DNA of 64,000 nt from an uncultured Lachnospiraceae bacterium (GTDB taxonomy: Bacteria; Bacillota; Clostridia; Lachnospirales; Lachnospiraceae): positions 1 to 64,000 of the forward strand of contig CALWLA010000011.1 of the NCBI GenBank assembly GCA_944381405.1, given 5' to 3'. Positions 1 to 64,000 of this stretch are shown in pieces. Position numbers and translations under genes: made by a program. How positions within the stretch are numbered: position 1 is the stretch's first letter; each line of letters starts with the position of its first letter. The notes under the pieces were generated by a model that was given only the letters and a program-made list of their open reading frames with translations, was not told where the DNA came from and ran no database searches.

Positions 1-2
1 TT

Positions 3-44
3 CAGGCGCTTGTAGACGAAGTGCGTTATGGAAAGGGACGGTAA
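3..44 (+). CDS. C-terminal end of an upstream gene, probable antitoxin of the PIN toxin
   Basis: An open frame runs in from the left edge and ends in TAA one base before the PIN-domain gene. Only about 13 C-terminal residues are visible (QALVDEVRYGKGR). Tight coupling to a PIN toxin and a basic, Gly-rich tail would suit an antitoxin such as an AbrB-like or ribbon-helix-helix protein. That is inference from position; the family cannot be read from so short a piece. Confidence 0.4.
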   Translation, partial: QALVDEVRYGKGR

Positions 45-45
45 A

Positions 46-444
46 ATGCGGATATTGGTAGATACAAACATTCTGTTTTCCGCATTGATCTTTCCCCGTT
101 CCAAACCAGCGCAGGCTTTGCTCTACATCGCAGACAATCACGAAATTGTCCTGTGTGACCGCAACATTGCGGAACTGCGGAATATTCTCGGACGGAAAGC
201 GCCAAAGTATCTCCCGGATGCCGAAGTGCTGCTGGCAGAGATGTCGTATGAGTTAATTCCTGCGGTAGACCATGCGGAAAAGCTGATTCGCGACGCAAAA
301 GACCAGCCGATCTTAAACGCAGCCATCGTATCGGATGTGGATATTATCCTCACCGGAGATAAAGATTTTTTAAGTCTGGATATGGAACATCCAAAGTGCA
401 TGACCGTCGCACAATTTCTCGAAAGCGAAGGCGTGAAGGATTAA
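46..444 (+). CDS. PIN-domain ribonuclease toxin (VapC-like, COG1569 type)
   Basis: A 132-residue protein with the PIN fold layout. The first strand carries MRILVDTN with Asp6; Glu43, Asp86 and the TGDKDF segment (Asp105, Asp107) supply the rest of the acidic metal site. PIN toxins of this family are Mg-dependent RNases that cut tRNA or mRNA, usually inhibited by an antitoxin encoded just upstream. The ATG at 46 is preferred over the ATG at 28: it follows the upstream stop by one base and has AAAGGG 8-13 nt before it. A strong hairpin terminator follows. The family is confident; the RNA target is unknown. Confidence 0.8.
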   Translation: MRILVDTNILFSALIFPRSKPAQALLYIADNHEIVLCDRNIAELRNILGRKAPKYLPDAEVLLAEMSYELIPAVDHAEKLIRDAKDQPILNAAIVSDVDIILTGDKDFLSLDMEHPKCMTVAQFLESEGVKD

Positions 445-481
445 TCAGACAAGCTATCCACCGCTTTTGCGGCATAAAAAT

Positions 482-518
482 AGTACCGATAAGTCTACTT
501 ATCGGTACTTATTTTTTT
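482..518. terminator. Bidirectional intrinsic terminator between PIN toxin and glycosyltransferase gene
   Basis: Perfect 12-bp arms AGTACCGATAAG (482-493) and CTTATCGGTACT (498-509) around a TCTA loop, followed on the plus side by a T-rich run to 518. On the minus side a shorter T run follows. The stem also encodes the last residues and the stop of the minus-strand glycosyltransferase. The core GTACCGATAA recurs in the terminator at 46358-46397. Confidence 0.85.
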
Positions 519-1976
519 CCATCCCGCCAGCCCCGCCGCTGCCCCGATGTTCAGCCATGGGATAAAGCTGAGGGAGTACCGCTGTCCGGATTCCCAGAGC
601 AGATAAAAGGCGATGGCTCCCAGAAATGCCGTCATGAGAAACGCTCCGGATATCTTTCCGCCGGAACGCCGCCGGTCCAAAAGCTGCGGGGTCAGAAGCC
701 CCCGGCAGGAGGCCCAGAGGAGCCCTGCAAACAGCAGCACCCGGAAGACCTGGCACAAATACTGCACCCCTCCGCTCCGGGCTCCCACGGAAAAATCGTA
801 GACGGTGCCCGGCGCTTTCACATTGTACCAGGTGCTTTCGATACAATAGCCCTCGGACCAGGTCAGCCGGAGCTTTTCCGCCCCATGGGCCAACAGGCCT
901 CCTGCGCCCATCTCCTGCAGGCGTTCTGCCGCCTGCTCCATCGTTTTTTCCTTTTTCGCCTCATACCCCTCTGTCTGCAGCGTGAACTGATAATCCGCCT
1001 CCGCAAAGGACCCTGCCGTATCCCTGTTCAGGCCCATCATCACCCAGTGGCTGACCGGAAAACGGGCCTCGCTGTCATAGGGCGCTTCCACGGCGCTGCA
1101 AACACCCCGATAAGCCGCCGTAAGACCGGCGTAGATCAGCGCTGCCATGAGCGCTGCTTTCACGATGTTCCTGCGGTTTTCCCGAAGGCAAAGATGCAAG
1201 AACCAGGCGATCACCAGCACGATATTTACCGCCCGGATCCCCATGGAGACAAACAGCAGGCCGAAGCCCGCCGCCAGAAAGGCCGGCCTGTATCCCTTTT
1301 CCTCGGACTTTATCAGAAAATAAAGTCCCCACAGGGCAAAGGGGATACAGAAGGTATCCGTGGAGGTCCAGGAGATATACAAAAACCAGATGGGATTGCA
1401 TACAAAAAACAGGAAGACCGTTATGGCCGCAGGCTTTTGCATGAGCCGCCCCGCCAGCAGCAGCGTTCCCAGGGCGCTCAGGCCGAGAGCCAGGGCGTTT
1501 GCCGCATTTCCCGCCATGTAAAAATCATTGACCCCCACTGCCATTCCCAGACGGTAGGCTGCCGCAAGGATCAGGGTAACGGGAATCTGATGGGGGAAGG
1601 TCATAAAGTAGCTGCTCCAGGCCCCCGTTCCCCCTGCCGCAAGCCGCAGGGCCTCCGCCTGTACCTCGTTCAGATCGTACTGCGGGATGATGGTCATGCG
1701 GGCGGAGTACCAGATCAATCCTGCCGTATAAAGGGGAACTCCGATATAAATGCAGAGCTTCCACAGCCTGTCCGCAAGTTTTTCATGTCCCTGCAGGAAC
1801 CGGCAGAGGCCGAAAAGCAGTGCCCCGGCAGCGCCGGAAAGCAGCAGGATCAACCGCCAGTCCAGCGTCTCTCCGTTCCAGACATTCCAGACCGATAGGT
1901 ACAAAAGATATGCGGAAAAGATCAGGGAAAGCCCATAAACCAGCCTGGAAAACAGCCCGTAAAGTATCTTCTGCAT
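495..1976 (-). CDS. Polytopic membrane glycosyltransferase (GT-C fold, family 39-like)
   Basis: A 493-residue protein with about eleven hydrophobic segments and a large soluble loop near residues 310-400, typical of lipid-linked sugar transferases of the ArnT/PMT (GT-C) fold. An acidic segment after the second or third helix (QYDLNEVQAEAL) is where this fold keeps its catalytic Asp. It likely moves a sugar from a polyprenyl carrier onto an envelope glycan or protein. The start is supported by AAGGGGGAAACG before the ATG. It follows a GtrB-like gene by 13 nt, and the pair resembles GtrB plus a serotype-type transferase. The acceptor is unknown. Confidence 0.65.
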   Translation of the reverse strand: MQKILYGLFSRLVYGLSLIFSAYLLYLSVWNVWNGETLDWRLILLLSGAAGALLFGLCRFLQGHEKLADRLWKLCIYIGVPLYTAGLIWYSARMTIIPQYDLNEVQAEALRLAAGGTGAWSSYFMTFPHQIPVTLILAAAYRLGMAVGVNDFYMAGNAANALALGLSALGTLLLAGRLMQKPAAITVFLFFVCNPIWFLYISWTSTDTFCIPFALWGLYFLIKSEEKGYRPAFLAAGFGLLFVSMGIRAVNIVLVIAWFLHLCLRENRRNIVKAALMAALIYAGLTAAYRGVCSAVEAPYDSEARFPVSHWVMMGLNRDTAGSFAEADYQFTLQTEGYEAKKEKTMEQAAERLQEMGAGGLLAHGAEKLRLTWSEGYCIESTWYNVKAPGTVYDFSVGARSGGVQYLCQVFRVLLFAGLLWASCRGLLTPQLLDRRRSGGKISGAFLMTAFLGAIAFYLLWESGQRYSLSFIPWLNIGAAAGLAGWKKISTDK

Positions 1977-1989
1977 AGGCGTTTCCCCC

Positions 1990-2958
1990 TTATCTTCCGC
2001 AGCGTTCCGCGATGATATACCGGGGACGCCGCTTGGTTTCCAGATAGGTTTTGCCTACATATTCGCCGATCACACCCAGAGACAGCAGTTGGATGCCTCC
2101 AAGAAAACAGATCACGCACATGGTGGAGGTCCAACCGGATACCGCGTTTCCCGTCAGGGCGCTGAGGATGGCATAGAGCACCCCGAGAAAGCTCAGGCAG
2201 GAAAACAATGCCCCCGCGCCTGTGATCAGGCGGATCGGGCGGATGGAAAGGCCGGTAATGCCGTCAAAGGCCAGGGCCAGCATCTTTTTCAGAGGATAAT
2301 GGGTATCGCCAGCCAGGCGCTCCGCTCTTTTATAGGAAACCGCGGTGCTCTGAAAGCCGATCAGCGGGAACATGCCCCGCAGGAAAAGATTGACCTCCTG
2401 ATAATGCTCCAGCTCCTCCAGCACCCGCCTGCTGACCAGCCTGTAGTCCGCATGGTTGTAGACGCATTCCGCCCCCATAAGGTTCATGAATCTGTAAAAC
2501 ATCTGAGCGGAATTCCGCTTGAACCAGGTGTCCGTCGAACGGTCGTCCCGAACGCCGTAGACCACCTCCGCGCCCTGATACCAGGCGTCGATCATTTTGT
2601 CCATGGCGTCGATATCGTCCTGGCCGTCACAGTCGATGGAAATGCTGATGTCGCAGAACTGCTTTGCCTCCATAAGGCCCGCCAGCAGGGCCTGCTGGTG
2701 TCCCCGGTTCCTGCTCAGGGATATCCCCTTGATCCATTCCTCTTTTTCTGAAAATGCCTGGATCAGCTGCCAGGTCCCGTCCCGGCTGCCGTCGTCCACA
2801 AACAGGATCCGGCTCTCCGGCCTGATCTGACCGGCGGCGGTCAGCGCCTCCAGCTTTTCAAGAAACATGGGCGCTGTCTTCGGCAGCACCTCCTCTTCGT
2901 TATAACAGGGGATCACCAGGTATAAAACCGGCTCTGCCCCCATCCGTTTTCTTTCCAT
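1990..2958 (-). CDS. GtrB-like polyprenyl-phosphate glycosyltransferase (GT2)
   Basis: A 322-residue GT2 enzyme. The N-terminus LYLVIPCYNEEEVLP is the nucleotide-sugar-binding start of the dolichyl-phosphate mannose synthase/GtrB group. The motifs VDDGSRDGT and SIDCDGQDD supply metal and donor-binding acids. Two C-terminal membrane segments (about 235-300) anchor it, as in GtrB. It would load a sugar onto undecaprenyl phosphate for the membrane enzyme encoded 13 nt downstream. Two ATGs (2958 and 2943) are possible; the first has AGAGAGCAG upstream. The sugar cannot be told from the sequence. Confidence 0.85.
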   Translation of the reverse strand: MERKRMGAEPVLYLVIPCYNEEEVLPKTAPMFLEKLEALTAAGQIRPESRILFVDDGSRDGTWQLIQAFSEKEEWIKGISLSRNRGHQQALLAGLMEAKQFCDISISIDCDGQDDIDAMDKMIDAWYQGAEVVYGVRDDRSTDTWFKRNSAQMFYRFMNLMGAECVYNHADYRLVSRRVLEELEHYQEVNLFLRGMFPLIGFQSTAVSYKRAERLAGDTHYPLKKMLALAFDGITGLSIRPIRLITGAGALFSCLSFLGVLYAILSALTGNAVSGWTSTMCVICFLGGIQLLSLGVIGEYVGKTYLETKRRPRYIIAERCGR

Positions 2959-3104
2959 ATTTTACTGCTCTCTTTTTCTTTCCCGCTCTGCAGCGGATTT
3001 TCCTAGATTCTACTCTTGTTCCAGAGCCCCCGTCAAGTGCTGCCGTCCACTTATTTCTCCTGACTGCCTCCGTCGGATCATCATGCCGTCTTTCCACTTT
3101 CCGG

Positions 3105-3133
3105 TTGTTTTGCCGTCCCGGATGTATTACAAT
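3105..3133 (+). promoter_or_regulatory. Sigma-70-type promoter candidate for the TrmH-family gene
   Basis: TTGTTT (3105-3110), a 17-nt spacer, and TACAAT (3128-3133). Transcription would start at about 3140, practically at the ATG (3141), which has no Shine-Dalgarno. If the promoter is real, the message would be close to leaderless. Confidence 0.4.
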
Positions 3134-3140
3134 CCATGAT

Positions 3141-3977
3141 ATGAATCATTTTATCCCCATTACCGATCTGAATATTCCGGAGCTGGATATCTATGCCCGC
3201 CTTTCCGAGGTGCAGCTCCTGCGTTATCACGAGCCTTCACCGGGACTTTTTATCGCGGAGACCGCAAAGGTCATCGGACGAGCCCTGGACGCTGGTTACC
3301 AGCCGGTATCCCTGCTGGCGAATGAACAGCAGCTTCGACAGCCGGAGATCCGGGAGATCCTCTGCCGCTGCGGGGAGGTCCCCGTTTATACCGCCTCCGG
3401 CGAGGTCCTGCGGAAGCTGAACGGATTTCCCCTGACCCGGGGACTGCTCTGCGCTCTCCGGCGCAGGCCCCTGCCTCAGGTGGCGGAGCTTTGCGCAGAT
3501 GCCCGCCGCATCGCGGTGCTGGAACACGTTACAAACCCCACCAATGTGGGAGCTATTTTCCGTTCTGCCGCAGCCCTCGGTGTTGACGCGGTCCTGCTGA
3601 CGGAGGACTGCGCCGATCCTCTTTACCGCCGGGCCGCCCGGGTCAGCATGGGGACGGTCTTCCAGATCCCCTGGACCCTGATCCCGGAAGAGGACTGGCA
3701 GATGGAGGGTCCCCGCCTGCTTTCCGGACTGGGCTTTCGTTCCGCCGCCCTGGCGCTTCGGGAGGATACCCTGTCCCTGGAGGACCCGCGTCTGAAGCAG
3801 GCGGAGCGTCTCGCTATCCTGCTGGGAGCCGAGGGAGACGGCCTCTCAGAGGAAACCATCGCCCGCTGCGACTATACGGTCTGCATCCCCATGGCTCACG
3901 GGGTGGATTCCCTGAACGTGGCAGCGGCCAGCGCCGTGGCCTTCTGGGAGCTGTGTAAGGGAACTTCTTTTGTTTAA
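3141..3977 (+). CDS. TrmH/SpoU-family RNA 2'-O-methyltransferase
   Basis: A 278-residue SPOUT methyltransferase. Motif 1 is NPTNVGAIFR (132-141), motif 2 is around LLGAEGDGLSEE, and motif 3 is SLNVAAASAVAFWEL near the C-terminus; together they form the knotted S-adenosylmethionine site. The first 110 residues look like the substrate-binding domain of the RlmB/TsnR group. It would 2'-O-methylate a ribose in rRNA or tRNA; the target nucleotide is unknown. ATG 3141 is chosen because upstream residues of the longer frame do not fit the family. No clear ribosome binding site is present. Confidence 0.85.
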   Translation: MNHFIPITDLNIPELDIYARLSEVQLLRYHEPSPGLFIAETAKVIGRALDAGYQPVSLLANEQQLRQPEIREILCRCGEVPVYTASGEVLRKLNGFPLTRGLLCALRRRPLPQVAELCADARRIAVLEHVTNPTNVGAIFRSAAALGVDAVLLTEDCADPLYRRAARVSMGTVFQIPWTLIPEEDWQMEGPRLLSGLGFRSAALALREDTLSLEDPRLKQAERLAILLGAEGDGLSEETIARCDYTVCIPMAHGVDSLNVAAASAVAFWELCKGTSFV

Positions 3978-3985
3978 AAAGCTGC

Positions 3986-4014
3986 TTGCGAAAAAAAGAA
4001 ACTTGTTGAATAAT
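3986..4014 (+). promoter_or_regulatory. Weak promoter candidate for the DUF3990 pair
   Basis: TTGCGA (3986-3991), 17-nt spacer, AATAAT (4009-4014), in an A-rich gap after the methyltransferase gene. It would place a start about 45 nt before the TTG start codon at 4065. The match is modest. Confidence 0.3.
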
Positions 4015-4064
4015 AGATACTGTAAGAAGACTGCTGAAGGATGTCTTCGCGGGAGGTACCGGGT

Positions 4065-4529
4065 TTGATTTTATATCACGGCAGCAAAACGATCGTTAGA
4101 TCTCCTGAAATCAGGATTCAAAAATATAATAAAGATTTCTATTTTGGCTTTTATTGTACTCAATTTCCGGAACAGGCAGTCCGTTGGGCAACCCGGTTTA
4201 ATGGGATCGGTTATTTGAACGAGTATCTTTATACGCCTGATTCCCGTTTAAAGGTCAAGCATTTTCCGGAAATGACGGAAGAGTGGCTGGACTTTATCGC
4301 CGCCTGCCGGACCGGACAGGCCCACGATTATGATATCGTAGAGGGTCCGATGGCCAATGACACGATCTTCAACTATGTACAGGATTTTGTAGACGGTAAG
4401 ATCAGCAGGGAGGCTTTCTGGGCACTGGCAAAATTCAAAAAACCGACTCATCAGATCAGTTTCCATACCGCCCGGGCTCTGACTACATTATCCTTTGTAA
4501 AGGGAAGCGAGGTACGGGATGAAAAATAA
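4065..4529 (+). CDS. DUF3990 protein, ADP-ribosyltransferase-like fold
   Basis: A 154-residue protein that begins LILYHGSK and has DFYFGFYCTQFPEQAVRWA and QISFHTARAL segments, the pattern of DUF3990, a family in the ADP-ribosyltransferase clan. His in YHGS and Tyr in the GFY segment match the NAD-binding strands. A TTG start at 4065 is chosen because GGGAGG lies 8 nt upstream; the ATG at 4041 has AAGG directly against it, with no spacing. The gene overlaps the next one by 11 nt. DUF3990 genes commonly sit beside DUF3791-type genes, and a toxin role is plausible but unproven. No strong neighbour tells its target. Confidence 0.7.
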   Translation: MILYHGSKTIVRSPEIRIQKYNKDFYFGFYCTQFPEQAVRWATRFNGIGYLNEYLYTPDSRLKVKHFPEMTEEWLDFIAACRTGQAHDYDIVEGPMANDTIFNYVQDFVDGKISREAFWALAKFKKPTHQISFHTARALTTLSFVKGSEVRDEK

Positions 4530-4962
4530 CAGCGCTTTGTTCTATACCTGCAGCCTGATCGAATTTATCGGACGGCGTCAAAAGCTGAAACGTTCGGCAT
4601 TGGTCCAAATGATGGGAAAAGCTGCTCTGAAACGCATTTATCAATATGCCGATGTATTCCACTGCGAACCGATCGAAAAAACAGCTGAGGATTTTATCAC
4701 CAGCCTGCATATTCCGGAAGGAAATTTTGACAATGTGGCTGCTTGCCGGTATACCGTACCAGATTACTGGACGATCGGAGAGGTCTACGAGAGACTGATC
4801 GAAGATATTTCCGGAGACGATGAGGAATCCCTCATGGACCGGTTGATGGAGGTCTATACTTCCTGGATCGACGAGGCCATTTCCAATTACAATACAGATT
4901 TTTATTATCAATCCCGAGGCTATATTTTTGCCTGTTACCAGGCAGGACAGGTGCTTGAATGA
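4519..4962 (+). CDS. DUF3791-like protein paired with DUF3990
   Basis: A 147-residue soluble protein. Its first 60 residues (a helix, a basic segment RRQKLKRSALVQMM, then IYQYADVFHCEP) resemble the short DUF3791 proteins usually found beside DUF3990. The remaining 85 residues are acidic and I do not recognise them. It starts 11 nt inside the DUF3990 gene, so translation is probably coupled, and the unit ends at a terminator at 5044. Possible roles are antitoxin or regulator of the ADP-ribosyltransferase-like neighbour; this is inferred from context only. Confidence 0.5.
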   Translation: MKNNSALFYTCSLIEFIGRRQKLKRSALVQMMGKAALKRIYQYADVFHCEPIEKTAEDFITSLHIPEGNFDNVAACRYTVPDYWTIGEVYERLIEDISGDDEESLMDRLMEVYTSWIDEAISNYNTDFYYQSRGYIFACYQAGQVLE

Positions 4963-5043
4963 TCCTGTCTGCTGTGAGGCACCTGCTCCTAAAAAATGGG
5001 TTATAGACTAACTATTAAAAGTCCTATTTTCCTGAAAAAATGA

Positions 5044-5078
5044 CTCCGCCGCCGGTTTCCCGGCAGCGGAGCCTTTTT
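5044..5078. terminator. Bidirectional intrinsic terminator
   Basis: Arms CTCCGCCGCCGG (5044-5055) and CCGGCAGCGGAG (5060-5071) with one mismatch. T runs occur on both sides (CCTTTTTAT on plus, ATTTTTTC on minus), so it can end the DUF3990 unit and the convergent surface-protein gene. Confidence 0.85.
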
Positions 5079-5106
5079 ATTATGTATTCAGTTTTCCTGC
5101 GTCGGA

Positions 5107-8100
5107 TCAGGCTTTCGGATTTCCATCCCAGGCGCCGTCAGCCCCTACAAAATAGCCGTCGGGCGTTCTGGTGGATTTCAACATCGCGCCATAGGGCAGG
5201 TTGGTGTTTCCGTTAAAGAACCATCTGCCGGTTGCTGCGTCCTGATTATAGGTGGGACCTTCTGAAACCATATTCAGGTAATAAGACTTTCCGCCTACCT
5301 GGATCCAGCCAAGGGCAAGAGAACCATCCTGATGGAGGAAATACCAGTTTCCATCCGCCTTGTCCTCATGCCAACCGGTCTGCATATCGCAGTTGGTTTC
5401 GTCCATGTAATACCACTTGCCGTCGATCAGGTTCCAGCCTGTTACCGCATAGGTATTCTGTCCGAAATAGTACCATTTTCCATTGATCCTGTGCCATGCG
5501 TTCTGGGCATAGGTGCCGGTGCTCTGCACCAGGAATCTCCAGCCGGTCGCATCCTGCTGCCAGGTTCCCACGGTGTCCATCACTGCCGCGCGCCCTCCGG
5601 TAGAGCTTCCGCCGCCGGAGGAACCGCCGTTGGAGCTTGTGCCGCTTCCGGTGTAAGGCGTGGCTGCGATCGCTGCGGTTTCCGCAAAGGTCATTTCATA
5701 TCCATCGGCATCCTTGATGGTGCAGGTCACCTTGATCCAACCGTCGGTACCGTCCCTGTCTGCTCTGGTTCCGGCTACAGGCGCCTGATATTCAAACTGA
5801 TATCTTGCCTCATAGCCCTCCGGAAGGACTGCTTCGATGGCGTCCATGATGGCTTTCTCTGCCGCTTTCTGGTCCGGAGTGTTCTCCTGCGTCAGGGCCA
5901 GCTTCTTTACTGCATCTGCTGCAGCTTCCACGGTCTGCTGCAGTTTATTATCCTCGGGTTCTACAACTGATGCGCGGATGGTCAGCAGGCAGTTTTCTGC
6001 GATCACGGTCGATCTGCCGTCTTCCGCAGTGCTGCCGGTAGCGACTCTTGCCCTTCTCGCGGAAGAGCCGCTGGCTACGGAATCCGTCGCAACGATGTCG
6101 CCATAGACGAGCTCTGCGTCATATCTCCAGAAGCCGTCCTTGCCGTTTTCTGCGGCCTGGAAGGCCTTGTTTCCTGCCCGCTTTGCATCGCTGACAGTAG
6201 CCACCTCATAGCCCATGGGAAGCAGTACCGTTACGGCATCTTCCACAAAGGCCGCTGCTTCTTCCCTGGTGTTGGCATCTTCCTCGTTCACAAAAAGATC
6301 CAGCTTTTCGACTTCCGCCGCCACCTTGGAAGGCTTATCCTCTTCGATGGGTTCTCTTACCTCGCCGATACCGTCTTTGTCAAAGGTATAAAGGCCGCCG
6401 TCTACCACTGCAGAACAATCCTGATAAGCCTTGCCGTCCTTGCCGAAGTACATTTCGTGAGCTCCATCCCAGGTTTCTGTCTGCATCTTGCCTTCGTCGT
6501 CGATCAGGTAGTAGATCGCCCGCAGCTTATAGTCTTTATTCGGCTGGGACCAGGTGATCTCACCTTGCTCCTCGCCAGTCGCATAGAAGATCGTGTTCCG
6601 GTTGGTCTTTACAACCTGTTCTTCCTCTGCCAGCTGTCCGTCTGCCCCAAGGTAGAAGGTGTCTCCGCCGCTCTTTGCAAAAGCGTTCTTCACGATCTTT
6701 CCCTCTGCATCCAGGAATACCCAAGCGTCGTCCTTTACGAACCAGCCGGGAAGCAGGCATCTGCCCTCCACATCGAAACGGTATAATTTACCGTCGATGG
6801 TCTTCTCTGCGTCTGCAATGGCCCTGCCATCCTGATCGAAGAAATACCAATACTCGTAGGAATCCACCCTGGTACCTTCAAACTCGACTGCTACCCACCT
6901 GTTTTTAACAAGTTTTCCCTTTGCGTCTGCATAGTAAAGCAGTTTATTGGTCTCTCCCTCATCTCTGAGCTGTTTTAAGTACAAGCCGGAATCCATATTG
7001 ATATTCTGGTACCAGGCTGTCGTTGACCTTACTTCAAACAGACTGTCCTTCACGGCCATGCCTTCGTTGTCCAGATATACCCAGTTTGTTCCATCCTCGC
7101 TTAAGAAAGCGTTTTTAACCGGCTCTCCGGATGTACGGAAAACATACATGGGGTCTCCGTCTGCGCCGGTCCTTTTTTCGATCGCAATGCCTTCGCTGAT
7201 CTCCGGAACTTCTACCAACGGCGCTTCGTAGTCTGTATAGGAAGCATATGCCTGTGCGTTACCTTCCCACGCCTGGGAGGCAACTGTCTCATCGTCTATC
7301 AGCTTTCCGTCCCAATCTGTCCAGCCCTTAAAAGTGGTGCCCAGCAGCACATTTTCCTGTTCCTGCAAAGCCGTTCCGATCTTCTCGGAATCTCCAACAT
7401 ATACAGTATCCCCTACTACGATCTGATCTGAAAGATAGTCCTCGTCCGGATCCTTAAAATTAGCCAGTACAAAGTAAGGTTCCAGCTGGTTGACGTCCAC
7501 ATTCAACCACAATATATATTGGTTTTCATTCTCTCCATCTTTAACCGTAAGTCTATAGGCGGAACCGCTTTTTAAATTCGACGCATGCAGCACGCCTCTC
7601 TTGATAGAAGCGTCGATGCTTGCGGGATCGATCTCCTCTCCGTAAGTTGACGTATCATTATACTGATAAGCCATTACGATCTCAAGATCTTCCCGGATCC
7701 TTTCCTTGGTGCGGCTGTTATAAAGCGGCTCCTCAACTCTTGAACCGGTGATCTTTTTATTGCTTGTGTAGCTGTTCTGGACTTTAAATCTGGGACTTTC
7801 GTAGAGTTCCTGTTCTTCCTCCGTCCCCTCATAGCGAAGGAACAGGCCGCTGATCAGCAAGTCCTCGTCAGCCACAAAATAGTTGCTTTCTTCCTGCCAC
7901 GCTCCATTTACAGTGATACCTGCAGCCTCTGTGTAGCTTCCGTCTGAATAGTGATGCGATGAAGCGTAACCGTAAAGCATGGTTCCCCGGGGAATACTGA
8001 CTTCCTTATCGATTGGAATATACTGGCGGTCCTGGCGGTCCTCCCCTATGACCCGGACTTGGATAATGCCGCCGGGAATGTTTTCCACCTTCACCGTGAC

Positions 8101-8202
8101 CATGCCGTCGTCCTGTGCAGCAACCGCAGGGGACACCGGTATTCCTGTAAACAGAAGTACCGTGCTCATGACAGCCGCCGTTTTCCGTTTCAGCCTTTTC
8201 AT
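5107..8202 (-). CDS. Large secreted protein with cell-wall-binding (YG/choline-type) repeats
   Basis: A 1031-residue exported protein. Residues 1-28 form a signal peptide (KRLKRK, hydrophobic core, PAVAA cleavage region). About 240-330 has an InlB-like beta repeat (TFKGWTDWDGK). About 340-620 carries degenerate repeats of the G-x-W-Y-x-F/Y-D/N-x-x-G type. About 627-850 has two related domains of a kind I cannot name. A Gly/Ser linker lies near 855-875. The last 150 residues contain clear cell-wall-binding repeats (GKWYYFGQN, GKWYYMDET, GNWYFLHQD). It is probably held non-covalently on the cell surface. No enzyme motif is visible. GAAGGAGGAAG precedes the ATG. It stands alone between two regulatory regions, next to an XRE regulator. 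Confidence 0.8.
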   Translation of the reverse strand: MKRLKRKTAAVMSTVLLFTGIPVSPAVAAQDDGMVTVKVENIPGGIIQVRVIGEDRQDRQYIPIDKEVSIPRGTMLYGYASSHHYSDGSYTEAAGITVNGAWQEESNYFVADEDLLISGLFLRYEGTEEEQELYESPRFKVQNSYTSNKKITGSRVEEPLYNSRTKERIREDLEIVMAYQYNDTSTYGEEIDPASIDASIKRGVLHASNLKSGSAYRLTVKDGENENQYILWLNVDVNQLEPYFVLANFKDPDEDYLSDQIVVGDTVYVGDSEKIGTALQEQENVLLGTTFKGWTDWDGKLIDDETVASQAWEGNAQAYASYTDYEAPLVEVPEISEGIAIEKRTGADGDPMYVFRTSGEPVKNAFLSEDGTNWVYLDNEGMAVKDSLFEVRSTTAWYQNINMDSGLYLKQLRDEGETNKLLYYADAKGKLVKNRWVAVEFEGTRVDSYEYWYFFDQDGRAIADAEKTIDGKLYRFDVEGRCLLPGWFVKDDAWVFLDAEGKIVKNAFAKSGGDTFYLGADGQLAEEEQVVKTNRNTIFYATGEEQGEITWSQPNKDYKLRAIYYLIDDEGKMQTETWDGAHEMYFGKDGKAYQDCSAVVDGGLYTFDKDGIGEVREPIEEDKPSKVAAEVEKLDLFVNEEDANTREEAAAFVEDAVTVLLPMGYEVATVSDAKRAGNKAFQAAENGKDGFWRYDAELVYGDIVATDSVASGSSARRARVATGSTAEDGRSTVIAENCLLTIRASVVEPEDNKLQQTVEAAADAVKKLALTQENTPDQKAAEKAIMDAIEAVLPEGYEARYQFEYQAPVAGTRADRDGTDGWIKVTCTIKDADGYEMTFAETAAIAATPYTGSGTSSNGGSSGGGSSTGGRAAVMDTVGTWQQDATGWRFLVQSTGTYAQNAWHRINGKWYYFGQNTYAVTGWNLIDGKWYYMDETNCDMQTGWHEDKADGNWYFLHQDGSLALGWIQVGGKSYYLNMVSEGPTYNQDAATGRWFFNGNTNLPYGAMLKSTRTPDGYFVGADGAWDGNPKA

Positions 8203-8248
8203 AACTTCCTCCTTCTCTCTTTGAATTTATGGTTTTTAACCCCTCCCT

Positions 8249-8265
8249 ATGTTCACTTTGAACAT
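8249..8265. promoter_or_regulatory. Palindromic operator candidate downstream of the surface-protein promoter
   Basis: ATGTTCACTTTGAACAT: perfect 7-bp arms around CTT. It lies at about +3 to +19 of the predicted minus-strand transcript, a position where a bound repressor would block the surface-protein gene. The divergent XRE protein is the obvious candidate binder. Confidence 0.5.
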
Positions 8266-8274
8266 GCTGCCTTA

Positions 8275-8303
8275 ATTTTAGCAATATATCCTTAAAAAGG
8301 CAA
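8275..8303 (-). promoter_or_regulatory. Promoter of the surface-protein gene
   Basis: On the minus strand TTGCCT (8303-8298), a 17-nt spacer, and TAAAAT (8280-8275). Transcription should begin near 8268, about 66 nt before the ATG. Confidence 0.65.
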
Positions 8304-8313
8304 TATTTCCTTA
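8281..8313. repeat. Direct repeats across the surface-protein promoter
   Basis: GCAATATATCCTTA (8281-8294) and GCAATATTTCCTTA (8300-8313), 13 of 14 identical, 19 bp apart (nearly two helical turns). They cover the spacer and -35 element, so they could be a tandem activator or repressor site. Confidence 0.45.
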
Positions 8314-8422
8314 CTATTTTATTAAAAATATTAAGTCTCAAGGATAGAATACTTCTAAAAAGCAGGTTTTACCACATACAGAACCAACCAAGGACCGCTT
8401 GCATTTGGAAAGGAAAGACAGC

Positions 8423-8776
8423 TTGAACACCAGGATCATCGGACTCAATATCAAAAAATACCGCAAGGAAAAGCACCTCACTCAGGAACGCCTGGCAGAA
8501 GCGCTGGATATCTCCACGGTTCACATGTCCCATATCGAAGGCGGTTCTGTTTCCATGTCCCTGGATCTTTTGCTGCGCATCTGCGAGACCCTCGGGGCTT
8601 CCCCAAATCAGATCCTGGAGGGCTCCTATGCCCTTCCTGCCAGCCCGGAACGGACCAGCTCTTCAGAGCTGCTGCAGGGCGGCCTGTCCCCGGAGCTGCG
8701 GCTTTTATGCTGCGACATGATCGAGCTCATGAAAAAAAGCCCGGCAAACCGGACCTCTGAAAATTCAACCAATTAA
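8423..8776 (+). CDS. XRE-family helix-turn-helix regulator
   Basis: A 117-residue regulator. Residues about 3-65 form a lambda-repressor-type helix-turn-helix (KYRKEKHLTQERLAEALD, then VHMSHIEGG). The C-terminal 45 residues are helical with no known ligand domain. The TTG at 8423 is preferred because AAAGGA lies about 8 nt upstream; an earlier TTG at 8399 lacks a ribosome binding site. It is divergent from the large surface-protein gene and shares a 220-bp regulatory gap with it, which suggests a local regulator. Target and signal are unknown. Confidence 0.8.
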   Translation: MNTRIIGLNIKKYRKEKHLTQERLAEALDISTVHMSHIEGGSVSMSLDLLLRICETLGASPNQILEGSYALPASPERTSSSELLQGGLSPELRLLCCDMIELMKKSPANRTSENSTN

Positions 8777-8824
8777 CCCCTGTCTCCACCCGAAAATTTC
8801 GTCAGCCCTTCCTCCAAAAAATAT

Positions 8825-8853
8825 TTGCGCCGGTCCCGTCCCGGTGCTATAAT
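8825..8853 (+). promoter_or_regulatory. Promoter of the carAB leader
   Basis: TTGCGC (8825-8830), a 17-nt spacer and a consensus TATAAT (8848-8853). Predicted start near 8860, giving a leader of about 210 nt before carA. Confidence 0.75.
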
Positions 8854-8884
8854 ACTCACAATTTCAGGATAGGATTGAGACACC

Positions 8885-8989
8885 ATGGCAAACGCACGGC
8901 AGGTTTACAAAAGAACAGCTTTTTCTTTCGCGCCCCGCATGTCGTGGATTCCCTTTCTTTTTCCTACCCTTTTTCAGTTTCACCCTTGA
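8885..8989 (+). CDS. Putative 34-residue leader peptide upstream of carAB
   Basis: A short frame begins 25 nt after the predicted transcript start, with AGGATTGAGA before its ATG, and stops with TGA just 1 nt before the 5' arm of the attenuator hairpin. The peptide has Arg at 5, 10 and 18, Trp at 21, a Phe/Leu/Pro-rich second half, and ends His-Pro-stop. A Pro codon before the stop, 13 residues after a Trp, recalls the stalling peptide TnaC, although the sequences are not alignable overall. A ribosome at the stop codon would cover the hairpin's first arm. Translation is inferred, not proven. Confidence 0.45.
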   Translation: MANARQVYKRTAFSFAPRMSWIPFLFPTLFQFHP

Positions 8990-8990
8990 T

Positions 8991-9035
8991 AAGACCTTCG
9001 CTCTGGAAGTTTCTTCCCACAGCAGGTCTTTTTTT
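8991..9035 (+). terminator. Attenuator-type intrinsic terminator before carA
   Basis: AAGACCT (8991-8997) pairs with AGGTCTT (9024-9030); an inner hairpin GGAAG/CTTCC (9005-9009, 9013-9017) closes on TTT; a T run follows to 9035. It lies between promoter and gene, so it must be conditionally bypassed for carAB expression. I see no PyrR-type binding loop and no T-box. Confidence 0.7.
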
Positions 9036-9068
9036 ATGACAGCATTTCACGAAAGGATAGAACAGCCC

Positions 9069-10172
9069 ATGAAAGACAAAAAGATCGTTTTGGAAAACGG
9101 CCGGGAATTTTTTGGACACGGCTTCGGCGCAGACTGCGAGCGGACTGCGGAGCTGGTGTTCAACACCTCGGTGGTAGGCTATCAGGAGGTGCTTTCCGAT
9201 CTCTCCTACACCGGACAGATCGTGCTCATGACCTACCCCCTCATCGGCAACTACGGCATCAACGACGAGGACTTCGAGTCAAAGACCCCCTCCATGAGCG
9301 GCATGATCGTGCGGGATTATACCGACTCCCCCTCCAACTTCCGGTATACAAAAACCCTTTCCGAGGCCATGGAGGATTTCGGCATTCCCGGTATCAGCGG
9401 CGTCGATACCCGGCAGATCGCCCGTATCATCCGGGACGAGGGCTCCCAGCGGGTGCTGATCACCGACGCGGATATGCCTCTTGAAGAATGCCTTGCAAAG
9501 CTTCAGGCCTGGGAATATCCCAGAGACGTGGTGCGGCAGGTCAGCTGCAAGCGCCGCTGGTATTCCCGTACAAGCAACCCGAAATACAACGTGGCGGTGC
9601 TGGACTGCGGCATCAAGCTGAACATCGTCCGGGAAATGAACCGCATGGGCTGCAACGTGACGGTGCTGCCCTTTGACACCAAACCTGCGGACATCCTCCG
9701 TCTGGAGCCGGACGGCCTTTTCCTCTCCAACGGACCGGGAGATCCGGAAAACGTCACCGAAGTCATCGAAACTGTCCGGGCCTTAAAGGGTCAGCTCCCC
9801 ATCTTCGGCATCTGCCTGGGGCACCAGATGATTGCCCTGGCCTGCGGAGCCCATACCTATAAGATGAAATTCGGCCACCGGGGAGGCAATCACCCGGTGC
9901 TCAATCAGGATACCGGCAGGATCGAGATCACCAGCCAGAACCACAGCTTTGCCGTGGATCCCGAAAGCCTCCGGGGGACCGGCCTTCGGGTCACCCACAT
10001 CAACCTGCTGGATCAGACCATCGAAGGGGTGGAGGATGCCGCCAACCGGATGTTCTCCGTCCAGTACCATCCGGAAAGCGCTCCGGGACCCCAGGATTCC
10101 AATTACCTGTTTGAAAAATTCCTGAAAAACATGGACATCCAGAAACAGAAGGAGGGAAGCCGCTATGCCTAA
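9069..10172 (+). CDS. carA: Carbamoyl-phosphate synthase small (glutaminase) subunit
   Basis: A 367-residue protein of the usual length. The N-terminal CPSase domain (about 1-130) is followed by a class I glutamine amidotransferase domain with nucleophile Cys249 in GICLGHQ and the His/Glu pair in VQYHPES near the C-terminus. It releases ammonia from glutamine for the large subunit, feeding pyrimidine and arginine synthesis. ATG 9069 is chosen ([11 protein letters not shown] fits the family; GAAAGGA lies upstream); the ATG at 9036 sits directly on the attenuator's T run. It overlaps carB by 8 nt. Expression is probably set by the upstream leader. Confidence 0.95.
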
Positions 10173-13100
10173 AAGAACAGATCTGAAAAAAATCCTTGTG
10201 ATCGGCTCCGGCCCCATCGTCATCGGACAGGCCGCCGAATTTGACTACGCCGGAACCCAGGCCTGCCTGGCCTTAAAGGAGGAGGGCTATCAGGTGGTGC
10301 TCATCAATTCCAACCCTGCCACCGTTATGACGGACACCCAGATCGCGGACAGGGTCTATATGGAGCCTCTGAATCTGGAATATGTGGCCAAGATCATCCG
10401 CAAAGAGCGTCCCGATGCCATCGTTCCCGGCCTTGGCGGCCAGACCGGCCTGAATCTGGCGGTACAGCTGGAGAAAAAAGGGGTGCTGCGGGAATGCCAG
10501 GTGGAGATCCTTGGCACCTCCTTTGACAGCATCGAGCGGGCGGAGGACCGGGAGCTCTTTAAGGAGCTCTGTCTTTCCATCGGGGAGCCGGTGCTGCCCT
10601 CGGAGATCGCCACCACCATGGAGGAAGGCCGCCGGGCGGCGGAGCATATCGGTTATCCTGTGGTGCTGCGTCCCGCCTTTACCCTGGGGGGTTCCGGCGG
10701 CGGTTTCGCCGAAAATGAAGCGGAACTGGACGTACTGATGGAAAACGGCCTGAAGCTTTCCCCCGTCAGCCAGGTCCTTATCGAAAAGAGCATCAAGGGT
10801 TATAAGGAGATCGAGTTCGAGGTGATGCGGGACGCCAACGACACCGCCATCACCGTCTGCAGCATGGAAAACATCGATCCGGTGGGAATCCATACCGGAG
10901 ACTCCATGGTGGTGGCGCCCTGCCAGACCTTGACCAACAAGGAATATCAGATGCTCCGGGACAGCGCCCTGCGCATCATCCGGGCCCTTAAGATCGAGGG
11001 AGGCTGCAACGTGCAGTTCGCTTTGGATCCCTTCTCCTTCCAGTACTATGTGATCGAGGTGAACCCCAGAGTTTCCCGTTCCTCCGCCCTGGCCTCAAAG
11101 GCCACCGCTTACCCCATCGCCCGGGTCAGCGCCAAGATCGCCGTAGGGCTTCTGTTAAACGAGATTCAGATCGCCAATACCCCCGCCAGCTTCGAGCCTG
11201 CCCTGGACTATGTGGTGACCAAGCTGCCCAGATTCCCCTTCGATAAATTCACCCAGGCGGACAACCGGCTTTCCACCCAGATGAAGGCCACCGGCGAGGT
11301 GATGAGCCTTGGCCGCACCTTTGAAGAAAGCCTGCTGAAAGCGGTCCGGGGACTGGAGATCGGCGCCTGCCACCTCTGGCTGCCGAAATTCGACTCCATG
11401 AACGAAACGGAGCTTCTGGATTACATCCGGGAGGGCCGGGACGACCGGCTCTTCGCCATCGCAGAGCTGATGCGCCGGGGAGAGGATATCGGAAAGATCT
11501 ACTACGCCACAAAGATCGACATGTTTTTCCTGGAGAAGATCCAGAACATCCTCCGCTTTGAAAAACAGCTTTCCCGGCTGGACTTTACGGCGCTGCTTTC
11601 CGGCGTTTCCAAGGAGGATTCCAACCTGCAGCTGCTCCTTGCGGCAAAGCGCATGGGGATCAGCGACGGCTGGCTGTCCAGGATCTCGGGGCTTTCCGAT
11701 ACGGAGATCTACGAGCTGCGGGAAAAATACGGTATTTTCCCCTCCTACAAGATGATCGACACCTGCGCCGCAGAGTTTGACAGCTACACCCCTTACTTCT
11801 ATTCCAGCTATGAGGCGGAAAACGAATCCCTGGTTTCAGAGAAAAAGAAGATCCTGGTGCTGGGCTCCGGCCCCATCCGCATCGGCCAGGGCGTAGAGTT
11901 CGATTTTTCCACCGTCCATGCCATCTGGGCCATCCAGAAGGCAGGCTACGAGGCCATCATCATCAACAACAATCCGGAAACGGTTTCCACGGACTACACC
12001 ACCTCGGACAAACTGTATTTTGAGCCCCTGACGGTGGAGGACGTGATGGACGTGATCCATCTGGAAAATCCCGACGGCGTCATCGTTACCCTGGGCGGAC
12101 AGACCGCCATCAACCTGGCCAACCGTCTGGACCGCCTTGGGGTCAAGGTGGTGGGCACCTCCGTGGACGCCGTGGACCGGGCGGAAAACAGAGACCGTTT
12201 TGAAAAGACCCTGCTGTCCCTGCACATTCCCCAGCCCAAGGGAGAGGCTGTCACCCATGTGGAGGACGGCGTTGCAGTAGCCCACAAGATCGGCTACCCG
12301 GTGTTGGTACGCCCCTCCTTTGTCCTCGGCGGACGGGCCATGCAGATCGTCTATGACGACGAGGAGTTGCGGCGCTACTTCAAGGAAGCCATCGTAGCCT
12401 CGGAATCCCAGCCGGTGCTCATCGACAAATACATCGAGGGCAAGGAGCTGGAGGTGGATGCGGTCTGCGACGGGGAGGATGTGCTGATTCCCGGCATCAT
12501 GCAGCATGTGGAACGCACTGGCGTGCATTCCGGCGACTCCATCAGCGTCTTCCCCACCTTCAGCATCAGCGACAAGGCCAAGGATACCATTCTGGATTAC
12601 ACCACAAGGCTAGGCCTGGGACTTGGCATGCGGGGCCTTTACAACATCCAGTTCATTGTGGATCATGAGGAAAACGTTTACATCATCGAGGTAAATCCCC
12701 GGTCCTCCAGAACCGTGCCCTTTATCTCCAAGGCCACCGGCATTCCCCTGGCGGATATCGCCGCCTCCATCGCTCTGGGCAAAAGCATCCGGGAGCAGGG
12801 ATACCGGGGCGGGCTCCAGGAGCTGCCCTCCATGTGGTATGTCAAAGCGCCGGTATTCTCCTTCTCCAAGATCAAGGGCGCGGATACGGTGCTGTCTCCG
12901 GAAATGAAATCCACCGGCGAGGCCATCGGCTATGACCGGGATCTGAACCGGGCCTTTTACAAGGCCATCCAGGCCTCCGGCGTCAAGATCCGGAACTACG
13001 GAACGGTGTTCGTCACCATCTCCGGCCGGGACCGGGAGGACGCCCTGCCTTTGATCCGGCGGTTCTACGATCTGGGCTTTAATATCGAAGCCACCAGAGG

Positions 13101-13386
13101 CACCGCTCAGTTCCTGAAGGAAAACGGCATCCGCACCAGGATCCGCCGGAAGCTTTCCGAGGGCAGCGAGGAGATCCTGGATTCCCTCCGGCAGGGACAC
13201 GTCACCTATGTGGTGAACACCCTCAATCCCCAGAAGGCCTCCTCTGCCTCCGACGGCTTCATGATCCGCCGGGTGGCCGCGGACAACGGCGTCAACGTCT
13301 TCACCTCTCTGGACACGGTCTCCATCCTGCTGAACGTGCTGGAGGACATCACCATGAGCGTTGCCGCCATCGACGACCGGAAATAA
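10165..13386 (+). CDS. carB: Carbamoyl-phosphate synthase large subunit
   Basis: A full-length 1073-residue enzyme with the expected internal duplication: two ATP-grasp halves starting [15 protein letters not shown] and [15 protein letters not shown], each with the [10 protein letters not shown] / [10 protein letters not shown] metal-binding segment, and a C-terminal MGS-like allosteric domain (about 935-1073). It makes carbamoyl phosphate from bicarbonate, ammonia and two ATP. AAGGAGGGAAG lies inside the carA end, so the two genes are translationally coupled. Both are on the lagging strand relative to the origin at the right, unlike most of this window. Confidence 0.97.
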
Positions 13387-13402
13387 CCCAAGCATGCAAA
13401 AA

Positions 13403-13470
13403 GGACTGCCCATTGACCCGTGATATGTACTCGCTTTACTGGGTACATATCTCCGTGGCAGTCCTCTTTT
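13403..13470. terminator. Bidirectional terminator between carB and the relE-type toxin gene
   Basis: Outer arms GGACTGCC (13403-13410) and GGCAGTCC (13457-13464), inner arms ATATGTAC (13423-13430) and GTACATAT (13443-13450). T-rich runs follow on both strands. Confidence 0.75.
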
Positions 13471-13492
13471 CTTCTTGAAAGATTTGTTTTCC

Positions 13493-13771
13493 CTATATGT
13501 GCGTTTGGCGATAAATCTCCCTCCGGTGTCCAACCGTAAGGGCCAGGATGATCAGTTCCCGGTCCTCCATCAGGCAGATCAGCCGGTAATCTCCTATCCG
13601 GTATCGCCATTGTCCTTTTCGATCGGAAGTCAGACCCTTGCCATAGAGCCTGGGATCCTCACAGCCTACGAGATGTTTTTGGATCCAGGCTTTGATCATC
13701 TTCTGGGTGTAACGATCGAGCCCTTTAAACTCCTTTTCAAATCGGGAGGTCGTTTCCACTGAATATTTCAT
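13493..13771 (-). CDS. RelE/ParE-superfamily toxin
   Basis: A 92-residue basic protein with the RelE fold pattern: MKYSVETTSRFEKEFKGLD, then QWRYRIGDYRLICL and a C-terminal ILALTVGHRREIY. Members cut mRNA in the ribosome or poison gyrase; the terminal His-Arg-Arg and Tyr favour the RelE mRNA-interferase side, but this is not decisive. The ATG at 13771 overlaps the antitoxin stop as ATGA, so the pair is coupled. A longer frame start at 13789 lies inside the antitoxin and is rejected. Confidence 0.85.
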   Translation of the reverse strand: MKYSVETTSRFEKEFKGLDRYTQKMIKAWIQKHLVGCEDPRLYGKGLTSDRKGQWRYRIGDYRLICLMEDRELIILALTVGHRREIYRQTHI

Positions 13772-13989
13772 AGGTCGAGCTCTTTCCAAAATTCCGAAAC
13801 AGGCCTGCGCTTCTTTCCATCCTTTACATAATCCTCATAGGCCTGATCTGCAATGGTGATATCATATTCCTCTTCTATTTTTTCAAACAACGCCCGTTTA
13901 AACGCTTCCCCTACGGAAATGGAATGTAATTTTGCATAACTGTCCGCCAATTTTTTTTCTTCCTCTGTCAATCTGATCGAAAATGCCAT
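13768..13989 (-). CDS. RelB-type antitoxin (DUF6290-like, ribbon-helix-helix)
   Basis: A 73-residue protein. The N-terminus MAFSIRLTEEEKKLADSYAK is a ribbon-helix-helix DNA-binding start (DUF6290/RelB type), followed by an acidic, flexible tail that would wrap the toxin (DQAYEDYVKDGKKRRPVSEF). GGAGG lies about 8 nt before the ATG. It is upstream of, and overlaps by 4 nt, the RelE-like toxin. The palindrome at 14001-14025 directly upstream is the expected autoregulatory operator. Confidence 0.85.
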   Translation of the reverse strand: MAFSIRLTEEEKKLADSYAKLHSISVGEAFKRALFEKIEEEYDITIADQAYEDYVKDGKKRRPVSEFWKELDL

Positions 13990-14000
13990 AGGTCCACCTC

Positions 14001-14025
14001 CTTTGTAGTATAGTGTACTACAAAG
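14001..14025. promoter_or_regulatory. Operator of the toxin-antitoxin pair
   Basis: Perfect 10-bp inverted repeat CTTTGTAGTA / TACTACAAAG around TAGTG, 11 bp upstream of the antitoxin ATG. The 15-bp spacing of half-sites fits a ribbon-helix-helix dimer pair. Confidence 0.75.
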
Positions 14026-14071
14026 AAGAATGTCCTGTCAAATTCCTCATAGATAAAAGTCAAAAGCCCCA

Positions 14072-15631
14072 TTAAAAGAATACATATTCGATTCCTGCGA
14101 TGGAGATCTCCGACCCCGCCGAAAGGGGCGCCCGCTCGTTGGCATTGAGCCTGCGTCCGTTCAGAGAGGTGCCGTTGGTGGAATTCAGATCCGTCAGAAA
14201 ATAGGAATCTCCCTTCCGGTCGATTTCCAGGTGCATGCGGCTTATCCGGCTGTCGGAAAGCACAAAATCCGACAGCCTTCCCTCCTTGCCGATGACAAAG
14301 GGAAAATGGCTCACCACGATCTCCGGCAGAGCCTTGTTCACGGGGCACAGCCGCCGGTCCTCGGTCCGGTTTTCCAGCTCCAGAAGCTGTTTTGTGGAAA
14401 ACCTCGGGTCCTCCTCCTGCTCCTGTGGATAAAGGCTGTCCTGAAACACCTTCTGATCCGTTCCCGCTTCCTGATCCAGCACAAGCTCCGGGGCTGTCAT
14501 GTCCTCCACAAACTGATCCATCTGTCCTGCAATGCGCCGTTCCGCTTCGGCTGCCGCCTGTTCCTCCTGCACCGCATCCCTGCGCCGTTTTTCCAGAAAG
14601 GAAAAGCCCAGGTAGATCAACAGGCTCAGATCGATCACGCAGAACACCGGCAGAATGCGCAGCACCGCCCCTGCGCCCCGCAGCAGAAATACCAGAAGGG
14701 GCGCAAGGATCATGATCAGAAGGCTGATCAGAAGCTGCCGGAAAAAGCCTGATCCCCTCCGTTTCCCCCTTGTCCCCGTTGCTGCGGCAGGCGTTTCCTC
14801 CACGGTCTCAGCGCTTCCCGGTAAGTCTCTTGCCTCCAAGGCTTCCCCGTAGAGGGCTTCCACCTCCTCCGGCTTCAGACGCACTTGTTCCGGAGCTGAA
14901 ACCGGCTCCATAGGCTCAGCTGCCTCGATCTTCCGGCGCTTGCGGCCGTAGGACGCTGGCTCCTGCCCCTCTGCCGTATACATAGCACCCGGCCCTCTGC
15001 CCGGCACAGCCTGCCCCCGCGCAGCCCGTCCCGACACGCCCCCGTTCGGTTCCTCCCTCTGTCCCCGGGCCGTCACGGCCTCCGGTTCCCCCGCAGGCTC
15101 CGAAAACATCCGCCGCAACAGATCCTCCAGACAAAAGCTTTCCGACCGGCTGATCTGATACAGCCGGTGGCACAGCAGCACCGCCTTTTCCTCATCGTTT
15201 TGGACATATTCCAAAAGGGTCAGCATCAGCGTCCGCATCTGTTCCTCAAAGCTGAAGCTTCCTCCCGGCACAGCGCAGAACCTGGCGGTCAGCTGTTCCG
15301 CATCCACATAGATGTGCTCTGGAGAAAGCAGCAGGCAGCGCTCCGTCAGCATATGCTCCTCCAGCACCGACAGGGCATGGTCCAGCTGCAGCAGCAGAAA
15401 ACGGATATCCTCCTGCAGGAGCCTGCGCCGGGGTAGCACCCGTTCCAGAGGTTGCAGTGCCGTAATGTCATAGCAGCAGGCCTCCCGGCCCTCCTCGTAG
15501 GACTGCCGGAAGGGCAGCAGGTTCCGGTCCTGGATGCCGGACAGCAGCTTTCGTTCCAGTCCGCCCTCTCCGGAAAGCCCCGTCAGCACCATAAAATTCT
15601 GTCTTGTTTCCCGTTTAAATTTAATCTCCAT
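14072..15631 (-). CDS. DUF6382-FHA membrane protein of the Tad-like cluster
   Basis: A 519-residue protein. The first 170 residues match the DUF6382 type (YEEGREACCYDITALQPL...). A low-complexity linker follows, then two membrane segments near 295-350. The last 85 residues form an FHA domain with the conserved GKEGRLSDF, SRISRMHLEI and LNSTNGTSLNG motifs, which binds phosphothreonine. It probably couples the pilus machine to Ser/Thr phosphorylation. ATG 15631 is chosen because GGAG lies 6 nt upstream. It overlaps the preceding pseudopilin gene by 11 nt and closes the operon. Confidence 0.8.
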   Translation of the reverse strand: MEIKFKRETRQNFMVLTGLSGEGGLERKLLSGIQDRNLLPFRQSYEEGREACCYDITALQPLERVLPRRRLLQEDIRFLLLQLDHALSVLEEHMLTERCLLLSPEHIYVDAEQLTARFCAVPGGSFSFEEQMRTLMLTLLEYVQNDEEKAVLLCHRLYQISRSESFCLEDLLRRMFSEPAGEPEAVTARGQREEPNGGVSGRAARGQAVPGRGPGAMYTAEGQEPASYGRKRRKIEAAEPMEPVSAPEQVRLKPEEVEALYGEALEARDLPGSAETVEETPAAATGTRGKRRGSGFFRQLLISLLIMILAPLLVFLLRGAGAVLRILPVFCVIDLSLLIYLGFSFLEKRRRDAVQEEQAAAEAERRIAGQMDQFVEDMTAPELVLDQEAGTDQKVFQDSLYPQEQEEDPRFSTKQLLELENRTEDRRLCPVNKALPEIVVSHFPFVIGKEGRLSDFVLSDSRISRMHLEIDRKGDSYFLTDLNSTNGTSLNGRRLNANERAPLSAGSEISIAGIEYVFF

Positions 15632-16037
15632 ACGCTTCTCCAAGGCCCTCCAACAACGTCACCTGACGCAAAAACCGTTCCGGATGAAAGCCCTTATCCT
15701 TGATCTCTTTTTGATAGCGAAGGCCCCCTGCCGTGCCGGAATACCCCTCTCCCTCCTCCTGCAGGCGTATCTGAAACTGCCTGCCGGAAAGGGCGTATTC
15801 CATCCGCCGGGACCCTCGCTGGGACAGCGCCCCGATATCCGGCTCTTCGCTGTGTCCCAAAAGCTCGATGCCTTCGTTCAGCACCGCGTTTCCCGTCACC
15901 TGGTCGTGGAGCTGAAAGCCATAGCGCAGAAGCACCGCCATGGCAAACAGCACGATCCCCATCACATAGGCTGCTTCCACAGTCAAGGAGGCAGGAAGCC
16001 GCCTTTGTTCCCTTTTTTCCCGCCTGTTTTTCTTCAA
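15621..16037 (-). CDS. TadE-like pseudopilin, small
   Basis: A 138-residue protein: a short basic leader (KKNRREKREQRR), LPASLTVEAAYVMGIVLFAMAVLLRYG as leader-peptidase-type segment and single membrane helix, then a soluble domain. The SLTVEAA motif with Glu is shared with the larger pseudopilin of the cluster and is typical of clostridial TadE/pseudopilins cut by a prepilin peptidase. A TTG start at 16037 is preferred: GGAGG lies 5 nt upstream. The ATG at 16076 has no ribosome binding site. Role: minor pilin, by context. Confidence 0.7.
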   Translation of the reverse strand: MKKNRREKREQRRLPASLTVEAAYVMGIVLFAMAVLLRYGFQLHDQVTGNAVLNEGIELLGHSEEPDIGALSQRGSRRMEYALSGRQFQIRLQEEGEGYSGTAGGLRYQKEIKDKGFHPERFLRQVTLLEGLGEAYGD

Positions 16038-16063
16038 TGACTCCTCCTCTTCCTCTGACCTTC

Positions 16064-16504
16064 TTACGTCAGGCATAAAAGCAGCGCAGGCGGCAGAAGA
16101 CAGACCACAAAGGGAATCCGCTTCCGCCTCATATCCCTCCCCCGAAGGGAACCTGCCGCCAGCATGCAGAGGGCCGCTCCGCTGCAGAGCAGAAGCCCCC
16201 CTGCAAACAGCAAAAACAGCTGCCAAAGCTCCAGATAAAAGGCCGCCGTAAGGAAATACAGCGCGTCGCCCGTCCCCAGGCTGCCGCCGCTTAAGCGGCT
16301 GAGGACAAGGAGCGTAAGCCCCGGCAGAAAGCCCTGCAAAAGCGCCCCTGGCTCCAGGGATCGCCTGCAGATACAAAGCACCGCTCCGAGAAACCCAAAG
16401 ATCAAAAAGGTCCTTAGGGAAATGCTCAGATTCCTGAGATCCTGTACCGCCGCCGCCCCTGCAAAAATCAGGAAAAACAGTCTGGCTGCGGCGTCAATCT
16501 CCAT
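16064..16504 (-). CDS. Prepilin peptidase, A24 family (second TadV of the cluster)
   Basis: A 146-residue membrane protein with five or six hydrophobic helices and the two aspartates of type IV prepilin peptidases: AVQDLRNLSIS and GTGDALYFL. It lacks the cytoplasmic methylase domain, as in TadV/CpaA. It would process the pilin-like proteins encoded around it. ATG 16504 is chosen since GGAGG lies 8 nt upstream; the ATG at 16510 would be too close. A second A24 peptidase opens the same operon at 24768. Confidence 0.8.
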   Translation of the reverse strand: MEIDAAARLFFLIFAGAAAVQDLRNLSISLRTFLIFGFLGAVLCICRRSLEPGALLQGFLPGLTLLVLSRLSGGSLGTGDALYFLTAAFYLELWQLFLLFAGGLLLCSGAALCMLAAGSLRGRDMRRKRIPFVVCLLPPALLLCLT

Positions 16505-17537
16505 GATCATGTCCTCCTCCCGAGCAATAGGAGCAGGGGCCTAAATGCCCCGCTTCCTTCAGCTTGATCTCCCGCGCGTAAGCGCCGATGGCTTTACAGT
16601 CCGGACTGCTGTGGTAGGCAGTTCCGCTGGCCATGATATAGACCTGCCCGGAGCCTCCGGGCCTGCAGCTCTTTCATGGGTCGTATCTGCCGCCGGAGCT
16701 GTTCCGCCGGTCCCCGATGGTTTCTGCAGAGACCCGTTGCAGCACATTGTCCAGGTAATGACAATGCCGGTCCTTGTGATAGACCGTGCTGGTCTTCCCC
16801 ACATAGACCACCGGGTCCCCGTCTGCATCCCTGTCAAATCCATCGGAGGTTTCTCCCTCCTCCGCAGGACCGTACTGATCCTTGCCCCGGCCGCCCTCCG
16901 TACCTGTCCAGGCCCGGCGGTTCACCACGGAGCTCATGGGGATGCTGTCTATTCCAAAGATCGAAAAGGGCAGCCTCATATCATATCGGAGCTCCATTTC
17001 GATCATATCGTTCTGCAGGATATTGCATTTTTCAAAATATGGATCGCGGTAAATGTCTCCATCCAGCGAGGCCAGTACCCGGGCCGCCGTAACACCGGTA
17101 TTCAACCCTTCCGCAAAGCCCTCGAAGATCCCCTCTCCCGTTTCTCCTGCCGGCTGAGGCTTCTTGTTCAGGAGTTCTTTTCCGCCGGTTTCCATAAGGC
17201 GTTCCACATAGGCCGCCTGGGCCATATCCTTTGCCGCAGCCTCCATCACGTTCTGCAGCTGCCTGCGTTCATCCAGTAGCTTCAGGGGCGCCAGAAGCAT
17301 CAGCGCCGTAAACAGAAACACCGGCAGGCACAGGGCAGCCTCCACCGTCAGACTGGCAGGGGCCCGGATATGAAGTTTTTGGGACTGCAGGCATGCCTTT
17401 TTTCTGGAGCGCGGAGCTTTTTTGCCGGATCCGGTTTGTGCCTGGAGAGCAGTTTTCCTGATATCGCCGCAAAAATTATTCGTCATACGAGGTTTGGATG
17501 CCTTATTCTGTTTTCTGAAAAATTCGATCTTGTTCAT
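16494..17537 (-). CDS. Pseudopilin-like protein with in-frame TGA: candidate selenoprotein or nonsense mutant
   Basis: Read to the first stop (16674) the product has 287 residues: basic leader, APASLTVEAALCLPVFLF membrane segment (about 58-85), soluble domain, and a Cys/His module with VYVGKTSTVYHKDRHC ending GGRYDP. Codon 288 is TGA (16676-16674). The same frame continues as KSCRPGGSGQ, then VYIMASGTAYHSSPDC and PCSYC, a second copy of the module, and stops at 16494, 11 nt inside the next gene. In copy 2 the motif is P-C-x-x-C; in copy 1 it reads P-(TGA)-K-S-C. Ending at 16674 would leave the only long gap (169 nt) in this packed operon. A mutated Cys codon is the plain alternative. Confidence 0.6.
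16646..16662 (-). other. Hairpin 3' of the in-frame TGA, SECIS-like
   Basis: On the minus strand GCCCGGA (16662-16656), loop GGC, TCCGGGC (16652-16646): 7 perfect pairs starting 11 nt after the TGA, so the loop begins 18 nt after it. Bacterial SECIS elements usually have a short loop with a G among its first two bases, 16-37 nt after the UGA. The fit is good, but such a hairpin can arise by chance in GC-rich Pro/Gly codons. Confidence 0.35.
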
Positions 17538-17576
17538 TCCGCCCTCTTTTCTTCCGACATGCCTGCTGATCCCTCA

Positions 17577-19541
17577 TCAGTAGCTGAAGTAGGTTTCCGT
17601 CCTGATCGCATACAGCTTTTCCAAAGGCCAAAGATTTCCGAGCATCCCCAATGAGGCAAGCACATGCTTTGTTTTTGCCTCTGCTCCCATCCGCATGGAA
17701 TAAATGCAGCGTGTCAGAAGAAAATCCTGCTGTCCGCTTTTTACATTCATCTGTATCATATCCATCATGCGATAATCATACAGAGAAGACTGACCATAAA
17801 ATAATAAGATGCGCAGATATTCCCGATAGGAAAAGCCCTCCTGGCCTCCGCCCTCCGGAAGCACGCCGTTGCTGCTGCCAATGCTCAAAAGCCCCTCCAG
17901 GGTCAGATAAAAGCTTTGGCGGCTGTGGAGAAAAGGAACTTCCTTTCCTCCCAGCAGATCCCGGACATCGCAAAGGGCCTGTCCCAGGGCCCATACCCCC
18001 AGGATGAAAAAGGTCATCACCGCGATCAGGGGCGTAAAGCCAGCTACGCCGGTGATCACAGCCGCCAGAGCCCTGGCCTCGCTGCGCTTTTCCGTATCGG
18101 TAAACAGATAGATCAGATTGAGTCCCTCCCGCATCGCCAAAAGACTCATGACCGTATCGGAAAGATTTTCATAATCATTCTCCTTTCCATTCAGGATGTA
18201 TTCGATCTCCATGTGGCCGCTGCCCCGTGTCTCCGGCCGCTTTCCATAGCGGTCCCGGCCAAAATAGTGGAAGCTCTGGAGGCCGTATTCCCCCATCAGC
18301 ACCCGCTCCGTAAGGGACAGGCGGCAGCCATTCGTTCCGGAAAAGGCCGTGGCGGAGGGGGCGTCGGAAAGCTCCAGCTGATCCTTTGACACGCTGACTC
18401 CTTCCGGCAGCAGCAGCTCCAGCACATGCCCCTTCAAAAGGGCTGATACCTGTTCCAGAAACCCTTCCTTTTCCTTGTCCGCAACGCCGTGGGCCGCAGA
18501 AAGCTGCAGCAGCTCATATTCCAGAAAATGCCGCCGTACCGGCGCCCATACCGCCTCCTCGTCCAACTCGTCGTCTTCATCCGCAGGCTCCCAGCTGGCA
18601 ATATATGCCTCTGCCGCCTCCGCTTCCGCTATCACGGAATCCAGAAACGCTGCGTTTGCCTCTGCCTTTTCCGGCAGCGCCGCGATCTGCTGCCTGCGGG
18701 CTCCGTCCTCGTTGACGTAGGATTCATATTCCCGGATGTCGCTTTCCATGGCCCCTCTTACCGCCTCGGACAGGGATTCCTTTTCCGCCTCGTACCGCTG
18801 CCGGGATTCCCCAAGGGCCTGCGCCAGCCGGTCCGCCTGTTCCTCATAGGCCTGCACCAGCTTTGGCACCTGCCGCAGCGCCTCCTGCATCCGCTGCATA
18901 TAATGGATAAAACTGCCGCCGGAAAGCCGCTCCACCGCAGCCAGCGCGCTTTCATAGTGCTCCTTCTGCTCCGTCAGGGCCTGGTTCAGATCCTCGATGG
19001 CTTTTTCCAGCCGGACCGCTTCCTTTGTATGGTCCTCGTACAGATCCGACACCCGGTCCAATGCCCCGGCCTCGCCGATGTCCGCCAGCATCTTGACCGC
19101 GGTCCCGTAGTCCCAGAGGGATTCGAAGATCCCGTATTTCATATAGTCCAGGACCTCCCGTTCAAAAAGCTCTCCGTCAAGCTCCGTCAAAAGCAGCCGG
19201 TCCTCCACCGTGATCTCCCCCAGTTCCTCCGGGTACCAGTCGGAGGCCCCCAGATAAGGCGACAGGAACCGTTCCATCTCGTCGCAGAGCTGCTGCTCCT
19301 CGTAATGCTCCAGGCCCAGCAGGCGGTAATCCTCCCAAAGCTTCCTGTGATACTGGGAAAACAGGGAGTCCATGGCGGAATTCACCGCCTGGGTAAAATA
19401 CAGTCTGGCGCCCTGGGTGCGGGCAGATTCCAGGATCCCCAGCAGCAGGGCAAAGACCAGACACAGGGTCAGGGCGAAAAAGACGGTGATCTGTCCTGCC
19501 GCCGCCGGGGCTGCGGTCTTCCTTCCCCTTTTTTCACTCAT
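17577..19541 (-). CDS. DUF5702 protein of the Tad-like cluster (TadG-like)
   Basis: A 654-residue protein with an N-terminal membrane segment ITVFFALTLCLVFALLLGILE (about 18-38) preceded by a basic stretch, long helical coiled regions at about 185-300, and a second hydrophobic stretch near 515. The Gly-Gln-Ile-Thr-Val-Phe-Phe-Ala start is typical of DUF5702 proteins in clostridial Tad clusters, thought to play the TadG role (pilus assembly or anchoring outside the membrane). It begins 2 nt after the Flp1-like gene. A biochemical activity is not known to me. Confidence 0.75.
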   Translation of the reverse strand: MSEKRGRKTAAPAAAGQITVFFALTLCLVFALLLGILESARTQGARLYFTQAVNSAMDSLFSQYHRKLWEDYRLLGLEHYEEQQLCDEMERFLSPYLGASDWYPEELGEITVEDRLLLTELDGELFEREVLDYMKYGIFESLWDYGTAVKMLADIGEAGALDRVSDLYEDHTKEAVRLEKAIEDLNQALTEQKEHYESALAAVERLSGGSFIHYMQRMQEALRQVPKLVQAYEEQADRLAQALGESRQRYEAEKESLSEAVRGAMESDIREYESYVNEDGARRQQIAALPEKAEANAAFLDSVIAEAEAAEAYIASWEPADEDDELDEEAVWAPVRRHFLEYELLQLSAAHGVADKEKEGFLEQVSALLKGHVLELLLPEGVSVSKDQLELSDAPSATAFSGTNGCRLSLTERVLMGEYGLQSFHYFGRDRYGKRPETRGSGHMEIEYILNGKENDYENLSDTVMSLLAMREGLNLIYLFTDTEKRSEARALAAVITGVAGFTPLIAVMTFFILGVWALGQALCDVRDLLGGKEVPFLHSRQSFYLTLEGLLSIGSSNGVLPEGGGQEGFSYREYLRILLFYGQSSLYDYRMMDMIQMNVKSGQQDFLLTRCIYSMRMGAEAKTKHVLASLGMLGNLWPLEKLYAIRTETYFSY

Positions 19542-19543
19542 GC

Positions 19544-19810
19544 CTAATAAACGCTTTCCGAAAGGGTGTCGATCTGCTTGAAGATGTCCGTCAGAAGCTC
19601 GTTGATCTGCTCCTTGAAAATGATCACAAGTCCGATCAGCACCACCAGGATCAAAACGATCTCGATCACTCCGATACCATCCTCCTCAGAAAAAAGCGCC
19701 TTGAAAAGCCGCCTGATATACTCCCAGAAGGAGGGCTTCCGTCCCTTGAAAAATCCTGCGGTTCCCGCCGTCAGCCGGAATCCGCCGTTCCTTTGCAGCA
19801 TGCCTTCCAT
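19544..19810 (-). CDS. Flp1-like type IVb pilin
   Basis: An 88-residue prepilin: a long basic leader, EEDGIGVIEIVLILVVLIGLVIIF with the processing site and Glu at mature position 5 or so, then a short helical tail. This is the Flp1-like family, the main fibre subunit of clostridial Tad pili. GGAGG lies 8 nt upstream of the ATG. It sits between the TadC platform gene and DUF5702. Cleavage probably falls after a Gly in DGIG; the exact bond is uncertain. Confidence 0.85.
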   Translation of the reverse strand: MEGMLQRNGGFRLTAGTAGFFKGRKPSFWEYIRRLFKALFSEEDGIGVIEIVLILVVLIGLVIIFKEQINELLTDIFKQIDTLSESVY

Positions 19811-19853
19811 CCCCTTTTCCTCCTTTTCCTTTACTTTTCTGACCGGCGGTCCT

Positions 19854-21161
19854 TTATCCGCCTATGGACAGCATGGCGGGCAGGATGACGATGACCATGA
19901 CGATGATCAGCATCATGAACAGGGGCAGCAGCAGTCGGGTGCCTGCCTCCTCTCCCCGCCGTTTTGCGGCGTTTTTCCGTTCCTCAAAGGCGCTGTCCAT
20001 TTCCGCCTGCAAAAGCGGACAGAGATTCCTGCCGCCGTTTTTCCGGTTCTGCTCCAACAGGGCGCAGAGCTTGATATAGGGCTGCAGCCTGCAGCGCCTT
20101 CCGAAATTCTGATAGGCCTTCCCCTCGGGAATGCCCTTCTGCATTTCCTCACAGGTCCGCCGCATTTCCTCATAGACGGCCCGCTCCCCTACAAGGCCCT
20201 TCCGCTGCATCTCCTCATAGGTCCTGAGGATGCGCTCCCAGGCGTTCCGGATCGTAAGCCCTGCCCCCAGATAGACGATGAGCTTGGACACCAGCTCCGA
20301 ATAATCCATCAGAAGCTCCTCCTCCCGTTTTTTCTGCTCCCTGGCGCCCTCCGTCCGGGATTTCATGGACAGCAGCGCTGCGGCAGTCGTGCCCAAAAAC
20401 AGCAGCCATACCGCGCTGTGATCCTGCTCCAGCCGGTAGGCAAGCCTTCGGCCTGCGAATTCCTCCGGAAGCTTCAGCGCATCCTCCGTGACCTGGTTCA
20501 GATCAGCCTTTTCCAACGCCTTTTGAAAATCCGACAGCAGGGCCTCTTCCTCCGTCAGAAGCTGCGGACAGACCGTCACGTCAAAGACATAGGTGCCCGT
20601 GTGCTTTCCATCCGTCATAGCCGCCTTCAGGGTCGTTTCCACCGGCAAGGAAAGCTCTGCATTCTTCACCTCTCCCTCATAGGAGATCAGCTCCGCATCC
20701 TCCGGGTACCAGGAGATCCGGACGCCGTAGTCCGGCAAGGATTTCGGCAGCTGAAGGTTCTGCCGCACCTCGGAAAGGTCCGCGTTTTCTCCCAGCATCA
20801 GTCCGGGAAGCTCTTCCGCACAGCGCCAGAATATCTCCTCCGCCTCTTCCTCGGTATATTCCCTGGGGGCCACCCGCACCAGAAGCTCTGTTTCCCGCTC
20901 TTCCCCCAAAAGTCCGGAAACGGAAAGGCCGTATTCCTTTTCCGAGCCGCCGTAGCCCTCCCGCAGCAGGCTCCCCTCCTCCGGAAGCCTGCCGGTACCC
21001 TGGGTCAGGAATACCGCCCCGGATAAGAGAAACGTTCCCAGCAGGCACAGAAGGGGCTTTTTCCCGATCCTTTCAAGGGCGCGCCATCCCTTTTGCAGCA
21101 GTCTGTGCCGCGGCGGCGACAGCTTCTTCGGCAACGTCCAGCGCTTTTGTAAAAATGCCAT
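19854..21161 (-). CDS. TadC-like platform protein (type II secretion F domain)
   Basis: A 435-residue membrane protein. An N-terminal helix (about 40-58) is followed by a 180-residue domain outside the membrane, rich in Glu, then a second helix and a T2SSF domain (about 275-435) with MDYSELVSKLIVYLGAGLTIRNAW and a C-terminal membrane pair LFMMLIIVMVIVILPAML. It forms the inner-membrane platform with TadB. ATG 21161 is chosen since AGGAGG lies upstream; the longer frame runs into tadB. The extra N-terminal domain is common in clostridial TadC. Confidence 0.75.
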   Translation of the reverse strand: MAFLQKRWTLPKKLSPPRHRLLQKGWRALERIGKKPLLCLLGTFLLSGAVFLTQGTGRLPEEGSLLREGYGGSEKEYGLSVSGLLGEERETELLVRVAPREYTEEEAEEIFWRCAEELPGLMLGENADLSEVRQNLQLPKSLPDYGVRISWYPEDAELISYEGEVKNAELSLPVETTLKAAMTDGKHTGTYVFDVTVCPQLLTEEEALLSDFQKALEKADLNQVTEDALKLPEEFAGRRLAYRLEQDHSAVWLLFLGTTAAALLSMKSRTEGAREQKKREEELLMDYSELVSKLIVYLGAGLTIRNAWERILRTYEEMQRKGLVGERAVYEEMRRTCEEMQKGIPEGKAYQNFGRRCRLQPYIKLCALLEQNRKNGGRNLCPLLQAEMDSAFEERKNAAKRRGEEAGTRLLLPLFMMLIIVMVIVILPAMLSIGG

Positions 21162-21196
21162 CCTCTTTTTCCTCCTGTAGCTCCGTTCCTCCCGTC

Positions 21197-22054
21197 CTAT
21201 ACCCGGATGTCCATGATCCTTTCCGACAGGACGCAGGCGCCGATATAGGCTGCCAGGCACACCGTCATGATGCACCTGCCCAGAAGGGTCTGATACATCA
21301 CATCGAAAAATCCGCTGCTGCTGAGTTCCACATACAGGATGATTCCAAAGGGCATAAAGTTCATGATCCGCTGCTCAAACCGTCTGGCCGCCGTCAGGTT
21401 GTTGATCTCCTCCATCACCGACAGCTTTTCCCGGATCACCGTCACCGTATGGTCGATGATGGAGCAAAGCTCCCCGCCGCTGCGTTTTGCGATGGAAAAC
21501 ACCTCCGTAAAATTCCGGATGTCCTCTATGCCGCTGCGCTCCGACAGCTCCAGAAGCAATGCCTCCACAGGCTTATGCAGCCGCAGCTGTCCGCTGATAT
21601 ACAGAAATTCCTCTGTGATCATGGCCTTTTTCCCATAAAGATTTTCCAGCTCCCGCTCCGTGGCAAAAAAAGCGTTTTCCACGGAATAGCCTGCTCCTAA
21701 AAAGGAGCTCAGGATCCCCGCCGCCTCCTTGAACTGTAGTGTCAACCTCCACTGGCGTTTTTTCAGGAGGGCCTTTCTCCGGTAAAGCGGCAGGCCGATC
21801 AGGCCAAAGGGCAGCAGAAACAGAAACAAGGAGAAGCTGTGGTAAAAGGTATAGGCCACGAGCCCTGCCAGAGCTGCGCCCATGGCGCCGTTGGCCGCCC
21901 ATTCCGACGCCGACAGCCGGTAACGCCGGTAATCAGTCCGCGAGCCTCTGGCCCGCCCGAAGCAGTTTTTCCCGGTTGTCGAGGCTGCCTGTTTTTTTAA
22001 GCCGTTTTTCCGCCGCATCAAATGCAAACAAGGGCGTAAGCTGAAATCCTTCAT
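21197..22054 (-). CDS. TadB-like platform protein (type II secretion F domain)
   Basis: A 285-residue frame with two membrane helices near 55-95, a cytoplasmic T2SSF domain (LQFKEAAGILSSFLGAGYSVENAF, about 105-240) and a C-terminal helix pair. The conserved part starts near [12 protein letters not shown] (about residue 41). The start is uncertain: ATG 22054 has AGAGGA 7 nt upstream but implies a 122-nt overlap with the ATPase gene; ATG 22018 has a weaker site. No start codon lies near the conserved beginning. Confidence 0.7.
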   Translation of the reverse strand: MKDFSLRPCLHLMRRKNGLKKQAASTTGKNCFGRARGSRTDYRRYRLSASEWAANGAMGAALAGLVAYTFYHSFSLFLFLLPFGLIGLPLYRRKALLKKRQWRLTLQFKEAAGILSSFLGAGYSVENAFFATERELENLYGKKAMITEEFLYISGQLRLHKPVEALLLELSERSGIEDIRNFTEVFSIAKRSGGELCSIIDHTVTVIREKLSVMEEINNLTAARRFEQRIMNFMPFGIILYVELSSSGFFDVMYQTLLGRCIMTVCLAAYIGACVLSERIMDIRV

Positions 22055-23195
22055 TCCCGTATCCTCTTATCTCCGAAATCTCCAGGACCCGCCGGGACCG
22101 GTCAGAGAGCCTACCCAGATGTACCAGCAGATCCAGGGCCGAAGCGATCTGGCTGCGGATCGCCGGAACCGGCAGAGATGCTCCCATCAGCACCATGGCC
22201 TCCAACCGGTGCAGCATGTCCGCCGCAGAGTTTCCGTGACCTGTGGAAAGGCTGCCGTCGTGGCCCGTATTCATGGCCTGCAGCATATCCATCGCTTCTC
22301 CGCCCCGCACCTCTCCCACAACGATCCTGTCGGGATTCATCCGGAGGCTCGCCTTGATCAGCGCCGACATGGTGATGGCCCCCTCTCCCTCGGAGTTGGG
22401 ATTTCTGGTTTCCAGGCGGACCAGGTTTGGAATGTGCCTTAGCTGTAGCTCCGCAGAATCCTCGATGGTGATCACCCGTTCCTCCCTGGGAATAAAATCA
22501 GACAGGGCGTTCAGAAAGGTGGTCTTTCCGGAGCTGGTGCCTCCGGAAATGAAGATGTTGTAGCCGGAGCGCACCAGCACCTTCAGATAGTCCGCCGCCT
22601 CCTCCGTAAGGGTCCCCAGGGCGATCATCTTTTCCATGCCCAGAGGCTCCGGAAACTTTCGTATGGTAAGCACCGGGCCGCAGAGGGAAGCCGGCGGCAG
22701 CACGATATGGACCCGGGAGCCGTCGGGAAGCCTGGCGTCCGCGATGGGGGAGGCGGTGTTGACGCTGCGGTTGACGCCGCTGACGATCTGCTGAATCAGA
22801 TCCTCCAGCTGCTCCTCTGATTCAAACTGCCGGTCCCAGCGCGCCACGCCTCCGCCCCGTTCCAGAAACACCGACTCCGGCCCGTTCACCATGATCTCAT
22901 TCACCGAGGGATCCTCCAAAAGCTCCTGCAGGATGCCAAATCTCCGGAAGGAATTGAACAGATTCCGGTGAAGCCGCGTCCTCTCACTCAGGCTGAACCG
23001 CTCCGCCTCCCGCAGGATCTCCTCATCGATCCGCCGCCGCAGGGCCTGATCCGTCAGAAGCCCTGCATCCCCCTGCTCCTCCAGGATCCTCTGCCGGAGC
23101 CGTTGTTCCGCCGCCGCAAGCCGCGCCTCCTGCCGTTCCCCTTCCGGTGGCTCCCTTTCCTGCAGCTTTCCCGGCCGCTGTCCGTTTCTCAGCAT
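21933..23195 (-). CDS. CpaF/TadA-family pilus assembly ATPase
   Basis: A 420-residue ATPase of the type II/IV secretion (GspE/VirB11) class. Walker A is [10 protein letters not shown] (about 220-229); an Asp box ([10 protein letters not shown]), Walker B region ([12 protein letters not shown]) and His box ([13 protein letters not shown]) follow. The first 90 residues are helical and charged. It powers pilus assembly at the platform formed by the two T2SSF proteins. AGGTGG lies upstream of the ATG. It overlaps the TadZ-like gene by 7 nt. Confidence 0.93.
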
Positions 23196-24184
23196 CCTGC
23201 CACCTCTCTCGCATAGTCTCCCAAAGGACTCAGAAGCAGGCTGTCAAGGTAGCTGTCCCGGGACCGGATCGTTCCCGGCTGAGGCAGCCGAAGCTTCTGG
23301 ATCCGTTCCAGGATACGGCTCTTTCCCGTTTCCTTCAGATAATCCAGAAATTCCCCGCATTTTCCCTCGGAGATAAAATCCTCCAGCACCGGCATGTAAA
23401 CCACGTCGCTCAGCTCCATCATTGACAGGGCCGCTGCAGAAAATCCTCCCAGGTCCGCCACCATCAGGGTATGCTCCGTTTCCTCCATGATCCTTTCCAC
23501 GAGAGCCGTATGATCTCCCGGCTCCAGAGCCTCCTGATCCTCCGGTGAAAGGAATGGCGGAATATAGTCCACGCCGTAAAAGCTGTGCAGAAGCGTGCCG
23601 ATCCGGGCGCCGTCCAGACTGTCGTGGCGCAGGTGATAAAAGGCGTCGCCCAGGCCCCTTTCATAGCTTTCTCCCAGCAACCGGGACAGACCGGAAAATT
23701 TCTCCAGATTGAGATAAAGCACCCGTTCCCTCCTGGCCCGCAATGCGGAAAACAGCAGCGCAAAGCTGGTTTTATAGCACCGCCCCACCGGGGAAAAAAC
23801 GGAGATCAGCCGTTTCTCCCCGCCTGTATGTCCTGCGCCAAATCCGAGGCCCGCCTCTCCGGCAGCCACCATCACCGCCCGCAGGATCTCCTCCCCGGAC
23901 TGATATTTGTAAACTGCGTCTCTTTTTTCCAGAAGGGCCCCTCTATCCTGACCGGCGTCCCACAGCTGCAGCACCTGATCCGCATGCAGGTCGTAGACCC
24001 CCGTCAGAAGCTCCGGCTGTGCCAGCAGGATCTGTACCCGATGGTTTTCTGCAAAAGCCAGATAGCTTTCCAGACTGGAAAATGCCGCCGCCGTACAGGG
24101 CAGGCATTTTCTGCGGTTCAGATATTCGCAGAGCCGTTCCCCGTAGTCGCCCTCCTGATCGAGAATTGCCAATATTCGTTCCAT
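23189..24184 (-). CDS. TadZ/CpaE-like localisation protein
   Basis: A 331-residue protein: an atypical receiver-like domain (about 1-110) and a ParA/MinD-like domain with SPVGRCYKTSFALLF in place of Walker A, then LYLNLEKFSGL and VADLGGFS. In CpaE/TadZ proteins this domain places the pilus machine at the pole. The Walker A is unusual: Tyr stands where Gly normally precedes the Lys, so ATP hydrolysis may be weak or lost. ATG 24184 is chosen because GGAGGAG lies upstream; the longer frame start at 24238 lacks one. Confidence 0.7.
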   Translation of the reverse strand: MERILAILDQEGDYGERLCEYLNRRKCLPCTAAAFSSLESYLAFAENHRVQILLAQPELLTGVYDLHADQVLQLWDAGQDRGALLEKRDAVYKYQSGEEILRAVMVAAGEAGLGFGAGHTGGEKRLISVFSPVGRCYKTSFALLFSALRARRERVLYLNLEKFSGLSRLLGESYERGLGDAFYHLRHDSLDGARIGTLLHSFYGVDYIPPFLSPEDQEALEPGDHTALVERIMEETEHTLMVADLGGFSAAALSMMELSDVVYMPVLEDFISEGKCGEFLDYLKETGKSRILERIQKLRLPQPGTIRSRDSYLDSLLLSPLGDYAREVAGC

Positions 24185-24207
24185 TGTTCTCCTCCATCCT
24201 GATGTAC

Positions 24208-24768
24208 TCAAATGATGCTTCCTTGAAAACAGTTCCATACCAGCCGGAACAGATATGCCGGAAGAAAACAGGCCCCCAGTGGGATCCCCACCTCCAGGCC
24301 GTCCCGGTCCCGGTCATAATAGGGCTCGCTCCTGCCGGAAAAAGCGACCGGCTTCCGCCGCAGATATGCCAGAAGCTGCCGGATCCGTTTTTTCCAGAGC
24401 CGCCGCTTCACAAGCCGGAACAGGGAAACCGCCGCTCCCACAGCCGCGCCCTGATACAAAAGCCAGAGCCCATCCCTGCCCGGAAAACAGAAAAGGATAA
24501 AGGCCGCCAGCTTCAGGTCCCCTGCCCCCAACATGCGGAGGGCAAACAGCGGAAACAGTACCGGAAACGGCAGCGCCGCCCAGGCCAGAGCGCCTGCCAG
24601 CCGCCCGGTCCCCTGGGCAGCCTGCAAAATCCCTTCTGCCAGAAAGCCTGCAAAAAGCAGCCGGTTCGATATCTTATGGGTCTTCAGATCCTCCGCCCCC
24701 GCCAGAAAAAAGACCAGCGCCCTGGGCAGTTCCCGAAAAAAGGGTACAAAAAACAAAGCCTCCTGCAT
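24208..24768 (-). CDS. Prepilin peptidase, A24 family (first TadV of the cluster)
   Basis: A 186-residue membrane protein with catalytic Asp motifs AGAEDLKTHKISN and GAGDLKL. It lacks the N-terminal cysteine/methylase domain. A basic cytoplasmic insert (about 125-150) precedes the last helix. It is the first gene of the 11-gene Tad-like operon, 24 nt before the TadZ gene. With the A24 peptidase at 16064-16504 the cluster holds two peptidases, perhaps one for the Flp1-like pilin and one for the pseudopilins. Confidence 0.85.
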   Translation of the reverse strand: MQEALFFVPFFRELPRALVFFLAGAEDLKTHKISNRLLFAGFLAEGILQAAQGTGRLAGALAWAALPFPVLFPLFALRMLGAGDLKLAAFILFCFPGRDGLWLLYQGAAVGAAVSLFRLVKRRLWKKRIRQLLAYLRRKPVAFSGRSEPYYDRDRDGLEVGIPLGACFLPAYLFRLVWNCFQGSII

Positions 24769-24820
24769 CTTTTACCTGCTTCGTATCGTCTTCCGTTTTG
24801 CGTGAAAATAAAAGAAATTG

Positions 24821-24866
24821 TTGCTGTTGTGAATAAAACTGAATAAAAATGTGTTTGCTGTTGTGA
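24821..24866 (-). repeat. 12-bp direct repeats in the leader of the Tad operon
   Basis: TTGCTGTTGTGA at 24821-24832 and 24855-24866, 34 bp apart, with GAATAAAA twice between them. They lie in the 5' leader of the predicted transcript, not at the promoter, so an RNA-level or early-elongation role is possible. Confidence 0.5.
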
Positions 24867-24912
24867 CGAAATATGAATTGGATGTGTCCCCGATGTGCTT
24901 CGGGTGATTTTC

Positions 24913-24942
24913 ATGATACTCCAGGGATCGCTGATTTGTCAA
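24913..24942 (-). promoter_or_regulatory. Promoter of the Tad-like operon
   Basis: On the minus strand TTGACA (24942-24937), 18-nt spacer, TATCAT (24918-24913). The start near 24906 gives a leader of about 138 nt, including a CCCGA/TCGGG hairpin right after the start and the two direct repeats. The 24769-25126 gap holds only this, the leader and the V-ATPase terminator. Confidence 0.65.
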
Positions 24943-25015
24943 CGCGATTCCCCTTGTGTTTTTTTACAAAACCGGCTGTAAACATTCCACAATAAAAAGA
25001 ACAAAAGAAATACAA

Positions 25016-25075
25016 AAAGGATCCCGGTCCCCAGCGCATATGCGTTTGCGCCGGGCTCAGGACCCTTTCCATTTT
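25016..25075 (-). terminator. Terminator of the V-ATPase operon
   Basis: On the minus strand a long imperfect hairpin from AAGGGTCC (near 25073) to GGATCC (near 25021), with an inner GCGCA/TGCGC stem, followed by TTTTTG. It lies about 50 nt after the subunit D stop. Confidence 0.65.
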
Positions 25076-25126
25076 ATCGTCTCCGCTGCCTGTCAGGCTG
25101 CGTCTTTCGCGCCTTTGGGGCTCGCT

Positions 25127-25747
25127 TTATTCGCCGCCCTGCTGCCGCTTGATCACCTTCAGTCTTGTAAATTCCTCTCTGTCCTTTTCCTCCAGCGCAT
25201 TGCTGATATCCTTTACCAGGGTATCGTACATGGGGATGGTGATATTCTTCAGGGCGTTGGCCCGCTTCTGGGTCTTCCGGATGTTTGCCGCCAGACGATA
25301 GGCGGAATTTTCCACCATGGCAAGCCTGAGGGTCAGCTCCTTCACCCGGTCAAAATAAAGCTTTGCCTGATCCAGGGATTCCCGGGTGTCAAAAAAGGAA
25401 TAATGCAGTCCCTCCGGCATTTTTTCCCATTCCACCAAAGGAATGTCGGTGCCCATGATGCTGCGGTATTTCAGCCGCACCCCGTCGTCCACCGGGATGG
25501 TCTTGCTGATATCCTCCACGGTGCTGAGTCCATGCTCGATGTTGGCCTTCTGCAGGGCCCTGTAGGCGTTGGTAAAGGTTTCGTCGATCTCCGACTGGAT
25601 GCCCTTTGCCTGCTCCACAAGTCCCGTCAGCTCCCGGATGAGGATGTTCCGCTTTTTGTCCATGAGGGCGTATCCCTGCCGCGCCAGCGCCAGGGAATTT
25701 TTACATATCATCAGATTTCCCTTTGTGGGAAAAGCGTTCTGGTTCAT
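25127..25747 (-). CDS. ntpD: V-type ATP synthase subunit D
   Basis: A 206-residue central-stalk subunit: N-terminal and C-terminal long helices, start FPTKGNLMICKNSLALARQG as in NtpD/AtpD, and the conserved ENSAYRLAANIRKTQKRANAL segment near 150-170. It forms the rotor shaft with subunit F. AAGGAGCGG lies before the ATG. It is the last gene of the operon. Confidence 0.95.
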   Translation of the reverse strand: MNQNAFPTKGNLMICKNSLALARQGYALMDKKRNILIRELTGLVEQAKGIQSEIDETFTNAYRALQKANIEHGLSTVEDISKTIPVDDGVRLKYRSIMGTDIPLVEWEKMPEGLHYSFFDTRESLDQAKLYFDRVKELTLRLAMVENSAYRLAANIRKTQKRANALKNITIPMYDTLVKDISNALEEKDREEFTRLKVIKRQQGGE

Positions 25748-25820
25748 AGCTCCGCTCCTTTGCAGGGCCCTTCCGGCCCTGCCGCCTTACGATTCCGGCC
25801 CTGTCCGGGCCACTGCCGGT

Positions 25821-27227
25821 TTACAGCTCCGGCACGTCAAATTCCGCAGGATCCGTAGGCTGATAATATTTCTCCAGGATCTTCGTATCCACACGATCCA
25901 GCTCCGCCTTGGGCAGAAGGCCCAGAAGCTTCCAGCCCAGATCCAGGGTCTCCGTTACCGTTCTGTTTTCCGAGGGGCTCTGTCCTACAAAATGCTTTTC
26001 GAACTCGTCGCCGAACCGCAGGTAAGCCTTGTCCAGATCGGAAAGTTCGTCCTCGCCGATAACCGACGCCAGGGCTCTTGCGTCCTCCGCGTGGGCATAG
26101 GAGGAGAACAGCTGGTTGGCCACGTCCTGATGGTCCTCTCTGGTGAAGCCCTCGCCGATGCCGTCCTTCATCAGTCGGGACAGGGAGGGCAACACGCTGA
26201 TAGGCGGATAGATGTTCTTGCCGTTCAGGCTCCGGTCCAGAACGATCTGGCCCTCGGTAATATATCCCGTCAGATCCGGGATCGGGTGGGTGATGTCGTC
26301 GTTGGGCATGGTCAGGATCGGGATCTGGGTCACAGAACCGCTGCGGCCTGCCACGATGCCGGCGCGCTCGTAGATGGCTGCCAGCTCCGAATACATGTAT
26401 CCGGGATAGCCCTTTCTGGAAGGGATCTCTCCCTTGGAGGAGGATACCTCACGCATGGCCTCGCAGAAGGAGGTCATATCCGTCAGCACCACCAGGATGT
26501 GCATGCCCCGTTCAAAGGCCAGATACTCCGCCAGGGTCAGGGCTACCTTCGGGGTGATGAGCCTCTCTACCACCGGCTCGTTGGCCAGGTTGATGAACAT
26601 GGCCACATGATCGGAAACGCCGCTTTCCGCAAAGGTCCGCTTAAAGAAATCCGCTACGTCGTGGGTCACGCCCATGGCGCCGAATACGATGGCGAAACGC
26701 TCTCCCTCCGCGTTGTCTCCCAGGGAAGACTGGGTCACGATCTGTGCCGCCAGCATGTCCTGGGGCAGACCGTTTCCGGAAAAGATCGGCAACTTCTGCC
26801 CGCGGATCAGGGTGGTGAGGCCGTCGATAGCGGAAATGCCGGTACGGATATAGTTTCTCGGATATTCTCTGGAAACCGGATTCAAGGGCTTGCCATTTAC
26901 GTCCAGCCTGACGTCGCTGACGATGTCTCCCATGCCGTCGATGGGCTGTCCCACGCCGTTGAAGGTGCGGCCCAGCATCTCCTCGGAAACGGCGATCTCC
27001 ATGGGATGGCCTGACAGCTTGGTGTGGGCGTTCCGCAGCGCCATGCCGTCGGTGCCCTCGAACACCTGGATCACCGCCTTGTCGTTATAGATCTCGATGA
27101 TACGTCCCAGGCGCTTTTTTCCTTCCACGTTGATCTCGCACAGCTCGTCGAAGGCCGCGCCCCGTAATCCTTCCAAAACGATCAGAGGGCCGCTGATTCC
27201 CTGCAGCCCAAGATATTCAATTGCCAC
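25821..27227 (-). CDS. ntpB: V-type ATP synthase subunit B
   Basis: A 468-residue non-catalytic nucleotide-binding subunit. It has the beta-barrel start, the ATPase core without a full Walker A ([16 protein letters not shown]), and the FERAGI-like segment [21 protein letters not shown]. It alternates with subunit A in the A3B3 head. The start is GTG (27227) with AAGGAGGG upstream. It follows subunit A by 14 nt. Confidence 0.97.
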
Positions 27228-27241
27228 TTTTGCGTCCCTCC

Positions 27242-29062
27242 TTAGCCGTTCTTTTCCAGTACCTGATTGTAAAATTCATCGATGGCCTTTTTGTAATCGC
27301 TGAACAGCTCCAGCTTGTCGTTGGGCACATCGTACTTGATATTGATGATCCGGTCGAAGATATCGAACTTCTCCAGGACGGAAACCGGCATGCCCAGCTT
27401 TACCAGGGCCTTTGCCTTTTTATCCAGGTACAGGATGGTCTCCATCATCAGAAACTGCTTTCTCAGCGGCACGCAGGTGTCCTCCTTATGGAAGGCATTC
27501 TGCTGCAGGAATCCGGTCCGGATCACCTTTGCGATGAGCAGCGTCAGCTTCTGGTCGTCCGGCAGCACGTCGGAGCCGATGAGCTTTACGATGTCCATCA
27601 GCTTGGCTTCCTCTGTCAGGATATAGTAGATCTGGTTCCGGTCGTCCAGAAACTTCGGGCTGACGTTGTCGGTATACCAGCCTGCCAGGTCGCTGACATA
27701 ATCCGAATAGGAGGTCAACCACTGGATGGCAGGATAATGTCTCGCATATGCCAGGGATTTGTCCAGAGTCCAGAAGCAGCGCACGAAACGCTTGGTGTTC
27801 TGGGTCACGGGCTCGGAGAAATCTCCGCCCTGGGGCGAAACTGCGCCGATGATGGATACGGAGCCTTCGCTTTCGTTCAGGTTCTGTACAAATCCGGCTC
27901 TCTCATAGAAGGCCGCCAGTCTGGAAGCCAGGTAAGCGGGATAGCCTTCCTCTGCGGGCATCTCCTCCAAACGTCCGGAAAGCTCCCGGAGAGCCTCTGC
28001 CCATCGGGAGGTGGAGTCAGCCATGATGGCCACATGGTAGCCCATATCCCGGTAATACTCCGCCAGGGTCAGGCCTGAATACAGAGACGCCTCTCTTGCC
28101 GCCACCGGCATGTTGGAGGTGTTTGCGATCAGCGCCGTCCGGTCCATCAGCGGATTTCCGCTCTTGGGGTCGATGAGTTTGGTGAACTCCTCCAATACCT
28201 GGGTCATCTCGTTGCCGCGCTCGCCGCAGCCGATATAGATGATGATATCCGCATCGGACCATTTTGCGATCTGATGCTGGTTCATGGTCTTTCCGGTTCC
28301 GAAACCGCCGGGGATCGCCGCCGTGCCGCCCTTTGCGATGGGGAACAGGGTATCCAGGATCCGCTGTCCCGTTACCAGGGGCATGGTGGGCGCATAGCGC
28401 TTTGCCACAGGTCTCGGCACCCGGATCGGCCATCTCTGGCACATGGTAAGCTCTTTTTCCGTTCCGTCGGAAAGCCGTACCGTTACCAGAGGTTCCTCAA
28501 TGGTATAGGCCCCGTCTGCCACAACGGAAACCACCTCTCCGGAAAGCTCCGGCGGTACCATGACTTTATGGACGATGGCTCTCGTTTCCGGCACCTCTGC
28601 GATGATGCTTCCGCCGAACACCCGGTCTCCCGGCTTTACGGTGATATGGGCATCCCACTTCTTTTCCCGGTCCAGGGAATCCACGCTGACGCCGCGGCTG
28701 ATATACGCGCCGTCTCTTTCCCGGATCGCGGACAGAGGCCGCTCGATACCGTCAAAAATATTGTTCAGGATCCCCGGCGCCAGGATACAGGACACCGGCG
28801 ATCCGGAGCCCTCCACCGGCTCTCCCGGCTTCATGCCGGAGGTCTCCTCATAAACCTCGATGGTGGTCTTTTCCGTGGTCAGTCCGATGACCTCGCCTAC
28901 CAGGCGGCTGTTTCCCACATAGACCATTTCATTCATTTCAAAGCCCTGATCTCCCAGAAGGGTCACTACAGGTCCGTTGATGCCATAGATCACACCTTCG
29001 GCCCGCCGGTTTCCGCCCTTTCTGGAATCCAGGATCTCCTCCAGCGCATCACTGTTTCCCAT
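27242..29062 (-). CDS. ntpA: V-type ATP synthase catalytic subunit A
   Basis: A 606-residue catalytic subunit. It has an N-terminal beta-barrel, the bulge domain insertion typical of A subunits (about 110-190), Walker [16 protein letters not shown] with the catalytic Glu, and [14 protein letters not shown]. It hydrolyses or makes ATP coupled to ion flow through K and I. ATG 29062 is chosen: AGGAGG lies 9 nt upstream, and an earlier start would run into subunit E. It overlaps the E gene by 14 nt. Confidence 0.97.
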
Positions 29063-29633
29063 GCTGTCCGCCTCCTGTCGTAAAGCTGAAATCATGCTTT
29101 TCCTGCTCAAGCCTTGTCCGGAAGGAATTGTCGATGAAGATGTTCATGGAGGGGATCACCGCCAGGGTGCCTCCCAGAAAATCCTCGTCGGATACCTTGA
29201 CCCCTGCAGGAAGGCCGCCCAGCAGCCCCTGGTCTCCGGGGCATAAAAAGATCTCGCATTCCTTGTCTTTTGCAAAGCTCTGGATATCCCGGATCTGCTT
29301 TTCCAATAGCGCCCGATACTCCGCCGTTTCCCGGTAGGCCCGGAGCTTGTCCGCCGCCTCCTGGAACAGCTTGTCCTTGTATTCATCCTGTTTCAGGGAG
29401 ACCTGGCGTTTGATCTTCAGCTGATCCGCTGAAAGCCTGCGCTTGATCTCCTTTTTGATCTTCTCGGTTTCGATGCGGATGCGCATGTCCTGCCGCCGCT
29501 TCGCATCCTCCAGGTGCTCCGCAAGGGTCTCTTCCAGGCCCTCCTCGTATTCCTGCACCACTTTTTTGTAATGCGCCTTGGCGTCCTCCATGCAGATGTC
29601 ATGAAACCGCTGCAATTTTTCCTCAGTCGTCAT
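29049..29633 (-). CDS. ntpE: V-type ATP synthase subunit E
   Basis: A 194-residue peripheral-stalk subunit with a long charged N-terminal helix (about 1-105) and a C-terminal globular domain ending in the usual EFNTSF-like region, here FIDNSFRTRLEQEKHD. GGGAGAAG lies before the ATG. It pairs with the small helical subunit encoded at 33488-33799. Confidence 0.9.
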   Translation of the reverse strand: MTTEEKLQRFHDICMEDAKAHYKKVVQEYEEGLEETLAEHLEDAKRRQDMRIRIETEKIKKEIKRRLSADQLKIKRQVSLKQDEYKDKLFQEAADKLRAYRETAEYRALLEKQIRDIQSFAKDKECEIFLCPGDQGLLGGLPAGVKVSDEDFLGGTLAVIPSMNIFIDNSFRTRLEQEKHDFSFTTGGGQHGKQ

Positions 29634-29653
29634 GTTTCTTCTCCCGCGCTGTT

Positions 29654-29959
29654 TTACAGCTTAACACCGATGGCCTCATTGATATAGGCCGTAATGAAAT
29701 TCGGCTTTCTTCCGGTTCCGTGCCGGTCCGGTATCTCGATCACCAAGGGCTCGTTGTTCATCTTCAGCTCGTTCACAAGCTCCGGATATTTCTTTCCGTA
29801 GCTCTCCGTGATCATCAGTATCCCGATGCTTTTATCCTTGAGGATCCTGCGGGCCGCTTCTTCAAAGGCTTCCTTTGTGTTGGCCTTTTCGCCCTCCACG
29901 CCGGCAAGCCTTAGGCCCGTCAGGGTATCGTTGTTGTCGCAAATGACATACATCTTCAT
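29654..29959 (-). CDS. ntpF: V-type ATP synthase subunit F
   Basis: A 101-residue Rossmann-like subunit (MYVICDNNDTLTGLRLAGVEG, then IGILMITESYGKKYPE). It binds subunit D in the central stalk and may regulate activity. GGGAGGAAAAGG lies before the ATG. It lies between K and E, the normal clostridial order. Confidence 0.93.
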   Translation of the reverse strand: MKMYVICDNNDTLTGLRLAGVEGEKANTKEAFEEAARRILKDKSIGILMITESYGKKYPELVNELKMNNEPLVIEIPDRHGTGRKPNFITAYINEAIGVKL

Positions 29960-29992
29960 CTGCCTTTTCCTCCCAAGCAGCCGGATCCGGTC

Positions 29993-30433
29993 TTACAGCT
30001 GACCGAGGATCATGAAGGAAATGATCAATCCGTAAAGGCAGACACCCTCTGCCAGTCCTACGAAGATCAGGGACTTACCGAGAATGGAGCCGTCCTCGGA
30101 GATCGCGCCAAGAGCTGCAGATGCTGCGGAGGATACGGCGATACCGCCGCCTACGCAGGAAAGTCCGGTAGCCAGCGCCGCTGCGATGTAGCCCAGTCCC
30201 GTGGAAGAGCCTGCCGCGGCTGCCACTGCGGTCTCCTCTGCTGCCAGAGCCGTGTTGCCCATGCCCATCAGAAGGGTGGTTCCGATCAGGGTTCCAAAGA
30301 ACATGACCATGTTGAGGCACAGCGCCTTTTTATACCGGCCCTTGGTCTTTTCTCCGGAGATAAATGCGCCGAAGGGTACGCCGATGCTTAAGATAAGTGC
30401 TGCTGCGAGTAAAATCTTGACTGTGAGTGACAT
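29993..30433 (-). CDS. ntpK: V-type ATP synthase subunit K (proteolipid ring)
   Basis: A 146-residue rotor-ring protein with four membrane helices. The last hairpin carries the ion-binding Glu in FVGLAEGVCLYGL; the first hairpin has no acidic residue in the equivalent place, as in other clostridial duplicated K subunits. The coupling ion cannot be settled from this alone. ATG 30433 is chosen (GGAGG 8 nt upstream) over an upstream TTG. Confidence 0.93.
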   Translation of the reverse strand: MSLTVKILLAAALILSIGVPFGAFISGEKTKGRYKKALCLNMVMFFGTLIGTTLLMGMGNTALAAEETAVAAAAGSSTGLGYIAAALATGLSCVGGGIAVSSAASAALGAISEDGSILGKSLIFVGLAEGVCLYGLIISFMILGQL

Positions 30434-30496
30434 TGTTTTTTCCTCCAAAATCAAACTTTTTGATTTATTTTTTATGTTTCAGTCCGGCCCTTTGGG

Positions 30497-32446
30497 TCAG
30501 GCTGCTTTTTCTTCCTTGCCGTAAGGTCTGAAGGCCCGTCCGCCTCCGGTATAGAACCGGGAGAACAGCTCGTAGTATTCCAGCCTCAGTACCTGGATGC
30601 CTACGATCAGGCCCTCGAGGCCGCAGATGAACAGGTTGCCGAGAATGACTACCGGCCAGCTGATGCTGCCGCCGCTTTCCGCGCCTGCCAGCATCATCAC
30701 CACGCCCATCATGGCCGCATGGCTCACCGCAAAGGCGCCGATACGCACGAAGGACAGGGTGTTGGAAAAATAGGACAGGAGCATCTCGAACATCTCGAAG
30801 AAGCCCTGGGTGATGAACATGCCTGCGCCGCCCTCGATGAGCTCCGCCTTCTTCTGCACCTTGTTCATGATAGGCTCCTTCAGGAACAGGAGCAGAAGCG
30901 GGATGCCGAACATCACCAAAAGCACCACTGCCGCCGGAAGGGCGTGTCCTGTCATATAGAGCACCACGCAGAGCACGATGCTGCCGTAAAAGATCAGGCC
31001 CACGATTCCGTTGGTATCCAGCACCGCCTTTTCCGCATTGTGCTGCCGCAGGCCGTTTATGATGTTCAGGACCATGCACAGCAGGATGATTCCCATGCCG
31101 ATGGCCACCGCCACCACGAATACCGTGTTCAGGCTGCCGAAGAAGGGCAGGTTCGTCATAGCCGTCTGAGGATGCAGCCACAGGGGCTCGATCACGTCCT
31201 CAAATCCGAATACGGAGCCGAACAGCAGGCCAAAGATCATGGAAAACACGCCGCAGCAGGAAATGATTCCTGCAAGCCTCATGCCCTTGAGCCTGTACAG
31301 CAGGGCTCCGCCGATGCAAAGCACCGCGCCCTGTCCCAGGTCTCCGAACATAAATCCGAAAAATACCATATAGGTAAGAGCCAGCAGGGGCGTCGGATCG
31401 ATCTCATTATAGGAGGGCAGTCCGTACATCTCCAGGAACATCTCAAAGGGCTTCAGGATGGCCGGATGCCGCAGCTTTGTGGGCGGTCCGTTCAGCAGCT
31501 TGCTGACGTCCTTTTCCGCAAAGCAGAAGACCTTTTCGTCCTCCTCGATCTCCTTGCGGAAGCGCTTTGCGTCCTTTTCTCCCATCCATCCGCAGATGAT
31601 GTAAAAGGTGTGGTAGTCATGCTTTGTGCAGGCCGCATACTTCCGGACATCGAAATTCACCGCCTGCCGTTCCAGCCGGGCCGAAGCCGCCAGGATCTCT
31701 GCGCCATGATTTTGCAGATATTCCGCGATCTGCACGTCGATCCGGAACACCTTTTCCTGGTGATCCTTGATCTTTTCATGGAGCTGGTTGATCTGCTCCT
31801 CCGGAGAACCGGTATACTCGTCCGGAATGAAGATCTTTTCAAAATACATGGATGCAAAGACCGCGTCCACCTTATCCTCGTCCCGCTGGGGTACAAAATA
31901 CACCAGATAGACAAAGTCGCCGTCCCTGGTACACTCTGAGATCAGGGCGTCCATGGAATCATAAACATATTCCTGCAGCTTCTGATAATACTCCACCGGC
32001 ATACGGCCAAAGCTGTATTTGATGTGGTCGAAGTGAAGTATTTTCCGGATATCATAATTGAGTCCGATAAACGGGACGATCTTCCGGTAGGACTCCTCCA
32101 AAAGCGCGATCTCGTCCTTGAGCGTTTTTTTCTGCTCCATGCTGCCGGTCAGGGTCTCCGTCAGGTCATGGACGACCTCCACGGCCCGCTCAAGGGGCAT
32201 GTCTCCCTCCGCCTTTTGGGAAGCCTGGGGCAGCATCTCCGCATATTCCTTGCATACGGAACGGATCTGCTGCAGCTCTTCCTTGTAGGGGTTTTCCTCC
32301 AGGAAGGGTGCGATGCCCTGGGCGTTTTTCATTTCCGTCATGGCGTTTTCCAGATGCATTTCGTACTTGCTCAGGTAGGTTTCCACGACTCTGTCAAAGT
32401 CCGGTTTTGGTCCCGTGATACTCAGAAATGTCATTTTCTCAATCAC
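30497..32446 (-). CDS. ntpI: V-type ATP synthase subunit I
   Basis: A 649-residue stator subunit. The N-terminal half is cytoplasmic and helical (coiled coils about 80-130 and 220-260); the C-terminal half (about 360-640) has seven or eight membrane helices, including the segment near FVRIGAFAVSHAAMMG that carries the conserved Arg of the ion channel. The start is GTG with GGAGG 7 nt upstream, overlapping the subunit C stop as GTGA. Confidence 0.95.
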   Translation of the reverse strand: MIEKMTFLSITGPKPDFDRVVETYLSKYEMHLENAMTEMKNAQGIAPFLEENPYKEELQQIRSVCKEYAEMLPQASQKAEGDMPLERAVEVVHDLTETLTGSMEQKKTLKDEIALLEESYRKIVPFIGLNYDIRKILHFDHIKYSFGRMPVEYYQKLQEYVYDSMDALISECTRDGDFVYLVYFVPQRDEDKVDAVFASMYFEKIFIPDEYTGSPEEQINQLHEKIKDHQEKVFRIDVQIAEYLQNHGAEILAASARLERQAVNFDVRKYAACTKHDYHTFYIICGWMGEKDAKRFRKEIEEDEKVFCFAEKDVSKLLNGPPTKLRHPAILKPFEMFLEMYGLPSYNEIDPTPLLALTYMVFFGFMFGDLGQGAVLCIGGALLYRLKGMRLAGIISCCGVFSMIFGLLFGSVFGFEDVIEPLWLHPQTAMTNLPFFGSLNTVFVVAVAIGMGIILLCMVLNIINGLRQHNAEKAVLDTNGIVGLIFYGSIVLCVVLYMTGHALPAAVVLLVMFGIPLLLLFLKEPIMNKVQKKAELIEGGAGMFITQGFFEMFEMLLSYFSNTLSFVRIGAFAVSHAAMMGVVMMLAGAESGGSISWPVVILGNLFICGLEGLIVGIQVLRLEYYELFSRFYTGGGRAFRPYGKEEKAA

Positions 32447-33486
32447 GATAAAACCTCCTCCGCGGGCTTCTGCCCGCCATCTTGATAGTGTGTGCTCTCT
32501 ATGATATTAACGATCCGCCGGATCTCCTGCTCCTTTAAAAAGAAGTAGGTGTTGACCGGCGCGATCGAGTAAGGATGATCCTTGGCCGCCTGCCGGTAGA
32601 TATGGCTCAGCATGGCTTCTGAGGCCTTGGTCAGGGATCTTGTTTTTTCCACATAGGGGCGGCCCTTTCTGCCGTAATAGCAGGCCCGCTCCACCTCCAG
32701 AAGCTCCGGAAGCCCCGGCGCTTCCACCATCCTCCGGATATCCTCCACCGTCAGCTTGTAACGGATGGGGATCAGCAGCGCATAAAGCTCCTCCGGAGTC
32801 ATGTCGAAATATTTTTTGGACCGGTAGATCCAGTTCATGTTCATGGTATCGATGCGGCTGCCGAAGGTCTTTGCCACGATGGCCGCAGAGGTCTTGGAAA
32901 GCTCCTTGTCCTTCCGCCGCCACATGCTGGTAAAATACCGCATCTCGATGGCGGTCTCATAATCCACCATCCTGGCATGGCCGCTTTCATAAAGCCGCTT
33001 CAGGATGGAATAATAGGGCGTGCCGCTGAGGTTTTCGATATATTCCGCCATGCTCCTGCTTTCCGCCAGCTGCAGGATGTCGATGCGGCCGTATTTTTTC
33101 AGGTACTCCCCGTAAGGCCGCAAGCCGTCGATGGTCGGCCGGCCCCCAAGGGCTGCCTGCAGGCACAGATTCAGCATCCGCACCTCGTAATGGCCGAAAT
33201 AAAGCTTCATAAAGCTGCGCTGCTGGGGCCCTGCGAACTGATACAGCCTGTCGAAATCCTGGAGCAGGGACAGCATCAGCCGCCGCTCCACGCCGCTTCG
33301 GTGGAGGCTCTCAGCGCTTACGTTCTGGAAAAGCTCCGCGTAGGGCTTAAAGGTACTGAGGAATTCCGCCTTCTGCAGGGAAAGCCGCTGTTCCGAAAGC
33401 CGGACAAAATCCTCCTCCTTCAAAAGGTTTTTCCGCATGGCCCGTACCTTGGTGACGATGCCGCTGTTTGTCATTACGCTTTCCAT
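32443..33486 (-). CDS. ntpC: V-type ATP synthase subunit C
   Basis: A 347-residue all-helical subunit of the V0D/AC39 family, the socket that joins the central stalk to the K ring. It has three repeat-like helical bundles; IRYKLTVEDIRRMVEAPGLPELLE is typical of the third. It begins one base after the stop of the small helical subunit and overlaps subunit I by 4 nt. Confidence 0.92.
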   Translation of the reverse strand: MESVMTNSGIVTKVRAMRKNLLKEEDFVRLSEQRLSLQKAEFLSTFKPYAELFQNVSAESLHRSGVERRLMLSLLQDFDRLYQFAGPQQRSFMKLYFGHYEVRMLNLCLQAALGGRPTIDGLRPYGEYLKKYGRIDILQLAESRSMAEYIENLSGTPYYSILKRLYESGHARMVDYETAIEMRYFTSMWRRKDKELSKTSAAIVAKTFGSRIDTMNMNWIYRSKKYFDMTPEELYALLIPIRYKLTVEDIRRMVEAPGLPELLEVERACYYGRKGRPYVEKTRSLTKASEAMLSHIYRQAAKDHPYSIAPVNTYFFLKEQEIRRIVNIIESTHYQDGGQKPAEEVLS

Positions 33487-33487
33487 A

Positions 33488-33799
33488 TCAGCTCTCTATG
33501 ACCTTCCTCAGGATCTCGTCGCTCAGAGCTTCGTGGGATGCCTCGTAATATGCGGAGATCCTGGACAGCTCCTCCTGGCCCTGGCGCTGCTGCAGGGAAA
33601 GCTCCTCTTCCGCCTTTTTGGCGTATTCCTCCCGGATCTGCTGCAGGCGCTCCTCCGTCTCCGCCTCGATCTTCTGATCCAGCGCCGCGGTTTTTTCCTG
33701 CATCCGCCTGTCTACCTGCTTTTTTTCTTCCTCTGCGGATTCCCGGACCCGTTCCGTCGCCTCTTCGATTTTTGAAATTCTGTCGATCAGATTTTCCAT
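33488..33799 (-). CDS. V-type ATP synthase subunit G/H, small peripheral-stalk coiled coil
   Basis: A 103-residue, highly charged single-helix protein (Glu, Lys, Gln, Arg rich) with no globular part, the form of the bacterial V-ATPase G/H subunit that pairs with E. CGGAGG lies upstream of the ATG. First gene of the nine-gene operon; I found no convincing promoter in 33800-33882. Confidence 0.85.
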   Translation of the reverse strand: MENLIDRISKIEEATERVRESAEEEKKQVDRRMQEKTAALDQKIEAETEERLQQIREEYAKKAEEELSLQQRQGQEELSRISAYYEASHEALSDEILRKVIES

Positions 33800-33882
33800 A
33801 GTGCCTCCGTTTCGAAAGACCGCTGTTCTCTCTTAAGTTTACAGCTTTGCCTTCGATTTTACATTTTTTACTGCAAAACGTA

Positions 33883-33913
33883 CGCGAGGAGAAGCCGAAG
33901 CCTCTCCACCGCG
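33883..33913 (-). terminator. Terminator of the SH3-protein gene
   Basis: On the minus strand CGCG (33913-33910), GGAGAGGC, a TTCG tetraloop and GCTTCTCC, then CGCG. The G-U pair forms only in the minus-strand RNA. The T run after it is short (TACGTTTTG). An A run precedes it. Confidence 0.65.
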
Positions 33914-33951
33914 TTTTTTTTGTTATTCAGGGCCAGTGGCCCGTTGTTTGC

Positions 33952-35025
33952 TTACTGTGCCGCCGTTTCTGCTGTTGCTTCGGTGCTGTCCTCAATCGGC
34001 TCGATGAAGTTCTTGTCCACCGTCACCTGGATGCCGTCCAGAACAAAGCCCACCTTGTTGGTGCCTTCGATCTCCTGCACCTCGCCGATCTCTGTTCCGT
34101 TGGAAAGCTGCACATAGACCCGGTTTTCGTTGTCAGCGTAACGCACGTTGACGCCGTTGCCGCGAATCCTGTATCTCACTACCGGCGGCGCCGTGGTCTC
34201 CGGCTCCGTTACCGGCGGTTCCGTTACCGGCTCGGTCACTGCCTCGGTAACCGCCTCGGTCTGAACCGGGCTGGTCTCCGGCGTTTCCTCGTTCTTTGGC
34301 ATCAGGCTACGGATCAGGATCACCAGCAGGATGACGCAGATCACCGGAATCAGGATCCGGAGGATGTCATAGATGCTGATGCTCTGCTTCTGGGGACGCC
34401 TCTGCCCCCGGTTGGTGCCGCCCCTCGGATTGGTGCGGCCCTGGCGCTGCGCCCGGAGCCGGTCCTCTCTGGTGGGCACCTCTCTTGTATCCCGGCTGGC
34501 CCGGTCGTCCAGGCTGTCATACCTGCGCCGGTCACCTCTTGTGCTCTGGCTCTGCTGCCGCTCCCGCTGCACCGGGACCCTGAGCCGCTCGCCGGACTGC
34601 TGGGCTGCCGCCTCTCTCTGTCCGCTCTCCTCCCGGCTCTGGCGCTTCGGCCGGGCCGCCGCCCCGCCGGCTGCTCCGCCTACAAAGGCGCTGATCTCCT
34701 GCTCCAGCAGATGATAGGACCTGGCGGCGTCCTGAGGATTGTTGTCCCCTTCGTGCACCGCCTTGTTGCCCAGCATGCGGATCGTGTGGAAATTGTCCCG
34801 GGAGCTCTTTTCAATATAATGACCCTGGTACAGCTTTTCGATGGTGTCCGCCAGGTCCGTGTAGATCACGAAGCTCTGCCCTGCCGCAAGACGGACGATC
34901 TGTTCCATCGTCTGACGGCCCTTGACCAGAGCCAGGTTGTACTCGGCCCTGCTGATCAGATTTTCCATCTCGGAAAGCCCGCGCTCCACGCGCTGCCAGG
35001 TACTCGTATTTCTGATATCTGCCAT
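33952..35025 (-). CDS. Membrane-anchored DUF4145-like/SH3 protein
   Basis: A 357-residue protein. About 1-115 resembles the DUF4145/HEPN-like helical domain (NFHTIRMLGNKAVHEGDNN); an Arg/Gln-rich disordered region follows; a single membrane helix lies near 215-235 (IPVICVILLVILIRSLM); a Thr/Glu/Pro-rich stalk leads to a C-terminal bacterial SH3-like domain (YRIRGNGVNVRYADNENRVY). The layout suggests an inside sensor domain and an outside wall-binding domain. ATG 35025 follows CAGGAGGG. It has its own promoter. Function unknown. Confidence 0.65.
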   Translation of the reverse strand: MADIRNTSTWQRVERGLSEMENLISRAEYNLALVKGRQTMEQIVRLAAGQSFVIYTDLADTIEKLYQGHYIEKSSRDNFHTIRMLGNKAVHEGDNNPQDAARSYHLLEQEISAFVGGAAGGAAARPKRQSREESGQREAAAQQSGERLRVPVQRERQQSQSTRGDRRRYDSLDDRASRDTREVPTREDRLRAQRQGRTNPRGGTNRGQRRPQKQSISIYDILRILIPVICVILLVILIRSLMPKNEETPETSPVQTEAVTEAVTEPVTEPPVTEPETTAPPVVRYRIRGNGVNVRYADNENRVYVQLSNGTEIGEVQEIEGTNKVGFVLDGIQVTVDKNFIEPIEDSTEATAETAAQ

Positions 35026-35103
35026 ACTGCCCTCCTGCCGGGAAAAGCATTTCCCGGAGATACGCAGAATCTGCTCCTGCATACCCCTTGATTTATTACC
35101 AGT

Positions 35104-35132
35104 AGTTTACTCTCATCCCCCGATTTTTGCAA
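35104..35132 (-). promoter_or_regulatory. Promoter of the SH3-protein gene
   Basis: Minus strand TTGCAA (35132-35127), 17-nt spacer, TAAACT (35109-35104), about 80 nt before the ATG. Confidence 0.55.
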
Positions 35133-35150
35133 GTTCTATTGTATGAATTT

Positions 35151-35187
35151 ATTAAAGAAGAAAGCCCGGTTATCGCCAGGCTTTGTC
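35151..35187 (-). terminator. Probable terminator of the metal ATPase gene
   Basis: Minus strand AAAGCCTGG (35184-35176), loop CGATAA, CCGGGCTTT (35169-35161), then a T-rich CTTCTTT run. Confidence 0.6.
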
Positions 35188-35211
35188 CTTTACACACAAT
35201 TTACTCAATCC

Positions 35212-37101
35212 TTACAGTTTCTTTACAAACAGGGCCCTGATGGCGTTCAGAACAGCAAGGATCATGACCCCCACATCCGCAAAGATCGCCAGCCACATAT
35301 TTGCGATGCCAAGAGCGCCCAGCGCCAGACAGATCAGCTTGATGCCGATGGCAAACACGATGTTCTGATAAACGATCCCAATGCATTTGCGGGAGATCCG
35401 GATGGCCTTTGCGATCTGCACGGGATCGTCGTCCATCAGCACCACGTCCGCCGCTTCGATGGCCGCATCGGAGCCCATGGCTCCCATGGCGATGCCGATG
35501 TCCGCCCGGCCCAGCACAGGCGCGTCGTTGATGCCGTCTCCCACAAAGGCCAGCTTTTCCTGTTCCGGTTTTTCTGAAAGCAGGGCCTCTACCTTCTCTA
35601 CCTTGCCTGCAGGCAGAAGCTCCGCATATACCTGATCCAGCCCAAGCGCTCCTGCTACCTGCTCCGCCACCTGCTTCGCGTCTCCCGTCAGCATCACCGT
35701 CTTCCGGATGCCCGCCTCCTTCAGGGCCTGGATGGCCTCTGCCGCCCTGGGCTTTACCCGGTCGGAGATCACGATATGTCCTGCGTAGCTTCCGTCGATG
35801 GCCACATGGATAATGGTGCCCACGTTGTGGCAGCTGATACAAGGAATGCCCAGATAGTCCATCAGCTTGTCGTTGCCGCAGGCCACAGCTCTGCCGTCAA
35901 CCCGGGCGGTGACACCCTTTCCGCTGAGCTCCTGGATGTCCGTCACCCGGGACCGGTCGATCTCCTTTCCATAAGCCCGCTGCAGGCTCCGGCTGATGGG
36001 ATGGGAGGAGGCGCTTTCCGCCAGGGCCGCGTACTCCACCAGCTTTTCCTCGTTCATTTCGTTGTGATGGATGCCATTTACCTCGAACACGCCCTGGGTC
36101 AGGGTCCCGGTCTTGTCAAATACAACAGTCCGCACCTGAGACAGGGTTTCCAGATAGTTGGAGCCTTTGATCAGGATGCCCGCCTTGCTGGCGCCTCCGA
36201 TCCCCGCAAAAAAGCTTAAGGGGATGCTGATGACCAAAGCGCAGGGGCAGCTGATGACCAGGAAGGTCAGGGCCCGGTAGAGCCAGGTGCCAAAGTCCGC
36301 GGGAAGTCCCAGAAACAGCACCCGCACAAGGGGCGGAAGGACCATCAGTGCCAGGGCTGCATAGCAGACCGCCGGGGTATAGATCCTTGCAAACTTGGAA
36401 ATAAAATCCTCGGACTTTGACTTTCTGGAGCTGGCGTTTTCCACCAGATCCAGGATCTTTGCCACGGTGGATTCTCCAAATTCCTTTGTGGTGCGGACCC
36501 GGAGGAGCCCCGTCATATTGATGCAGCCGCTGACCACCTGGTCTCCTGCCTGTACGTCCCTGGGCAGGCTCTCTCCCGTGAGAGCGCTGGTATTCAGGGC
36601 GGAGCTGCCCTCCAGCACGACGCCGTCGATGGGCACCTTTTCTCCCGGCTGCACCAGAATCACGCTGCCGATGGGCACCTCATCCGGGTCTACCCGCTCC
36701 AGGCTGCCCTCCTGCTCCAGGTTGGCATAGTCCGGCCGGATGTCCATCAGCTCGGAGATGTTTTTCCGGCTTTTGCCCACGGCATAGCTCTGGAACCACT
36801 CACCGGTCTGATAAAACAGCATGACCGCCACAGCCTCCGTATAATCGCCGCTTCCTTCATAAATGGCCAGCCCGATGGCTCCCACCGTCGCTACTGCCAT
36901 GAGGAAGCATTCGTCAAATACCTGCCCGTTCCGGATACCCCTTGCCGCCTTCCAGAGGATGTCATATCCCACCAACAGATAGGGGATCATATATAAAAGA
37001 AATCTTACCACGCCCTCCGACGGCACAAAGTGCAGAAGGAGCATCAGAACTGCGGCTGCGATGATCCGCATCAGCATCTTTTTCTGTTTCCTGCTCATCA
37101 T
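35212..37101 (-). CDS. Heavy-metal P1B-type ATPase (Cd/Zn exporter, CadA/ZntA-like)
   Basis: A 629-residue transporter. The metal-translocation motif SCPCAL lies at about 283-288, the phosphorylated Asp329 in DKTGT, the SSHPIS motif marks the nucleotide domain, and VGDGINDAPVL the hinge. CPC favours Zn, Cd or Pb export. There is no N-terminal metal-binding (HMA, CxxC) domain. It is divergent from an ArsR/CadC-type regulator with a strong operator across its own promoter, so it is presumably induced by metal. AAAGGAG lies before the ATG. Confidence 0.92.
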   Translation of the reverse strand: MMSRKQKKMLMRIIAAAVLMLLLHFVPSEGVVRFLLYMIPYLLVGYDILWKAARGIRNGQVFDECFLMAVATVGAIGLAIYEGSGDYTEAVAVMLFYQTGEWFQSYAVGKSRKNISELMDIRPDYANLEQEGSLERVDPDEVPIGSVILVQPGEKVPIDGVVLEGSSALNTSALTGESLPRDVQAGDQVVSGCINMTGLLRVRTTKEFGESTVAKILDLVENASSRKSKSEDFISKFARIYTPAVCYAALALMVLPPLVRVLFLGLPADFGTWLYRALTFLVISCPCALVISIPLSFFAGIGGASKAGILIKGSNYLETLSQVRTVVFDKTGTLTQGVFEVNGIHHNEMNEEKLVEYAALAESASSHPISRSLQRAYGKEIDRSRVTDIQELSGKGVTARVDGRAVACGNDKLMDYLGIPCISCHNVGTIIHVAIDGSYAGHIVISDRVKPRAAEAIQALKEAGIRKTVMLTGDAKQVAEQVAGALGLDQVYAELLPAGKVEKVEALLSEKPEQEKLAFVGDGINDAPVLGRADIGIAMGAMGSDAAIEAADVVLMDDDPVQIAKAIRISRKCIGIVYQNIVFAIGIKLICLALGALGIANMWLAIFADVGVMILAVLNAIRALFVKKL

Positions 37102-37155
37102 GTTTCTCCTTTATCCTTTTGGTATGAAGCTCATATTTAATACTAAATGTGTTCA

Positions 37156-37181
37156 ATTAAACAAATATTTATTTGTTTAAT
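37156..37181. promoter_or_regulatory. ArsR/SmtB-type operator
   Basis: A perfect 11-bp inverted repeat ATTAAACAAAT / ATTTGTTTAAT around ATTT. It covers the -10 element and spacer of the metal-ATPase promoter and resembles known CadC/SmtB sites. Confidence 0.8.
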
Positions 37182-37185
37182 GCAA
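37156..37185 (-). promoter_or_regulatory. Promoter of the metal ATPase gene
   Basis: Minus strand TTGCAT (37185-37180), 18-nt spacer, TTTAAT (37161-37156). The spacer is almost entirely operator, so repressor and RNA polymerase would exclude each other. Confidence 0.6.
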
Positions 37186-37256
37186 TCATACTCATTTCCG
37201 CAGCGCTTGTCAATCCATTTTTCTCATTTTCCTCATCCTGGGCAAAATCCCTTTCG

Positions 37257-37285
37257 TTTCGCGAAAACAGATGGTAAACTATAGA
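37257..37285 (+). promoter_or_regulatory. Promoter of the ArsR-family gene
   Basis: TTTCGC (37257-37262), 17-nt spacer, TATAGA (37280-37285). The -35 lies in a TTTCGCGAAA palindrome. Confidence 0.5.
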
Positions 37286-37304
37286 TATTTCAGGAGGGTC
37301 CCTT

Positions 37305-37691
37305 ATGACAGAAAAAAAACTTCCCCACGATCACGGCCGGCTGGCACACATCCGCCCGGAGGATATCCCGGATACGGAGGTCTTTCTTCCGGCCTCCGAC
37401 CTGTTCAAGCTGTTGGGAGACGGCAGCCGGATGCGTATCTTCTGGCTCCTGTGCCACTGCGAGCTCTGCGTCATCAATCTTTCCGCCCTGGTGGAAATGA
37501 GCAGTCCCGCCGTATCCCATCACCTGCGGCAACTGAAAAACGGCGGCCTGATCCAGAGCCGCCGGGAAGGCAAAGAGGTCTATTACCGGGCAGCCGGCAC
37601 GGAGCAGGTTCGGCTGCTGCATCAGGCCATCGAACAGCTCCTGGGCAAGGAATGCCCCGAGGCCCGTTGTCTGAAAAAAGAGGAGGCATGA
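37305..37691 (+). CDS. ArsR/SmtB-family metal-sensing repressor (CadC-like)
   Basis: A 128-residue winged-helix repressor. The DNA-recognition region is LSALVEMSSPAVSHHLRQLKNGGLI. Metal ligands typical of CadC/CmtR types are present: the segment CHCELCVINL in the third helix, His-rich HDHGRLAH in the N-terminal arm, and CPEARC near the end. It probably binds Cd, Zn or Pb and releases the operator in front of the divergent ATPase gene. AGGAGGG lies before the ATG. Confidence 0.88.
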   Translation: MTEKKLPHDHGRLAHIRPEDIPDTEVFLPASDLFKLLGDGSRMRIFWLLCHCELCVINLSALVEMSSPAVSHHLRQLKNGGLIQSRREGKEVYYRAAGTEQVRLLHQAIEQLLGKECPEARCLKKEEA

Positions 37692-37694
37692 TCC

Positions 37695-38153
37695 ATGGAG
37701 GAAAAAAACAGATATGAGGATATCATCCATCTGCCCCATCACGTTTCCAGCCAACATCCCCAGATGCCTCTTTCCGAACGGGCGGCTCAGTTTTCTCCCT
37801 TTGCCGCCCTCACGGGCTATGGCGCCGCCATCCAGGAGACCGCCCGGCTGACGGATCGGAAGCCGGAGCTTTCAGAGGGCGAACGGGAGCGGCTGGATCA
37901 GAGGCTTGCCCTTGCGGCAGCCCTGCAGGAGGCCGGAACAAGGCCCCTTATCTCCATCACCTATTTTATTCCGGACGCAAAAAAATCCGGCGGAGCCTTT
38001 TCCACGGCATCCGGCCGGATCTTTAAAATAGACGCTTATGCGCGGCAGCTCATCCTGGAGGACCCTGAGGGAAACCGGATCCCGGTCCCCCTGGAGCAGG
38101 TCCTGGAGATCGAAGGAGAGGTTTTTTCCAAAGCGGATCCCTTTTGTGAATGA
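37695..38153 (+). CDS. YolD-like protein
   Basis: A 152-residue protein with the clostridial YolD-like pattern: YEDIIHLPHHVS, then PLSERAAQFSPFAALTGYGAAI and a C-terminal beta-rich YolD domain (ITYFIPDAKKSGGAF, KIDAYARQLIL). Such proteins usually accompany a Y-family DNA polymerase (UvrX/ImuB-like), but none is visible here. It begins 3 nt after the metal repressor gene, which is unusual company and suggests a past rearrangement. Function unknown. Confidence 0.7.
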   Translation: MEEKNRYEDIIHLPHHVSSQHPQMPLSERAAQFSPFAALTGYGAAIQETARLTDRKPELSEGERERLDQRLALAAALQEAGTRPLISITYFIPDAKKSGGAFSTASGRIFKIDAYARQLILEDPEGNRIPVPLEQVLEIEGEVFSKADPFCE

Positions 38154-38174
38154 GCTGGCTTGGGAAACGCGGTT

Positions 38175-38446
38175 TTACTTTACTATCTCATACTTTGCAT
38201 ATTTTCCACCGCAGAATAACCGGAGCTTTCCTTGTTTTTTCAGCTCTTTGATCACCGCATACGCCTGATCCGGCGATATTTTTAAGAGTTCTGCCACATC
38301 CTGTTTTGTAATGATCCCATCCTGCGTATCCGCCAGCTTTAAAATTAACTCCTGATATCGGATACGATCGATATCAGTCTGACGGACATACTGTATGGTC
38401 TCCTTCTTCTCTCGGTAGATTCTTTTTCCTATTTAATTCATTTTAT
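38175..38446 (-). pseudogene. Decayed winged-helix DNA-binding gene
   Basis: A frame open from 38432 to 38175 (85 codons) encodes a convincing winged helix (GIITKQDVAELLKISPDQAY, then KELKKQGKLRLFCGGKYAKY) but has no start codon. In the same frame an ATG (38441-38439) lies two codons ahead of a TAA (38435-38433). A single nonsense change at codon 3 would explain this. No Shine-Dalgarno is visible. It resembles the C-terminal domain of AlbA_2-type regulators and could be a relic of one. The rest of 38154-38543 holds only the palindromes at 38447 and 38468. Confidence 0.5.
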
Positions 38447-38459
38447 CTCGATTGTCGAG
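38447..38459. repeat. Short palindrome upstream of the decayed gene
   Basis: CTCGATTGTCGAG: 5-bp arms around TTG, just upstream of the relic ATG. It could be the former operator. Confidence 0.35.
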
Positions 38460-38467
38460 TTAAATTT

Positions 38468-38508
38468 TTTCTTTAATTCAGCTTTTGCGTTAAAACGAAT
38501 TAAAGAAA
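38468..38508. repeat. Perfect 12-bp inverted repeat
   Basis: TTTCTTTAATTC (38468-38479) and GAATTAAAGAAA (38497-38508) around 17 bp. AT-rich, with no T run, so a terminator is unlikely. It may be an operator or the trace of an element. Confidence 0.5.
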
Positions 38509-38543
38509 GCTATCCGTTCAGTTCCTCTGACTTATTATGCTGC

Positions 38544-39476
38544 TTACATTTCCTCCCAGAGACTTTCGATCTCCGGGGCCTTTGACTTTCTCAGCATGAA
38601 GATTCCTACAATGATGCACAGGGCTGTCAGAGGGATAATGCCGAAGGTGACCATCCCCAACACCATCTGGATCGTTTCCGGAGAGGCCTGGCCGAGAAGC
38701 AGGCTGGGCACCTGGTACAGAGCTTCCATATAAGCCTCCGTATCCGCCTGTAGCGGCACATAGATATTGCCCATGTTTGAGGCAAAATCCACCAGTCCAT
38801 GCACCAGGATACAGCTCCAAAGGTTTTTCGTCCGCAGATAGGCTGCTGCAAATACCACGCCAATGCCCGTGGCATAAAAGATCTGGAAGGCCGTTCCAAT
38901 GGGATTTGCCAGGGCATTTCCGATATGCAGCACGCCGAAAAGTACCGAGGACCAGAGCACAGCCTTGCATACTCTGTGGGGCGTTCCCTTCCAATGGTGC
39001 ATCATATGGCCCACCAGGATGGCCCGGACGATGATCTCCTCAAAAAGCCCGATGGAGCCGTTTCGCACAACCTCCAGAGCTAAAGACTCTGGATAGACCG
39101 GTCCGGCTCCCAGGGATGTTATCAGATTGATAAGCAAAAATAACAGGGCAGGCCAGCAGAGCAACAGTCCCCGGAAAAATCCGGCTCTGCGGAATCCCAG
39201 ATGAAACTGCCCCTGGTACGCCTCCCGCATCATCAGGATGCAAATGAGGGCCAGGGTCAGGTGCTGGAAAGCATCGTCCCAGGTATAGGGGGTCTTGTTC
39301 AGAAATGCCAGATTAAAGGATTTGTAGACGATCAGCACCATGCCAAAGCTGAAGATCACCCAGAATAAGGGGGCATGGTTTTCCATAAACTGATACAAAA
39401 AGCCGCTGACAGAGCTTCTGACAGGACCTCCAGTCTCTGTCTCCTTCAGGGCGGCAGTCTTTTTTTCATTTTCCAT
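38544..39476 (-). CDS. CPBP-family intramembrane metalloprotease
   Basis: A 310-residue membrane protein with about eight helices and the three CPBP (Abi/CAAX protease-like) motifs: GLFEEIIVRAIL (EExxxR, about 140-150), FGVLHIGNAL (FxxxH) and HGLVDFASN. The family includes CAAX-type proteases and bacteriocin-immunity proteins. GGAGGAG lies upstream of the ATG. There is no bacteriocin gene nearby, so the substrate is unknown. Confidence 0.85.
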   Translation of the reverse strand: MENEKKTAALKETETGGPVRSSVSGFLYQFMENHAPLFWVIFSFGMVLIVYKSFNLAFLNKTPYTWDDAFQHLTLALICILMMREAYQGQFHLGFRRAGFFRGLLLCWPALLFLLINLITSLGAGPVYPESLALEVVRNGSIGLFEEIIVRAILVGHMMHHWKGTPHRVCKAVLWSSVLFGVLHIGNALANPIGTAFQIFYATGIGVVFAAAYLRTKNLWSCILVHGLVDFASNMGNIYVPLQADTEAYMEALYQVPSLLLGQASPETIQMVLGMVTFGIIPLTALCIIVGIFMLRKSKAPEIESLWEEM

Positions 39477-39535
39477 AGTTCACATCTCCTCCTATTACAG
39501 CTGGTAATGTTTCTCCTTTCAGGATGCGGCGTGCG

Positions 39536-40069
39536 TTACGCTTTTTCAAGCTCGATCCAGTACCGCTGCATGATCTTTCCGTCTTCTTCCACCTCATTTT
39601 CCAGGCGGCCGCCGTTATTGATGATGGATTTTGCAGAGCCGATATTCCGCTTGTCGCATACCAGAAGCACCCGGTCAATGCCAAGCCTCCGGCATTCCTC
39701 AAGGGCCAGACCGATCATGGCTGTAGCGTACCCCTTTCTGCGCTCAGAGGGCCGGATGCCGTCTCCGATGTGTCCGCCGCACCGCAGCAGGTAGTCGTTG
39801 AGGTAATGCCGGATGTTCACTGCTCCTACCATCCGGTTCCGCTCCTCTTCCAGACAGAACCAGACAGCGTCCGGCACAAACCCATCCTTTGCCTCCTTGT
39901 GCTCCAGCTGCGCCAGATACTGTTCAAAATCCTGCTCGTCGTGTTTGAAGATCGCCCAGGGCGAGGTATTCGCCTCCGGGTGGGCCTGGTTGTACGCCCG
40001 CCACTCCCGGAGCATCTCTTTGATCTGGGCCTCATAGGCCGGTCCGGCCTTTACCAATTTCAGGGACAT
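39536..40069 (-). CDS. GNAT-family N-acetyltransferase
   Basis: A 177-residue GNAT protein. It has a VGAVNIRHYLNDYLLRCGGHIG strand, a GDGIRPSERRKGYATAMIGLAL acetyl-CoA pyrophosphate-binding loop and a terminal VLLVCDKRNIGSAKSIINNGG segment. The layout fits the free amino acid or small-molecule GNATs. ATG 40069 is chosen with GGAGG 8 nt upstream. A promoter lies at 40208-40236. Substrate unknown. Confidence 0.85.
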   Translation of the reverse strand: MSLKLVKAGPAYEAQIKEMLREWRAYNQAHPEANTSPWAIFKHDEQDFEQYLAQLEHKEAKDGFVPDAVWFCLEEERNRMVGAVNIRHYLNDYLLRCGGHIGDGIRPSERRKGYATAMIGLALEECRRLGIDRVLLVCDKRNIGSAKSIINNGGRLENEVEEDGKIMQRYWIELEKA

Positions 40070-40207
40070 AAGTGATACCTCCGTTTTCTGTAAATTATTC
40101 TCCAAATAAATCGTCATGGCTGCCGGTCCTGGCTAAGGTCAGAGTCCATAGGGATACTGATATTCGTAGTAGAGCCAGCCATACTATCATCTCCCTTCAT
40201 ACTGGTA

Positions 40208-40236
40208 GTTATATTCTACTTGCACGAAGAAAGCAA
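40208..40236 (-). promoter_or_regulatory. Promoter of the GNAT gene
   Basis: Minus strand TTGCTT (40236-40231), 17-nt spacer, TATAAC (40213-40208). Confidence 0.55.
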
Positions 40237-40297
40237 TATAATGCACGAAAACTTCTCATTTTTGGTAAACCGCAAGGTGAAAGTCCCGTTTTGTCAC

Positions 40298-40323
40298 AAA
40301 AAAAGCAGGCCCTTCGACCTGCT
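40298..40323 (-). terminator. Terminator of the tRNA-Arg gene
   Basis: Minus strand AGCAGG (40323-40318), loop, CCTGCT (40309-40304), then a run of seven T. Confidence 0.85.
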
Positions 40324-40330
40324 TTTTCTA

Positions 40331-40404
40331 CGTCCCTGAGCGGATTCGAACCGCTGGCCTTTCGCTTAGGAGGCGAACGCTCTATCCTGCTGAGCTACAG
40401 AGAC
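40331..40404 (-). tRNA. tRNA-Arg (anticodon CCU)
   Basis: A 74-nt cloverleaf: acceptor GTCTCTG paired with CAGGGAC (one G-U), D arm with AGCTCAGCAGGATAGAGC, anticodon loop CTCCTAA giving CCU, and TTCGAATC in the T loop. CCA is not encoded. It decodes the AGG arginine codon. A consensus-like promoter and a terminator flank it, so it is a single-gene unit. Confidence 0.97.
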
Positions 40405-40424
40405 AATCTATGGATAGCTTTACT

Positions 40425-40453
40425 ATGATAGCACAAAAGCCCTGGCTTGGCAA
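40425..40453 (-). promoter_or_regulatory. Promoter of the tRNA-Arg gene
   Basis: Minus strand TTGCCA (40453-40448), 17-nt spacer, TATCAT (40430-40425), about 20 nt before the mature 5' end. Confidence 0.65.
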
Positions 40454-40636
40454 GCAGGGATATCTGCCGTTCCCTGTTTCCATCCTCTGTTTACGGCTCC
40501 GAAATCTTGATTGTTTACGGCTCCTGCTGGAAAAATAAGGGATTCTGTTTTATTATATAAAATCAGATATCAAACACCCTTGCAGGTGTACCACGATGCC
40601 ATGGGGAACATGGCAGGATCAATGGAAGGAGAACCT

Positions 40637-41779
40637 ATGAAAAAAACCATCAAGCTGATCGTTTCCGGGCTCCTGCTGGCGGCTGCCCTGGCAGGCTGCA
40701 GCCAGACTGCTGCTGAGGAAACCACCACGGCTGCTGCCCAGACCAGCACCGCTGCTGAAACCACAGAGACCACAAAAACCGTCCCCACCGAAACTGCTGC
40801 TGAGGACACGGAAAAACTTGCATCCGCAGCAAAATCCGAAGGTACAGATTCCGCCGCCCCGGATTACAGCCTTGGGGAAAACTGGGCCTACCTCGGCCAG
40901 GGGCCCGAGACTGCTGTGGCAGATGTATTCTTTGTCTGTCCTACCGTTTACGGAGGCGACGAGGATGTCTTCAATATGAGCCTTTCTGACGAGGAGGCAA
41001 AGGCCAGCTTCCTGGGGGCCACCAACATGGAAAAAGGCATCTACGATGCGGATGCCCGTTTCTTTGCCCCCTACTACCGTCAGGCGGGCCTCAATGTCTA
41101 TGAGCTTTCCGCCGAAGAACGGGAACCCTGGCTGCAGTTCGCCTATGAGGACATCGCTCTGGCCTTTGACTACTATCTGGAGCATGACAATGAAGGCCGT
41201 CCCATCATCCTGGCAGGCTTTTCCCAGGGCGCAGACCTCTGCATCCGCCTCCTGAAGGATAAATTCCAGGATCCGGCCCTGCAGGAGCAGCTCATCGCCT
41301 GCTATGCCATCGGCTGGAGCATCACCGAAGAGGAGCTTGCGGCATATCCCTGGCTGCAGTTCGCTTCCGGGGAAAATGATACCGGCGTCATCATCGCCTT
41401 CAACAGCGAAGCGGAATCCATCTCTGATTCCATGATGATCCCTGCGGGAACCCGCACCCTGTGCATCAATCCCCTCAGCTGGACCACCGACAGCACTCCC
41501 GCGGATAAGAGCCTCAACCTGGGCGCCTGCTTCACGGACTACGACGGCAACATCACCGAGGAGATCCCTGAGCTGACCGGCGCTTACATCGATCCGGAAC
41601 GGGGCGCTCTCAAGGTGACTGACGTTACCCCCGAGGACTATCCTGCAGGCCTCTATATCTTTGAGGATGGCATTTACCACCTGTACGATTACCAGTTCTT
41701 CTACCGGAATCTGCAGGAAAATGTGGCTGTCCGCACCGCCGCTTATCTGGAGGCGGCGGCGCCGGAGGAAGCCGCATAA
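40637..41779 (+). CDS. DUF3089-family lipoprotein, alpha/beta-hydrolase fold
   Basis: A 380-residue lipoprotein: signal MKKTIKLIVSGLLLAAALAGC with the lipobox Cys at about 21, a Thr/Ala/Glu linker to about 75, then DUF3089 (VADVFFVCPTVY, ARFFAPYYRQ). The nucleophile elbow is AGFSQGAD, with GASGFSxG-like Ser; an acidic residue and His would complete a hydrolase triad but I cannot place them with certainty. AAGGAG lies before ATG 40637. Probably a surface esterase or lipase-like enzyme. Substrate unknown. Confidence 0.8.
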   Translation: MKKTIKLIVSGLLLAAALAGCSQTAAEETTTAAAQTSTAAETTETTKTVPTETAAEDTEKLASAAKSEGTDSAAPDYSLGENWAYLGQGPETAVADVFFVCPTVYGGDEDVFNMSLSDEEAKASFLGATNMEKGIYDADARFFAPYYRQAGLNVYELSAEEREPWLQFAYEDIALAFDYYLEHDNEGRPIILAGFSQGADLCIRLLKDKFQDPALQEQLIACYAIGWSITEEELAAYPWLQFASGENDTGVIIAFNSEAESISDSMMIPAGTRTLCINPLSWTTDSTPADKSLNLGACFTDYDGNITEEIPELTGAYIDPERGALKVTDVTPEDYPAGLYIFEDGIYHLYDYQFFYRNLQENVAVRTAAYLEAAAPEEAA

Positions 41780-41792
41780 AGCTTATTCAGGA

Positions 41793-42503
41793 TTACTTTT
41801 TCCGGATCTTTACCGTTCCAAAGATGGATAACCCCAGCACCGCAGCCACAGCGCAGCCGAAGATCGCGGCGATGCGCATGGCGGTGTCGAAGAAAAATCC
41901 CTCCGGAACGATGTTGATGAGCATATCCTCTTTTGGATTCAGGATCCAGAGGTCGTTGTCAAAAAAGATATGGTGGAAGGTCACAAAGGCGTCGGAAAAA
42001 TCCGTCGCCAGGATGACCGAAAGCCCCGCAAACAGCAAAAGCAGGATCCCGGTCCCCAGCAGCAGGCTGCGGGAAAGCACAAAAAGAAAGTCCTTCCTGC
42101 ACAGCAGATACACCGCCAGGAACCCTGCAGCTGTGGCCGTCAGGGCCCAGAGCCGCAGCTGCTGCGCCCCTACGAACAGGTCCCGCACATCCTCCATATG
42201 CAGGATCTCCCGTTCCGTAAAAAATCCCCTGGTCTCGCCGCCCATGGATACCTCGATCTGCAGCTCCGGCGCGTCCGCATCTCCCCGCAGGTATTTCATC
42301 ATATGGTTGGTGACCGCCATCAGGCCATCCTCGTCGCTCATGGTCATTTCCGGAAGCGCGGACAGCACGTCGTATTTTTCATATTCCTGTTCAAAATAGC
42401 CTGGCGTCCAGTAACACACCGCCTCCACCGCGGTGATCAGCGCCGCAAAGATCAGGCAAAAAGAGATCAAAATCCCAATGATATAAGCACTTATCCGTTT
42501 CAA
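41793..42503 (-). CDS. TIGR01906-family integral membrane protein
   Basis: A 236-residue protein with an N-terminal helix (about 7-30), a 90-residue outside domain containing MSDEDGLMAVTNHMMKYLRG, and three further helices. The order and the DLWILNPKEDMLINIVPEGFF segment fit TIGR01906. The start is TTG; GGGATCC lies upstream, so it is weak. It ends an operon with DUF3881 and the KdpD-like gene. Function unknown. Confidence 0.75.
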   Translation of the reverse strand: MKRISAYIIGILISFCLIFAALITAVEAVCYWTPGYFEQEYEKYDVLSALPEMTMSDEDGLMAVTNHMMKYLRGDADAPELQIEVSMGGETRGFFTEREILHMEDVRDLFVGAQQLRLWALTATAAGFLAVYLLCRKDFLFVLSRSLLLGTGILLLLFAGLSVILATDFSDAFVTFHHIFFDNDLWILNPKEDMLINIVPEGFFFDTAMRIAAIFGCAVAAVLGLSIFGTVKIRKK

Positions 42504-42521
42504 ATCATGGATCCCTTTCTT

Positions 42522-43412
42522 TTAATGCACGGGATTTTTAAAATCCACGCTGCCCTGCATCCAGATGCGGCCCTTGATCCGCCGTCCTACGGCAGGCTCT
42601 CCCAGGAGGTTCCGCTTTGGAACCGCCAGCTTGAAGCTGACCTCATTGCAGATGACGCTCAGAATCCACAGCGCTTCCCCGGTATAGGTATTTTCCGTCT
42701 CATCCACCGCCGTGATCTCTCCGATGATGGAATACTGATCGCACTCCACGCCGCAGGGCATCAGGCTCTGCTCCACCACGGAATACAGATCCTCGTTTTC
42801 AATGCGCCTGGAGATCTGGTGGAACATATCCATATCCGTTGCCGTCAGGGTCTCGATGGCGTCCTCATCGCCGTTGCGGGCCGCCTCGATCAGGCTCTCC
42901 TGCTCTCTGCGGCTGTTTTTCAGCCCCTCGATGTCCTCCTGGGTCTTCATCACCGGAAGCAGGATCTTTGCGTCGTTGCAGAAGGCCCCCAGGCAGGTTC
43001 CCTTAAAATCGATCTGCCGCCCTGCATCCGGCAGCTTCCGGTAGCTCAGGGGGTTATTGAGAAAGAAGATCAGGGAAAGACCGATCTTATATTCGTCGAT
43101 CAGCCCCGCATAATTTTCCCGGTCCATGTATTTTTCCACGGAGCAGATCTCCATGGAAGAGGTCTCCTCTGTGTCAAAATAGGGATAATAGTATTCGATA
43201 TGTCTCTGGCCGTTTCCGAAATCCATCACACCGACGCAGATGCCGATACGCTCCGCTGCCAAAAGCCGGTATTCCAGGAGGCTTTCCCCGTCGGAAAGGG
43301 CCACCCGGTCCCGCAGATTTTCCGGCTTTATCACATTGTTTTCCAGAAATTCGTAGATCCTGCGCTCCGTATGCAGCCGCTGAAAACCGGCTGCCGCCAA
43401 AAATTTATGCAT
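42522..43412 (-). CDS. DUF3881-family protein
   Basis: A 296-residue soluble protein of the clostridial DUF3881 type (MHKFLAAAGFQRLHT, then EYYYPYFDTEETS and a C-terminal VDETENTYTGEALWILSVICN segment). It has no catalytic motif I can recognise. AAAGGA lies before the ATG. It sits 23 nt behind the KdpD-like gene and 18 nt before TIGR01906. Function unknown. Confidence 0.75.
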   Translation of the reverse strand: MHKFLAAAGFQRLHTERRIYEFLENNVIKPENLRDRVALSDGESLLEYRLLAAERIGICVGVMDFGNGQRHIEYYYPYFDTEETSSMEICSVEKYMDRENYAGLIDEYKIGLSLIFFLNNPLSYRKLPDAGRQIDFKGTCLGAFCNDAKILLPVMKTQEDIEGLKNSRREQESLIEAARNGDEDAIETLTATDMDMFHQISRRIENEDLYSVVEQSLMPCGVECDQYSIIGEITAVDETENTYTGEALWILSVICNEVSFKLAVPKRNLLGEPAVGRRIKGRIWMQGSVDFKNPVH

Positions 43413-43435
43413 ATCAATTCCTTTCCCGCCGCATG

Positions 43436-44830
43436 TTACGACATAGGTGTCTGCCCGGAGGCCGCGCTTTTTTGCGTTCCGGACAGACGGCTGTATACCA
43501 GACCTGCCTCGTTCAGGATGGAGGATAGTATTCCGAATTCAAATGCCGGAATGTCCTGCTCCTCTGTCTGGTAGATCCCCACTGCGGCATAGATCTCCGA
43601 TTCGTTCTTGATGGGCAGATACAGGGCCCTGGCTCCGGTGTTCTGATCTGTTCCAAAGCCGGCCCTGCGGCCGGTCTCAAACACCGTCTGCACTGCCGCC
43701 CGGTCCGTTTCGTTGTCCAGCGGCAAAAGCTGAGATTCCGATACCCCGGGTTTGGGATACCAGGCAGGCCGCCCGATGCTGCCATCTCCCTTTTTCCGGT
43801 AAATCACCACGGACATATGCAGAAGCCTGATGAAATGCTCCGCAATGATCCGGTCCACATCCCGCTTGTTCCTTGCCAGCAGCAGGGCCGTGGAGCAGTC
43901 AAACAGCATATCCATCCGCAGGGAAGCCTTGTGGTGCTTTTCCGTCACTCTCCGGAACCGTCCCATCAGATAGGACAGGGTAAAGCTCAAAAGGAACATC
44001 AGAACAAAGGTCAGAAGGTCCATCTGCTCCTTGAACCGGAAGCTGTACCGTGGATCCACAAAGAAATAATTCACCAGCATCACCGCCGACAGGGAGGATG
44101 CCCCCAGGAAGATCAGGTTTCCGTCGATGGTGCTGAGCACCAGCACGCCGAACAGGTAAATGATCACCATATCTACATATGGCAGTCCCAGGTGTTGGGC
44201 AAAAAGCGCTACCGCAGTGCTCAGGGCCATCACCCCTACCAGCGCCAGGAGCAGCTGAAAGGCTGATTTTTCCTTGTAGGTCCCGGAGCGGATCGCCTCG
44301 TTGAGCTCTCCGTTTTTCTCCCAGGGCTCTGCGATGGAGCCGGGAATGATGTAGACGTCCAGGCTGGGGATCCGTTTCCGGATCTGAATGCCGATGTCCT
44401 TGTTCCGAAAAGAAAGCCGCTTGCCGGAAAGGCCGATAAACAGCTTGGTAGCTCCCGTCACATTGGCGGTTTCCGTGATCTGGGCCACGATGTCCGTTCC
44501 ATAGGCAAACAGGATCTCGATTCCGAAGGAACGCAGCAGCTGAATGCTTTCCGTGATATGATGCCGCTCTGTCTCTCCCAGCTCCTCGATGCGCCGCTGT
44601 TCCACATAAACCGCCTTTACCGGCGCGTCCAGCTGGTGGGCCAGGCGTACCGCCGCCCGGATCACTCTGGGGCAGTTGGGGGAATCGGACACCGCCACCA
44701 GGATCAGCTCATGCCGTTCTCCCGGCTGCTCTGCTCCAAAGGCCTCCTCCGTCTCTTCCATTTCAATGGTTTCTTCTATATTATCCGCCTCATCCTGCAA
44801 AACAGGATTCGGCTCCTTTGTGCCCTGCAT
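43436..44830 (-). CDS. Kinase-less KdpD-like protein (USP-DUF4118-GAF)
   Basis: A 464-residue protein. A USP-like domain spans about 40-170, four membrane helices of the KdpD DUF4118 type span about 190-300, and a GAF-like domain about 320-450. The HisKA and HATPase modules and the N-terminal KdpD ATPase are absent. The USP start reads V-A-V-S-D-S, then exactly 20 residues, then VKAVY, matching the S-x-S-x20-F-T-A-x-Y signature of c-di-AMP binding in KdpD except at the first two positions. It is divergent from the ktrB-like gene, so a K+-linked sensor role is likely. Confidence 0.75.
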   Translation of the reverse strand: MQGTKEPNPVLQDEADNIEETIEMEETEEAFGAEQPGERHELILVAVSDSPNCPRVIRAAVRLAHQLDAPVKAVYVEQRRIEELGETERHHITESIQLLRSFGIEILFAYGTDIVAQITETANVTGATKLFIGLSGKRLSFRNKDIGIQIRKRIPSLDVYIIPGSIAEPWEKNGELNEAIRSGTYKEKSAFQLLLALVGVMALSTAVALFAQHLGLPYVDMVIIYLFGVLVLSTIDGNLIFLGASSLSAVMLVNYFFVDPRYSFRFKEQMDLLTFVLMFLLSFTLSYLMGRFRRVTEKHHKASLRMDMLFDCSTALLLARNKRDVDRIIAEHFIRLLHMSVVIYRKKGDGSIGRPAWYPKPGVSESQLLPLDNETDRAAVQTVFETGRRAGFGTDQNTGARALYLPIKNESEIYAAVGIYQTEEQDIPAFEFGILSSILNEAGLVYSRLSGTQKSAASGQTPMS

Positions 44831-44982
44831 AGTTCGCTCCTCTTCCTCCGGCAGATCGCCGGTTTTTTGTCTTTACTTTCCCGCGGCAATCTCCTATAAT
44901 GGGGATACATTTTTTTCCTGATTATTTAACAACTTATATTATCATACTTTTTCAGGAATGATAAGACTGTTTTAGAGGGACT

Positions 44983-46332
44983 ATGAAACTTTTCAAAAAA
45001 ACGGAACAGATCACCCCGGCGCAGATCATCACAGTTGGATTTGCGGCCATTATCCTTTTGGGAGCATTGCTTTTATGCCTGCCCATTTCCACAAGGGACG
45101 GTATGGGAGCGCCCTTTCTGGACGCCCTCTTTACGGCAACCTCGGCCACCTGCGTAACGGGGCTCATCCTCCACGATACCTTTTCCTACTGGACCTTTTT
45201 CGGTCAGCTGGTGATCATTACCCTGATTCAGATCGGCGGCATGGGGGTCGTGACGGTGGCCATCACCATCTTTGTCTTAAGCGGCAAGCGGATCAGCTTA
45301 AAACAGCGTATCGTCATGCAGGAATCCATTTCCCTGTCCCAGCCCGGCGGCATCGTCCGCTTTACCGGTTTTATCCTCCGGTCCATGATCGTCATCGAGC
45401 TTGTTGGCGCGCTGCTGCTGGCCTATCGTTTTATTCCCCGGATGGGGATCGCGGAGGGGACCTGGGCTGGAATCTTCCACTCCATCTCCGCCTTCTGCAA
45501 CGCAGGCTTCGATCTGATGGGCCAGTTCAAGCCCTATGATTCCCTGTGCTATTATCTGGACGACCCTCTGATCAACCTGGTGATCATGCTGCTGATCATC
45601 CTGGGCGGCATTGGTTTTCTGGTATGGGAGGATGTGCTGAAAAACAGACTGCACTTCCGGCGGTACCGGCTCCAGACAAAGATCGTACTGCTGACCACTG
45701 CCTGTCTGATTCTGCTGCCCTCCCTGTTCTTTTTCTTTTACGAAATGTCCCTGCCCCAATGGGAAGGGCTTACGCTTTCAGAAAAGCTGTGGGGCTCCGT
45801 TTTCCAGGCGGTGACTCCCAGAACAGCAGGCTTTAACACCATCGACCAGACCGCCCTCAGCACCCAGTCCTCGGTGGTCACCATCCTGCTGATGATGGTA
45901 GGCGGATCGCCGGGCTCCACCGCGGGCGGCTTCAAGACCACCACCCTGGCGGTGCTCCTTTTGTGCAGCATCTGCTTTATCCGTAGAAAAAACGGCGTGG
46001 AGGCCTTTGACCGGCGCATTCCGCCGGCAGTGATCTCCAACGCCGTGACTCTGGCTTTTCTGTATTTTACCGGCCTGCTGTCCGCAGCCATGTTTATCAG
46101 CATCCTGGATGGTTTTCCTCTGCTGGACTGCCTGTACGAGGCAGCCTCCGCCATCGCTACGGTAGGCCTTTCCGTAGGGATTTCCGCCGAGGCCTCCGTG
46201 CCCTCCAAGCTGGTGCTCATCGCTCTGATGTATCTGGGCCGCATCGGCGGTCTCACCTTCCTTTACGCCATGCAGCGGAATTACCGGGCGCCTCTGTCCA
46301 AAAAACCGGAGGAGGGGCTGACGGTGGGCTGA
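44983..46332 (+). CDS. KtrB/TrkH-family potassium channel subunit
   Basis: A 449-residue transporter with four pore repeats whose filter regions read TSATCVTGL, SAFCNAGFD, VTPRTAGFN and SAIATVGLS, the K+ filter glycines of Trk/Ktr proteins. The third repeat's membrane break has Gly residues (GGSPGSTAGG) as the gate loop. Its length fits KtrB. GAGGG lies before the ATG. The matching RCK subunit gene is at 47889-48536, on the other strand and separated by an unrelated regulator. Confidence 0.9.
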   Translation: MKLFKKTEQITPAQIITVGFAAIILLGALLLCLPISTRDGMGAPFLDALFTATSATCVTGLILHDTFSYWTFFGQLVIITLIQIGGMGVVTVAITIFVLSGKRISLKQRIVMQESISLSQPGGIVRFTGFILRSMIVIELVGALLLAYRFIPRMGIAEGTWAGIFHSISAFCNAGFDLMGQFKPYDSLCYYLDDPLINLVIMLLIILGGIGFLVWEDVLKNRLHFRRYRLQTKIVLLTTACLILLPSLFFFFYEMSLPQWEGLTLSEKLWGSVFQAVTPRTAGFNTIDQTALSTQSSVVTILLMMVGGSPGSTAGGFKTTTLAVLLLCSICFIRRKNGVEAFDRRIPPAVISNAVTLAFLYFTGLLSAAMFISILDGFPLLDCLYEAASAIATVGLSVGISAEASVPSKLVLIALMYLGRIGGLTFLYAMQRNYRAPLSKKPEEGLTVG

Positions 46333-46357
46333 TGGTCCACAAATAAGCTTTTTCGAT

Positions 46358-46397
46358 CTGGTACCGATAATCCTGCTTATCGGTACCAGTTTTTTTA
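46358..46397 (+). terminator. Terminator of the ktrB-like gene
   Basis: Perfect 13-bp arms CTGGTACCGATAA (46358-46370) and TTATCGGTACCAG (46377-46389), loop TCCTGC, then a T run. The inner 10 bp (GTACCGATAA) equal those of the terminator at 482-518. Confidence 0.9.
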
Positions 46398-46433
46398 TTG
46401 CTTTGGTTTACATAATTTAATAACCAGGACCCT

Positions 46434-47747
46434 TTAGCCTGCCAACCGGTATCGGGTATTTTTCCCTTTACCCTCCCGGATGATCTGACCGCGGTCCATC
46501 ATCCGCTTTAACAGACGACCACAGCTGGTCTGGCTAAGCCCCAAACATTGCTCCGCTTCCTTTCTTGTAAAGGTTTTCTTTTTCTGGGCCAGCTTTTCCA
46601 CCTTACTTTCCTCGCTGTCGTTTTCTTCTGAAAGCACAGATTCACCCTCTTGATCCCTTGAAATATTCAGATTGGGCAAGGTTATCTTAAAGGCATTGTC
46701 CGATATTTCTATCAAAGGTTTCCTTCCGGTTCCGTCATAGGCCTCCATGATCTTCCTGATTCCGGTTCCATAGGCTTCGATCAGTTCCAGACGGTAAAAT
46801 ACATTTGCCAATTTTTCATTTCTACAGACAGAAACACCCATCATAACATCTTTCAGCGTTATCCCGTTTACCAGACCTCCAATGGATGTAAACTCGATTC
46901 GATCGGCAAAAATGCTGATCAGAGAGCTGGCTCGAAATGCGTACTCACGGTGTACCAGCAGATTTAAAAGCGCCTCTCTGACTGCTGCTTCCGGATAATC
47001 CCTTTGATCGATCCGGCGTAGCTTCTGGAAGGTAGAATGAATCTGATTTCGAAAATCGATATAATCATAAACCTCTTCCATCTGCTTAAACAACGATCCT
47101 GAAAATTCCTTCCGGTCTTTGAATTCATTTTGAGCTGTTCCTTCAAAAACCGCTGCTTTTATCGTATGCACGCACTGATCCGATAACAGCAAACCTAAAT
47201 TTGTATAGAGACCATCCTGGGTTACAAGGCCAAGGGTTTTCATTTGGGACGGTCCAAAGGGAATATTTCGCTCAGAAAATTCCTTTTCCGCAGTTTTAAA
47301 GGTCAGATCTTGTTCCAGAGAACGCATTTCCTCAAAATGATCCCCATCTGTTTCCTTGATCATACGCCTGATTGCTGTATTGGTAGCCGGAACAGAAGAA
47401 TATCCCTGTCTTACATATACGCCCTCCGGGCGAAGACCTTTTTTTGCAATATAATAAGGGCGTTCCGTACCTTGCTGGATATCCACAGCGACGATCTTTT
47501 TTCCATCCTCCTGCAATGTTTCATAATGTAAAAACATTGTCAGATCCGGCCTGACCGCATCCCGGACCATATTGCTGATCTGTAAGGCAGCACCATCCGG
47601 ATCTGCAAGACCGATCACTGATCCGTCATCTTGCACGCCAATATATAGCCGTCCACCTTCACCATTTGCAAAGGCCACAACTTCTTTTTTTATCTCTTCT
47701 GTTACAGTTGCCTTTAATTCAATGGTTTCGCTCTCCTGAAAAATCAC
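46434..47747 (-). CDS. AlbA_2 (Schlafen-type) ATP-binding regulator with winged helix
   Basis: A 437-residue protein. An AlbA_2 domain covers about 1-130 (ETIELKATVTEEIKKEVVAFANGEGG), a HATPase_c_4 domain with AVREALLNLLVHREY about 240-340, and a C-terminal winged helix about 375-437 (FTRKEAEQCLGLSQTSCGRL). These proteins are annotated as transcriptional regulators; the activity is not established. The start is GTG with AAGGAGGGG upstream. It lies between ktrB- and ktrA-like genes and looks inserted. Tandem repeats overlap its promoter. Confidence 0.8.
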   Translation of the reverse strand: MIFQESETIELKATVTEEIKKEVVAFANGEGGRLYIGVQDDGSVIGLADPDGAALQISNMVRDAVRPDLTMFLHYETLQEDGKKIVAVDIQQGTERPYYIAKKGLRPEGVYVRQGYSSVPATNTAIRRMIKETDGDHFEEMRSLEQDLTFKTAEKEFSERNIPFGPSQMKTLGLVTQDGLYTNLGLLLSDQCVHTIKAAVFEGTAQNEFKDRKEFSGSLFKQMEEVYDYIDFRNQIHSTFQKLRRIDQRDYPEAAVREALLNLLVHREYAFRASSLISIFADRIEFTSIGGLVNGITLKDVMMGVSVCRNEKLANVFYRLELIEAYGTGIRKIMEAYDGTGRKPLIEISDNAFKITLPNLNISRDQEGESVLSEENDSEESKVEKLAQKKKTFTRKEAEQCLGLSQTSCGRLLKRMMDRGQIIREGKGKNTRYRLAG

Positions 47748-47787
47748 AGGCTCCCCTCCTTTTTGTTTTCTGATAACTTTCTAGTCA

Positions 47788-47806
47788 TATTCTAACCATT
47801 CTAACC
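47788..47806. repeat. Tandem 9-bp repeats within the AlbA_2 gene promoter
   Basis: Two adjacent ATTCTAACC units. On the minus strand they fill the spacer and -10, so they look like an autoregulatory site. Confidence 0.5.
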
Positions 47807-47817
47807 ATTCTTGTCAA
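47789..47817 (-). promoter_or_regulatory. Promoter of the AlbA_2 regulator gene
   Basis: Minus strand TTGACA (47817-47812), 17-nt spacer, TAGAAT (47794-47789): a near-consensus promoter, 40 nt before the GTG start. Confidence 0.7.
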
Positions 47818-47826
47818 TCTATGGTC

Positions 47827-47854
47827 AGAAAAAGACGGGGGCTTCCCCCGTCTT
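47827..47854 (-). terminator. Terminator of the murA-ktrA unit
   Basis: Arms AAGACGGGGG (47832-47841) and CCCCCGTCTT (47845-47854) with a 3-nt loop; on the minus strand TTTTTC follows. Confidence 0.85.
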
Positions 47855-47871
47855 CCTTCATTTCAATATAG

Positions 47872-47880
47872 TTATCCACA
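47872..47880 (+). other. Isolated consensus DnaA box
   Basis: TTATCCACA, a perfect 9-mer in the gap after the ktrA-like gene, 15 kb from dnaA. With no partner boxes it could be a titration site or chance. Confidence 0.3.
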
Positions 47881-47888
47881 ATCCCTGT

Positions 47889-48536
47889 TTAGAAATGTGT
47901 AAATTTGTTGACATCCTTGTTGGTTCCCAGGATAAACATCAGCTCGGAGCCGGTAAAGGTATAGTCCGGGCTGGGAAGGGAAACCACCTCTCCGCCCCGG
48001 CGCAGGGCAACGATGTTGATGCTGTATTTCTGCCGGACCTTCAGCTCCGCGATGGTCTTGCCCATCCATGCCGCCGGTACCGGCGTCTCATAGATGGAAA
48101 CCTCCTCTGTCAGAGGAATATAGTCAAAGACATTATCCGCGCTGAAACGCACTGCTGCCCAAACCGCCTCGTGCCGCTCCGGATAAACCACCTCGTTGGC
48201 GCCGTTCCGCAGCAAAAGTCTGGCGTGCATGTCCCGGGAAGCCCTGGAGATGACCATTCTCGCGCCATGGTCCTTCAGCAGGGAGGTGATGATCAGGGAG
48301 TTCTGAAAATTGTCCCCGATGGCCACAAAACAGAGATCGAAGTTCTTGACTCCCAGGCTTTTGATAAACTCATCGTTGGTAGCATCTCCGATCTGCGCAT
48401 TGGTCACATAGGGAAGCGCTTGATTGACCCGGTCCTCATCCTGGTCCACCGCCAGCACTTCATGTCCAAGCTCCTGGAGCTTTTCTGCCATATGCCGTCC
48501 AAAACGGCCCATTCCGATAATCAGTATGGATTTCAT
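47889..48536 (-). CDS. KtrA/TrkA-family potassium regulator
   Basis: A 215-residue protein with an RCK_N Rossmann domain (ILIIGMGRFGRHMAEKL, NAD/ATP-binding Gly motif, then VDQDEDRV) and an RCK_C domain (about 140-215) of the type that binds c-di-AMP in other Firmicutes. It gates the KtrB-like channel. It starts directly after the murA stop (TAA-ATG), so its expression may track cell-wall synthesis. Confidence 0.9.
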   Translation of the reverse strand: MKSILIIGMGRFGRHMAEKLQELGHEVLAVDQDEDRVNQALPYVTNAQIGDATNDEFIKSLGVKNFDLCFVAIGDNFQNSLIITSLLKDHGARMVISRASRDMHARLLLRNGANEVVYPERHEAVWAAVRFSADNVFDYIPLTEEVSIYETPVPAAWMGKTIAELKVRQKYSINIVALRRGGEVVSLPSPDYTFTGSELMFILGTNKDVNKFTHF

Positions 48537-49829
48537 TTAGCCTACCTTCAGCTTGAATTTTGCCGCTTCCTTGTCGGAATCCACCTTTTCGATGATTCCG
48601 CCGCAGCCCTTTATCTTTTCCTCAAAGCACTCATAGCCCCGCTGGATATAACCGATCTCATCCACGGAGGTGAAGCCCTGGGCTGCAAGGCCTGCGATCA
48701 CCAGCGCAGCGCCTGCCCGCAGATCCGGTGCGCTGACCCTGGCTCCGGAAAATCCCTCGATGCCGTCGATCACCGCCACGTTGCCTTCCACCTTGATGTT
48801 GCCGCCCATGCGGGCCAGCTCATCCACATATTTGAATCTGTTTTCAAAAATACTTTCCGTCACCATGCTGGTTCCCTCAGCCAGGGACAGGGTGACTGCG
48901 ATCTGAGGCTGCATATCCGTAGGAAATCCCGGATAGGGCAGGGTCTTGATATCCGTATGCCGCTGTACCTTTGCGCCGATCACCCGCACAGCCTCGTCGT
49001 ATTCCTCTACCTCATTGCCCATTTCCAGAAGCTTTGCGGTAATGGATTCCAGGTGTTTGGGAATCACGTTCTTGATCAGCAGGTTGCCCCGGGTCGCCGC
49101 AGCCATGCACATGAAAGTGCCGGCTTCGATCTGATCCGGAATGATGGAATATTCTGTCTTGTGCAGCTTGCGGACGCCGTCGATGCGGATGGTGTCCGTA
49201 CCTGCGCCCTTGATATTGGCACCCATGCTGTTCAGGAAGTTGGCCACATCGACGATGTGGGGCTCCTTTGCCGCATTTTCCAGGATGGTGCGGCCCTCCG
49301 CCATGACTGCCGCCATCATCACGTTGATGGTGGCGCCTACGGAAACCACATCAAAATAAATATGAGCTGCTGCAAGGCGCTCCGCCTTTGCCACCACTGC
49401 GCCCCGGACGATCCGTACGTCAGCCCCCAGGGCCTTAAAGCCCTTCAGATGCTGGTCGATGGGTCTTGATCCGATGTTGCAGCCGCCTGGCAGCGGAACC
49501 TTTGCACTCTTATATTTTCCGAGGAGCGCTCCGATAAAATAATAGGAAGCGCGGATCCGGCGGATGAAATCGTCGTCCACGGAAACTTCCTTGATGCCCC
49601 CGGCGTTGATCTCCACCGTATGGCGGTCGATGCGGTCCACCCTGGCGCCGATCTCTGAGATGGCCTCCAGCATGACGTTGATATCCCGCACGTCCGGCAG
49701 GTTATCGATATGGACGGTCTCGTCTGTCATGATGGCAGCTGCCAGAATACCCAGCGCTGCATTTTTTGCGCCGCCGATCGTTACTTCTCCACAAAGCGGC
49801 TTGCCGCCCTTGATGATAAACTGTTCCAT
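48537..49829 (-). CDS. murA: UDP-N-acetylglucosamine 1-carboxyvinyltransferase
   Basis: A 430-residue enzyme of the EPSP-synthase fold that makes the first committed peptidoglycan precursor from UDP-GlcNAc and phosphoenolpyruvate. The active-site Cys117 lies in PGGCNIGSRPIDQH. Cys here predicts fosfomycin sensitivity, unlike the Asp variants. KGGKPLCGEVTIGGAKNAAL is the typical start. ATG 49829 is chosen with GAGGAAG upstream; the frame could extend upstream to 49883. It is tightly linked to the ktrA-like gene. Confidence 0.95.
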   Translation of the reverse strand: MEQFIIKGGKPLCGEVTIGGAKNAALGILAAAIMTDETVHIDNLPDVRDINVMLEAISEIGARVDRIDRHTVEINAGGIKEVSVDDDFIRRIRASYYFIGALLGKYKSAKVPLPGGCNIGSRPIDQHLKGFKALGADVRIVRGAVVAKAERLAAAHIYFDVVSVGATINVMMAAVMAEGRTILENAAKEPHIVDVANFLNSMGANIKGAGTDTIRIDGVRKLHKTEYSIIPDQIEAGTFMCMAAATRGNLLIKNVIPKHLESITAKLLEMGNEVEEYDEAVRVIGAKVQRHTDIKTLPYPGFPTDMQPQIAVTLSLAEGTSMVTESIFENRFKYVDELARMGGNIKVEGNVAVIDGIEGFSGARVSAPDLRAGAALVIAGLAAQGFTSVDEIGYIQRGYECFEEKIKGCGGIIEKVDSDKEAAKFKLKVG

Positions 49830-49897
49830 AAAAACTTCCTCACTATGGAAAAGAGCATCAAAACAATCTTTGATGCTCTTCATTATCGTGTCTATAT

Positions 49898-49925
49898 ATT
49901 ATAGCATATTTTCCGGAAAAGTAAA
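49898..49925 (-). promoter_or_regulatory. Promoter of the murA gene
   Basis: Minus strand TTTACT (49925-49920), 16-nt spacer, TATAAT (49903-49898). The -35 lies at the end of the preceding intergenic stretch. Confidence 0.5.
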
Positions 49926-49933
49926 CCTTGAAG

Positions 49934-52450
49934 CTATTCCTCCAGATAAAGGCCGCAGATAAAAGCGTTCTGGTTCTCCGCAAAGTAATGCTCCGCGTCC
50001 TCCAGGCCCATGGGAATCTCCTCCTCAGGCGCCTCCGGATCCACCAGATATACGTTGAAATTGTCAAAGCTGCTCAGCAGCCGGTACTGACCGTTTTCCA
50101 GATATGCCGCCACCGGGTAGCCCTGGTACACATAGTATAGCACCTGGTTTAAGGACAGGCCCTGTCCGTTCAAAAGATACCAGCCGTCCTCGTATTTCCG
50201 GCTTCCGGAAAATTCCGAAAGGTGCTGCAGGAAGCCTTCTGCAGCGTCGGAATCGATCTGCGCCCTTCCCCTGCTCTCCCTGTCCGTCCGGTTATACAGG
50301 AGATATCCGTCCTTGTCCTTTACCCAGCCAAAGCCATCGTAGCAGAGATTGACTGCGGTTTCAAAGTCATGGGATTCTCCCACCAGCTGTCCCTGGGCGT
50401 ATGCGGTGAAATGGATCTGATTTTCCGGTTCTTCATGCTGCATCAGCTCTATGGTGCCGGAGCGCTCATAGGAGATCTTCCTGGGAACGCTCACCTTAAG
50501 GCTCCGGGTGGTCCGGATCTCCTGATCCAGCTCCACATAGTAAATGCGGTTCCGGTCCTCCGTAATGCTGCTGCCGATATTTGCCAGGGCGGTATCCGCC
50601 ATCTCCTGCTGGTAAATGATGGTATCCTCGTTGATCTCATGGTAGGAATGGCCGCTTTCATCCCCTTCGTTCTTCCGCACCTGGGTCAGATGGATGCGAC
50701 TGCCTTCTATGGCGGCCCGCTCCACATAAATGCCCTCCTTCTGGTAGGTCATCAAAGCCTCCAGGCTGCCGGGAGACACGATCTCCAGCTTGTACATGGG
50801 CAGGGCGCGGATACAGCCTGCCAGCATCCACTGATCGTTTTCCCTGGCGCTTCCGTACACCAGGTCCTGCTCCATAAAGCCCAGCACCCGCAGATAATCT
50901 CCCTCCGAGGATGTAATGGTCCTGGTGCTTCCGCTGAGGATGTCCATGAACCGCAGGGAACGAGACTCGTATAAGGGGCCGTCCTGCCATGCCACCTTGG
51001 TCTGATCCCGGCTGATGGCATAGTTGCCGTCGATGAGACCGTTGGCGATCTCCATCATTTCCAGGGATTTCAGGTCGATGGCCGCGATGGAACCGTTCTG
51101 TTTCAGATAAAACATGTCGCTGGGGCCCTTGATGCACAGCTCTGAAAGCTCCAGCGCGATCTGCTCATAGGTTTCCGCCACAGGAAGGAAAAAGCTTTCC
51201 GTCATGGTGTCGTTGGAACGGCTGTACTGATAATAGGCGATACCGTTCCAGCCCTCGTGCTGTCCCCGATTCATATAGCCGTAAACCACAAAATCCACAT
51301 CTCCGTTGTCCTCTATGGACAGGATCCGGATGCCGTGCCGGTCATAGTTCGCCCTGACGCCGTCATCCACGCCGCTGCGGAAGGAAAAGACGTTTGTGGC
51401 CCGCTTGTTGTCCTGATCGTACACCCAGAGCTCCCGGTTGGCGGTAAAGGCGATATAGCGGTCATTTTCTGATTTTTCCGCCTGAAGGATCCGAGGATCC
51501 GTAATGCCCAGCAGGATCCGCTTTCCGCTGAACAGAGTCTTGTTTCCTTCAAAGATCTGATTTGTGGTGCGTACATAATCCATCAGATAGATGCGTTCCG
51601 CTCCTACCCGCATGGTATACTCGTCCACCACCTGATAGCGTTCCGTCTCTCCCATTTCGTTCTGCCGGGTGGTCATATAGTGGAGCTCCACAGCTCCCAT
51701 GATCCCGTCAAATTCCTTCAGGCACACATCGATATCCGTAGCCAGCTGCATGCCCGTGTCTCCCCAGGTCAACTGGGAGAAATTGGAGCGCAGGGTCACC
51801 CTGCCGAGGCTTGTATTGTCTTCCTCGTTATTGGTTTCCAGATAGGTGGTCAGATCCCTGGCTGCATCATAATCAAAGGTCTTTTCCGCAAACTCCCTTG
51901 CAAAACGGAGCATCTGTTCCCCGTTGGTGCTGTCTGTCCACAGGATCCGGGTATAATAATGGATCTCCTGCTCTCCCGTATCGATCTTGAGGCTCAGAAG
52001 GTACTGGGTGTCCTTTTCGATGAGATTCTGGATGGGAAGCTCCGCATAAACGTTTCCGTCCTCTCTGCGGAAATCATCCACCGTCGTCCGTTCGATGAAA
52101 TGCTCCAGATCCAGGCTCCGGATCTCATAGGAGATCCCGGTGATCATGTTGTTATATTCCGCGATCCGCAGGGAAAGCCGCCGGTCCTCCGGCAGCGGCG
52201 TAATGCTGTCCGAGGAAGCGGCGTTTCCCATATCCTGCAGGTATCCGTGCATACAGTTGAGCTCCTGCCCATAGGCAGAGGCGTATACCACCGGAAGGGT
52301 AGGCTCCGCCATGGAGGTATACACGGTAAATTCCTTTTCCGTATTGAAAAAGCTCCACACAAAATAACCCGTCAGGGCAGCCAGGAATACCGCTGCCAGA
52401 ACGATCGTCCTTATGAGGGCTTTTCTTTTTTTTCTGCCTGTTTTTGCCAT
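49934..52450 (-). CDS. Membrane-anchored extracellular protein of unknown function
   Basis: An 838-residue protein with a basic start (MAKTGRKKRKALIR), one membrane helix (about 13-33), and a large outside part. About 330-640 reads like a series of beta repeats (a possible propeller: VWVYDQDN-like and YLKQNGSIAAIDLKS motifs). About 760-830 (LNQVLYYVYQGYPVAAYLE, then SFDNFNVYLVDPE) resembles the end of C39-like peptidase domains, but no Cys or His of an active site is obvious. CGGAG lies before the ATG. It follows DUF4446 by 9 nt, in the parAB neighbourhood. I do not recognise the family. Confidence 0.5.
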   Translation of the reverse strand: MAKTGRKKRKALIRTIVLAAVFLAALTGYFVWSFFNTEKEFTVYTSMAEPTLPVVYASAYGQELNCMHGYLQDMGNAASSDSITPLPEDRRLSLRIAEYNNMITGISYEIRSLDLEHFIERTTVDDFRREDGNVYAELPIQNLIEKDTQYLLSLKIDTGEQEIHYYTRILWTDSTNGEQMLRFAREFAEKTFDYDAARDLTTYLETNNEEDNTSLGRVTLRSNFSQLTWGDTGMQLATDIDVCLKEFDGIMGAVELHYMTTRQNEMGETERYQVVDEYTMRVGAERIYLMDYVRTTNQIFEGNKTLFSGKRILLGITDPRILQAEKSENDRYIAFTANRELWVYDQDNKRATNVFSFRSGVDDGVRANYDRHGIRILSIEDNGDVDFVVYGYMNRGQHEGWNGIAYYQYSRSNDTMTESFFLPVAETYEQIALELSELCIKGPSDMFYLKQNGSIAAIDLKSLEMMEIANGLIDGNYAISRDQTKVAWQDGPLYESRSLRFMDILSGSTRTITSSEGDYLRVLGFMEQDLVYGSARENDQWMLAGCIRALPMYKLEIVSPGSLEALMTYQKEGIYVERAAIEGSRIHLTQVRKNEGDESGHSYHEINEDTIIYQQEMADTALANIGSSITEDRNRIYYVELDQEIRTTRSLKVSVPRKISYERSGTIELMQHEEPENQIHFTAYAQGQLVGESHDFETAVNLCYDGFGWVKDKDGYLLYNRTDRESRGRAQIDSDAAEGFLQHLSEFSGSRKYEDGWYLLNGQGLSLNQVLYYVYQGYPVAAYLENGQYRLLSSFDNFNVYLVDPEAPEEEIPMGLEDAEHYFAENQNAFICGLYLEE

Positions 52451-52459
52451 TCTGCTCCG

Positions 52460-52951
52460 TTAATCGCTGATATAGCCAAGGGCCCGCTCCAGGGCCTCCT
52501 TTTCCTCCGCTCCAAGAGGCGTATCCGTTGCTCCCGCATCGATCTCCTTGATGTAAAGGAAGCAACCCTCTCTGGAATGCATGCAGTTCAGGATAAATCC
52601 TGAATTTGTATAATCCAGCACCGCCATGGCAAAGGACATCTTTCCTCCCATGCCGTCAAAGGCGTCGTAATGCACGATACCGATCTTCTGAAAGGAAGCT
52701 CTGATATTCCGGTTCATCAGCCGCATGGCCTCCCGGTTATCCTGCTCCGCCTCCTGAAGGGCCACCAGGTCCTCCTTTTCCTCCATGATGAAGTCCTCAA
52801 GGCTTTCTGCATCCTTTCCCCGCATGAAAAAGTCATAGTGACGGTAAAGCTCATTGTACTTGATGATCGAAAAGATCGCGATTCCTATACTTATGACGCT
52901 TAATAATGCGGAAAGAATGATCACCGGATTGATGGTTTCCATAATCGTCAT
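52460..52951 (-). CDS. DUF4446-family protein
   Basis: A 163-residue protein with one N-terminal helix (about 10-30), a coiled-coil part rich in Glu (about 45-85) and a C-terminal domain with GIVHYDAFDGMGGKMSFAMA, the hallmark of DUF4446. It lies 21 nt after parB, a common place for this gene in Clostridia; its role is unknown. GGAGG lies 9 nt before the ATG. Confidence 0.85.
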   Translation of the reverse strand: MTIMETINPVIILSALLSVISIGIAIFSIIKYNELYRHYDFFMRGKDAESLEDFIMEEKEDLVALQEAEQDNREAMRLMNRNIRASFQKIGIVHYDAFDGMGGKMSFAMAVLDYTNSGFILNCMHSREGCFLYIKEIDAGATDTPLGAEEKEALERALGYISD

Positions 52952-52972
52952 GGTCCGTTTCCTCCTACTTCT

Positions 52973-53854
52973 TTATTGTCTCAGCCTGTCCATCAGCTTT
53001 TCCAGGTCCTCGTTGGAATAGTACTCGATCTCTATCCTGCCCCGGCCCTTGCTGCCCTGCCTGATCTGCACCTTGGTGTGCAGGCTTGATTCCAGCAGTC
53101 TGGCAAGCTCTGCGAGGTAAATATCTTCTGTCCTTTCCTTTTTGACGGACCTGTTTTTCTTTCTGCCCTCCTGCAGCTCCTTCACCAGCTTTTCCGTTTC
53201 CCGGACGCTCAGACGACCTGCGAGAATCTCCTCTGCCACCTGCTCCTGCTTTTGCGGTTCCAGGGGGATCAGACAGCGGGCGTGGCCTGCTGACAGGCTT
53301 CCCTCAGATAGCAGGGAAAGGACCTTTTCCGAAAGCTGTAAAAGCCGCAGGCTGTTGGTGATGGTGCTGCGGTTTTTGGAAACCCGTTCCGCCACCTCCT
53401 CCTGAGTCAGGCCAAATTCCTCCATCAGGGACTGATAGGCTCTGGCCTCCTCCACCGGACCCAGATCCTCCCGCTGGATGTTTTCGATGATGGCGATCTC
53501 TGCCGCTTCCTTGGAATCGAATTCCTTGACGATCACCGGAACCTCTTTCAGCCCCGCCAGCTTGGCTGCCCGCCATCTCCGCTCTCCGGCGATGATCTCG
53601 TACATCATGCCCTTTTTCTTTACCAAAAGGGGCTGCAGCACGCCATATTTTTTAATGGAATCCGCCAGCTCACCCAGGCTTTCCTCCCGGAACTGCTCCC
53701 TGGGCTGTTTCCGGTTCGGCTCGATCAGAGAAATTCTGATGGATGTTTCACGTGAAACATTTCCCGGTGCTTCGCCGCGTTTTTCTTCCTTTGCTAAAGC
53801 CGGCGTTTCCTTTATGATCGCGCCAAGTCCTTTTCCCAGTGCCTTTTTTGCCAT
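52973..53854 (-). CDS. parB: Chromosome-partitioning protein ParB/Spo0J
   Basis: A 293-residue CTPase that loads on parS. The N-terminal ParB/Srx domain has GERRWRAAKLAGL and the CTP-binding region, the helix-turn-helix is GLTQEEVAERVSKNRSTITN, and the C-terminal dimer domain follows a basic linker. AAGGATTG lies before the ATG. A parS site is encoded inside the gene (53744-53759), so the protein binds within its own gene, as in B. subtilis. It starts 1 nt after the parA stop. Confidence 0.96.
   Translation of the reverse strand: MAKKALGKGLGAIIKETPALAKEEKRGEAPGNVSRETSIRISLIEPNRKQPREQFREESLGELADSIKKYGVLQPLLVKKKGMMYEIIAGERRWRAAKLAGLKEVPVIVKEFDSKEAAEIAIIENIQREDLGPVEEARAYQSLMEEFGLTQEEVAERVSKNRSTITNSLRLLQLSEKVLSLLSEGSLSAGHARCLIPLEPQKQEQVAEEILAGRLSVRETEKLVKELQEGRKKNRSVKKERTEDIYLAELARLLESSLHTKVQIRQGSKGRGRIEIEYYSNEDLEKLMDRLRQ
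53744..53759. other. parS centromere site 1
   Basis: TGTTTCACGTGAAACA, the perfect 16-bp parS palindrome, within the parB coding sequence; it encodes the residues V-S-R-E-T. Confidence 0.97.
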
Positions 53855-53855
53855 A

Positions 53856-54626
53856 TCAGATCAATCCTTCCTTGCTCATAAGCTCCGCTGCCAGCAGCCG
53901 GTAGCTTTCCGCTCCCCGGGAGCCGCTGTCGTACACATTGATGGGCTCTCCATGGGAGGGAGCCTCCGCCAGCCGTACATTACGGGGAATTACCGTATTG
54001 TAGATGGGCTCCTGTAGGTTTTCCTTTACCGTTTCCACCACTTCCTCGCTTAAATTGGTACGCTGGTCGTACATGGTAAACAGCACTCCATCTACCCGCA
54101 GCCCCGGATTCAGGCTCTGCTGTACCAGATAGATGGTCTTCAGCACCTGGTTCAGGCCTTCCAGCGCATAGTATTCACACTGAATCGGGATGATCACGCT
54201 GTCTGCCGCCGTCAGGGCATTGATGGTCAGAACGCTCAGGGAAGGCGGGCAGTCGATAAAAATGTAATCATATTGATCCTGCAGCTTTTCCAGAGCCTTT
54301 TTCAGCATGCTTTCCATGCCCTCCAGATCCTGAAACTCCGCCTCGCAGCCTGCCAGATTCATATCTGCTGGAATCAGGTCCAGGTTTTCGGCCGCGTCCC
54401 GGATCAGGCAGTCTTCTTCACTGCAGTTTCCGCAGATCAGCTCATAGATGGTTTTTTTATCTTCCGGACGCTCTGCCAGAAGGCCGCTACTGGCGTTTCC
54501 CTGGGGATCAAAATCTACCAGCAGGACTCTCTGTCCTGCTTCTCCGAGACAGGCGGATAGATTTACCGCCGTTGTGGTTTTCCCCACGCCGCCCTTCTGA
54601 TTTGTAATTGTAATGATTCTTCCCAT
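53856..54626 (-). CDS. parA: Chromosome-partitioning ATPase ParA/Soj
   Basis: A 256-residue deviant Walker ATPase: KGGVGKTTT (about 11-19), DFDPQGN, and FIDCPPSL. It moves the ParB-parS complexes apart and, as Soj, can act on DnaA. Its full length and the paired gene fit the origin location. The Shine-Dalgarno is weak (AAAGAAG). Confidence 0.96.
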   Translation of the reverse strand: MGRIITITNQKGGVGKTTTAVNLSACLGEAGQRVLLVDFDPQGNASSGLLAERPEDKKTIYELICGNCSEEDCLIRDAAENLDLIPADMNLAGCEAEFQDLEGMESMLKKALEKLQDQYDYIFIDCPPSLSVLTINALTAADSVIIPIQCEYYALEGLNQVLKTIYLVQQSLNPGLRVDGVLFTMYDQRTNLSEEVVETVKENLQEPIYNTVIPRNVRLAEAPSHGEPINVYDSGSRGAESYRLLAAELMSKEGLI

Positions 54627-54664
54627 AGCTGTTCTTCTTTCCTGTCAGGCATCCTTCAATCAAA

Positions 54665-54680
54665 TGTTTCACGTGAAACA
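54665..54680. other. parS centromere site 2
   Basis: Perfect TGTTTCACGTGAAACA between mnmE and parA; it is the only intergenic copy of the three. Confidence 0.97.
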
Positions 54681-54716
54681 TTTTGCAGTCGTTTCAATAT
54701 CATATCACATATCCCA

Positions 54717-56135
54717 CTACTTTCCCATACAGAATTTTGAGAAGATCTCATTTACCAGGTCTTCATCCACCTCTTCTCCCAGGATATAACCCAGCTCTGT
54801 ATAGGCGTTCATCAGGTCGATGGAGTAAAAATCCTCCGACATACCCTGCTCCACCGACTCCCGCACCTGCCGCAGCGCTGCGGCAGCCTTGACCAGGGCT
54901 TCCTTCTGTCTTGCGGAGGTGATATACAGCTCGTCGTTATAGGACAGACTTCCTGTATAGAACATTTCCTCGATTCTCTGTTCCAACTCTTCGATTCCCA
55001 CCTCGTGCTTTGCGGAAATGGACAGGATGCAGGTGTCCTCCGGCAAAAGCTCCCGGATCTCCCGTTCCGATACCATTCCTGCCAGATCGTTTTTATTCAG
55101 CAGCACGATGGTTTTCTTTTCCTCCTGGGAAAGAAAGGCGATGATTCTTCTGTCGGAATCGTCCAGAGGGACAGAAGCATCCGCCACATAGATCACAAGA
55201 TCCGCGTTCCTGGCCGCCTTCAGGGCCCGCTCCACGCCGATCTTTTCCACTGTATCCTCTGTGTTCCGGATACCGGCGGTATCGACCATATTCAGGGTCA
55301 CGCCCCGGAGGTTGATGGTCTCCTCCAAGGTATCCCTGGTGGTTCCTGCAATGTCCGTTACGATGGCCCGTTCCTCTCCCAGCAGCACATTCAGCAGGGA
55401 GGACTTTCCTGCATTGGGTTTTCCTACGATGGCTGTATTGATTCCCTCTTTCATCAGCCTGCCGTCCTCGGAGGAGGATATCAGCCTGCCCAGGGTCTGT
55501 TCTGTCTGTTCCACATCCCGGAGGAGTTTTTCCGAAAACCCTGTAAGCTCGATATGCTCCGGATCGTCCAGGGCGGCCTCTATATAGGCGGTGTCCTCCA
55601 GCAATGTTTCCCTGCATTTTCTGATCTTTTCGGAAACGGAGCCCTTCAGCTGTGCTACCGAGGCCTTCAGCGCCCTGTCGTTTTTGGCGTTGATCACGTC
55701 GATCACCGCCTCTGCCTGGCTCAGATCCAGCCTGCCGTTCAAGAAGGCTCTTTTTGTAAACTCGCCTGGCTCCGCCAGACGGGCTCCCGCCCGCAGCACC
55801 GTATCCAACACCCGTTTCATCATGAGGATGCCGCCGTGGCAGTCGATCTCTATGGTGTCCTCTCCGGTATAGGATCTGGGGCCCTTCATGTTCAGCATCA
55901 GGACCTCATCCAGGATCTGTCCGGATGTTTCACGTGAAACATGTTCCTCTGCTGCCTGAGACAGGATAAATCCATAGTGAACCTTGTGGCTTTCCGAAAG
56001 CTCCGGCACACTGCCGTTTTTTTTGCGGAATATTTTCTTTGCGATCTCATAGCTTTCCGGACCGGAAATCCTGATGATTCCGATGCCGGATTCCGTAAGT
56101 CCCGTGGCGATGGCCGCAATGGTCTGACCGATCAT
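54717..56135 (-). CDS. mnmE: tRNA uridine-5-carboxymethylaminomethyl modification GTPase
   Basis: A 472-residue GTPase. The N-terminal folate-binding domain is followed by a helical domain and an inserted G domain (GKPNAGKSSLLN near 230, DTAGIRNTED), and it ends FSKFCMGK with the essential C-terminal Cys motif. With MnmG it modifies U34 of tRNAs. AAGGAAAGG lies before the ATG. A parS site is encoded at 55926-55941. Two tandem 49-bp repeats separate it from rsmG. Confidence 0.96.
   Translation of the reverse strand: MIGQTIAAIATGLTESGIGIIRISGPESYEIAKKIFRKKNGSVPELSESHKVHYGFILSQAAEEHVSRETSGQILDEVLMLNMKGPRSYTGEDTIEIDCHGGILMMKRVLDTVLRAGARLAEPGEFTKRAFLNGRLDLSQAEAVIDVINAKNDRALKASVAQLKGSVSEKIRKCRETLLEDTAYIEAALDDPEHIELTGFSEKLLRDVEQTEQTLGRLISSSEDGRLMKEGINTAIVGKPNAGKSSLLNVLLGEERAIVTDIAGTTRDTLEETINLRGVTLNMVDTAGIRNTEDTVEKIGVERALKAARNADLVIYVADASVPLDDSDRRIIAFLSQEEKKTIVLLNKNDLAGMVSEREIRELLPEDTCILSISAKHEVGIEELEQRIEEMFYTGSLSYNDELYITSARQKEALVKAAAALRQVRESVEQGMSEDFYSIDLMNAYTELGYILGEEVDEDLVNEIFSKFCMGK
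55926..55941. other. parS centromere site 3
   Basis: Perfect TGTTTCACGTGAAACA inside mnmE; the same reading frame as in parB, again encoding V-S-R-E-T. Confidence 0.97.
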
Positions 56136-56149
56136 AACTCTCGTTTCCT

Positions 56150-56249
56150 TTCCTTAATCCTGCCATGTTTTTCATGGCATAAAGGGATGCCCGAAGGGCG
56201 TTCCTTAATCCTGCCATGTTTTTCATGGCATAAAGGGATGCCCGAAGGG
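56150..56249 (-). repeat. Tandem 49-bp repeat with hairpins between rsmG and mnmE
   Basis: Two identical 49-bp units (56150-56198 and 56201-56249) with a 2-bp junction. Each has a TGCCATG/CATGGCA hairpin with a 5-base A or T loop and a CCCTTCGGG mini-hairpin. In the transcript (minus strand) they lie between the rsmG stop and the mnmE ribosome binding site; AAGGAAAGG is just downstream. Confidence 0.9.
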
Positions 56250-56255
56250 TATTTT

Positions 56256-57008
56256 CTATTTCAAAGGCTGCTTTGCCGGCGTTCCTGCTCTTCTCGGATA
56301 TTCCCCGGGGGTATGCTTGATCTTTTCGATGATCAGCAGGGATCTGGCGATATCGCTTTCCGGAAGCGTATATTTTTCCACGCTGCAGACCTCCCCTCCC
56401 AAAAGCTTTATCGGACGTTTTGCCTCCTTGAGCTCTTCCTCCACATCTCCTGATTTATATGGAAGGAAAAGACCGTAGGGTTTTACCAGCGGCAGACAGT
56501 ATTCGGAAAGGGTGGACAGATTGGCTACGGCCCTTGAAGTCACGATATCGAACTGCTCCCTGTAGCGCTTATCCTGGCCGATGTCCTCTGCCCTTCCGTG
56601 AAGGGTCCGGATCTCTGTCAGCTGCAGGGCTTCGATCACCTCGTCCAGGAATCTGAGGCGTTTCTTAAGGGAATCGAACAGGGTGATCCGAAGGTCCGGA
56701 AAGAAGATCTTCAGGATGATTCCCGGAAGTCCGGCCCCCGTTCCTACGTCGATCAGATCGATGTCGCCGGCCTCCAGAATCTCCCTGACGGCATCGCCGG
56801 CCTTGACGATGGCTAGACTGTCTATGATATGTTTTTGGACAAATTCGCTTTCCTCTGTGATGGCCGTCAGATTCATGACCTTGTTTTTTTCCGTCAGCAT
56901 CTGATAATAGCAGAACAGCCTGCTGAGTTTTTCCTCATCAACAGAGATGCCCAGGGCTGTTGTCCCCGACTCCAGATTTTTTCTGAAGGTTTCTGAAATT
57001 TCCGTCAT
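56256..57008 (-). CDS. rsmG: 16S rRNA (guanine-N7)-methyltransferase
   Basis: A 250-residue Rossmann methyltransferase. The S-adenosylmethionine motif is [13 protein letters not shown], followed by [17 protein letters not shown]; it methylates G527 of 16S rRNA. The normal length and context (mnmG-rsmG) confirm it. The C-terminal tail past [14 protein letters not shown] carries a short extra basic piece. It overlaps mnmG by 4 nt (ATGA). Confidence 0.95.
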
Positions 57009-58960
57009 TTGTCCGTTCCTTTCCCCATCTGCTCCAGATAGATCATCAGCACGGAGATGTCCGCCGGGGATACCCCGGAGATTCTTCCTGCCTGGCCGAT
57101 GTTTTCCGGTCTGATCTTGTTCAGCTTCTGTCTCGCCTCCAGCCGAAGGCCTGAAAGAGCTTCGTAATCCAGGTCCTTCGGCAGCTTCTTTTTTTCCAGC
57201 TTTTTAAAGTGCTCCACCTGCTGCATCTGCCGGCGGATATAGCCCTCATATTTGATCTCGATGTTCACCTGCTCGCAGACCCGCCAGGGAAGCGGTTTTC
57301 TTTGGCTGTCGATCTCCGAAAGCAGCTCATAGCTCAATTCCGGCCGTTTGATCAGCTCCGCAAAGCTGACGCCCCGGCTGTCCGGAAGAGTTGCGGAGCC
57401 GTGTTTTTCCAGGAAAGCGTTTACTTTTTCGTTGGAACCGGCAATGGTTTTTTCCATCCGCTCTATCTCTTCTGCGATCATGCGTTTCTTTTCCAGGAAG
57501 GCTTCGTATTCCTGCCGGGAAACCAACCCGATGCGGTAGCCGGTTTCCCGCAGCCGAAGATCCGCATTATCCTGCCTCAGCAAAAGCCGGTATTCTGCCC
57601 GGGAGGTCATCATCCGGTAGGGCTCGTGGCTTTCCTTGGTTACGAGATCATCGATCAGAACGCCGATATATCCGTCGGACCGGTCCAACACCACCTCTTC
57701 TCTGCCGCAAGCGGAAAGAGCTGCATTGACGCCTGCCATAAATCCCTGCACCGCCGCCTCCTCATATCCGGAGGAACCGTTGATCTGTCCCGCCGCATAG
57801 AGCCCGCTGATCTCCTTGAACTCCAGGGTAGGCCTCAGGCAGGTAGCGTCGATGCAGTCATATTCGATGGCATAGGCGTTCCGCACGATCTCCGCATGCT
57901 CAAAGCCTGGCATGGTCCGGATCATGGCGTGCTGGACGTCCTCCGGCAGAGAGGAGCTCATGCCGGAAAGATACATTTCATTTGTATAAAGGCCCTCCGG
58001 CTCCACAAAGATCTGATGCCGGTCCTTTTCCGGAAACTTGACCACCTTGTCCTCGATGGAGGGGCAGTATCTCGGCCCCGTTCCTACAATATCACCGGAA
58101 AACAGGGGAGAACGGCCGATATTGCTGCGGATGATCTCATGGGTTTTTTCGTTGGTATAGGTGAGCCAGCAGGACACCTGCTCCCGTTGGATATCCCAGG
58201 GCTCGTTGGAAAAGGAAAATGGACGAAGTTCCTCATCTCCCTTCTGCTCTTCCATCTTGCTGAAATCGATGCTCCTGCGGTCCACTCTGGCAGGCGTTCC
58301 TGTTTTGAATCTTCTCACGGGGATCCCCTGGGCCATCAGAGAGGCCGTCAGCTGATTTGCAGCCCTTAAACCGTTTGGCCCCGTGTGCTCGCTGACCTCT
58401 CCGTAGATACAGCGGGCGTTCAGGTAAACGCCGGTGCAGAGAATCACTTTTTTTGCATGATAAAAGGCTCCGGAGGTGGTTTTTACTCCGGCGATCTTTT
58501 TCTTGTCCTGTCCGGCTTTCTGCTCCGGCTGCCCATCGGCCCTTTCCTGTTCCGGGCAGGGCTCCGTCACAAGCTCAGCCACCTCTCCCTGTTTGATCCG
58601 GAGATTTTCCGTATTTTCCAGGGTCTTCCGCATCCTGCCGATATAGGCCATTTTGTCCGCCTGGGCTCTCAGGCTGTGTACCGCCGGACCCTTCGATTTA
58701 TTCAGCATCTTGGACTGAATAAAGGTATCGTCGATGCACTTGCCCATCTCCCCGCCCAGAGCATCCAGCTCGCATACCAGATGTCCCTTGGAGGTGCCTC
58801 CGATATTGGGGTTGCAGGGCATCAGGGCGATGCTGTCCACGCTGACGGTAAATACCAGCGTCTTCAGTCCCAGCCTTGCGCAGGCCAGGGCGGCCTCGCA
58901 GCCTGCATGTCCCGCTCCCACGACGATCACGTCATAATATTCTTCAATATAATGATTCAT
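57005..58960 (-). CDS. mnmG: tRNA uridine-5-carboxymethylaminomethyl modification enzyme
   Basis: A 651-residue FAD enzyme, partner of MnmE. The dinucleotide-binding start is [34 protein letters not shown] and [14 protein letters not shown] follow. About 148-172 holds an extra hydrophilic insert (rich in Glu, Gln and Lys) compared with E. coli MnmG, in a surface loop. AGAAGG lies before the ATG. A promoter with TATAAT at 59016-59021 precedes it. Confidence 0.96.
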
Positions 58961-59015
58961 AAACCTTCTGCCTTTCCAGTCCTTCTTCGGAGTTTCTATC
59001 AGGTCATTTGGATTT

Positions 59016-59021
59016 ATTATA
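59016..59021 (-). promoter_or_regulatory. -10 element of an mnmG promoter
   Basis: Minus strand TATAAT (59021-59016), about 55 nt before mnmG; the -35 (TTTTTA) is poor. It lies after the jag terminator, so mnmG starts a new unit. Confidence 0.45.
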
Positions 59022-59075
59022 CCGCAGCAGAGGAAAAATAAAAACCTTCTGAAACCAAATAAAGTCCCAGGAAAT

Positions 59076-59111
59076 AAAAAAACTCCGCAGGAAGCCTCTG
59101 TTCCTGCGGAG
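59076..59111 (-). terminator. Terminator after jag
   Basis: Arms CTCCGCAGGAA (59083-59093) and TTCCTGCGGAG (59101-59111), a perfect 11-bp stem; on the minus strand seven T follow. Confidence 0.92.
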
Positions 59112-59128
59112 CCATGTTTCTTTTTCGA

Positions 59129-59791
59129 TCAGGCTTGTTTTGTATCCTTGCCCTTGCGCTTTAAGCAGATCACAACATGTCTGTAGGGCTCTTCTCCCTC
59201 AGATCTTGTGGTCACTTCCTTTTCGTTCTGCAGTGCGGAATGGATGATGCGCCGCTCATAGGGATTCATGGGCTCCAGCGCCACCGGCCGTCTGGTACGT
59301 TTTACCTTATAGGCAATGTTCTTTGCCAGAGTCTCCAGGGTCTCCTTCCGTCTTTCCCGGTAGTTTTCCGTATCTACCTTTACCCGGACATAGTCCTCCC
59401 GGTTTTTATTCACAACCTGGCTAGTAAGATACTGCAGCGCATCCAGGGTCTGTCCTCTTTTTCCGATGAGAACGCCCATGTCGTCTCCGGAAAGCTCCAC
59501 GGAAAGCTCCTTTTCGTTTTCATCATAGGAGGTGGAGATCACAACGGGAAGCTGCATGCCTTCAAATACGGAGGAAAGAAATTCCATTGCCTTTTCCTCC
59601 ATGGAGGGCTCCGGGATCTCCTTCAGGCAGGCGCTGATCACATAGGGCTTTGCGCCAAATCCCAGGATTCCGTTGCTTCCTGTTTCAACTACCTCATATT
59701 CGATATCCTCGGAAGCTGCTCCAAGCTCGATGCAGGCTTTTGTAATGGCTTCCTCAAGCGTCTTGGCTGAAACTTTAATCGGTTCCATCAT
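59129..59791 (-). CDS. jag: RNA-binding protein Jag/KhpB
   Basis: A 220-residue protein: N-terminal Jag domain (about 1-55), a KH domain with GVLIGKRGQTLDALQYL, and an R3H domain near the C-terminus (KTRRPVALEPMNPYERRIIH). Jag/KhpB binds RNA, and its gene follows that of YidC in Firmicutes. ATGs at 59791 and 59788 are both possible; GGAGG spacing favours the second. A terminator follows. Confidence 0.93.
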   Translation of the reverse strand: MMEPIKVSAKTLEEAITKACIELGAASEDIEYEVVETGSNGILGFGAKPYVISACLKEIPEPSMEEKAMEFLSSVFEGMQLPVVISTSYDENEKELSVELSGDDMGVLIGKRGQTLDALQYLTSQVVNKNREDYVRVKVDTENYRERRKETLETLAKNIAYKVKRTRRPVALEPMNPYERRIIHSALQNEKEVTTRSEGEEPYRHVVICLKRKGKDTKQA

Positions 59792-59834
59792 GTTTCCTCC
59801 AAACTAATCTAACTGAACTGAATATCTGAAAAGC

Positions 59835-61136
59835 TTACTTTTTCTTTTCGTTTTTCTCATTGTATTTCTGTACCATCTGAGCTCTTTCCGCAATGGATCC
59901 GGTCTTATAATACTGATTGGAAGCTGCGATCTGCTCTTTGGTCCTGTCCAGGGCTGCCTGACGCTTTGCCTCTGCCCGGGCTTCCTTTTCCTGAAGCCGC
60001 TTGAGATCTTCCTCCGCGCTCTTTTCATTCACAGGGGGAAGTCCCTTTTTCGCCCGCTTTGCATTGACTTTTTCGATGTTTTTCTTAACCATCTCGTCAA
60101 TGTCCATCTTTGCGAAATGACGGTTCAGAAGATACTGCTGCACGCCCATGATCAGGGAGGAAGCTACCCAGTAAACGCCGATACCGGATGCAAAGCTGAA
60201 GCAGAATACAACGGACATCAACGGGAACATCAGGTTCATGGTCTTCATGGTGCTGGCCGCCGGGTTGCTGTCGTCAAGCTGCATGGTCTGAGTAGACTGC
60301 ATCAGCTTGGTGGCCAGATACTGAGAAAGACCTGCCAGGATCGGAATCACCAGAACCTGGGGAGACAAAAATCCGTTGATGGAAATATAAGCTCCCGGAG
60401 AGGTTGCCAGGTTGATTCCAAGGAAATTGTTCATTTCCGCGATGCTGGCTGCGTTCTGATTGATGGCGTCGGCCGCTGCCGGGAAATTGTTGGCAAGATC
60501 GGCCCACTGGTTGGGATTCAGGTTGTACAGAAAATCGATGATATGATTTTCCGTGGTAATGGTGTTACCGGAGATCCTGGCCTGGGTCAGAAGCTTTGTC
60601 AGGGCATCGCTGGAATGCGCGAACTTATCGACCGCATCAATGGCTTCCTGAGTGCCTCCGGCTGCCCCTGCGATGGCGTTTACCACATTGGTAAAATATT
60701 CCTTTACGGAAGGAACGTATGCAGGGATGTTCAGGATCACGCGATAAAGAGCAAAAATGATCGGCATCTGGATGAGCAGCTGGACGCATCCGCCAGTCAT
60801 GCTGGTGCCGTATTTTTCGTAGACTGCCCTGATTTCTGCATTCTGCATCATCATGGCCTGCTGATCGTTTTCCCGGCCCTTGTATTTTTTCTGGATCGCA
60901 GTGATCTCCGGCTGCAGCGCCGTCATGATCTTCTGGGATTTTGACTGCTTGTAGGAAAGCGGCAGCATGATGATACGCGTCGCGATCGTAAACAGAATAA
61001 TACAAAGTCCGATATTCACAAATCCGAAGCTGGAGGTAATACGGAAGATAAAGTCCATGATCACGCCCATCAGATCTGCGATCGGGCCTAAGATACCGCC
61101 CGTTTTGGTAAGAAAAATTGAAATGGGAACTGCCAA
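59835..61136 (-). CDS. yidC: Membrane protein insertase YidC/SpoIIIJ family
   Basis: A 433-residue insertase with five or six helices. The conserved Arg lies in the groove segment ATRIIMLPL (about 57-63), and YKQSKSQKIM begins the cytoplasmic hairpin. A larger loop at about 130-250 than usual lies between helices 2 and 3. The tail is basic and would bind ribosomes. The start is TTG (61136) with GAGGAGG 7 nt upstream, an uncommon start that suggests tuned expression. No signal Cys (lipobox) is visible. Confidence 0.93.
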   Translation of the reverse strand: MAVPISIFLTKTGGILGPIADLMGVIMDFIFRITSSFGFVNIGLCIILFTIATRIIMLPLSYKQSKSQKIMTALQPEITAIQKKYKGRENDQQAMMMQNAEIRAVYEKYGTSMTGGCVQLLIQMPIIFALYRVILNIPAYVPSVKEYFTNVVNAIAGAAGGTQEAIDAVDKFAHSSDALTKLLTQARISGNTITTENHIIDFLYNLNPNQWADLANNFPAAADAINQNAASIAEMNNFLGINLATSPGAYISINGFLSPQVLVIPILAGLSQYLATKLMQSTQTMQLDDSNPAASTMKTMNLMFPLMSVVFCFSFASGIGVYWVASSLIMGVQQYLLNRHFAKMDIDEMVKKNIEKVNAKRAKKGLPPVNEKSAEEDLKRLQEKEARAEAKRQAALDRTKEQIAASNQYYKTGSIAERAQMVQKYNEKNEKKK

Positions 61137-61150
61137 AATGAAACCTCCTC

Positions 61151-61366
61151 TTAAGGAACCGGGTCATAACCGCCTTTGGCAAAGGGATTGCATCTTAAGA
61201 TCCTCCAGATTGCCAGCAGTAAACCTTTTCCAGCGCCGTACTTTTTGATTGCCTCAATGGCGTATTGAGAACAGGTAGGCGTGTAGATACAGTGAGTTCT
61301 TATTTTTAAGGGACTCAGATATTTCTGATAGCCCCTGATCAATTTGATACAAAGCTTTGCTATCAT
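61151..61366 (-). CDS. yidD: Membrane protein insertion efficiency factor YidD
   Basis: A 71-residue protein with the conserved [13 protein letters not shown] and [14 protein letters not shown] motifs. It assists YidC-dependent insertion. It lies between rnpA and yidC in the usual order. The Shine-Dalgarno lies in the rnpA end and is weak. Confidence 0.95.
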
Positions 61367-61373
61367 AATAAGA

Positions 61374-61739
61374 TCACTTCGATTCTGAAATCATATCATC
61401 CCCGGAGAGGATGATGTTATGACGGGTAAGCAGCTTCAGATAGTCTCGTTCCAGACTATGATAGGATGCTTCCTTTGCCGGATTCCTGGCTACTATGATG
61501 ATGTCGTATCCTGTCTTTGTTCTGTATTTGTTTAATCTGAAAATTTCTCTGATCTTTCTGGAAAAGGTATGCCGTACAACGCTGTTTCCGACTTTTTTGC
61601 TTACGCTAATACCGAGACGGAGGCCATCCCCATCTGTTTTCAAGACGTACATGACCATCAGTCCCGTAGCGAGGGAACGGCCGTTTTTATAAACTGCCTG
61701 ATATTCCGTATTTTTTCTAAGAGACGGAAAACGTTTCAT
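61374..61739 (-). CDS. rnpA: Ribonuclease P protein component
   Basis: A 121-residue RNase P protein. The RNR-type motif is here [16 protein letters not shown] instead of the common [16 protein letters not shown] is the typical second motif. It follows rpmH with a hairpin in the gap. Matures the 5' ends of tRNAs. Confidence 0.95.
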
Positions 61740-61794
61740 ACCTTGACCTTTGGCTCCGGAAGGATTGCCCTTTCGGAATCCATAAAGTAAAGAA

Positions 61795-61815
61795 GGGACC
61801 GCTTCATGCGGTCCC
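61795..61815 (-). terminator. Hairpin between rpmH and rnpA
   Basis: Arms GGGACCGC (61795-61802) and GCGGTCCC (61808-61815) with a 5-nt loop; the T content after it on the minus strand is low (TTCTTTACTTT), so it may be a partial attenuator or a processing site that sets the rpmH/rnpA ratio. Confidence 0.55.
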
Positions 61816-61826
61816 CATACTAAGCA

Positions 61827-61961
61827 TTAAGCTGATAATTTTGCTCTTCCCTTAGCCCTTCTGTTAGCCAGCACTTTTCTTCCGCCTGCGCTGCTCATTC
61901 TGGCTCTGAAACCATGAACCTTTGCTCTCTGTCTTTTCTTCGGCTGAAAAGTCATTTTCAT
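61827..61961 (-). CDS. rpmH: 50S ribosomal protein L34
   Basis: A 44-residue basic protein ([20 protein letters not shown], ending GRAKLSA). It is the canonical L34, too short to be found easily but unmistakable. GGAGG lies 9 nt before the ATG. It heads the rpmH-rnpA-yidD-yidC-jag unit and has a strong promoter. Confidence 0.98.
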
Positions 61962-62017
61962 GATTTACCACCTCCTAACATTCTAACTCAAACTTAGACA
62001 GTAAAAACATCTTACCC

Positions 62018-62047
62018 ATTATATAGATAAATGGGAATATCTGTCAA
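62018..62047 (-). promoter_or_regulatory. Promoter of rpmH
   Basis: Minus strand TTGACA (62047-62042), 18-nt spacer, TATAAT (62023-62018): two consensus hexamers. Confidence 0.85.
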
Positions 62048-62118
62048 CCAAAAAAGCAAAATATTTCCGCAGAAAACAGGTCTTTTTTTGAAACTACAGG
62101 ATGTAGATCATTTTCGTT

Positions 62119-62802
62119 CTATATATTGTGCCATACCTTTTTCAGGCATCCCAGCACCGCCGCACAGAGGATGGCTGCCACCACTGCTTCCGGGATTCCC
62201 TGGGTCAGAATCACCCCAGAGATCACCTTTGACAGCAAGGAAACATTTACCTCTCTGGCGCTCGCATAGGCCTCTCCGTAAAGGAGGTAGATGCCTCCCA
62301 TGACCAAAATCGTATTGGTCAGGGATCCGGCCGCTCCGCAGATCATGTTTGCAGCCGACGGCGCGAGTTTTGTTTTATGCTTGAAAAACCAGTGGACGGC
62401 CCATGCCGAAAGACCGATCATCACTCTGGAAAAAATACAGATGATCAAACACTTGATGATCCTGCTGAAAAAGGAAGGCTCCTCCGCCAGCATGGGAATC
62501 GGCACAAAGGGTGAAAACACAAAGCTGGTGAGGTTTGGAGACATGGTATTCTTCCACATGGATACGATACCGAATACGAGCCCAAGAAAGGCGCCCCGCT
62601 TTGGTCCCAGCAAAACGGCTCCTATGATCACGGGGATATGAATGATGGTAGCGTTGATCACTCCCAGGGGGATAAATCCCAAAAATGGAACAAAGGACAT
62701 GATGATGATCAAACCTGTCAGAATACCGGTAAATACCATTTGAAACTGTCTGTTTCTTCCGTCCATGCTGCTCCTCTCCGGCCTTTTCAGTGCCTTTTCC
62801 AT
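62119..62802 (-). CDS. ECF transporter S component
   Basis: A 227-residue membrane protein with five or six helices, of the S-component (substrate-binding) type: FTGILTGLIIIMSFVPFLGFIPLGVINATIIHIPVIIGA and a conserved GPKRGAFLGLVFGIVS. The family brings in vitamins with a shared EcfA-EcfT module. The vitamin is unknown. The start is uncertain: ATG 62802 or ATG 62766 (GAGAGGAG upstream). It stands between rpmH and dnaA, where most Firmicutes have nothing. Confidence 0.8.
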   Translation of the reverse strand: MEKALKRPERSSMDGRNRQFQMVFTGILTGLIIIMSFVPFLGFIPLGVINATIIHIPVIIGAVLLGPKRGAFLGLVFGIVSMWKNTMSPNLTSFVFSPFVPIPMLAEEPSFFSRIIKCLIICIFSRVMIGLSAWAVHWFFKHKTKLAPSAANMICGAAGSLTNTILVMGGIYLLYGEAYASAREVNVSLLSKVISGVILTQGIPEAVVAAILCAAVLGCLKKVWHNI

Positions 62803-62838
62803 ATGCTCCTGCGGCAATTTTTTTCAGTGTTTACATAA

Positions 62839-62870
62839 ATTTCCACAGTTTGTGGATAAATTGTGGATAA
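62839..62870. other. DnaA-box cluster upstream of dnaA (probable part of oriC)
   Basis: Two perfect DnaA boxes in inverted orientation (TGTGGATAA at 62851-62859 and 62862-62870) and a weaker ATTTCCACA (62839-62847) facing them, forming a TCCACA/TGTGGA dyad. AT-rich DNA (62875-62960) follows. A further cluster could lie outside the window, downstream of dnaA. Confidence 0.75.
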
Positions 62871-62944
62871 CTTTTATAAGCATCTCCAATTTTATTCCTT
62901 TTTTTTATCAATGACAAGTTTTTCCGAAAACTTTGTTAGGATTC

Positions 62945-62973
62945 TTGAAAGCAAACCTATTTTAAGGTAGAAT
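62945..62973 (+). promoter_or_regulatory. Promoter of dnaA
   Basis: TTGAAA (62945-62950), 17-nt spacer, TAGAAT (62968-62973), about 65 nt before the ATG and 75 nt after the boxes, so DnaA could autoregulate. Confidence 0.65.
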
Positions 62974-63038
62974 ATATAAGATATGATTTGAATGTATAAT
63001 ATAAATAAGGAAGAAACTCTTTTAAAAAGGTCTGAAAT

Positions 63039-64000
<962 letters not shown>

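Follow-up and report, generated by a model that had tools for sequence, protein, structure and literature searches.

A Tad pilus cluster of an uncultured Lachnospiraceae bacterium includes a predicted minor pseudopilin gene with an in-frame TGA at codon 288, and the question is whether this codon ends the protein or is decoded as selenocysteine (Sec). The gene lies in the window, by which we mean the whole stretch of 64,000 nucleotides that was analysed, and the features discussed here are collected in Table 1. On the reverse strand, 16494-17537 reads as 287 codons, a TGA (16676-16674), 59 further codons and a terminal TGA, which confirms what an earlier note made from the letters of this DNA had described. 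The frame is open on both sides of the internal TGA, has no frameshift and no further internal stop, and homologs align with it over the full length. Stopping at the TGA leaves a gap of 169 nt before the second in-frame ATG (16504) of the prepilin peptidase gene, while the extended frame overlaps that gene by 11 nt from this ATG, or by 17 nt from the first ATG (16510); the 169-nt gap and the 11-nt overlap given in the earlier note were thus upheld.

The N-terminus of the pseudopilin, SLTVEAALCLPVF, is a pilin-type helix, and the protein scored 15.1 bits against the Tad family PF13400 in Pfam, where the cut-off is 22.3 bits. Its cluster also encodes a CpaF-type ATPase, TadB/TadC (assigned from position and ORF content), a Flp1-like pilin, a DUF5702 TadG-like protein, an A24-like prepilin peptidase and an FHA protein. 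CpaF, TadB/C, Flp and the prepilin peptidase all stand alongside the pseudopilin gene, and it is the predicted TadA/CpaF-type ATPase that identifies the cluster as Tad. A gene for a ParE/RelE-like toxin (window 13493-13789, reverse strand; PF05016, E 6e-14) lies between carB and this cluster. Elsewhere in the window, a PIN-domain protein is encoded at the window edge (28-444, forward strand; PF13470, E 9e-14), and a DUF3990 gene (4041-4962, forward strand; PF13151, E 1.8e-50) overlaps a small gene without a Pfam match, so that the pair looks like a two-gene unit. A Schlafen AlbA_2 / RecG-C-like protein with an AbiEi_4-like C-terminus (46434-47747, reverse strand) is a possible regulator.

Table 1. 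Positions in the window of the pseudopilin gene, its parts and its Tad-cluster neighbours.
Feature	Position	Strand	Details
Prepilin peptidase (A24-like), overlaps the end of the extended frame	16064..16510	-	PF01478, E 2.3e-4, under the Pfam cut-off
Tad-cluster TadE/G-like minor pseudopilin gene, TGA read through	16494..17537	-	347 residues, residue 288 = Sec or Cys
Module 2, encoded 3' of the TGA	16524..16649	-	H309-x4-C314 ... C335-x2-C338
Candidate bSECIS hairpin	16646..16662	-	stem GCCCGGA/UCCGGGC around GGC (A-GGC-U loop)
Module 1, Ada-like HCCC metal-site signature	16665..16808	-	H254-x4-C259 ... U288-x2-C291
In-frame TGA, codon 288, candidate Sec codon replacing an invariant Cys	16674..16676	-	
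DUF5702 / TadG-like gene, upstream of the pseudopilin gene	17577..19541	-	PF18960, E 2.2e-74
Flp1-like major pilin	19544..19810	-	PF16982, E 2.1e-20
TadA/CpaF-type ATPase	21933..23195	-	PF00437, E 7e-57

The earlier note had seen a second copy of the preceding module after the TGA, and had placed the TGA at the first Cys of a C-x-x-C motif. Both copies bear this out: copy 1 (VVYVGKTSTVYHKDRHCHYL...RYDP[TGA]KSC) and copy 2 (VYIMASGTAYHSSPDC...GPCSYC) are one module twice. The positions H254, C259, C288, C291, H309, C314, C335 and C338 are invariant in the 35-homolog alignment, where the column of the TGA is Cys in 34/34 other homologs aligned with the window gene, and the TGA occupies the third ligand-like position of the H-x4-C...C-x2-C set of module 1. 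Every Cys-type homolog read (>90 distinct sequences) has TGC or TGT at codon 288. The distribution of stops argues against chance: among the homologs read residue by residue, internal stops are present only in the window gene, in a homolog from another genome, G269 (TGA, same column), and in one from G054 (TAG, elsewhere). The family search had suggested a TGA in six other homologs (G256, G027, G172, G260, G280 and G394), but these were rejected because all their stops are terminal. In the earlier note, Cys codons in all close relatives had counted against Sec, and the alignment did find Cys in all genus mates, including all five that are selA-positive. However, selenoprotein families normally have Cys homologs, and Cys in the genus mates therefore does not refute Sec.

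The selA, selB, selD and tRNA-Sec genes, for which the earlier note had proposed a search, are all present in the window genome. Its selD has an internal TGA in the customary position, and TGA also occurs within grdA and grdB (glycine reductase). Thus, the window genome is equipped for Sec and other genes in it rely on Sec. The Sec locus (G000:C1, about 36-54 kb) holds selA, selB, tRNA-Sec and the TGA-containing selD and glycine reductase genes, together with a cysteine-desulfurase-like gene and a YedE-like gene. A selA hit above the cut-off was found in 6/25 genus genomes and 62/397 family genomes. The Sec trait is patchy across genus and family, and it looks to have been lost or gained within the genus. 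The six selA-positive genomes of the genus carry the closest homologs of the pseudopilin gene.

The published limits for a bSECIS element are a loop of 3-9 nt with G in the first two loop positions, a distance of 16-37 nt from the TGA and an MFE of at most -7.5 kcal/mol (PMC13188914). A search 3' of codon 288, also proposed in the earlier note, found a hairpin of this type: its loop starts 17-18 nt 3' of the TGA, its local MFE is -15.4 kcal/mol, and it satisfies the published model. It equals the hairpin of grdB in the same genome in its 12-nt spacer, 6-bp core stem and GGC loop, and it is stronger than in 94/94 Cys homologs. No SECIS-type hairpin is present in G017 and G011, the nearest of the Cys homologs. 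The model is also passed by 17/94 Cys homologs (18%), and when the peptide was recoded at random with synonymous codons in a simulation, ~17% of the versions formed such a hairpin, because the Pro-Gly-Gly-Ser-Gly codons are self-complementary. Moreover, grdA, a true selenoprotein gene, fails the model as implemented here. Since grdA fails and 17 Cys homologs pass, the test lacks full sensitivity and specificity, and the criterion discriminates weakly. Given the simulation and the background in Cys homologs, we rejected the hairpin as stand-alone proof; as evidence for Sec it is suggestive. One Cys homolog from a selA-negative genome (G014:C52) has a SECIS-like hairpin, UCCCGG-AGGCA-CCGGGA, which is either chance or the remnant of a lost Sec codon.

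Contigs of ~85,000 species were scanned with an exact degenerate pattern for this stretch, allowing TAA, TAG, TGA or TGG at codon 288. The one match in Lachnospiraceae was UBA9414 (G269). With TGN at codon 288 the pattern matches 288/397 family genomes, so it reaches roughly three quarters of the family, and within this reach no TAA, TAG or TGG at codon 288 was found in the family. Four further matches (Streptococcus, Methylophaga, Ectothiorhodospiraceae and Torokbacteria) were attributed to chance on account of their taxa, and a search of a plasmid collection returned no match. G269 belongs to a different genus; its homolog (G269:C31, 202-930) has the TGA in the same column and a matching cluster order, and the genome has selA, selB, selD (with TGA) and tRNA-Sec, in a family where only 62/397 genomes have selA. 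Its hairpin, CUGCC-GGGCA-GGCAG, has the loop 18 nt after the TGA and an MFE of -8.6 kcal/mol, and passes the bSECIS model weakly. The G269 protein reads P-U-x-C and not U-x-x-C, while its nearest relatives read C-x-x-C; one in-frame 3-nt deletion across a codon boundary could be the source of its TGA. The G269 case is supporting, not clean, evidence for Sec.

We consider that codon 288 of the pseudopilin gene is probably decoded as Sec, which is the best explanation and is favoured rather than proven. The Sec reading is preferred because it explains all observations with one assumption, whereas a nonsense mutation needs a young event plus coincidences. The earlier note had left Sec insertion and a recent nonsense mutation side by side. 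Its Sec side has gained from the machinery, the hairpin and the second Sec-using genus, and is weakened by the background of hairpins and by the U-x-C spacing in G269.

The strongest competitor is a nonsense mutation (TGY to TGA) of very recent date, which would cut the pseudopilin at 287 residues, the 3' part not yet having had time to decay. One base change would be enough for it, and all nearest relatives have Cys. The two residues preceding the TGA have also changed (286-287 are DP in the window gene and HA in G017 and G011), so the site differs at more than one residue, which also weighs against Sec. Plain nonsense mutations or errors do occur in the pseudopilin gene: the G054:C23 homolog, from a genome that is not among the selA-positive ones, has an in-frame TAG in module 2, to be put down to a common nonsense mutation or to a fault in the assembly. 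The codons 3' of the TGA argue against a nonsense mutation at codon 288. Compared with G017, the window gene has 81% identity in module 2 (dN/dS about 0.09, dS about 1.4) and 68% in module 1, which is the less conserved of the two. Module 2 of the window gene and of G017 are equally identical to that of G011 (62% each), and therefore the window lineage is not accelerated. These values indicate that the stretch after the TGA is under purifying selection, and if the TGA were a true stop, it would have to be young relative to the split from G017. It would also have fallen by coincidence on an invariant Cys, in a Sec-using genome, ahead of a hairpin of SECIS geometry, and on the same codon as in a second Sec-using genus. 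We therefore regard a recent nonsense mutation as unlikely.

An assembly or base-calling error, with Cys as the true codon, is less probable still. One wrong base would be enough, and the source genome is a draft of 41 contigs; yet the gene has no frameshift or other stop, the genome has a completeness of 99.36% and a contamination of 0.43%, and an error would leave both the hairpin and the second genus unexplained. Insertion of an amino acid other than Sec at the TGA (Trp, or through a near-cognate tRNA), or an altered code, would explain the conserved downstream frame but is very improbable, since the same frame ends in TGA, which thus serves as a stop in this genome, and a complete Sec system is present.

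If codon 288 is decoded as Sec, SelB carrying Sec-tRNA would bind the hairpin when the ribosome arrives at UGA288, leading to insertion of Sec. When selenium or SelB is short, synthesis would stop at 287 residues, and half of the first metal site and module 2 would be lost. Each extracytoplasmic module might bind a metal, zinc being the probable one, or carry a redox-active thiolate cluster, to judge from the signature and the weak similarity to Ada. Sec288 would then replace one of the four ligand-like residues in module 1, where it could serve as a ligand to the metal or supply a selenolate of higher reactivity. On the pilus, we guess, the modules have a structural or redox role.

No pilin or TadE family appears in a 2026 review of prokaryotic selenoproteins (PMC13188914), and NCBIfam has no family for the window protein or for its G017 and G269 homologs. 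Thus, if the Sec reading is true, these proteins would be a new selenoprotein family. Literature searches for a pilin or Tad selenoprotein brought up no relevant paper, and we know of no earlier selenium-containing pilus protein. Known bacterial selenoproteins are mostly redox enzymes, with some for metal or metalloid handling; the Sec reading, if true, would widen the use of Sec to a surface pilus component, at an apparent metal-ligand position, and such pilins would be cut short by gene callers. Beyond the decoding of the codon, it is conceivable, though rather doubtful, that there is a new family of extracellular-pilus selenoproteins with Sec at a ligand position of an Ada-like metal or redox module, in which selenium sets whether the pilin is full or short and so couples pilus chemistry to selenium in Sec-using Lachnospiraceae.

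In the AlphaFold2 model of the pseudopilin, the N-terminal part is confidently predicted and pilin-like, with a long helix (65-117) and strands at 163-208, and there are two small modules; the C-terminal part modelled alone had a mean pLDDT of 83.7. In a fold search, the N-terminal part had weak Z scores to the pilins 6qvf and 3cfi, tied with unrelated folds. Foldseek alone gave nothing for either structure model. Searching PDB sequences with the full and the C-terminal alignment yielded no credible match, and a single-module profile against the PDB matched only repeat artefacts from designed Pizza proteins, which were discarded. The single structure match of the modules with a VIA Z of at least 2 was N-Ada (1u8b; Z 3.3, rmsd 2.7, 45 residues), and the Ada zinc-binding family in Pfam, PF02805, matched weakly in 2/44 members (best E 0.0029).

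In the Ada domain, zinc is bound by four Cys. The modules resemble its N-terminal zinc domain (PF02805; 1u8b) in a four-ligand layout ending in C-x2-C, and by this analogy they may work like the Ada domain. The reading of U-x-x-C in module 1 as a redox motif, which the earlier note had put forward, fits less well than that note held, as the conserved H-C-C-C set looks more like the Ada metal site. However, the Ada domain has C-x3-C ... C-x2-C, starting with Cys, whereas the pseudopilin modules have H-x4-C ... C-x2-C, in tandem and on a pilin. Given His as the first ligand-like residue and the different spacing, we did not class them as an Ada domain. The Cys-type homologs (for example G017, 67% identity) share the pilin-type helix, the two H-x4-C...C-x2-C modules and the orthologous position; they differ in having TGC or TGT at codon 288 and, in the closest two, in lacking the hairpin. 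GrdB belongs to a family in which Sec has been experimentally verified. In the same genome as the pseudopilin, it likewise has its TGA in a U-x-x-C motif, followed by a hairpin of the same geometry, although it is a cytoplasmic enzyme unrelated to the pseudopilin. Finally, an FmdB-family selenoprotein with U-x-x-U is in the selenoprotein list of the 2026 review (PMC13188914). It is of another family, has two Sec residues and is no pilus component, but it offers a precedent for Sec at the C-x-x-C positions of a small, presumably zinc-binding protein.
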